From the NCBI GenBank assembly GCA_013288445.1, contig JABDBX010000015.1, positions 1 to 34,049 of the forward strand: a stretch of DNA of 34,049 nt, in the 5' to 3' direction. Under the pieces are notes generated by a model. The model was not told where the DNA came from. It did no database searches and worked only from the letters and a program-made list of their open reading frames with translations. Of this stretch, positions 1-34,049 are shown in pieces. Origin of the DNA: Bacteroidota bacterium. Its GTDB lineage: Bacteria; Bacteroidota; Bacteroidia; Chitinophagales; Chitinophagaceae. Numbering within the stretch: position 1 is the stretch's first letter; every line of letters begins with the position of its first letter. The position numbers and the translations under genes were made by a program.

Positions 1-76
1 TTGTGTTGTCTGCCCAATAGAGTACAACTGATGAATGGTGCCAACGCCACAGAAGGTTAATAGTAGCAATAAGCCG

Positions 77-107
77 GGACCCCTTCGACTATCGCTCAGG
101 ATGACAT
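77..107. repeat. Short interspersed-repeat-like sequence (gggaccccttcgactatcgctcaggatgaca)
   Basis: Reverse complement reads TGTCATCCTGAGCGATAGTCGAAGGGGTCCC. It resembles a 'GTCATCCTGAGCG..GTCGAAGGG' intergenic repeat I recall from many Bacteroidota genomes. Only one copy is in this window. Confidence 0.45.
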
Positions 108-125
108 TTCCTTCGGCTTCGCGGG

Positions 126-722
126 CTATGCATTCCGCCCTTTAAGTACCCAATACAGCCCCTTGCAGTCAGACCGCATGGCGGGGAGGAGGAGGAGGAC
201 TATTGTTTCTTCGAGGTAGGAGCAGATGCCCCAAACTATGGCGAGGACAAACAGCCAGTGATAAAAGCCGGAAAAAAAGAGGACGAAAAAGAATATACCC
301 TGCACGTAGCCGCCGGTTTTGCAGGAGTACAAATGCAGGCTGGGGTACTTGCCAAACCGGGCAAGCGACACCAGCAGGGAAAATATATAGGTGGCTAAAA
401 ACACCCATAGCAGCATGGCAGATGGGCTTATATCGTGCCACTTGAACCGGAAGATGCCGGAAACGGCAAGGATGTAGGTGCCAATATCGGCAAGCGAATC
501 GAGCCGGGCGCCGAAACGCGTCTGCAGCTTGAATGTGCGGGCTACCAGGCCATCGAGTATGTCGGTGACCAGGTTGATACAAAGGAAAATCGAGAATAGC
601 TTTTCATTGCCCGATGCTACAAAATACAGTATGACGGGGAAGGTGAGCAGCCGGTAAAAGCTGAGCAGGTTCGGGACGTTGAAAATGTTTTCTTTGTCAG
701 GTAGTGTGTTATTTGTGGCCAT
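126..722 (-). CDS. CDP-alcohol phosphatidyltransferase family membrane protein
   Basis: CDP-OH-P transferase signature DG-LVAR-(8)-G-ARLD-SLAD (DILDGLVARTFKLQTRFGARLDSLADIGTY); multiple hydrophobic segments; 'NVPNLLSFYRLL' N-terminus typical of PgsA-like proteins. Confidence 0.88.
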   Translation of the reverse strand: MATNNTLPDKENIFNVPNLLSFYRLLTFPVILYFVASGNEKLFSIFLCINLVTDILDGLVARTFKLQTRFGARLDSLADIGTYILAVSGIFRFKWHDISPSAMLLWVFLATYIFSLLVSLARFGKYPSLHLYSCKTGGYVQGIFFFVLFFSGFYHWLFVLAIVWGICSYLEETIVLLLLPAMRSDCKGLYWVLKGRNA

Positions 723-797
723 AGTTCAAGTTACGCTTTGCCCGGTATAGTTTTGTGCAATTGTAAAAAAACTTTTTTGCATTCATAAGTGTCCGGC

Positions 798-862
798 GCT
801 ACATGGTCAGCCCTGAAAGGGCGTGATCTAATAGCGATGGGCATCGCCCATCGAACGCTCAT
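798..862. repeat. REP-like paired-palindrome element (copy A)
   Basis: GCCCTGAAAGGGC and CGATGGGCATCGCCCATCG palindromes joined by gtgatcTAATAG. Lies in the gap between the CarS-like and CDP-alcohol transferase genes. Confidence 0.6.
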
Positions 863-867
863 TGGTA

Positions 868-1398
868 TTAAAAACTCTTTTTGATCTTTAACTGAAACAA
901 TAACAGCGAAAAGGTGACATGGATAATAAACGAAACCACAAACAACTCAACGGCCATACTGCCGCTGATGCTGGTAATGAAGTAGTAAACGATAGTGACG
1001 GGTAGGAGCGAATCGGTTTTGTCTATAACATGCTGTAGTAGTTTATAGCGGTGGTGCGACTGGCCTGATGAAATGCCCAGCCTTCGTTTGATGTACGAAT
1101 TTGGCAACTCTGCGATGAGGTAGGTGAGCCCTAAAATGAAGCCAATGCTAAAGGACCAGGCATTGCCAGGCTCATGCAATACGAGCGCCCGGAAGAATAA
1201 GCAACTGAGGCCGCAGGCTACAGGCATAACTATAAAGGCGCGGTAGGTTTTCCCCGCCCCGAATAATGGCACGGAAAGCGGCCTTGCCGCCCAGGCCATG
1301 TAGTTGCGCTTCACAATGAGCATATGCAACACATTGCCTATGAACAGGGGCAAAATGAAGGTGTAGATATGTGGGTAAAATGCGGTCATCTCATGCAT
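868..1398 (-). CDS. CDP-archaeol synthase (CarS/DUF46)-like membrane protein
   Basis: FGAGKTYRAFI near the N-terminus, ELPNSYIKRRLGIS in the middle and a C-terminal 'HVIDKTDSLLP' correspond to CarS-type motifs (GKTwRG..., NSFIKRR..., D..D). Polytopic hydrophobic profile. Confidence 0.7.
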   Translation of the reverse strand: MHEMTAFYPHIYTFILPLFIGNVLHMLIVKRNYMAWAARPLSVPLFGAGKTYRAFIVMPVACGLSCLFFRALVLHEPGNAWSFSIGFILGLTYLIAELPNSYIKRRLGISSGQSHHRYKLLQHVIDKTDSLLPVTIVYYFITSISGSMAVELFVVSFIIHVTFSLLLFQLKIKKSF

Positions 1399-2086
1399 GG
1401 AAAAACAGGACTAATATAATAACAACCGTTGCAGGAATGGTAATGTTGTCGATGCCCTTGCCGCTCAATGCCTCGCTTACAGCTGCCAGCGCTGCAATGA
1501 GCACGGCTACTGGTAAAAGCAAACCCCAGCTAACGCCATGGGCAAAGCATAAAAACAAGACGATCCCCAGGGTGAATGACGACACAAAAAAGGCCGAGGA
1601 GCCTACCAATGTTTTGGTATCGCTGCCTATGGTGAAGCGGCCATACGGGAAGTTCTTTCCGGCAAGGGCAGCTACGGGGTCGCAGATAGCCAGCGTGAGT
1701 ATGGGCAGGTAGAAATACAGGTAGGGATCTGGGGCGATGGCATTTTTGCGGGCGTAATAATCATACACTAAGTAGCAGCCATACACGGCAACCGGGTAGG
1801 AAATACTGCCATGCGACTTGCGGTCTATACCATTTATGGACTTTAAAAAATGGAACCGCAGGCTGGCCAGGATGATGAGCGCGAAAGTGGCGCAAAGCAG
1901 CAATACCAGCCATTGGTTATGCAGCAGTACAGGGAACAGCAATGTAAGGAAACCTGTGCCTATATGCACGAGCTTACGAGTGAGTTCTGCCTTGACGTGG
2001 CATTTATAATAAAGAAGTTCTGCCACACCAAAAAGGCTAAGGAAAGACAGCGCCAGCAGCGTGGTATTGATGATGTCCCTGCTCAT
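1391..2086 (-). CDS. Dolichol/phytol kinase-like (SEC59/VTE5/DGK1-type) CTP-dependent kinase or cytidylyltransferase-like membrane protein
   Basis: Motifs 'RKLVHIGTGF', 'DPVAALAGKNFPYGRF' and 'DTKTLVGSSAFF' match the phytol/dolichol kinase family. Overlaps the downstream CarS-like start (1391-1398) and the upstream HMGR stop (2083-2086). Confidence 0.75.
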   Translation of the reverse strand: MSRDIINTTLLALSFLSLFGVAELLYYKCHVKAELTRKLVHIGTGFLTLLFPVLLHNQWLVLLLCATFALIILASLRFHFLKSINGIDRKSHGSISYPVAVYGCYLVYDYYARKNAIAPDPYLYFYLPILTLAICDPVAALAGKNFPYGRFTIGSDTKTLVGSSAFFVSSFTLGIVLFLCFAHGVSWGLLLPVAVLIAALAAVSEALSGKGIDNITIPATVVIILVLFFHA

Positions 2087-3360
2087 TTTTTTCGCCCGAA
2101 TTTTTTATGTGCCGACGAAAAATGCCCTGCCGAAAGGGCTGCAGCAATGGACAGTTCGCCGGCCAGCACCAGGGCGCCACAGATCTCGGCAAACTTACGG
2201 GCCTTGCCCACGCCGTAGCAATCCATTAGTTCCAGGCATTCTTTTTGGGTGGGTAGCCCCGTGCCGCCGCCTATTGTGCCCACGATAAGGTTAGGCAGTG
2301 TGACGCTGACATACAGGTCGCCACCAGGTGTAACCTCCATACGGGTAATGCCCACTGCGGCTTCCGATACACAGGCTACATCCTGCCCGGTAGCAAGGAA
2401 CAATGCAGCAAGGCCATTGGCATAATGCCCCTGTGCACCTATAGCCCCGCTTTGGATGGCCCCTATTGTTGATGACTTCCAGTATTCCGACATGGCCTCC
2501 GGTGTTGTTTTCAGCACCTCGTTCACTATCTTTTCCGGCAGGCATATCTCGGTGGTCACTTTCTTGCCCCGCACCGTGCTAAAGGACAGGGATGTGGCCT
2601 TCTTGTCGCCGGAATAATTGCTTTCTATAAACCAGAACAATGGTTTCACGGGTGCATTTTCCACTATGTAGTGGCATATGGCATCGGTGCAAAGCGTTAC
2701 CATATTTTGCCCTGATGCATCGCCGGTATGGTATTCAAAAGTGAGGATGAGGTGGTTGCCCTCTATGTTGGTTGTTACTTCTGTCAATTTAGCAAAGCGG
2801 CTGGTTCGCTCCGTTATGGCTTTGAACTCGTCCATTTGCGGCAGTAGCCAGATAAGGAACTGGCCGAGTTCAGATATGTCTTTGAACTTGAAGAGTGGGC
2901 TGCGCTGCACCCCTTCCACCAGGCATATGGAAGTGGCGCCGCCAGCCAGGTTGCAAGCCTTTGCGCCACGGTGGTAAGAAGCCACCAAAGCCCCCTCGCT
3001 CGTGGCCAGCGGCACATAAAAATCGCCATTGGCGGCAGAACCTATTACCCGTAGAGGCCCTATCACCCCCATTGGAATCATGGCCATGCCTATGTAATTC
3101 TCTATGTTGCCATTGAGCGCACTTAGATCTGAGAAGTTCTTTTTCCCTGCAACAAACGGAAGCTCCTTACCTGTTTCCCCGGCCAGGAACTGAAGCCGTT
3201 TATTTATGCCCTCTTCACAGACAGATTGCTCGAATGGCATATTCGCCAACGCAACTTCGCCCGAAGATTTGTTTTGGATATTCCCTATCAGCACATCAAT
3301 ATTGTGCAGTGCGCCTATCATTTCCAGGGCGCTCCTCGCCTTATCATTTGTAGATGCCAT
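2083..3360 (-). CDS. Hydroxymethylglutaryl-CoA reductase (class I-like)
   Basis: ENYIGMAMIPMGVIGPL, VPLATSEGALVAS, TGDASGQNMVTLCTDA, SGDKKAT, ATGQDVACVSEA, LPNLIVGTIGGGTGLPTQ, GELSIAAALSAGH motifs of HMG-CoA reductase. Confidence 0.95.
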   Translation of the reverse strand: MASTNDKARSALEMIGALHNIDVLIGNIQNKSSGEVALANMPFEQSVCEEGINKRLQFLAGETGKELPFVAGKKNFSDLSALNGNIENYIGMAMIPMGVIGPLRVIGSAANGDFYVPLATSEGALVASYHRGAKACNLAGGATSICLVEGVQRSPLFKFKDISELGQFLIWLLPQMDEFKAITERTSRFAKLTEVTTNIEGNHLILTFEYHTGDASGQNMVTLCTDAICHYIVENAPVKPLFWFIESNYSGDKKATSLSFSTVRGKKVTTEICLPEKIVNEVLKTTPEAMSEYWKSSTIGAIQSGAIGAQGHYANGLAALFLATGQDVACVSEAAVGITRMEVTPGGDLYVSVTLPNLIVGTIGGGTGLPTQKECLELMDCYGVGKARKFAEICGALVLAGELSIAAALSAGHFSSAHKKFGRKK

Positions 3361-3377
3361 CGCGTTAGTTTTACGGA

Positions 3378-3399
3378 TTCAAAACTTGTGAGTTTTGAA
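3378..3399. promoter_or_regulatory. Perfect 9-bp inverted repeat in the HMGR 5' leader
   Basis: TTCAAAACT-tgtg-AGTTTTGAA, 18-39 bp upstream of the HMGR start codon. A second small inverted repeat, GTAAT-aactgc-ATTAC, lies at 3405-3420. Confidence 0.5.
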
Positions 3400-3465
3400 G
3401 ATACGTAATAACTGCATTACAGCGTATATGTATTTTGCGGGGTGACCACCCGGACACATCGCCTG

Positions 3466-4506
3466 CTATTGCAGTTTCGCTATGGTGATGACTGTGACCA
3501 AAACTACTAAACAGGCTATTGTAGCCGTGGTTAGGGCTTGCCTGGAGATGGGTGCGTGCTTGCTTATACCGGGATAGTAGGCATAGCCAATAAGGAAGCC
3601 ACTTACCAGCCCGCCTATGTGGGCTGCATTGTCTGTATTGCCCTGCAGGCCATATAGCAGGTTGAAGAGTACGAAGAACAAAATGCTCCGTAGCATGGTC
3701 TTTCTCAGCGTCTTTTGAAGGTGACTGGTGGTGAGCATGGACAGGAACACGCCGTACATACCAAAGATAGCACCCGATGCGCCCACACCTACACTATTTG
3801 CATGGATGGCAATACTCATAAGCCCGGCGCAAATCCCAGTGAGCATATAGGCTGAGAAAAAACGGAAACGGCCCATCAGCGGCTCCAGGAACATACCTAT
3901 GTATAGCAGCGCATAGGTGTTCATGAGCAGGTGCATAGCGCCTCCGTGCAGAAACATATAAGTGAGTAGCCGCCACCATTCGCCATGTGTGACAGCGGGC
4001 CTTAGGTTACCACCCCACTGGAATAATTCGCGGGCCGTAGGGTTCAGTGGCGAAATGCCCGCAAGCACCATAGCTATAAACACAAGTGCATTGGCATAGT
4101 TAATAAGCGGGGTAACCAGGTAGCTTTTCGAAGGGATGAGCGCGCCATATTTTTCCCGGTTCATGGGGTGCAGGTTCCGGTTGGCTTTGTCCCGTTCCTC
4201 TAATATTTTCGCTATGGTTTGGTTTAGTAAGGCTGCATTTTGCCTGCTTTGCAATTCGTTCCAATAAAAACCATTAATGGGCCGACTCCGGAAAGTTACA
4301 TTTTTGCCGTCTATGGTAATAGATACGATCTCGGAACTGAGCGGGTTGTTGTTGGGTACCTGGCAGGTAATGCTGTTGCCGCTCCAGCCCACTATATGCC
4401 ATTGCAACTGCGCCACAGCCCTTTGTACCAGTGCCAGGTATTGCACGGGCTCCAGCTTGTGCATTGGCATATCTTCTATATACTCCGGCACGCTCACTAC
4501 TTCCAT
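3466..4506 (-). CDS. Rhomboid family intramembrane serine protease
   Basis: GASGAIFGMYG (catalytic Ser), NAAHIGGLVSGFLIG (catalytic His), 'HGGAMHLLMN' motif, N-terminal soluble extension. Confidence 0.92.
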   Translation of the reverse strand: MEVVSVPEYIEDMPMHKLEPVQYLALVQRAVAQLQWHIVGWSGNSITCQVPNNNPLSSEIVSITIDGKNVTFRSRPINGFYWNELQSRQNAALLNQTIAKILEERDKANRNLHPMNREKYGALIPSKSYLVTPLINYANALVFIAMVLAGISPLNPTARELFQWGGNLRPAVTHGEWWRLLTYMFLHGGAMHLLMNTYALLYIGMFLEPLMGRFRFFSAYMLTGICAGLMSIAIHANSVGVGASGAIFGMYGVFLSMLTTSHLQKTLRKTMLRSILFFVLFNLLYGLQGNTDNAAHIGGLVSGFLIGYAYYPGISKHAPISRQALTTATIACLVVLVTVITIAKLQ

Positions 4507-4526
4507 GAACTATATTGATTTGAGTG

Positions 4527-4534
4527 CAAAGGTA
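4527..4534 (-). promoter_or_regulatory. Bacteroidota -7 element (TACCTTTG) for the rhomboid gene
   Basis: CAAAGGTA on + = TACCTTTG on -, about 20 bp upstream of the ATG; divergent with the MarR promoter. Confidence 0.5.
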
Positions 4535-4649
4535 GATGCATCTGCATTGTGCCATTATCAGATAATCTTAACCCTGAATTATTAAAGATGATAAAGGCCG
4601 CATCGCGATTTGGCGTATATAAGTGTTATGCATTTACTCTATATCTAAC

Positions 4650-4657
4650 TACCTTTG
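4650..4657 (+). promoter_or_regulatory. Bacteroidota -7 element (TACCTTTG) for the MarR gene
   Basis: TACCTTTG immediately upstream of the ATG at 4662; implies a very short or absent leader. Confidence 0.5.
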
Positions 4658-4661
4658 CGCT

Positions 4662-5111
4662 ATGAAACTGGAAGAAGCCATAAGATCGAACCGGTTTGAT
4701 AGTGAGACGCACAAGGCCACTATCAATATTTTATACACGGCTTACTGGCTTAAGAATAATCTAAGCAATGCATTGAAGCCGGAAGATATAACCATGGAGC
4801 AGTACAATGTATTGCGGATACTGAAAGGGAAGCACCCGGAGGCGCTATGTGTGAAGGACATTGGCAGCCGCATCATAGAAAAAAGCTCGAACGTGCCGCG
4901 CATCATAGACAGGCTGGTGATAAAGAAACTGGTGAAGCGGGCGCCGTCGGAGGAAGATAAAAGGGAAACCCTGGTGGGCCTTACAGAAAAAGGTTTAGGT
5001 GTGCTTGCAAAAGCGACTGGTATAATTGAGCAGCTTAGCCAGGAACATACAGGTATTGATGAGGCCGAGGCGCGGGCGCTGAATGGGCTGCTGGAGAAAC
5101 TGAGAGGGTAG
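4662..5111 (+). CDS. MarR family winged-helix transcriptional regulator
   Basis: 'TMEQYNVLRILKGKHPEALCVKDIGSRIIEKSSNVPRIIDRLVIKKLVKRAPSEEDKRETLVGLTEKG' is a classic MarR wHTH. The ATG at 4662 is preferred over the GTG at 4623 given in the ORF track. Confidence 0.9.
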   Translation: MKLEEAIRSNRFDSETHKATINILYTAYWLKNNLSNALKPEDITMEQYNVLRILKGKHPEALCVKDIGSRIIEKSSNVPRIIDRLVIKKLVKRAPSEEDKRETLVGLTEKGLGVLAKATGIIEQLSQEHTGIDEAEARALNGLLEKLRG

Positions 5112-5168
5112 CTTTTATAAACTGCGGGCTTTTTTTCCTACTTTGGCATGGTGCAATACAATTGAGGC

Positions 5169-6425
5169 ATGTGGCAATCTATCAGGGCGTTGTTTTTTAA
5201 TCCCCGGTTTTTATTGGTAGTATATGTGGTTTCCGCCGTTTTTATATCGGTGCAATTGGTGCTGCTTGGCTCGCACCTGTTTGTGCTATGGACGCCAAGC
5301 CCCGGCGCTAACGATGATATTATGAACCGGTCTGCAATTCTGCAACAGTTTGTGGGTATGCGGTTTACGGAGTATAATAATTATGTAGTCTTTAAGCAAT
5401 CATTCTTTCACCTGCTTCATGGCAGCAACCTATACACCATATATCCCGCAGAGCAGTGGGACCTGTATAAATACAGCCCTACGTTTGCTTTGTTCATGGG
5501 CTTCTTTGCTTACCTGCCAGATGTGGTTGGCCTGTCTATTTGGAACCTGCTGAATGTGGTAACATTGTTCTTTGCCATAAGGATGCTGCCTTTTAATGTG
5601 CGCACGCAGTGCATCATACTGTGGTTTGTGGCCAATGACCTGCTTACCTGCCTGGCCAATGCCCAGAGCAACGGGCTTATGTGCGCGCTGATAGTTGCGG
5701 CTTTTTGCTGCCTGCAAAACGGCAAGCTGGTGTGGGCCACACTGTGGCTGGTAGTGGCTACTTACATAAAGGTATATGGCGCCATTGGTTTCTGCTTGTT
5801 TTTGTTCTACCCTGGCAAGGTGCGGTTCATTCTTTACGCCATTTTATGGACGGTGCTTTTTGCGGTGCTGCCACTCGTTGTTACGCCTTTTCATACCCTT
5901 GTATGGCAATACCACAACTGGGCCGATATGATGATAGCCGATGCCACAGCTGCGCTGGGCCTGTCGGTAGTGGGGTGGTTATATACCTGGTTCGGCATAC
6001 TGAACAGTAAGGGCTATGTATCTATACTTGGGGTGGTATTGTTCCTGCTGCCGTTTGTGCGCTTCCGCATGTATAAGGATGAGGTATTTAAGTTGCTGAT
6101 GCTGGCATCGCTGCTTATCTGGGTCATTATCTTCAACCATAAGGCCGAATCGCCGACATACATTATTGCTGTTACCGGTGTGGCAATATGGTATTTTGCC
6201 ATGCCCAGGGCTGCCTGGAGAACTGCGCTTATCCTGTTTGTATTTGTGTTCACAGGGCTTTCCGGCACTGATTTTTTTCCGCACTTTATACGGGCGAATT
6301 TCATACTGCCATACAAGATAAAGGCGTTCCCGTGCATACTGGCCTGGTGCGTGGTGTTTGGCGAGCTGATGCTATTGAAGAGAGGCGAGAATGTGACGAG
6401 CGACCTACAACCCGCAAATAAATAG
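5169..6425 (+). CDS. Glycosyltransferase family 87 (DUF2029)-like polytopic membrane protein
   Basis: About 10 hydrophobic segments; 'YKYSPTFALFMGFFAYLP', 'NAQSNGLMCALIVAAFCCLQNGK', 'KVYGAIGFCLFLFYPGK' patterns typical of GT87/DUF2029. Confidence 0.8.
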   Translation: MWQSIRALFFNPRFLLVVYVVSAVFISVQLVLLGSHLFVLWTPSPGANDDIMNRSAILQQFVGMRFTEYNNYVVFKQSFFHLLHGSNLYTIYPAEQWDLYKYSPTFALFMGFFAYLPDVVGLSIWNLLNVVTLFFAIRMLPFNVRTQCIILWFVANDLLTCLANAQSNGLMCALIVAAFCCLQNGKLVWATLWLVVATYIKVYGAIGFCLFLFYPGKVRFILYAILWTVLFAVLPLVVTPFHTLVWQYHNWADMMIADATAALGLSVVGWLYTWFGILNSKGYVSILGVVLFLLPFVRFRMYKDEVFKLLMLASLLIWVIIFNHKAESPTYIIAVTGVAIWYFAMPRAAWRTALILFVFVFTGLSGTDFFPHFIRANFILPYKIKAFPCILAWCVVFGELMLLKRGENVTSDLQPANK

Positions 6426-6508
6426 GCTAATCAATTAGAAAAAAGAAAAAAAATAGCGATATTAGCTGCTAATTTAGTGACACACTACTTTTTAACTAAG
6501 TTTTAATT

Positions 6509-6667
6509 ATGAAATATAGGGTACTGAGAATAATTGCATTGTTTATTCTGCTTGTCAACCTAAGCAGTTGCTTTGAGGGGAGATGGGCGAAGTATCATAG
6601 CAGGGGCCATTATGGGCACCGTAAGCATTACCAGTCTATGCATAATCACCACAATGGTGATTGGTAG
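6509..6667 (+). CDS. Small (52 aa) His-rich putative lipoprotein
   Basis: Translation MKYRVLRIIALFILLVNLSSCFEGRWAKYHSRGHYGHRKHYQSMHNHHNGDW*; lipobox LSSC after a hydrophobic stretch, 8 His in the tail. Below the 60-aa cutoff of the ORF track. Confidence 0.55.
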   Translation: MKYRVLRIIALFILLVNLSSCFEGRWAKYHSRGHYGHRKHYQSMHNHHNGDW

Positions 6668-6815
6668 GGCAATGCCGCGTGTTTATGCATCGTGTGGCTG
6701 GTGATTTCGCCAGTTGATTTCTGTTTCTGCAAATCCCTTCCGCTTAGGAACATTAGCGCCTAAAGTGTTATCGACTTTTTTTAAAAGGTTATACTTTTAT
6801 TCGAAGCATTTATTT

Positions 6816-7331
6816 ATGAAACGGCAATTACTTATCCTATTTGTTTTTTTTGTTTCGCCAATGTATGGGCAAAGGTTTACGCTTGGTGAGTTAATAAAAA
6901 TGACAAGCATGAATTGGGATAACTTCGATACCTATGCACTAATGCACGGGTACAGATATTCAGATGTAAGCGTTAATAAGGACACCTTGAATTTTAATAA
7001 ACCAGTGAATCGAATTTATAAGGGCAATGAAAAAAATAAAGAAAATAAAATTATCAACATGCGCCGATCGGAGGTATCTAACGACGTAACAATTGTTTAT
7101 ATAACTCCGGATGTTGCTGATTATTTGGAAATAAAAAAAGATTTGAAGCACTCTGAATTCAAATATCTCAGTACAAGTACCTTGCCAATGGGTAATAGCA
7201 ATGTAATAGTTTTCGATTATGGCAATCGGAAAATTGAAGTGTCCTTGATGACATACGATTTAAAAAAAACAACTTCTAATATGGGCAATGATTCAGAATA
7301 CCGAATAATCGTCACAAAGAGCTGTCCTTAA
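6816..7331 (+). CDS. Hypothetical secreted protein
   Basis: Signal peptide MKRQLLILFVFFVSPMYGQ from the internal ATG at 6816; no recognised domain. Confidence 0.6.
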   Translation: MKRQLLILFVFFVSPMYGQRFTLGELIKMTSMNWDNFDTYALMHGYRYSDVSVNKDTLNFNKPVNRIYKGNEKNKENKIINMRRSEVSNDVTIVYITPDVADYLEIKKDLKHSEFKYLSTSTLPMGNSNVIVFDYGNRKIEVSLMTYDLKKTTSNMGNDSEYRIIVTKSCP

Positions 7332-7575
7332 ATCGGCGTTTATATTCCCCTCCGAAAGTAAGCCTATCAGCCAATTATACACTACATACGTATTGTCAAT
7401 CATGCTACTTCCCGGCTTCGTCAAGCTACCCATGAATATTTCTTCTTTTGAAGGAGACCGATCCCAACGTAGGAGAGATATTAGCCTACTTGGTGTTCGA
7501 GCAGCCTAATCGTTTTTATATGCAGTTGACGGCTATTTTCTAAAATACCTGCAATCTAAAAAAACTAATAATTGA

Positions 7576-7583
7576 TACCTTTG
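7576..7583 (+). promoter_or_regulatory. Bacteroidota -7 element (TACCTTTG) for the histidine kinase
   Basis: TACCTTTG 55 bp upstream of the ATG at 7638. Confidence 0.4.
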
Positions 7584-7637
7584 TGTTTTGAAACCTTAGC
7601 CATCAGACCACGTATATCACTGTTAAAATAAAGGACA

Positions 7638-8840
7638 ATGATCGTTGCGCCCAAACCAGAAAACGAAATAGAAAGAATATCATCGTTGTATGAGTATGGC
7701 ATACTCGACTCTATGCCTGAAAAGGAATATGACGATATTACCCGGATAGCCGCCAATATATGCGGGATGCCGATCGCCATTATTTCTTTAATTGACAACG
7801 ACCGCCAATGGTTCAAATCGAAAGTGGGTATTGACGATAACGAAACCCACAGAGACTTGTCGTTTTGCGCACACGCTATACTCACGCCCGAGGACGTATT
7901 TACCGTTCCTAATGCAGCAACCGACGAACGTTTTTTTGACAACCCATTTGTCACCGGCGCACCATTCGTAGGTTTTTATGCAGGAGTGCCGTTGGTAAAC
8001 GAAACCGGCAATCCATTAGGAACGCTATGCATCCTTGACAATAAGCCAAATGTACTGGCTCCCGCACAGAAAGAAGCGCTGAAAGCCCTTGCCCGCCAGG
8101 TTGTGGCAAATTTTGAGATCAAGAGAAAAAACCAGCAACTGGCAAACTATAAGCGGGAGATGGAAGAACTGAACAACGACCTTACCCAGTTTGCTTACGT
8201 GGTGGCCCACGACATGAAGTCGCCATGCAATAGCCTGGCCATGTCGGCAAAGATGCTGAAAGAGATGTACGGGGAGACCATGGATGAGCAGGGTGTGCAG
8301 TTCCTGTCGTTAATGGAGGAGACTTCGCACGCAGCGGTAAAAATGGTGGAGGGAATATTGGAGCATACCCGCACAGTGCATGGAAATGAAATAATACGGG
8401 AGCATTTTAAGTTCGGCAATCTTATTGATGAATTAAAGAAACTGGTAAAAGTACCTGAGGAATTCACGCTGATGGCAACAGGCACCGAACTTGCTATTTA
8501 CACATCAAGGTCAATATTGTTGCAGGTAATGCTGAACCTTGTGAACAATGCGATCAAGTACAACGACAAGAACAGGGGCGAAATAATGCTTGCCGCAGAA
8601 GACACGACCGTAAGTTACAAGTTCAGCGTCAGTGATAATGGGCCTGGCATAAAGGCAAGTGACCGGGAGCGCATTTTTGAATTGCTGAAAACCCTTGGCG
8701 TTACAGACAGGTATAATAACAAGGGCACGGGTATAGGGCTTGCAACGGTGAAAAAGCTTGTTGAAAAACTGAACGGCAGTATCAGCGTCGAGTCGGAAGT
8801 GGGTATCGGCAGCACATTTATATTTACTATTGGAAAGTAA
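7638..8840 (+). CDS. GAF domain-containing sensor histidine kinase
   Basis: N-terminal GAF ('DDITRIAANICGMPIAIISLIDNDRQWFKSKVG...'), H-box 'FAYVVAHDMKSPCNSL', N-box 'NLVNNAIKYN', G-boxes 'DNGPGI', 'GTGIGLATVKKLVEKLNG'. Confidence 0.95.
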   Translation: MIVAPKPENEIERISSLYEYGILDSMPEKEYDDITRIAANICGMPIAIISLIDNDRQWFKSKVGIDDNETHRDLSFCAHAILTPEDVFTVPNAATDERFFDNPFVTGAPFVGFYAGVPLVNETGNPLGTLCILDNKPNVLAPAQKEALKALARQVVANFEIKRKNQQLANYKREMEELNNDLTQFAYVVAHDMKSPCNSLAMSAKMLKEMYGETMDEQGVQFLSLMEETSHAAVKMVEGILEHTRTVHGNEIIREHFKFGNLIDELKKLVKVPEEFTLMATGTELAIYTSRSILLQVMLNLVNNAIKYNDKNRGEIMLAAEDTTVSYKFSVSDNGPGIKASDRERIFELLKTLGVTDRYNNKGTGIGLATVKKLVEKLNGSISVESEVGIGSTFIFTIGK

Positions 8841-8867
8841 CTATATCTGCGAACGATACAGGCATTC

Positions 8868-11800
8868 TTACTTCCCTTCAACGCCGTGTTCCTTACCAGT
8901 TTCATCAAACTGGCCCTGTACATTTCCCCGTGTAAATGATGCTGTTCCAAAAGCGAAGTATGAGATCTTATCGTACATCGCAGGCGCGCGGAACTTTCCC
9001 GTTTTCAGCTCTATTAGTCCCCATTTGTCCCCGTCTTTCACTATTGCTATTTTGTTCTTGTACACCTGTCTTATGGCGTCATACCTGCAAGCAATAAGTT
9101 GTTTTCCGTTACTGTTTATCACTCCCCATTTGCCGGCTTTTTGCACCAGGAATACCGGGTTGTCCTCCAGCGTATTGGCGTAGCTGTTATTGGCAATCTC
9201 ATCATAGACTGGCTGGGTACGCATAGCGCCATCCGGGCCTATAAGGCATTGTTTCTGCTTGCGATATCCCCTGATGAAAGCAACTCCCGGCTCCGCATAC
9301 CAAAGTGGTTCTACCTCGTCTAGTATCATCGGTGTTTTCATAGCCCCGTTGGTGTCCACGATCCCTAATTTATCTCCATTGCCTACCTCAAACAGAGCAA
9401 GGTCGTCACCTATGCGGTCTGCGCGGCGATAATCGCCTTTGATGAGCGTTTTTCCCCGCATATCGGTAACGCCCTTTATGCCCATGTAGTAGAGCCGCCA
9501 GTAGCCGCCATCAAGCTCGGGGTAGTACCAACCTTTTTTGGAGAAGAGTAAGCGGCCTATGTTATCAAATACTGAAGTTTCGGAATCCAGCCTATTTATT
9601 TTGTGCCCAATGATGTAATCGCCCTTTTCATAATCCAGGTCGAAGTAAACAGCGGGAATCTGCCACTCTTTACTTTCCCGGTCATATAGCCCTACCTTTC
9701 CGTTTACCCGTATCACCTGCTGGCCATTGAACCATATGCTTTTTATTACCGTTCCGTTTACCAGGTCGTCCCCAGCCGGCACTGCCGCCAGGGTATCCCT
9801 GGTGATGTTGAGCCAGTATTTTTTGCCATCAAGCCATGCGCTGAAATTATTTCCGGGCCGCCCAGGGCCAATGCTTTCCCACCTCCCGGTCAGCGTCCTG
9901 CCTGCGCCTGACAGTATAGTGCAGTAGTTATCTCTTTTAACGGTGAGGTAGTTATTTTCCAGCGTTTTGGGGTTGTCAAATCGGTCGTAGGCGCATGGTA
10001 GTATCTCTGCGCCACGTGTATTGCAAAGCCCCTCCTTCCCGTTTCTATGGGTAACAATATAGGGTTGGCCGCTAATGCTTTCCAGCGAATCATATTCCGG
10101 TGGTATCATCCAACCCTTGCCAACGATGGTACATCCCCATTTGTTATTGTCGAGCTGCACAAAGTAACTATGGTTGTGCGTACCATCTGGTACCAGTTTC
10201 TTTGTGTGCATATAGGCCACCCGGTCGCCGGTAAGGATATCTATTAGCGCCGGGCTGCCATCAGCGAGGTAGTATTTTATGGGTTCGTAATAGCCGGGAT
10301 TGAGCGCATAACAGTTTTTAACGATCTGCGTGCGCTGGGCTGTGTCCAGCTTTATGGGTTCAGGAATGGCGATTTTGCCCACAATATTATAGAGCGAATC
10401 GCCCAGGCTATCCAGAACCAGTACGGACGTTCCTGTTATTACTAAACCCTCAGGCTTTTTCCGGAAGGGTAGTACCTGGCTCCCATCTGAGTCAATGACA
10501 GCCACGTTGCCTGATGAGTCGCGCACCAGGAGGAAATTGCCCCGGTTATTGTAATTGAATCCCTGGAAATAGTCTGCGATCTTGATCCCTTTTGAATTGT
10601 ACAATCCCTGGTCGTTTCCGTAAGGCAATAGATAAACCCAACTGCGCATCCAGGGCGTCCCCTTTCTTTCCCGGTGTTCTTCTTTTCCGGTGCGGTGTGC
10701 CTGGTCATATAGTAGCGTCATGCCTGCTAAGATGTTGCCGGTATTGTCGTCCTGCCGGTTCGGCATCTGGTCCATTACTTCCGGTACACTTATATATCCG
10801 CGTTTGTCGAGAATACCATATTTACCGTTTCGAAGGAACCAATAATTCCCTGTGTTCAACTCACCGACTGTGTCAAGATCATGTTTCAATACATTGTGGC
10901 CGGCGCTGTTCATCACCCCCCACTTCCCGTTTTCGTCCTTTAGGAGCAGCATGTGCGCACTATTAAGTATCACCGCCTTTCCATCGGTGTAAAGGCAATC
11001 GTGAACTAATTTGCCCTCCATGTCCACAACGCCCCATTGGTCGCCTTGGTACACTTTGAGCGCCCGGTCCCTGCTGTCGGTCTTGTAGGCGGTGTATGCA
11101 ATGGGCAGCAGTAATTTGCCGGTGTTGCTGACTAAGCCATACATGGTATCCTGCTTCAATAAAACGTAGTCTGCAGGGAATGGGTCTTGCCAGTTGGAAA
11201 GTGGGACGACCCCGCCACGGTAGCGCGTCACCGTCAATTTGTCGGGATCGATAAAGGTAACGCTATCTTCGTTTACTACTTTAAATTTTTCCTGGTACGC
11301 CCCCGTGATTATATCGTTGCGCAGCAGTTTGCCCTTGTCGGTTACCAGCCTATAACCTGTGCCATCGTTGGCAAGAAACACATGCTTCTTCAGCACGTGG
11401 ATCTCGCGGTATTGCACCGGCAATACCAGGGTTCCTTCATCGTCTGTGAGCCCATATCGGCTTTCATCTGGTATATAGGGGCCAACGGTCAACCGATAGT
11501 CTCCATGCAACTGCCCCAGAGATGGATCAATTTTCTCCTCAACAGGGTCATCGGTTATCTCTGTTTTCTCGGCAAGCAGGTATCCCAGGTCAGCCTCTTT
11601 TAGGGAAGTGAATTCCGCAGGGCCATCCTGCTTGCCCGAGACGAGGCGGCGCAAGCCAGGTACCTGTTCCCTGGTATAAGTATCATCGGGCGCAAACCTG
11701 TACTTTACAATTTTTCTATGCCGCATATCGTACCAGGCAACGACGGGGCCGGGGTTGCCAATATCTTCAAGGGCGATATACCGCTTTGCGTAAAGCCCGC

Positions 11801-12764
11801 TCATATCATAACTACCGGCAGGCAATACCAGGGTGCCTGCAGAATCTCTCAGCTCCGGCCCTATGCCATTGAGCCGGTGCAGCACAAACCAGCAATTTGC
11901 GGTAGGGAATATGAGGTTATAAATGGCCGGGAAAAGCTGGTGCGCATTCGTGTCTATCAGCGTCTTATTTTCTGATCCTCCGACCGAAAGATAATTGGCC
12001 AAGACCGGGTCGGGGTAGTGGTCGCCGAGCTCGGAATATTTGAACGGGGACAGATACTTACCAGTGGGTTTCATTAACGCCCATTGCCCCATTTTTTTAA
12101 TCCCTGTCATCCCGTTGCTGAAAAACGAACAGCCATCAAAAAGCCCCGAAAAAACAGCCTTCCCCGCCCGGTCGAAAATATAAAGGGAATCGCCAGCCTG
12201 CGCCCCGCAATAGTATTGCCCCCGGTATATATGGTCGAATCTAAGCGGGATAACCGTATCGCCTTTATAATTTATAGCGCCCTGCGGCAAATAGGCCAGG
12301 TCGTAATTGGTTGCAGGTATAAACCGTGGGCAATCCTGCCAATTATAGAATTTCATTAGTTCCACACCCGCTGCGTTGATGAGGGACAGGTTTGTGCCAG
12401 GGCCATATATACCTATGATGCCGGGGTCGAATACAACTGCGCTGTCAAATTTATAAGGAACCTCGCGCACCAGGTTTCCGTTGCTGTCTGTCAGTGAGCA
12501 GGAGCCGTTCATGTGATCCAGTACCAGCATTCCACCGATATCGCTGATGCGCGTGTATTCTGGTAAGGCCAATAGCCTGCCGGTACGGTCGGCCATGCCA
12601 TAATAATTTCCTTTTTTGAAAAGATAAACATTGTGTAACCTGGTAACCGAGTCAAACTGAAGCGATAGCTCCTTGTAACCATCTGCGGGCGACTGTCCAA
12701 GGGACATATACCCGGCTAAAAGGCAAAACCATAAGAGTACAATGCGGTATGACAAACCTCCCAT
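8868..12764 (-). CDS. Very large secreted WG-repeat-containing protein
   Basis: Many 'KWGVINSNGKQLI..YD.I' / 'WGVVDMEGKLV' repeats (WG_beta_rep) along the whole length. Signal peptide MGGLSYRIVLLWFCLLAGYMSLGQ from an internal ATG; the ORF extends to 12812. Confidence 0.88.
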   Translation of the reverse strand: MGGLSYRIVLLWFCLLAGYMSLGQSPADGYKELSLQFDSVTRLHNVYLFKKGNYYGMADRTGRLLALPEYTRISDIGGMLVLDHMNGSCSLTDSNGNLVREVPYKFDSAVVFDPGIIGIYGPGTNLSLINAAGVELMKFYNWQDCPRFIPATNYDLAYLPQGAINYKGDTVIPLRFDHIYRGQYYCGAQAGDSLYIFDRAGKAVFSGLFDGCSFFSNGMTGIKKMGQWALMKPTGKYLSPFKYSELGDHYPDPVLANYLSVGGSENKTLIDTNAHQLFPAIYNLIFPTANCWFVLHRLNGIGPELRDSAGTLVLPAGSYDMSGLYAKRYIALEDIGNPGPVVAWYDMRHRKIVKYRFAPDDTYTREQVPGLRRLVSGKQDGPAEFTSLKEADLGYLLAEKTEITDDPVEEKIDPSLGQLHGDYRLTVGPYIPDESRYGLTDDEGTLVLPVQYREIHVLKKHVFLANDGTGYRLVTDKGKLLRNDIITGAYQEKFKVVNEDSVTFIDPDKLTVTRYRGGVVPLSNWQDPFPADYVLLKQDTMYGLVSNTGKLLLPIAYTAYKTDSRDRALKVYQGDQWGVVDMEGKLVHDCLYTDGKAVILNSAHMLLLKDENGKWGVMNSAGHNVLKHDLDTVGELNTGNYWFLRNGKYGILDKRGYISVPEVMDQMPNRQDDNTGNILAGMTLLYDQAHRTGKEEHRERKGTPWMRSWVYLLPYGNDQGLYNSKGIKIADYFQGFNYNNRGNFLLVRDSSGNVAVIDSDGSQVLPFRKKPEGLVITGTSVLVLDSLGDSLYNIVGKIAIPEPIKLDTAQRTQIVKNCYALNPGYYEPIKYYLADGSPALIDILTGDRVAYMHTKKLVPDGTHNHSYFVQLDNNKWGCTIVGKGWMIPPEYDSLESISGQPYIVTHRNGKEGLCNTRGAEILPCAYDRFDNPKTLENNYLTVKRDNYCTILSGAGRTLTGRWESIGPGRPGNNFSAWLDGKKYWLNITRDTLAAVPAGDDLVNGTVIKSIWFNGQQVIRVNGKVGLYDRESKEWQIPAVYFDLDYEKGDYIIGHKINRLDSETSVFDNIGRLLFSKKGWYYPELDGGYWRLYYMGIKGVTDMRGKTLIKGDYRRADRIGDDLALFEVGNGDKLGIVDTNGAMKTPMILDEVEPLWYAEPGVAFIRGYRKQKQCLIGPDGAMRTQPVYDEIANNSYANTLEDNPVFLVQKAGKWGVINSNGKQLIACRYDAIRQVYKNKIAIVKDGDKWGLIELKTGKFRAPAMYDKISYFAFGTASFTRGNVQGQFDETGKEHGVEGK

Positions 12765-13068
12765 ATTTATAAAGACGTAGAGCGCACGCTCATTATTGGG
12801 TAAGGAACGCATTTTAACAAATATTGCGGGAAATTAATGAAAATATAGCACGTGATAAGAAAAGAGCTATAACAACATAGCCGTTTCGGCAGAAAGAATA
12901 GCAGAAGAGAAGTCTGCGGTTTTCACCGGAAAAAATCCTTGTTTTACCTTCCTGAAACACCTGCTTTACCTAATTTCATTAGCCCGTAACTTAGGGTTGG
13001 TATATGTTTGTAGTAGTGTTTAAGCATTCACAAATGCTATGAAATGCTAACGGATAAAACGAACAACT

Positions 13069-13722
13069 ATGATGAGATTTTTCCGGCGCTTCAAGGATTT
13101 AGCAGTGGAAGGCGCACAGGCAGATTATTACGACAAGAACTCCCGGGATCACCGGATGGAAGAAATAAAGGAGGAAGCAAAAGAAGTATGCAGGCACCTC
13201 GGGGATGGGGATTCTGTGCTGGAGGTGGCGATGGGCCCGGGCTATCTTTCAATCGAACTTGCTAAAACTGGCAAGTACAAAGTAACCGGCATTGACCTAA
13301 GCAGGGACCTCGTGGCAATAGCTACTAATAATGCAAAAGCAGCAGGTGTTGAGGTGAGTTTTGTGCAAGGAAATGTATGCAATCTGCCTTTCCCGGACCA
13401 TACTTTCAATTTTATCGTTTGCGTACTTTCCTTTAAAAATTTCAAAGAGCCAGCTAAGGCGTTGAATGAGATGTATCGGGTTCTGAAACCAGGAGGCACC
13501 GCATTAATTATGGATTTGAACAGGGACGCATCTAAGCAGGCAATGCAGGAGTTTGTGAAGGGATTTGGGCTGACTGGTATCAGCGCATCCATAGCCGGAA
13601 TTATCCAGAGGAATGGCGCTTATACAAAAGCAGAATTTGAAACTTTTATCACGGAGTCGGGATTTAAAGAGCATGACATAAAAGAATCAAGAATGGGGTT
13701 CTCCATTTACCTGAGAAAATAG
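13069..13722 (+). CDS. Class I SAM-dependent methyltransferase
   Basis: 'VLEVAMGPGYLSIELAKTGKYKVTGIDLSRDLVAIATNNA' (motif I), 'LPFPDHTFNFIVCVLSFKNFKEPAKALNEMYRVLKPGG'. Confidence 0.92.
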   Translation: MMRFFRRFKDLAVEGAQADYYDKNSRDHRMEEIKEEAKEVCRHLGDGDSVLEVAMGPGYLSIELAKTGKYKVTGIDLSRDLVAIATNNAKAAGVEVSFVQGNVCNLPFPDHTFNFIVCVLSFKNFKEPAKALNEMYRVLKPGGTALIMDLNRDASKQAMQEFVKGFGLTGISASIAGIIQRNGAYTKAEFETFITESGFKEHDIKESRMGFSIYLRK

Positions 13723-13845
13723 ATTTTTGAAACCTTGTAAAACAATACCACTTAGCAGCGGCGATAGTAGTTGACCTCACTTTTTGACGTGAGACTGAAC
13801 CGTTCCGAAAAACGACAACTGCATTGGTATTTGGCGCCAGCTCCA

Positions 13846-13853
13846 TAACTTTG
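13846..13853 (+). promoter_or_regulatory. Bacteroidota promoter (TTG-N19-TAACTTTG) for the NHL gene
   Basis: TTG at 13824-13826, 19-bp spacer, TAACTTTG at 13846-13853, ATG at 13873. Confidence 0.6.
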
Positions 13854-13872
13854 GAATAAAAATGTACGGGTT

Positions 13873-15216
13873 ATGAACTTGCCGAAACTGCTTATTATCT
13901 GTTTATCCATTGTCACTTTTAACGCAAGTGCGCAGATCATTACTACTATTGCCGGGAACGGTAGCATAGGCTTCGGGGGCGATGACGGGCCTGCGACAGC
14001 CGCGAGTTTCAACACACCTAGTTTTGTGGCCAAGGATGCGGCTGGTAATGTGTATATATCTGATGCCGGTAATAACCGGATACGTAAAATGAATACAGCC
14101 GGCATCATATCAACCTTTGCGGGGAGAGGGTCTGCTGGTTTCTCTGGTGATGGCGGACAAGCCACCGCAGCTTTGATCAACGCGCCACAGGGGATAACAT
14201 TTGACCGCGCCGGCAACCTTTACTTTTGCGACATGACCAATTATTGTGTCCGTAAGATAAGCACTTCGGGCATCATCACTACTGTGGCCGGTATGGGAGG
14301 CACTCCTGGTTCCACAGGCGATGGTGGACCTGCAACAGCGGCAACAATGTATAATCCCACTGACGTGGCATTTGACACTGCCGGGAATATGTATATAGCA
14401 GACATGATAAACAGCAGGATAAGAATGGTGGACAAAGCCGGCAATATTACCACCCTCACAGGCCCTGGCGGGCCCGGCTATGGCGGCGACAACGGCCCGG
14501 CCACAGCGGCAACTATCAATCATCCGTGGGGCATAGTGGTGGACACACCCGGCAACATCTATTTCTCGGATATGGAGAATAACAGGATAAGGAAGATAAG
14601 CACGAGCGGCATCATGACTACAATTGCAGGAACCGGGCTATATGGCTTTACAGGCGATGGCAGCCCCGCAACAGGCGCGCAGATAGATAACCCGCAGGGG
14701 ATAGCTATGGACCAAAAGGGCAATATATATTTTGCCGACCAGGAAAGCAGCGCGGTCAGAAAGATCACCACATCGGGAATAATTTATACACTGGCGGGTA
14801 ATAACGCTCCGTTTTTTGCGGGCGACGGCGGCCCGGCAACGGCAGCTTACCTGGATCAGCCAACGGGTGTGTGGGTGGACCCAGGCGGAAACATATACAT
14901 AGCCGATACGGGGAATAACAGGATCAGGTACATTGGCAATGGCACGGAAGCAACGCCGGTGCTGCACGGTGTGCAGGCGGGCTTATCGGTCTATCCTAAT
15001 CCGGGCAATGGCCAGTTTTACGTCAAACTAACCACTGGCGCACAGGAAGCCGTGGAAGTGCATGTAACAGATATACTTGGCCAAACGGTGAGCCGAATGC
15101 ACTGTACAACAAATGCCCCCTATGAGCTAACCGCCGATGTGCCGACGGGCGTGTATTTTGTTACGGCGACTACGGGTGAGGGGACGTTTAATGAAAAGAT
15201 TGTGGTGGTGCGGTAG
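13873..15216 (+). CDS. Secreted NHL-repeat (six-bladed beta-propeller) protein with T9SS type A sorting domain
   Basis: Six ~56-aa repeats 'I.TTIAG.G..GF.GDGGPATAA....P.G...D..GN.Y.AD..NNRIRK...SG'; C-terminal 'LSVYPNPGNGQFYVKL...GVYFVTATTGEGTFNEKIVVVR'. Confidence 0.93.
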   Translation: MNLPKLLIICLSIVTFNASAQIITTIAGNGSIGFGGDDGPATAASFNTPSFVAKDAAGNVYISDAGNNRIRKMNTAGIISTFAGRGSAGFSGDGGQATAALINAPQGITFDRAGNLYFCDMTNYCVRKISTSGIITTVAGMGGTPGSTGDGGPATAATMYNPTDVAFDTAGNMYIADMINSRIRMVDKAGNITTLTGPGGPGYGGDNGPATAATINHPWGIVVDTPGNIYFSDMENNRIRKISTSGIMTTIAGTGLYGFTGDGSPATGAQIDNPQGIAMDQKGNIYFADQESSAVRKITTSGIIYTLAGNNAPFFAGDGGPATAAYLDQPTGVWVDPGGNIYIADTGNNRIRYIGNGTEATPVLHGVQAGLSVYPNPGNGQFYVKLTTGAQEAVEVHVTDILGQTVSRMHCTTNAPYELTADVPTGVYFVTATTGEGTFNEKIVVVR

Positions 15217-15236
15217 CGTGGTCAGCGGCTTCAGTT

Positions 15237-15956
15237 TCAATCATAAGGCGGGGACGTCCAGTGGCCGGCTTTAGCCTTAATTTTTCCACGCCGGTTGATG
15301 ATGAAATAATCGTCACCTAACCGTACACGTGCCCGGTTGTTTTTGAATCTTTCGGCTTCTTTGTACCGGATCGGTACAACAAGTTTGCCACGATGATCGA
15401 TATAACCTCTACCGCCTCCCTTGAACACGATAGCCCTGCCTTCGGAGAACTCATCGCAGTTGTCGTAGGGAGCATCAAACTTTTTCTTCCCGTTATGGTC
15501 GATAAATATTTTCTGCCCCGTGCTATCTGTGACGAAGGCCATGCCATCGCTAAAACTGCCCGCGTTCTTATAAATAAACGGCAACAACTCTTTTCCATTC
15601 ACATCTATATACCCACACTTGCCGTCAACAATACAAGCAGCCAGCAGGCCCTCGTGCAGCAGTTGGATTCCACGGTATGTTACCGGTACAACTATTTTGA
15701 ACTGGGCATCTGCAATACCGCAACGCTCGTAATCGGTTGAGGCAAGCCAATAGCGGTCGGGAGTAATGCGAACTATGTACACATCCTCCGTAGTCGAGCG
15801 GGCCGAATCAAAAACGACATGTTCTTGAGGTGGTACCTGGGCAACCAATCGGATTGGAGCTATACCCAGAAATAAACACATCGGTGCAAATACCCGCAAC
15901 GTTAGCGTTTGCAGGATGGAGAGAGCGGTTTTCGGTATTGATGTTCTGATGCGCAA
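15237..15956 (-). CDS. WG-repeat-containing secreted protein
   Basis: WG-type repeats ('KCGYIDVNGKELLPFIYKNAGSFSDGMAFV', 'GRGYIDHRGKLVVPIRYKEAERFKNNRARV'). Confidence 0.85.
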   Translation of the reverse strand: MRIRTSIPKTALSILQTLTLRVFAPMCLFLGIAPIRLVAQVPPQEHVVFDSARSTTEDVYIVRITPDRYWLASTDYERCGIADAQFKIVVPVTYRGIQLLHEGLLAACIVDGKCGYIDVNGKELLPFIYKNAGSFSDGMAFVTDSTGQKIFIDHNGKKKFDAPYDNCDEFSEGRAIVFKGGGRGYIDHRGKLVVPIRYKEAERFKNNRARVRLGDDYFIINRRGKIKAKAGHWTSPPYD

Positions 15957-16004
15957 ACTTATATTGATTAAAAGTAGCTACAGTCGCAGCTATTAGTGGC
16001 TTTC

Positions 16005-16012
16005 CAAAGTTA
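16005..16012 (-). promoter_or_regulatory. Bacteroidota -7 element (TAACTTTG) for the small WG gene
   Basis: CAAAGTTA on +, about 50 bp upstream of the WG-gene start at 15956. Confidence 0.4.
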
Positions 16013-16029
16013 GCAAAAAACGATTTATT

Positions 16030-18645
16030 TCACAGTACCTCCACATACCCATCCGTACAATTCACCCTTATTCGTTGCCCGTCCTTTATGAGCTTAGTGG
16101 CGTTTTCTACGCCTACCACTGCCGGTAAGCCATATTCCCGTGCTATGACTGCTCCATGGGTCATGAGCCCACCAACCTCGGTGACCAAGCCCCTTATGGA
16201 GACAAACAATGGTGTCCAACTGGGGTCTGTAAACGAGGTGACTAATATGTCGCCTTCTTCCAGGTCGGCATCTTCCATTGTTAAGATGACGCGGGCCCGC
16301 CCCTCTACAGTGCCTGAGGAAACAGCAAGGCCTGCAATAGCTCCGGCGGGCAGATCTTCGCCGCTATAGCTACCAGAGACGACCTCTCCATCGGATGTGA
16401 TGACACGTGGTGGCGTTAATTTTCCAGATAGCTTGTATTCATCCTTTCGCTGGTCGATGAGTTTGCAATCGAGTTTATTAGTGCGTGCGACCTCATGAAG
16501 TTCCTCAAAAGTGAGGTAGTAAATATCTTCGGTCTCCTGGATAATGTTGGCTTGTACGAGCCGCTCTGCCTTTCTTATCAAAGCCTGCTTGTAAACAAAG
16601 TAACGGCTCACTATACCATATTTTGGGTACTCACGATAACCTATGAAATTGCGGAGCAGGCTGATCATTTCTTTAGTTTCCCCGGCCTTTTGTTCGCCAT
16701 CGGGCAGTTGCTTTAGCCGGGCTAATAGCTCCTGCTCTTTTTTCAAAGCTTCCTGTCGTCCGTGCTCAAATTTCCTGCTGCCTTCGCCCGCTTCAAACTT
16801 CCTGATGTTCGTAAGTATGGTGGGGACAAGTGTAGTTGGTTTTTCGCTCCACCGAGTCCTGGTAATATCAATTTCACCGGCACACCGCATTCCGTATTTG
16901 TTGAGGTAAGCGGAGATAGCATCCAGTACTTCCTTTCCTCCATTAAACTTAACAAGCTCCGCCATGAAGCTGTCATCTTTCAGGTTTTGTAAGTACTCAA
17001 TTACTTGCGGATAGGGCCGAATAATATCGGCGACATCCAGCAGGTCGCGACCCATCTCTGAAGTAATATTGTTGGGTACAGATTGGGAAAGCGTATCTGC
17101 TACATTTTTCTCACCCAGCCACTCCATCATATGGTCGTTGATCCATGCCGATGCATCTATGGCGGCCATAAACACGGCTGTACTTTGAGGGTCGGCCAAC
17201 ATTGATCTTAGCACCCCAATGTCATCCACAATAAAATCAAACAGTTCCTGCCCCGATTTGGTTTCGATGTTTTGTTTTAGGGCCTCCACAGATGCGTGGC
17301 TTCGACTGATGAGGTCTGAGACTATTGCCGGGTCGTTTTTAATTTGCGCGTGAATATCAGCAAACGATTTTCCTTTGCTGCTTTTTATCGAACTCAATGC
17401 TTGTGTACCATCGGGCGCCGGTTTTATAAAATCTCCCCGCTCTATGATGGCCATGATCGCATCTTGTATAAGCGGATCATGCTCGCCCATCACCGCTAAC
17501 AATATCTCTCTGCCGGCAGGCGAAGCCAACTGTTGCGTGACATCAACAAACAGCCGCCCGCCTGCTTCGTGCATTGGTCTGCGTGCCGTTAACTGCCAAA
17601 TGGATATGCCGAGTGGTCTCATAGCATCAGTCATCATTTGTTGATGACCAACAGATATATAGACGTGATTTTCCTGGTCACTAGCTTTTGGAATGGGAAA
17701 CAATGTAGTTATAGGCCGGCTTTGGACCATATAGAATGCATCGTTAGCTAAACACCATTCTATGTCTTGTGGGCAGCCGAAATGTGTTTCGATCTTTCTG
17801 CCGATGCCCTCCAGGTGTAATATCTGTTCATCGGTGAGCACCTGCTGGTTCTGCAATCCAGGCTCAATCTGCTGTTCTTTGGTGCCGCCATCATTGAGCC
17901 CATAAATAGCCAGTTTCTTCGTGGCTATTCGTTTATCGATGATGTTGCCATTAACCACTTTGTAGTTGTCAGCATTCACCAGGCCAGAGACCATTGCCTC
18001 GCCAAGTCCGAAGCCGGCATCTATGGATAATACTTTCCTGTTGCCGTTAACGGGATCGGCGGTAAACAAAATGCCGGCTACCTGCGGGAGTACCATTTTC
18101 TGAACAACAACCGCTAAATGAACTGTACGGTGGTCGAAGCCATTTTGCAGGCGGTAAACTACGGCCCGCTCTGTGAATAGCGATGCCCAGCATTTGCTGA
18201 TGTGCTTTAGTATGGCCTCGCGCGCTATGATGTTTAAGTAGGTGTCCTGCTGGCCTGCGAATGATGCAGTGGGCAGATCCTCCGCCGTAGCGCTGGAGCG
18301 TATGGCATAGGCATCTTTCTCCCCAAGCCTGGAGAGGAAGCTGCGAATCTCTTCCCTAATCTCTTGCGGGATGGCAACACACTCTATGGCCCCGCGTATC
18401 TCACCGCTGAGTTCGCTTATCTTACCCCGGTCTTGTATGTTTAGCTGCGATAGTTGATAGAGTAGTTCCTGAATCAATGGCGTTTCCTCGATGATCCTTT
18501 TAAAAGCATCAGTAGCAATACAAAAGCCATCCGGTACGCGTATCCCTTCTATCCTGGTAAGCTCTCCCAGGTTCGCGCCCTTGCCGCCAACGAGGCCGAT
18601 CTTTGTTTTATCAACCTCGTGAAAACCCAATACAAATGAACCCAT
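16030..18645 (-). CDS. rph: Rifampin (rifamycin) phosphotransferase
   Basis: 'VLGFHEVDKTKIGLVGGKGANLGELTRIEGIRVPDGFCIATDAFKRIIEETP', 'DAYAIRSSATAEDLPTASFAGQQDTYLNI', 'KCWASLFTERAVVYRLQNGFDHR' and C-terminal 'GGLMTHGAVIAREYGLPAVVGVENAT' closely match the Rph family rather than housekeeping PpsA. The start at 18645 gives 871 aa, close to known Rph sizes. Confidence 0.9.
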   Translation of the reverse strand: MGSFVLGFHEVDKTKIGLVGGKGANLGELTRIEGIRVPDGFCIATDAFKRIIEETPLIQELLYQLSQLNIQDRGKISELSGEIRGAIECVAIPQEIREEIRSFLSRLGEKDAYAIRSSATAEDLPTASFAGQQDTYLNIIAREAILKHISKCWASLFTERAVVYRLQNGFDHRTVHLAVVVQKMVLPQVAGILFTADPVNGNRKVLSIDAGFGLGEAMVSGLVNADNYKVVNGNIIDKRIATKKLAIYGLNDGGTKEQQIEPGLQNQQVLTDEQILHLEGIGRKIETHFGCPQDIEWCLANDAFYMVQSRPITTLFPIPKASDQENHVYISVGHQQMMTDAMRPLGISIWQLTARRPMHEAGGRLFVDVTQQLASPAGREILLAVMGEHDPLIQDAIMAIIERGDFIKPAPDGTQALSSIKSSKGKSFADIHAQIKNDPAIVSDLISRSHASVEALKQNIETKSGQELFDFIVDDIGVLRSMLADPQSTAVFMAAIDASAWINDHMMEWLGEKNVADTLSQSVPNNITSEMGRDLLDVADIIRPYPQVIEYLQNLKDDSFMAELVKFNGGKEVLDAISAYLNKYGMRCAGEIDITRTRWSEKPTTLVPTILTNIRKFEAGEGSRKFEHGRQEALKKEQELLARLKQLPDGEQKAGETKEMISLLRNFIGYREYPKYGIVSRYFVYKQALIRKAERLVQANIIQETEDIYYLTFEELHEVARTNKLDCKLIDQRKDEYKLSGKLTPPRVITSDGEVVSGSYSGEDLPAGAIAGLAVSSGTVEGRARVILTMEDADLEEGDILVTSFTDPSWTPLFVSIRGLVTEVGGLMTHGAVIAREYGLPAVVGVENATKLIKDGQRIRVNCTDGYVEVL

Positions 18646-18665
18646 AGTGATGCTTTTTGAGCAGC

Positions 18666-18673
18666 CAAAAGTA
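18666..18673 (-). promoter_or_regulatory. Candidate -7 element (TACTTTTG) for rph
   Basis: CAAAAGTA on +, about 20 bp upstream of the proposed start at 18645; supports the shorter start. Confidence 0.4.
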
Positions 18674-18819
18674 GCGGATACCACCCTGCCGAAACACCTT
18701 TTTGTACTATATTTTTTTGGGGCAATAAATGGTGTGGGCAGTGCGTTTATTAGACAAAGGAGCGGAGTGATTACTATACCATATCTACGGGGAAATGTTC
18801 CACTGTCCGCAGACGTTCC

Positions 18820-19470
18820 TCACGACAGAAATGATTTAATTGCAACAGCCAGCGAGGGAAGACCTTTTCTGATCCAGCGCTTTTTCAGGGCTTGCTTTGC
18901 TGCAAAGGTTACTTCACCATTTTCTATTCTTGCAAGCAGCGTAGGTATCGCCATACCATCATAAAGCTCGATGACACCGAATGTGTCTTTATAAGTATTG
19001 ATGTGCTCAAGGTTTTTTTCATAGACCCCTTTAATCGTTGAAGGTTCGACATAGTGCCCTCCTTCAATAACTCTCTGCTCCACCCGGGCGACACAGTCAC
19101 TTACTTTATCAAGACACAAATAATTAAGTTGTATCTGGTAATGACTTCTTTCAAACAGGTCTATATATGCCCAATAATCTGGATGAGAAAGTGGTGTTTC
19201 CAGCACAAAATGATCCTTCATCTTTATAGCACTCTTCATTTCAAGCAACAATTTCTGTTCCATCATTGCCGTGGCCTGCCTGAAAATATCATTAGATTTT
19301 ACGCCCTGCCCCGTCAATACTTTCTCAAACTGAACACGGGTCATATCTCGGTCGAATGACCAGATACCTTTGAAGGCCGGGGGAAGCATAATTTGAATGC
19401 ACGTAGATTTCCCAGCTCCATTCGGCCCGGAGATGACTATTAATGTTGGCTTAGAGTAATCCATAAGCAC
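18820..19470 (-). CDS. Zeta-toxin-like / predicted P-loop ATPase (COG4185-type)
   Basis: Walker A 'VISGPNGAGKST', 'FDRDMTR', 'HFVLETPLSHPDYWAYIDLFERSHYQIQLNYLCLD', 'RVEQRVIEGGHYVEPSTIKGVYEKNLEHI' typical of the zeta-like family. Confidence 0.82.
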   Translation of the reverse strand: MLMDYSKPTLIVISGPNGAGKSTCIQIMLPPAFKGIWSFDRDMTRVQFEKVLTGQGVKSNDIFRQATAMMEQKLLLEMKSAIKMKDHFVLETPLSHPDYWAYIDLFERSHYQIQLNYLCLDKVSDCVARVEQRVIEGGHYVEPSTIKGVYEKNLEHINTYKDTFGVIELYDGMAIPTLLARIENGEVTFAAKQALKKRWIRKGLPSLAVAIKSFLS

Positions 19471-19717
19471 TCCTGACTTTATCAGCCTCCGGGGCCGGAA
19501 GAACTCTTAGTATTTTGTGTTGAAAACGAGTGCCAACAGAAAATACTTCCTGAATTTCAATATGCCCATCGGCATATTCACGGTACACCTGTCCGTCCGG
19601 TAATTTGTCGGAAAGTAAAAGGAACGGGAGATTCCTGCTGAAATTCCTCGAGCGAAGCGCTTTTAAAGTCAGCAAATAACTTTCATCCTTAGGGGGCGTT
19701 TTATGAATGGTATCCAT
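19451..19717 (-). CDS. Small 88-aa partner of the zeta-like ATPase (putative antitoxin)
   Basis: Overlaps the zeta-like start by 20 bp on the same strand; a small companion ORF upstream is the usual layout for this ATPase family. Confidence 0.6.
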   Translation of the reverse strand: MDTIHKTPPKDESYLLTLKALRSRNFSRNLPFLLLSDKLPDGQVYREYADGHIEIQEVFSVGTRFQHKILRVLPAPEADKVRSAYGLL

Positions 19718-19806
19718 ACTTCATTTGGCTTGTGTAATTATGCGATTTCTGTATTGTAAAAATAACAAAAAATACGCAGATTTTACTGCCGTGAACCCGG
19801 TAATAT

Positions 19807-20018
19807 TTACGCAAAAACCATCACTTCACTTTCTGTGAGTGCAGGGGGGATATTTATACCTTCTTCCGTTAATCCATCCAGGTGAAACTGAATAGCTTCA
19901 TACATATTTTCTTCTACTTCTTTTTTAGTTCTTCCCGTTGCTATACAACCGTCTAAATCGGGGCTATACGAACTGAAGCTTGTTTCTGTTTTAGTAAGGT
20001 ATAGTTATTTCCTTGCAT
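19807..20018 (-). pseudogene. hicB: HicB-family antitoxin remnant (frameshifted / start lost)
   Basis: Minus-strand frame ending at 19807 reads TKTETSFSSYSPDLDGCIATGRTKKEVEENMYEAIQFHLDGLTEEGINIPPALTESEVMVFA*, a HicB signature. There is an in-frame stop (TAA) at 20005-20007 with no start after it. The only nearby ATG (20016-20018, MQGNNYTLL..) is in another frame. Confidence 0.7.
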
Positions 20019-20158
20019 TGGATGCTGGCATCATGTGGAAATTTGGTAAAAAGTTGCGAGTTTCCCAAAGTGAGTGGTGGTAGAAAGTTAATACGTATTT
20101 AAAGCCGGTGAGCTGCATTTGTGTTTTGTGTGCAATAACTTTACATAAATATTTTTCC

Positions 20159-22558
20159 ATGAGATTCGCTGTTGTCATTGCTTCGTTATTGCTGCTTGCT
20201 AATCCGGTGTTGGCGCAAAATAAGACACTACTGCCCAACGGATGGACGCTTACCCCAGCCGGCAGGTCAGTGGCCCTGGGCGACTTGCCGCTGAACCTCG
20301 CCATTTCAAAAGACAATAAATACATCGCGGTTACCAATAACGGCGTGAGCAAGCAGGAAATACAGCTTATTGACGCCAAAACATGCAAACTCATTTACAC
20401 CGCTGCCATAGCAAAAAGCTGGTTGGGATTGAAGTTCAGCGATGACAGCAAATACCTGTATGCATCCGGGGGTAATGATAACTTCATTTTGCAATATGCT
20501 GTGACGAACAACAAACTTGTGCAAAAAGACAGCATAGTGCTTGGAAAAAAATGGCCGGAAAAGATATCGCCTACCGGCTTTGATATAGACAGCCGTGCAG
20601 AAAAAATGTATGTGGTAACGAAGGAAAACAACACACTCTACATCGCCGACCTCGGATCAAATAAAATAACAAAACAGGTGCAACTAGGCGCGGAAGCCTA
20701 TACCTGTGTTTTATCGCCTGACCGCAATACGCTGTATATATCGCTATGGGGCGGCGGCAAACTTGTGATATTCGATACCCGCACAGAGGCAATTACAGAT
20801 TCCATTACCGTTGGCAATAACCCAAACGATATATGCCTGACAAAAAACAGTAAATATTTATTTGTGGCCAATTCCGTGGATAATACGGTTTCGGTAATTG
20901 ACGCCAATGCTAAAAAGGTAGTAGAAACGCTTAATACCGCGCTTTATCCCGCAGCGCCCAGCGGATCGACCACTAACAGCGTAACGCTGGGCAATGATGA
21001 TAAAACCCTGTACATAGCCAATGCCGATAATAATTACCTCGCTGTTTTTGATGTAAGCGCACCCGGCCATAGCGTTTCAAAAGGATTCATACCTACAGGC
21101 TGGTACCCCACGTGTGTGCGGGCAATGGGACGTTCGTTGCTGGTATTGAATGGTAAAGGAAGCAGATCTCTGCCAAACCCCAAGGGGCCGCAACCGGTGC
21201 ACAAAGGAGCCCAGGCCGACTATAAGAAAGCTAACAAAAGAAGCGACCAGTATATAGGCAGCCTGATGAAGGGGACCATGAGCATTATTCCGCAGCCGGA
21301 CGCAAAGAAACTAACTGCATACTCCCGGCAGGTGTATAGCAATACGCCCTACTCCAAAGATGTGGAACTGCTGGCGAAAGGGGAACCGGGAAATCCAATA
21401 CCCATGAAAGTGGGTGCGCCATCACCTGTAAAACATGTCTTCTACATCATAAAGGAGAACCGGACCTACGACCAGGTGCTTGGCGATGAGCCGGGTGGCA
21501 ATGGCGACACCAGCCTTGTGCTGTTCGGAAAAAAAATCACGCCCAACCAACACGCAATAGTGGAGCAATTTGTATTGCTGGACAATTTTTATGTGGACGC
21601 AGAGGTGAGCGCAGACGGGCATAACTGGAGTACCGCTGCCTATGCCAATGACTACGTAGAGAAAACCTGGCCCACAAACTACGGTGGCCGCGGCGGCACT
21701 TATGACTACAACGGCAACAAAAAAATAGCGCGGCCCAAAAACGGATTTTTGTGGGATTATGCACTCAGGGCGGGCATAACACTGCGTGACTATGGCGAAT
21801 TTATTGAAGATGATGGGAGTGTGCCGGTACCCGGCCTGGGAAAAGAAGTATGCACTGCCTACCCTGGGTGGAACCTGAAGATAAAAGACGGTGCAAGGGA
21901 AAAAATATGGGAGAAGGATTTCGATTCGCTATCCGCCATCAATGCTGTACCCCAATTGAACATTCTTTATTTCCCATCGGACCATACGGCGGGCCTTGGC
22001 AAGAAATCGCGGTCGCCATATGCATATGTGGCCGATAACGACCAGGCTGTAGGACAGTTCCTGGAACATTTGTCTGAGAGCCCGGTGTGGAAAAGCAGCG
22101 CTGTTTTCATACTGGAAGACGACGCCCAGAATGGCCCAGACCATGTGGATGCACACCGAAGCACTGCGTACTTGGCAGGGCCTTATGTAAAGCGAAGATT
22201 CGTGGACCATAGCATGTATTCCACCTCGGGCATGTTGCGGACCATAGAACTGGCGCTTGGCGTGCCGCCTATGAGCCAGTATGATGCCGCTGCGACGCCG
22301 ATGTATAAGTGCTTTACGCCAAATGCGGACAACAGCACCTATAAAAACCTGCCGGCGCTGGTGGACCTGGACGAAATGAACCTTGCAGATAATCACCTCT
22401 CGAAACAAAGCGAGCTCTTTGACCTTTCCCGCGCCGATAAGGTACCCGACCTGGAACTAAACGAGGTACTCTGGAAAAGCATCAAGGGCATAGCTGCATT
22501 TCCTGCCCCAAGAAGGGCTGCATTTGTGGCCGTACATAAGGACGGGGATGACGATTAG
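20159..22558 (+). CDS. Bifunctional YncE-like beta-propeller / alkaline phosphatase-superfamily phosphoesterase
   Basis: N-terminal YncE-type repeats ('NDICLTKNSKYLFVANSVDNTVSVIDANAKKVVETL'); phosphoesterase part 'HVFYIIKENRTYDQVLGDEPGGNGD', 'FVLLDNFYVDAEVSADGHNWSTAAYANDYVEKTWP', 'VFILEDDAQNGPDHVDAHRST'. Start at 20159 gives signal peptide MRFAVVIASLLLLANPVLAQ. Confidence 0.92.
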   Translation: MRFAVVIASLLLLANPVLAQNKTLLPNGWTLTPAGRSVALGDLPLNLAISKDNKYIAVTNNGVSKQEIQLIDAKTCKLIYTAAIAKSWLGLKFSDDSKYLYASGGNDNFILQYAVTNNKLVQKDSIVLGKKWPEKISPTGFDIDSRAEKMYVVTKENNTLYIADLGSNKITKQVQLGAEAYTCVLSPDRNTLYISLWGGGKLVIFDTRTEAITDSITVGNNPNDICLTKNSKYLFVANSVDNTVSVIDANAKKVVETLNTALYPAAPSGSTTNSVTLGNDDKTLYIANADNNYLAVFDVSAPGHSVSKGFIPTGWYPTCVRAMGRSLLVLNGKGSRSLPNPKGPQPVHKGAQADYKKANKRSDQYIGSLMKGTMSIIPQPDAKKLTAYSRQVYSNTPYSKDVELLAKGEPGNPIPMKVGAPSPVKHVFYIIKENRTYDQVLGDEPGGNGDTSLVLFGKKITPNQHAIVEQFVLLDNFYVDAEVSADGHNWSTAAYANDYVEKTWPTNYGGRGGTYDYNGNKKIARPKNGFLWDYALRAGITLRDYGEFIEDDGSVPVPGLGKEVCTAYPGWNLKIKDGAREKIWEKDFDSLSAINAVPQLNILYFPSDHTAGLGKKSRSPYAYVADNDQAVGQFLEHLSESPVWKSSAVFILEDDAQNGPDHVDAHRSTAYLAGPYVKRRFVDHSMYSTSGMLRTIELALGVPPMSQYDAAATPMYKCFTPNADNSTYKNLPALVDLDEMNLADNHLSKQSELFDLSRADKVPDLELNEVLWKSIKGIAAFPAPRRAAFVAVHKDGDDD

Positions 22559-22589
22559 CAAGGGGGCTTTTGCAGTAGCTGAGGCCGGA

Positions 22590-23495
22590 TCATAACTTTT
22601 GTACCAGCTTGTAAACATCAGATTTTCTCAGGTAGGCAACTATCTGTTCTCTACCGGGCGGCCAAAGGGCCGGTGGCGCATTTCCGGATGCCAGACGACA
22701 TAAACTTTCGTTGCTACAGATGCCCCTGATCTTTGCTCCGAGGAAGTTTATGCCAAAGGAAATAAAGGTGTCAGTGCGGTCATCTTCTGTGTGGATGTCG
22801 GTATCCGAGAAATAACTATTCACCGCTTTTTCCATTTCCGATCTCAGGTTTTGGGCCTTCTCGTATTTCGTAAACAGTTCGCGGAGTTTCTTGGCAATTT
22901 CCTCGTTGGAACTCAGCAGGTCGGGCTGCATATCCTGCAGCAACACTATTTCGGCGTCGCGCACACGATGCGCCCTGAGGTAAATATCAGCATACCGTAT
23001 TATAGTGACGTGTTGGTCTGCAGCGGCGGCATTACCGCAGCCATAAAACATGCGCAGCACAGTATCATAAATGCCCAGGTAATACAATGCAGAATCGTAA
23101 TTGCCTCTTTTTTCATGATAGTCGCACAGGCTGCGGGCCGCCTCATTCCCTTCGTTGTTAAAATTATATTTTTCCTTTTTCGGTTTTGTATCCATTGCCA
23201 ATGCAATTACTTTGTGGTATGTGGCAATGGCATCCGCCTCCCGGCCCTGCCTTTCATATATCCGTGCAATGTCATAATACGCGGCCAGGCATAAGGTGCT
23301 TTTTGGGTGCTGCTCCACAATGTACCTATAGTCTGCAAGGGCTATTGAGTCGTGCTGCTCCAGGTGGTCAACGTTGGGCTTATGCTGCATGTATTGATGC
23401 ATACGGGCTTCCTCCATGTAGTCGTCGGGTGTTTTCTGTCCGTGGGCGCGGACACCGCCCAAAAGCAACAGCAGCAAGAATAAGCGCAGTTTCAT
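22590..23495 (-). CDS. Secreted TPR-like hypothetical protein
   Basis: Signal peptide MKLRLFLLLLLLGGVRAHGQ; helical repeat-like 'LCLAAYYDIARIYERQGREADAIATYHKVIAL'. Confidence 0.65.
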   Translation of the reverse strand: MKLRLFLLLLLLGGVRAHGQKTPDDYMEEARMHQYMQHKPNVDHLEQHDSIALADYRYIVEQHPKSTLCLAAYYDIARIYERQGREADAIATYHKVIALAMDTKPKKEKYNFNNEGNEAARSLCDYHEKRGNYDSALYYLGIYDTVLRMFYGCGNAAAADQHVTIIRYADIYLRAHRVRDAEIVLLQDMQPDLLSSNEEIAKKLRELFTKYEKAQNLRSEMEKAVNSYFSDTDIHTEDDRTDTFISFGINFLGAKIRGICSNESLCRLASGNAPPALWPPGREQIVAYLRKSDVYKLVQKL

Positions 23496-25123
23496 AATTT
23501 CATTTTATATTGATAGATGGCAGATCCTTCTTTGGAGTAAAACACGAATTCATTGCCTGTGAAGGAAAAACTTTGGGTAAGCGTAAACCACATTTGTGTA
23601 TCAAAGTCTGCGTCCGGCGGAAAGGGTATAAGCCGGTTGTTCACTAAGAGGCTATACTTACGGTTGCCCGTCTTTTGCAGCACACAGAAGCCATCTTTGG
23701 TAATGTCGCTGTAGATAATGTCGCCTGCAATACGGGCTTCACCGCTATGGTAATTCTCGAATGCACGCATCGGGGGGGAAATGGTATTCCTGTACACTAA
23801 ATAGCAGATACTATCTAAGCAGAAGCCGGAAAGCAGGGATGGCTCGTGATCGCGCATATCACCCTCCTCGCGGTAAATTGGTATTATCTCGTCCTGCCGC
23901 ACTAATTTGAATTGGGCCAGCGCACACTTGCCGAACATACTGTCATTTTCATACACATATACCGAGTCATCGGTCTGGTAATAGCAAATGGTATTGCCAA
24001 GCGCATCAATAGAGATGGGCTTTGCACGCACCCCATGCTCTGACAAGGGTTGCTCTTGCTCCACCCCATTTATGTTGCGGTACATGTAATAACCGCGCTG
24101 GCCAAACAATGCATAGTTGCCCAGGGAATCTATGCAGGGAAGGAAAATAGCTGTATAACGAAGATTTACCGGCTTGTCGTTTACATAGATCCGAACAGAG
24201 GTGTCCTTTACAGCGTCGCGCCACCCGGTAAAGGGATCATAACCCAAATTGTTCTTTGGGTTGCCCTGCGATGTAATAACCGTGCGCCTTGCTTTATTCC
24301 ACTGTGTCCTGTTTACCGAGCTGAGAAACGTACCTCCTGCGCCATTTTGGTAAACGTATATGGAATCATAGTTCACGCCTGTATATTCCCTGCTTTGAAT
24401 GGTCATGGGAGCAAATGTTTTTTGCCTGGAGCGGGGGTAGGGAGTAAATTTTTCCAGGGTCCCGCAACCACTTATGTAGGACACTTGCCTGCCCAGCGCG
24501 TAACGATAATTACCGGCATCATCTACTTCCAGCCAGGCATAATCATCGGCAGCGCTGTCTATGGGCTTTTCATCAAGATATAGATAGTTTAGCCGGCCGC
24601 TTTTGATCGTGTACAGCGCATGGCCTTTATCGCTGTACACACACCAGTTATTGGTGCAAGGGAAGCCGTTGGTCGTGGCGATGAGGCTGCCGTTGATATA
24701 GTATCCGAAACTATCGCCCCGCGATACAATAAAATTGAAGTTGTCCTCCCTTACCTGGAAAGGGTAGCTGGTTACGTCTATTTCGCCGTCAATAGGGCCG
24801 CACATTCTGCCGCTATGCTTGCCAATAATGTATTGATCCTTGTCTTTTTCGTTATAAAAAATTACAGGCCCCTTGTGGGAATCATTTTTCTTAAAAGGTC
24901 CGTATGAGTGTGTATTTGTCAGTACCAGCCCGGAGACCTCCTCTCCATTATGGGTGTAATAGCAATAGTTGCCGTAGGCATCAAAGCTAATTATTACCGA
25001 AGTCAATTTGTCGTCAGGGATACCGGGCATGGTAAAAACTAATTTTTTCTCTACCTGCCGGGCAAAGGTCGCAGGGAGGGAAAACAATAGCAGAAGCGCC
25101 AGTGATAATTTATGCGGGTACAT
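23492..25123 (-). CDS. Hypothetical secreted protein with repeated aromatic/Gly beta-strand motifs
   Basis: Signal peptide MYPHKLSLALLLLFSLPATFA from the ATG at 25123; 4-bp ATGA overlap with the downstream TPR-like gene. Confidence 0.65.
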   Translation of the reverse strand: MYPHKLSLALLLLFSLPATFARQVEKKLVFTMPGIPDDKLTSVIISFDAYGNYCYYTHNGEEVSGLVLTNTHSYGPFKKNDSHKGPVIFYNEKDKDQYIIGKHSGRMCGPIDGEIDVTSYPFQVREDNFNFIVSRGDSFGYYINGSLIATTNGFPCTNNWCVYSDKGHALYTIKSGRLNYLYLDEKPIDSAADDYAWLEVDDAGNYRYALGRQVSYISGCGTLEKFTPYPRSRQKTFAPMTIQSREYTGVNYDSIYVYQNGAGGTFLSSVNRTQWNKARRTVITSQGNPKNNLGYDPFTGWRDAVKDTSVRIYVNDKPVNLRYTAIFLPCIDSLGNYALFGQRGYYMYRNINGVEQEQPLSEHGVRAKPISIDALGNTICYYQTDDSVYVYENDSMFGKCALAQFKLVRQDEIIPIYREEGDMRDHEPSLLSGFCLDSICYLVYRNTISPPMRAFENYHSGEARIAGDIIYSDITKDGFCVLQKTGNRKYSLLVNNRLIPFPPDADFDTQMWFTLTQSFSFTGNEFVFYSKEGSAIYQYKMKL

Positions 25124-25419
25124 ATGGATAAATGTACGGAAGCATATGAATAGATCACTATTAAATTTCCGTGGTACGTGGGTCATTTTTAAGATATAGG
25201 CTTGCAAAATGTATGGGGATAACTGACGATTTTATTTATGATTTAATTTGTATATCTTTATGTCGCCCATGGTCTTCGCCCAAAAGATAACCATTAGTTA
25301 ATTGCCTCAAGTATCCGGAATTGCTGAAAAACGGAAGTAGTGATAGGTATTTAACGAGACATTTACAGAATTAGCCAACTTTATTATAGAAATTGTTGTC
25401 TATTATCGTGTACTTATTT

Positions 25420-25427
25420 TAATTTTG
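25420..25427 (+). promoter_or_regulatory. Bacteroidota promoter (TTG-N21-TAATTTTG) for the Gly-rich T9SS gene
   Basis: TTG at 25396-25398, TAATTTTG at 25420-25427, ATG at 25471. Confidence 0.5.
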
Positions 25428-25470
25428 GTTCATCGAACGATAAACTGACCATAAACATAATATATTCCTT

Positions 25471-28095
25471 ATGAACCGATTTTATTCTTCAATACTAATA
25501 ATGCTTTTCATAGGCTTGTTGGGATGGCATGAGGGTGCGTTTGCGCAAACAGCTTTTCCCGTTCCTAATGTAGCAGGCGTATGCGGCGTTTCCGGCGTTA
25601 TTGTGACTATGAGCGGTGGCAGTGGCGGCGCCAGCAGCAGTACAGGCACGGGCTTCCCCGATGGCGGTGTTGGTGGCAAGGGCGGATCTATAGTTTGCAC
25701 GTTGAATGTAAGGACACCAACAATAGTGACTTCACTTACCTATTATGTAGGAACTGCGGGCGCTACAGGTGTTCCTATTTTTACCGGAACAACAGGCGCA
25801 GCAGGCGGTACGGGCTATGGCAATGGCGGCAATGCAGGCAATTTTGCCGGGCCATCGGGTATTGTTGGCACTGATGTTAGTGGCGGCGGCGGCGGCGGTT
25901 CATCTGCCGTTTTGAATACAACAGGATCTACGGTATTATTAGTAGCAGGCGGTGGCGGAGGTGGTGGTGCATTATCAACTACTGTTTTCGGCGGCGCAGG
26001 CGGTAATCCCGGCGTTACAGGTGGTAGTTTTTCCCCGAATTTTGGCGGCGTAGGCGGTACTCCCGGTACTTTTGGCGCTTTGGGCGGAGTTGGGATCGCT
26101 TATAATGGTATGCCAGCAGAGGCCACGGACCCTGGTAATGGTGGCAATGGCGGTGAGGGGCTTACCGGCAGCCAGTCTGGCGGCGGCGGCGGCGCAGGTT
26201 ATGGCGGTGGTGGCGGTGGCGGCGCAGGTAATACTGTTGCTGCAGGAGTTAATACTGTTACTGCTGGCGGAGGAGGAGGTTCTAATTATGTTAATCCGAC
26301 TGCTGTAACTACATCTCTTGTGAATGGCACGGCCACGGCTACGGGCAATGGCGGCGTGACGCTTGTTTTATATCCTAATATTGCCAGTACCACCGGTGTT
26401 CTGTTATGCACCGGGGCTACGTCAACTTTTACAGAAACTACGCCGGGCGGCACATGGAGTTCGTCAGACCCTACTATTGCATCAGTGAGCGCGACAACGG
26501 GCACCTCAATTATTGTTACGGGAGTATCTACAGGTGTTGCCAATATTTCGTACACGGGGAGCGCCGGTTACTATTCTTTTGTTACCGTTACTGTGAAAGC
26601 CGGCACCAACCCTATTGACGGCCCTACCAGTTTGTGCGCTACCCAAACAATTAACCTGTCTGATTCAACGCCGGGTGGCACCTGGAGCAGTGGTAGCCCA
26701 GGGGTCGCAACAATTTCGAGTACTGGTGTGCTGACCGGATTGTCTGGCGGTGTTGCCAGTATTTCCTATACTTTACCTTCTGGCTGTCTTGCTTCTTCCC
26801 CGGTCACGGTTTATCCATTCCCGGCACCTATTGGCGGAACATTTTCGGTATGTGTGGGCAACACGACAACGCTGACAGATGCGGTTACTGGTGGACTATG
26901 GACGAGTGGCGATGTTACAGTGGCTACAATTGATCCGGCCTCGGGTTTAGTATCGGGCATATCTCCGGGTACTTCGCCTATTACCTATGGTTTCGCCGGG
27001 AGGTGTTTAGTGTATGCTGTTGTTACCGTGAACCCATTGCCGGATATAACGAGTTTCGACTCTACAAACCCAACAACCTGTGGCGGGTCTGATGGTACTA
27101 TAACATTGAATGGATTACCTGCGGGCAGGCAGTATCTCGTGAATTATGATTATAACGGTACTCCAGAGGCCCAGTTGACGATAACGTCAACTGTAGCCAA
27201 CCAGGTGCGTATTAATGTGCCAACTTCAGGGCTTTTGGATACTGGAACCTATACAGATATTTACGTGACAGACGCGGTTACGGGTTGTATATCCGTACCG
27301 GTGGGGCCGATACAATTGTTTGATCCGCCGAACCCTCCGCCACCTGCAATAACAAGCAGTGAACCACTCTGTGAAAACCAGACATTATTTTTATCCGGTT
27401 CGGATCCATTACCAGGTGGTACTTATTCGTGGACGGGGCCTAACGGATTTACTTCGAGTGTTCAGAACCCTTTTGTACTTGCTGTTACTAATGCGAACAT
27501 TGGCGTATATACCGTTATTTATAACCTTTTTAATTGTTTTAGCCTGCCAACCACTGCTACTATAAACATTGTAGCGCCACCACCTTTGACCAATGTTACT
27601 GCGAGCCAAACCATTCTTTATGGCAAGAGTATCCAACTGAACGCCGATAACGCGTTCCAGTATTGGTGGACGCCGGACAACGGAACCCTTAGCAATGCAA
27701 GTATTAATGATCCTGTTGCTACGCCATTCATCACCACCACTTACACCGTTTATGGTATGAGCCAATACGGATGTGTTGATTCGGCTTTCATTACTATAAC
27801 AGTTGACAGCAGCGTGGACGGACGCATACCCAGCGCATTCTCTCCTAACAATGATGGGCGCAATGATGTGTTCCGCCCCATAGGCCCGAAGTTCCAGCAT
27901 CTTGTTGACTTCCGCGTTTACAACCGGTGGGGACAGGAGATATTCTATTCGAACAGTGTTGAACACGGATGGGATGGCACCTACCATGGCGTGCAGCAGG
28001 ATATGGGCGATTATTACTACCAGATCACCGTAACGCAGCCAGGAGGAGTAGGGGAGAACACCACCTATAAGGGCAGTGTGACATTGATAAGATAG
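25471..28095 (+). CDS. Glycine-rich, Ig-like (BIG2-type) surface protein with T9SS type B (gliding-motility C-terminal) sorting domain
   Basis: Signal peptide; ~240-aa Gly-rich segment ('VLLVAGGGGGGGALS', 'GYGGGGGGGAGN'); three 'GTWSS..P.VATIS..TGV..G...G.A.ISY' repeats; C-terminal 'PSAFSPNNDGRNDVFRPIG...FRVYNRWGQEIFYSNSVEHGWDGTYHG...DYYYQITV...YKGSVTLIR'. Confidence 0.93.
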   Translation: MNRFYSSILIMLFIGLLGWHEGAFAQTAFPVPNVAGVCGVSGVIVTMSGGSGGASSSTGTGFPDGGVGGKGGSIVCTLNVRTPTIVTSLTYYVGTAGATGVPIFTGTTGAAGGTGYGNGGNAGNFAGPSGIVGTDVSGGGGGGSSAVLNTTGSTVLLVAGGGGGGGALSTTVFGGAGGNPGVTGGSFSPNFGGVGGTPGTFGALGGVGIAYNGMPAEATDPGNGGNGGEGLTGSQSGGGGGAGYGGGGGGGAGNTVAAGVNTVTAGGGGGSNYVNPTAVTTSLVNGTATATGNGGVTLVLYPNIASTTGVLLCTGATSTFTETTPGGTWSSSDPTIASVSATTGTSIIVTGVSTGVANISYTGSAGYYSFVTVTVKAGTNPIDGPTSLCATQTINLSDSTPGGTWSSGSPGVATISSTGVLTGLSGGVASISYTLPSGCLASSPVTVYPFPAPIGGTFSVCVGNTTTLTDAVTGGLWTSGDVTVATIDPASGLVSGISPGTSPITYGFAGRCLVYAVVTVNPLPDITSFDSTNPTTCGGSDGTITLNGLPAGRQYLVNYDYNGTPEAQLTITSTVANQVRINVPTSGLLDTGTYTDIYVTDAVTGCISVPVGPIQLFDPPNPPPPAITSSEPLCENQTLFLSGSDPLPGGTYSWTGPNGFTSSVQNPFVLAVTNANIGVYTVIYNLFNCFSLPTTATINIVAPPPLTNVTASQTILYGKSIQLNADNAFQYWWTPDNGTLSNASINDPVATPFITTTYTVYGMSQYGCVDSAFITITVDSSVDGRIPSAFSPNNDGRNDVFRPIGPKFQHLVDFRVYNRWGQEIFYSNSVEHGWDGTYHGVQQDMGDYYYQITVTQPGGVGENTTYKGSVTLIR

Positions 28096-28124
28096 CGCTC
28101 TTTGCAATTCTCCCATAAAAATTT

Positions 28125-28159
28125 AAAACCCGCTGAAAGCTATGCTGTCAGCGGGTTTT
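28125..28159 (+). terminator. Rho-independent terminator
   Basis: Perfect 12-bp stem AAAACCCGCTGA ... TCAGCGGGTTTT followed by a T-rich tract, 30 bp after the T9SS gene stop. Confidence 0.85.
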
Positions 28160-28202
28160 GTTTTATTATACTGTTTAGACACCAAAGTCAGGCACTCCCA
28201 AC

Positions 28203-28293
28203 GTTCAACCCTTTCAGGGTTGCAACCTTAAATACCTTCCAACCTTGGGTTTCACCCAAGGCTATTAACATTAAAGCCCTTTGGGCTTGCGCG
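28203..28293. repeat. REP-like multi-palindrome element (copy B)
   Basis: Three consecutive hairpins: CAACCCTTTCAGGGTTG, CCTTGGGTTTCACCCAAGG, and (after CTATTAacatta) AAGCCCTTTGGGCTT. Confidence 0.65.
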
Positions 28294-28450
28294 TAACATA
28301 GAAAATTTTAATATCTAAACGGTGTTATTATTCCATGCCCCAAACTAAAGAAACATTGAAACAAATCAGGGTCAGATGGCAGAGGGGAAACAGAATGTGA
28401 TTGCTTACTCCTTTGTCTGTTTTTCAGGACATTGAACTCAACAATCAGGA

Positions 28451-28924
28451 CTATTTTTTAGTAAGCGCCAAAATATTTGATGCATTTATTGTTTCTACCG
28501 TATCGGTCCCTGTTGAACTACCGTTTGGAATAGTTGCTGTGACTACTTCTTGAATATTCAGCGCCAACGTACCTCCGCTTAAATTGCCGGTAGCGCTAAT
28601 CGTGGATTTATTCCCGCAACCATCAGTAACGGCTGTGGTGGGAAGACTTATTGCACTACCGTTCAAAACAAACGATATTACTGTGCCGCCTTTACATGAG
28701 CCGGTGTCCTGCGCGATCACATGATTCCCATCAATACCGGCAATAAACACTATAGTATCTGTATTTGATCCCTGAGCGACACCATTTATAGCTAATGTTC
28801 CAGTTCCAGTCCATCTACCTATAAAATTGGAGCTATCGGGTGAAGAACTGCCTTTTTTTGAACAGGAATTTAATGCTATTGCCGACAAAGAACAGCAAAG
28901 TATTGCGATCGTTGATTTTTTCAT
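28451..28924 (-). CDS. Putative lipoprotein (paralogue 1)
   Basis: MKKSTIAILCCSLSAIALNSCSKKGSSS lipobox; ungapped ~80% identity by eye with the 31080-31553 product. Confidence 0.8.
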   Translation of the reverse strand: MKKSTIAILCCSLSAIALNSCSKKGSSSPDSSNFIGRWTGTGTLAINGVAQGSNTDTIVFIAGIDGNHVIAQDTGSCKGGTVISFVLNGSAISLPTTAVTDGCGNKSTISATGNLSGGTLALNIQEVVTATIPNGSSTGTDTVETINASNILALTKK

Positions 28925-29119
28925 TTTATATTTTGTTTTAAGAAGTGACTGCGAACCATGCAAATGTAGGTGAGATAATTTTAGAATAAATTGACTTTAA
29001 TCAAATTATTTAGCTGTGTGACGGTAAGTGCGGCAGTATCATCCTTGTAAATTTAACATTAAATATTAAAATTGCAAGGTTGGAGAGTCGGGAAGGATGC
29101 CAGTGGGTCATTCATTATC

Positions 29120-30627
29120 CTATTCCTTCACAAATTTCTCTTTTTCTAAGCCATTGACCTTTACGAAGTACATGCCTGGCGGCAGGTCGGCCACATCTAC
29201 CTGCACTAATGGCGAATTATACTTGTTGCTATACAATGTTTGCCCCAGTATGTTGGTGATAGCGAGGCTGGTAATGTTAACTTGTGCGGAGATGGTTATA
29301 AAACGGGAGCATGGATTGGGGTAAACATCAATTAAGATACCATTAGTTTTGGCTGGTGTAATTTCAACGACATAGATGTAGTCTGAAACATTTATCGTTA
29401 TGGTGTCCACGCCTGGGAAACTGGCCACAGCATTTGAATCGAAACTTGGGGAATAACCCAACGCCGTGCCACCTGCCATACCTGGAACAGTAACTTTCAC
29501 TGCAACCGGAGGATTGTTGAAATCTTCAGGACTGGCATTACATGTGCCGCTTGAAATAGCCTGCCATAGCACAAGCAGAAAATTGCCGTTTCGTTTTTGA
29601 AAAACCATTGATTGTAGATTAACTCCGGCGGTATCGCCAGATAACGAATAATTGAGTACGCCGGGAATGAATGCTGGCCCGGGGTCATTAAACAACCTTA
29701 TTGTATTTTTTATTGCATAAAATGATGGCCTCCTGCCACAGGCGCTGTCTAATATGCCGTAGTAATCTACCGCCCCGGCATGGCTGTTATTGTCATTAAT
29801 TAATTCGTACCGGTACGTGTATTTTAAACCCTTCTTAAGGTACCACATAAATACCCTTGGTTCATATTTTGCGGTCACACTTTCTGTTACGCCCCATTGC
29901 CAGTTGCTGGGCAGTTGATACCCGGTTTCCGTTGCTACGAGGGGCTTATTGCGTTGGTTTATTAAATGATATTCATTGATGTCGGCGTCGAGTGAAATTC
30001 CGTTGCCGCCTCCCTGCGGCCCTTCCACGTAGGTTCCACCAGGATGACAATGGAGGTTCCCGTAATCCATTTTATCGGTCATGTCATATCCACCAGAATC
30101 TATGAATTTCCCCGGTCCGGAGACATTATCGGAAAAGGAAGGGCCGAACAATGGTATGTTGGCGGTTGCAGTATCACCTTTGTAAGTATTGTAAAAATTG
30201 GTGTAGTCCGTTATGCATTGGGAGGCCGTTACGCCTGGATAGTCAAAGAGTTCATTCGGGTATTCAATAAATTCAACCGGGGCATTCGGCAGATATTTGA
30301 TCGCTTTAAAATAGCCAAGATTTTCCGGCCAGGTCCACCAGGGCTCACAAATAATATCTGATCTTATTCCTATGCCTGCAAGCTGATTTATACGATCGTT
30401 GAAAGCCGTGTCTGACCCCATATTTGTGTCACGGATATGGCGCACTCCCAATTCCTGCAACCGGCTTTTAAGTGTGCGAAACTGTCGCTATATACCCCTG
30501 TCCAGAAAAAGTGGGTATTGCAGCCCACCATATCTGCGATCTGGTCGGATTGGTATGTGTTGATCTGTGCATTTACCGGCGTTAGTCCTAGTAAAACCAA
30601 AGCAACAAGACAGCTTATCCGTATCAT
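29120..30627 (-). pseudogene. T9SS type A glycoside-hydrolase-like secreted protein, split by a -1 frameshift
   Basis: ORF 30388-30627 (signal peptide, ...YSDSFAHLK) continues in another frame as ORF 29120-30460 (RLQELGVRHIRDTNMGSDTAF...). The join is at the 4-A run near 30466-30469. C-terminal 'IDVYPNPCSRFITISAQ...GMYFVKVNGLEKEKFVKE' sorting domain. Confidence 0.75.
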
Positions 30628-30758
30628 AGTAATAACGCCAATTCAATGATTAGATTTCTCCCATGAAAGTAAGCTAAATTCATCAAATACCCTGATTGAG
30701 CGTGGTTTTACCAAAGCAAAACAGGGTATATTATTTTTCCGAATCGGGAATGTGGCTA

Positions 30759-30926
30759 TTACTTCTTATACACATGAACGGCAATCCACATAGCAAGCAT
30801 TCCTATCAAAAAACCAGCGCAAAATATAGACATAGTCTTAAAGCGCTCGCTGCTGCCATAAAACCTTACAATAATGAGGATGATCGCCCAAACGCAAATG
30901 ACGCTAATTATGTATCTACTGAGCAT
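30759..30926 (-). CDS. Small (55 aa) two-TM hypothetical membrane protein
   Basis: Translation MLSRYIISVICVWAIILIIVRFYGSSERFKTMSIFCAGFLIGMLAMWIAVHVYKK*; two hydrophobic segments with a charged loop and tail. Below the ORF-track cutoff. Confidence 0.5.
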   Translation of the reverse strand: MLSRYIISVICVWAIILIIVRFYGSSERFKTMSIFCAGFLIGMLAMWIAVHVYKK

Positions 30927-31079
30927 ATGAGGTGTTGCCTTTATTCTCTAAAGGTACGGTTTCCCATTGGGAATACGCACGGTGCAGATTCCGTGTTCGG
31001 ATACCGGTACTGGGTTAGCCTGATTTCTTCCCGAGTCCCAATGAGTGCTTACACAAGTATATATAAGGCGCAAGTCAAC

Positions 31080-31553
31080 CTATTTTTTAGTAAGCGCCAT
31101 AACAATAGATGCATTTATTGTTTCTACCGTATCGGTCCCTGTTGAGCTACCGTTTGGAATAGTTGTTGTGATTAGTTCCTGAATAGTCAATGATAACGTA
31201 CCTCCGCTTAAATTGCCATTAGCGTTATCTGTGGATTTATTCCCGCAACCATCTGTAACGACGGTAGTGGGCAGGCTTATTGCATTTCCGTTTAAAACAA
31301 AGTTTACCACGGTACCCCCCTTACAAGAACCGGTGTCCTGCACGATCACATGATTGCCATCGCTACCGGCAATAAACACTAATGTATCGGTTACTGGTCC
31401 TATGGCAACGCCATTCTCCGTTAGCGCACCCGTTCCTACCCACCTGCCTATGAAATTGGTACTATCGGGTGTAGAACTTCCTTTTTTTGAGCACGAATTA
31501 AACACTATTGCCGACAAAGAGCAGCAAATTATGACGATCGTAGATTTTTTCAT
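31080..31553 (-). CDS. Putative lipoprotein (paralogue 2)
   Basis: MKKSTIVIICCSLSAIVFNSCSKKGSST lipobox; same length (157 aa) and near-colinear with paralogue 1. Confidence 0.8.
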   Translation of the reverse strand: MKKSTIVIICCSLSAIVFNSCSKKGSSTPDSTNFIGRWVGTGALTENGVAIGPVTDTLVFIAGSDGNHVIVQDTGSCKGGTVVNFVLNGNAISLPTTVVTDGCGNKSTDNANGNLSGGTLSLTIQELITTTIPNGSSTGTDTVETINASIVMALTKK

Positions 31554-31810
31554 TTATGGTTTGTTTTAAGAAGTGACAACTAACAACACAAATATATGCG
31601 AGATAATTTTAAAAATGATTTGACTTTAGGCAAATCTTGTTCAGGATGCGGGTCTTGCCCGCCGTATTTGGCAAGGGAGTATACAAATTGAAAAAGCGAA
31701 AAAACGACCGTTGCCGACCCCCTTCATTATGGATTGCAGCGTTATAAAAATCGGGTGGAAGCTAGGTATTTAATCTATCATTTGGTATTTTTGAATAAAC
31801 ATTAGTTGCG

Positions 31811-32629
31811 ATGAGAATCCCCGTATTCTTTTTATTGTTCATTTTATTTGGGAGCGTTTCGTCGTGCAAGAAAGAAAAAGCCACTGATTTTTATTTTCAA
31901 AACCAAGTTCCCGTTCTTAGTGATGGGGTTAATATAATGGGGTTCCCCCCAACTGTTAGAGGCTCGATGATAGCCATAAAGCGAAACTTCATTTATGTAG
32001 ATGGGACTGACACGATCGTTTCGCGGGGTAGCGTTGGCGGATATGCAATTTTCTTAAACAATGAGCAGGGGCAAATAGGCGCAGATGCCGGCACAGTCTC
32101 ACTAAATAATGTCTCCCTGGCAACCAACAACCCGATTGCCGGCGCTGCGTTATATTATTCCATTCAAAGTGGCGATTCTGCATATTTTATACATCCCTAT
32201 TTCCCGTTTAATGTGGATTCCGCTGCACACTGGAATGTGACAGGTGCCAGTGAAATTCCCGCTATTTCATATGATTACGCTGGCTCTTTTCCGGAGTACA
32301 CCGGAAAGTTGCCTTTTCGTATTACGAAAGCAGACGGCCTGACACTTACGTTTGATTCAACCACGGTGACCGGGGCGGACTCTGTGAACATAATAATCAC
32401 CGATAGCATTGCCCATGTTTTTAGTGTTTTTGTGAGCGCCAGCGCAGGAACGGTTCACATAAGTTCCTCTGACCTGGCAAACCTGTCTAATTCATACACT
32501 TATAACAATAGTAGTGTGGGCGCCTGGCTAAAAATCTATCCATACAAATACACTATTCAAACTTTAGGCGCTAAACAGTTTGCGTTCGTAAAGGAACGGG
32601 AGATTTGGCAGGCTATCACAATTAATTAA
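31811..32629 (+). CDS. Putative lipoprotein, unknown function
   Basis: MRIPVFFLLFILFGSVSSCKKEKATDF: signal peptide with lipobox VSSC followed by KKEK. Confidence 0.7.
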   Translation: MRIPVFFLLFILFGSVSSCKKEKATDFYFQNQVPVLSDGVNIMGFPPTVRGSMIAIKRNFIYVDGTDTIVSRGSVGGYAIFLNNEQGQIGADAGTVSLNNVSLATNNPIAGAALYYSIQSGDSAYFIHPYFPFNVDSAAHWNVTGASEIPAISYDYAGSFPEYTGKLPFRITKADGLTLTFDSTTVTGADSVNIIITDSIAHVFSVFVSASAGTVHISSSDLANLSNSYTYNNSSVGAWLKIYPYKYTIQTLGAKQFAFVKEREIWQAITIN

Positions 32630-32722
32630 CGTCGATTAAAAAAAGCAAGATCCAGGAAACGGGTAACCTGTTCGGCCGAAAGTTCGTTTTACTGAGATTT
32701 GATTTTTACTAAAACCAAGCCT

Positions 32723-33283
32723 ATGAGAAAGTTAATCTACGCCATCAACATGACTCTGGATGGCTACTGCGACCATACCAAATTTAACCCGGATGCAGAA
32801 GTGCTTGACTATTTTACTAGCCTCACGCGAGATGCTGACACATTCGTGTACGGGCGCAAAACGTATGAACTGATGGTTCCCTATTGGCCAGATATAGCAA
32901 CGCACAATTCAGGACAGACAAATGCAGACAACGAATTTGCCCAGGCATTCGATGCCATCAGCAAAATTGTTGTCTTCTCAAAATCGTTGGACAAGGCAGA
33001 AGGAAAAAATACGACTATTGTTCGTACTGACCTACAGAACGAAATACTAAAATTGAAACAAGAGCAAGGCAAAAATATTTTAGCAGGTGGTGTAAATATA
33101 CCGTCACAACTTATGGAGCTTGGCCTGATCGATGAATACCGTTTTGTGGTTCACCCAATAGTTGCTGGCGAAGGGAGGCGTTTGTTTGAAGATTCCAGGT
33201 TACAGGAGCGGTTACAATTAAAACTTGTGGGGTCAGAGACGTTTAAATCGGGATGTGTTGCGCTCCATTATGTGAAAGCGTGA
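32723..33283 (+). CDS. Dihydrofolate reductase / RibD C-terminal family protein
   Basis: 'MRKLIYAINMTLDGYCDH', 'ADTFVYGRKTYELMVPYWP', 'KNILAGGVNIPSQLMELGLIDEYRFVVHPIVAGEGRRLFED'. Confidence 0.9.
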   Translation: MRKLIYAINMTLDGYCDHTKFNPDAEVLDYFTSLTRDADTFVYGRKTYELMVPYWPDIATHNSGQTNADNEFAQAFDAISKIVVFSKSLDKAEGKNTTIVRTDLQNEILKLKQEQGKNILAGGVNIPSQLMELGLIDEYRFVVHPIVAGEGRRLFEDSRLQERLQLKLVGSETFKSGCVALHYVKA

Positions 33284-33447
33284 GGCTTTCATGGCGGTAG
33301 CTTAATTTTTCAGAAGCGGAAGCTTCGGCATATTGGGACAACTTGGTCGAGCATAAAACAAAATCTTTTAATGATAATGATTTGACACAACAACGGGCAG
33401 TAGTATTATTATTTATACATTTACGCAGTCTTGCTAAAATATCGTTT

Positions 33448-34049
33448 ATGAAACTACTATTTCAGGTTACTTTTATACTGCTTTTATCTACACAGGCCCA
33501 TGCACAAAAGCATGTCAGTCACACTAAAAAAGACGATAGCAAAGTAACCCCTGGTTCTACCGAAAGTGCTTCCGACCCCGTAATCACGCAGGTGACCATC
33601 AATAACAAAGAATATTTCATCGCACTGCATGCAGATCCTTTAAATTCACCCGACATGAAGATGTCCCAAACTGTATGGCTCCGAGAAAGTGACAAAGCTA
33701 TAGACATTCTCAAAGATATTCCAGCCCTTCATTTTTCAGTATCGCTTACTCCTTCTGAAAAAATAAAAGACGAGATTTGTAAACATGTCCAATATCTCGA
33801 TGACGCGCAGACAGTTGTCGGATGTCTTTCCGTTGCTGCATCTGGCGCATGTGCATTCATATCCTTAATAGACCGCAAACTTGCAGTGAATTGTCAGAGC
33901 GTTTGGAAATTCACTACGGACAACCACGCAATTGATAAATGTTTTTCGGGAATTGCAGGAATAATCGGCACATCGGCCAATCATTATTACGGACAGGGGG
34001 CTAACTCAATTCATCTGTATTATAGTGCTTCTGAACGTGACCTTATAAG
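33448..34049 (+). CDS. Secreted hypothetical protein, truncated by the window end
   Basis: Open frame from the ATG at 33448 (MKLLFQVTFILLLSTQAHAQKHVSHTKKDDSK...) to the last base without a stop; Cys-containing C-terminal half. Absent from the ORF track, presumably because it is incomplete. Confidence 0.6.
   Translation, partial: MKLLFQVTFILLLSTQAHAQKHVSHTKKDDSKVTPGSTESASDPVITQVTINNKEYFIALHADPLNSPDMKMSQTVWLRESDKAIDILKDIPALHFSVSLTPSEKIKDEICKHVQYLDDAQTVVGCLSVAASGACAFISLIDRKLAVNCQSVWKFTTDNHAIDKCFSGIAGIIGTSANHYYGQGANSIHLYYSASERDLI

What the first reader, a model, noticed from the sequence alone, without database searches (positions are those of the whole stretch)
126..3360. Candidate isoprenoid/ether-phospholipid operon: HMG-CoA reductase + phytol/dolichol-kinase-like + CarS-like + CDP-alcohol phosphatidyltransferase
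Seen: four same-strand genes, two junctions overlapping (2083/2086 and 1391/1398), so probably co-transcribed. Established: HMGR commits carbon to mevalonate; the SEC59/VTE5 family phosphorylates polyprenyl/phytyl alcohols (related DGK1 acts on diacylglycerol); CarS makes CDP-archaeol in archaea; CDP-alcohol phosphatidyltransferases add a polar head group. Inference: together these look like 'make isoprenoid, phosphorylate, activate with CTP, attach head group', a compact pathway to an unusual isoprenoid or diether-type lipid in a bacterium. The CarS-like and kinase-like proteins could alternatively act on acyl lipids. No GGGP or DGGGP synthase is in the window.
Basis: partly seen in the sequence, partly recalled or inferred. 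Interest (0 to 1): 0.72.

Follow-up and report, generated by a model that had tools for sequence, protein, structure and literature searches.

The report
Lipid operon with altered HMG-CoA reductase
A Bacteroidota bacterium carries a small operon of a statin-target-like reductase followed by three membrane-lipid enzymes; the reductase has lost the residues that hold its normal substrate, and relatives build it into a larger, apparently unreported gene cluster that probably makes an unknown lipid.

Summary
The four genes are real and the family calls are right: class I HMGR fold, SEC59/VTE5-type lipid-alcohol kinase, CarS-like cytidylyltransferase, CDP-alcohol phosphatidyltransferase. The same four-gene order recurs in a second species (L009). 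The reading 'HMGR makes mevalonate for isoprenoid/archaeal lipids' is not supported. Nearly complete relatives that carry this HMGR use the MEP pathway and lack HMG-CoA synthase and mevalonate-diphosphate decarboxylase. The two genomes that do have a mevalonate route carry a separate class II HMGR for it. The HMGR keeps the catalytic Glu/Lys/Asp/His, but in all ~45 relatives compared the HMG-carboxylate clamp is gone (human Lys735 to Ser/Val/Thr/Ala/Pro/His; Ser684 to Glu/Asp). It is probably a reductase of another acyl-CoA. It heads a conserved, apparently undescribed Bacteroidota cluster: HMGR, UbiA-like, rifampin-phosphotransferase-like, BtaA-like (DUF3419), kinase, GNAT, acyl-AMP ligase. 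The window is a shortened form. Independent gene swaps (CdsA-like for CarS; an APH kinase fused to the HMGR) suggest that reductase, kinase, cytidylyltransferase and CDP-alcohol transferase form one functional module. Proposed chemistry: acyl-CoA to alcohol to phosphate to CDP-alcohol to phosphodiester lipid. Substrate and product are unknown.

The parts
2083..3360 (-). Class I HMG-CoA-reductase-fold protein, 425 aa, first gene of the operon. Catalytic E122, K253, D327, H418 kept (human E559, K691, D767, H866); HMG-pocket residues replaced (human S684 to E246, K735 to S296, A751 to G311).
   Evidence: PF00368 388.6 bits; best solved relative 6hr7, 283 bits; residue tables
1391..2086 (-). SEC59/VTE5/DGK1-like (CTP_transf_1 superfamily) lipid-alcohol kinase, 231 aa, membrane protein; start overlaps the HMGR stop (ATGA)
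   Evidence: motifs; ortholog weakly hits CTP_transf_1; model pLDDT 85.7 with top PDB fold match CDP-DAG synthetase 4q2e
868..1398 (-). CarS-like CTP:lipid-phosphate cytidylyltransferase, 176 aa; motifs GAGKTYR, E(L/F)PNSxxKR, DKxDSLL conserved in three genomes
   Evidence: PF01864 31.6 bits over the cut-off of 22; NCBIfam PRK04032 48.4 bits, below its cut-off of 148; alignment
126..722 (-). CDP-alcohol phosphatidyltransferase, 198 aa; head-group or lipid transfer step
   Evidence: PF01066 76 bits; no NCBIfam equivalog reaches its cut-off; orthologs near HMGR in L005, L007, L009, L012-L014, L127
723..867 (.). 145-nt spacer with a short palindrome (GATGGGCGATGCCCATC); in L007 and L009 the two genes lie about 30 nt apart
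   Evidence: spacing in relatives

Best explanation
The operon is a four-enzyme lipid pathway. The HMGR-fold enzyme has changed substrate: it still does the NADPH-dependent reduction of a CoA thioester to a primary alcohol, but on an acyl-CoA without the HMG carboxylate. The alcohol, or a lipid built from it, is phosphorylated by the SEC59/VTE5-like kinase, activated to a CDP-derivative by the CarS-like enzyme, and joined through a phosphodiester to a second alcohol by the CDP-alcohol phosphatidyltransferase. It is a reduced form of a longer Bacteroidota cluster in which UbiA-like, RPH-like, BtaA-like, GNAT and acyl-AMP-ligase enzymes work with the same reductase and kinase, giving a BtaA-decorated (homoserine-type) lipid instead. 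Shown: families, residues, gene order, co-occurrence, absence of the mevalonate pathway in relatives. Inferred: that the HMGR product is what the kinase acts on, and all chemistry. Unknown: acyl group, head group, physiological role.
For: Operon order kept in L009. The same four functions sit together in G550 as HMGR-CDPOH-CdsA-like-kinase, with a CTP_transf_1 protein in place of CarS. In G091 the HMGR is fused to an APH/choline-kinase-like domain followed by CarS and CDPOH, with no SEC59-like kinase beside it; fusion is a classic sign of consecutive steps. HMGR-APH fusions also occur in G683 and G760, behind a P-loop nucleoside-kinase-like gene. Catalytic residues kept, clamp lost in every relative examined; Lys735 makes the salt bridge to the HMG terminal carboxylate (PMC9500038) and Ser684 lines the HMG pocket (PMC7503714), and both are kept in human, Arabidopsis and Methanothermococcus. 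DXR present; HMG-CoA synthase and MDD absent in G051 (100% complete), G102 (98%), G091 (98%) and G150, the same-genus L008 genome. G152 and G157 have a mevalonate route with a separate class II HMGR. In L089 the acyl-AMP ligase ORF overlaps the HMGR start. Seven-gene cluster in at least four family-level groups of the phylum. BtaA-like gene found only in HMGR genomes (8 of 80 genomes).
Against: No substrate is known, and residue changes predict loss of HMG binding but not what replaces it; Arg590, Asp690, Lys692 and Asn755, which also line the pocket, are kept. HMG-CoA can also arise from leucine breakdown, which I did not test. The kinase, CarS and CDPOH could act on ordinary diacylglycerol rather than on the HMGR product. 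The window's genome is 65% complete, so its own missing genes say little. Only three genomes have the CarS form.
Confidence: 0.45

Rival explanations
1. One reading: a genuine HMGR makes mevalonate that feeds an isoprenoid or diether phospholipid; the kinase phosphorylates a polyprenyl alcohol or archaeol-like lipid, CarS makes the CDP-lipid and CDPOH adds the head group.
For: Class I HMGR fold with all four catalytic residues; CarS family hit over the cut-off; GGGP synthase homologs in almost all relatives, and Bacteroidetes GGGP synthases are reported active with G1P (cited in PMC7852524).
Against: Relatives use MEP and lack HMG-CoA synthase and mevalonate-diphosphate decarboxylase; the clamp for the HMG carboxylate is lost; genomes with a mevalonate route use a separate class II HMGR; GGGP synthase is also present without the cluster.
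Confidence: 0.12
2. Two separate substrates: kinase, CarS and CDPOH handle a diacylglycerol-like lipid (salvage or a dedicated head group), while the HMGR makes a small alcohol that CDPOH attaches as the head group.
For: DGK1 of the same kinase family acts on diacylglycerol (established knowledge); BtaA, present in the long cluster, acts on diacylglycerol in known systems (established knowledge); CDPOH stays close to the HMGR in the short forms.
Against: The HMGR-APH fusion in G091 couples reduction directly to phosphorylation, more natural if the kinase acts on the HMGR product.
Confidence: 0.28
3. The reductase makes an allylic or fatty alcohol that becomes an ether- or prenyl-type chain (via alcohol phosphate or diphosphate and the UbiA-like enzyme in the long cluster), and the window's short operon joins such chains to a phosphate head group.
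For: UbiA-like protein keeps a DExxDxxxD-type motif and PVPRG; RPH-like and SEC59-like kinases plus a P-loop kinase in some relatives could give mono- and diphosphates; acyl-AMP ligase overlaps the HMGR in L089.
Against: No UbiA-like gene in the window operon; UbiA chemistry needs an allylic diphosphate, which is not shown.
Confidence: 0.15

Closest known systems
Class I HMG-CoA reductase (EC 1.1.1.34; human HMGCR, Methanothermococcus 6hr7)
   Same: Fold, whole catalytic-domain length, Glu/Lys/Asp/His catalytic set, DAxGxN and GGGT motifs
   Different: Ser684 to Glu, Lys735 to Ser, Ala751 to Gly; relatives have no mevalonate pathway around it; embedded in a lipid gene cluster
Archaeal CDP-archaeol synthase CarS (PF01864, PRK04032)
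   Same: Over the Pfam cut-off across the family's C-terminal three quarters
   Different: Far below the NCBIfam equivalog cut-off; in a bacterium; linked to HMGR-like and kinase genes; replaced by a CdsA-like protein in G550
SEC59 dolichol kinase / VTE5 phytol kinase / DGK1
   Same: CTP_transf_1-superfamily fold, KTxxGS and DNxxIP motifs
   Different: Substrate unknown; no Pfam match of its own; bacterial operon
BtaA betaine-lipid synthesis (DUF3419, PF11899)
   Same: BtaA-like protein in the long form of the cluster
   Different: No recurrent BtaB-type methyltransferase beside it; absent from the window's short form
Archaeal-type ether lipid genes in the FCB group (Villanueva et al., PMC7852524)
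   Same: Idea of archaeal lipid enzymes in this superphylum; GGGP synthase in relatives
   Different: Those Cloacimonetes genomes lack CarS, and HMGR is not mentioned in that paper; here no link of the cluster to GGGP synthase

Membership tests
Class I HMG-CoA reductase (as mevalonate-forming enzyme) | Catalytic Glu559, Lys691, Asp767, His866 | tested here: met
   E122, K253, D327, H418
Class I HMG-CoA reductase (as mevalonate-forming enzyme) | HMG-carboxylate binding Lys735 and pocket residue Ser684 | tested here: not met
   S296 and E246; lost in all relatives. The K just before S296 is not conserved (K/Q/R/A)
Class I HMG-CoA reductase (as mevalonate-forming enzyme) | Host has the other mevalonate-pathway enzymes | tested here: not met
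   No PF01154 or TIGR01240 hit in the nearly complete relatives; DXR present. Own genome inconclusive (65% complete)
CDP-archaeol synthase CarS | Pfam CarS-like model over the gathering score | tested here: met
   31.6 vs 22 bits
CDP-archaeol synthase CarS | NCBIfam equivalog PRK04032 cut-off | tested here: not met
   48.4 vs 148 bits
CDP-archaeol synthase CarS | Activity on unsaturated archaetidic acid | not testable with these tools
   needs biochemistry
SEC59/VTE5/DGK1 kinase | CTP_transf_1 superfamily fold and motifs | tested here: met
   motifs; fold match to CDP-DAG synthetase, weak E-value
SEC59/VTE5/DGK1 kinase | Pfam cut-off for CTP_transf_1 | tested here: not met
   no hit for the window protein; 17 vs 24 bits for the L013 ortholog
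CDP-alcohol phosphatidyltransferase | PF01066 over the cut-off | tested here: met
   76 vs 22 bits
Archaeal ether-lipid pathway | GGGP synthase in the genome | tested here: inconclusive
   absent in the incomplete own genome; present in 10 of 13 genomes, including one without the HMGR
Archaeal ether-lipid pathway | DGGGP synthase and G1P dehydrogenase | not tested

The most novel reading that the evidence does not exclude
A branch of the HMG-CoA reductase superfamily has become a reductase of a different acyl-CoA and starts an undescribed class of bacterial membrane lipid, made by a gene cluster found across several families of Bacteroidota; the window shows a compact version that ends in a CDP-activated phospholipid.
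Probability: 0.45. Interest if true: 0.82.

Novelty: new variant of a known kind. Interest (0 to 1): 0.68.

Why it matters
HMGR is one of the most studied enzymes in biology and is normally treated as specific for HMG-CoA. A large clade with the catalytic centre kept and the substrate clamp lost, tied to lipid kinases and CTP-transferases, suggests a new use of this fold and a lipid that has not been looked for. Genome annotation would call these genes mevalonate-pathway HMGR and wrongly predict that route in bacteria that use MEP.

Tried and rejected
Mevalonate pathway in the host: rejected for relatives. Link with GGGP synthase: present irrespective of the cluster. Structure of the CarS-like protein: model too poor to use (pLDDT 41). 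Fold search of the kinase: only CDP-DAG synthetase stood out, with a weak E-value. Literature searches for the cluster, DUF3419 or HMGR-like acyl-CoA reductases found no description. The long standalone HMGR-like proteins had no recurrent neighbours, so they did not help with the substrate. Promoter and terminator scans were uninformative.

Full report
OBSERVATION. The window is contig C15 of a 65%-complete genome of 3.05 Mb in 215 contigs. The four ORFs exist at the stated coordinates on the minus strand, with an ATGA overlap between HMGR and kinase and an 8-nt overlap between kinase and CarS-like gene. Pfam confirms HMGR, CarS-like and CDP-alcohol phosphatidyltransferase. The 231-aa protein has no Pfam hit but carries the motifs I recall for the SEC59/VTE5/DGK1 kinases, its L013 ortholog touches CTP_transf_1, and its model resembles CDP-DAG synthetase.

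CONSERVATION. The same gene order occurs in L009, a different genome with 84% identical HMGR. In 399 genomes of the family the HMGR is in ten (an eleventh hit is a short 21-bit match) and the CarS-like gene in two, both of them HMGR genomes with the genes adjacent. In the window's genus, one other species (G746, which has the same locus as L008) has the HMGR and seven near-complete ones lack it, so the trait is patchy.

THE LONG CLUSTER. Relatives place the HMGR at the head of a seven-gene cluster: HMGR, UbiA-like, RPH-like (PPDK_N plus PEP-utilizers, best matched to rifampin-phosphotransferase structures), BtaA-like DUF3419, SEC59-like kinase, GNAT, acyl-AMP ligase. It is found, wholly or largely, in L006, L008, L010, L012, L013/L105, L085, L086, L087, L089, L103 with L005, L108, L111, L112 and L129, spanning family-level groups f1, f2, f13 and f38 of the phylum. 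A BtaA-like gene was found in 8 of 80 genomes, all of them HMGR carriers. CdsA-like and/or CDPOH genes accompany it in G102, G154, G155 and G156. In the HMGR tree the window (short form), L009 (short form) and L008 (long form) fall together, so the short form is most likely derived from the long one.

THE FOUR-FUNCTION MODULE. Three assemblies of the same four functions exist: window and L009 (HMGR, SEC59-like, CarS, CDPOH); G550 (HMGR, CDPOH, CdsA-like CTP_transf_1, SEC59-like); and G091 (a very divergent HMGR fused to an APH/choline-kinase-like domain, then CarS and CDPOH 67-72% identical to the window's). Replacement of the cytidylyltransferase in one case and of the kinase in another, with the functions kept, is the best evidence that they are successive steps. 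HMGR-APH fusions recur in G683 and G760 behind a P-loop kinase.

THE REDUCTASE IS NOT AN ORDINARY HMGR. Aligned to human, Methanothermococcus and (through the printed alignment) Arabidopsis HMGR, all catalytic residues are kept. Human Lys735, which makes the salt bridge with the HMG carboxylate (PMC9500038), is Ser296, and Ser684 of the HMG pocket (PMC7503714) is Glu246. The change holds in the cluster HMGRs and in the standalone class I HMGR-like proteins retrieved from Bacteroidota and Lysobacterales; position 735 is Ser, Val, Thr, Ala, Ile, Met, Pro or His, never Lys, and 684 is Glu, or Asp in G091. An acidic residue near where the carboxylate should sit argues against HMG-CoA as substrate. 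This is inference from sequence; no activity is known.

PATHWAY CONTEXT. DXR is present, and HMG-CoA synthase and mevalonate-diphosphate decarboxylase are absent, in the nearly complete relatives G051, G102 and G091 and in the same-genus genome G150. G152 (a Chitinophagales MAG) and G157 (Lysobacterales) have mevalonate-route genes, and each carries a second, class II-type HMGR. GGGP synthase homologs are in 10 of 13 genomes, including same-genus G099 without the HMGR.

MECHANISM PROPOSED. R-CO-SCoA to R-CH2OH (HMGR-like), to R-CH2-O-P (SEC59-like or APH kinase), to CDP-O-CH2R (CarS- or CdsA-like), to a phosphodiester lipid (CDPOH). In the long cluster the acyl-AMP ligase would supply the acyl-CoA (it overlaps the HMGR start in L089), RPH-like and SEC59-like kinases would phosphorylate, the UbiA-like enzyme would alkylate an acceptor, BtaA would add an aminocarboxypropyl group and GNAT might acylate it. 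The order of steps and all substrates are inferred.

LIMITS. Literature searches covered open-access PMC papers only.

Noticed in passing
window 16030-18684 (-): 884-aa protein matching solved rifampin-phosphotransferase-type structures over its whole length (1129 bits), a likely RPH; beside it a Zeta-toxin-like P-loop protein (18820-19470).
   Followed up: partly
L015/L071, L047-L053, L056-L059, L061-L070 (several): Standalone 515-540-aa HMGR-like proteins with a conserved N-terminal ~100-aa region (LLKQLYTFGSLENT...), in Bacteroidota and a Lysobacterales MAG, same loss of Lys735 and Ser684; no recurrent neighbours.
   Followed up: partly
L125:8472-11631, L126:8418-11529: HMGR-APH fusion gene directly after a deoxynucleoside/thymidylate-kinase-like P-loop kinase in two 9-10 Mb genomes of the same family.
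   Followed up: partly
L101:9319-13129: HMGR-like gene next to an enoyl-CoA hydratase and an HpaB-family protein; may hint at its acyl-CoA substrate.
   Followed up: no
L007:3802-4653: Fatty-acid-desaturase-like gene downstream of CarS and CDPOH in G091.
   Followed up: no
window 8868-12812 (-): 1314-aa WG-repeat protein.
   Followed up: no
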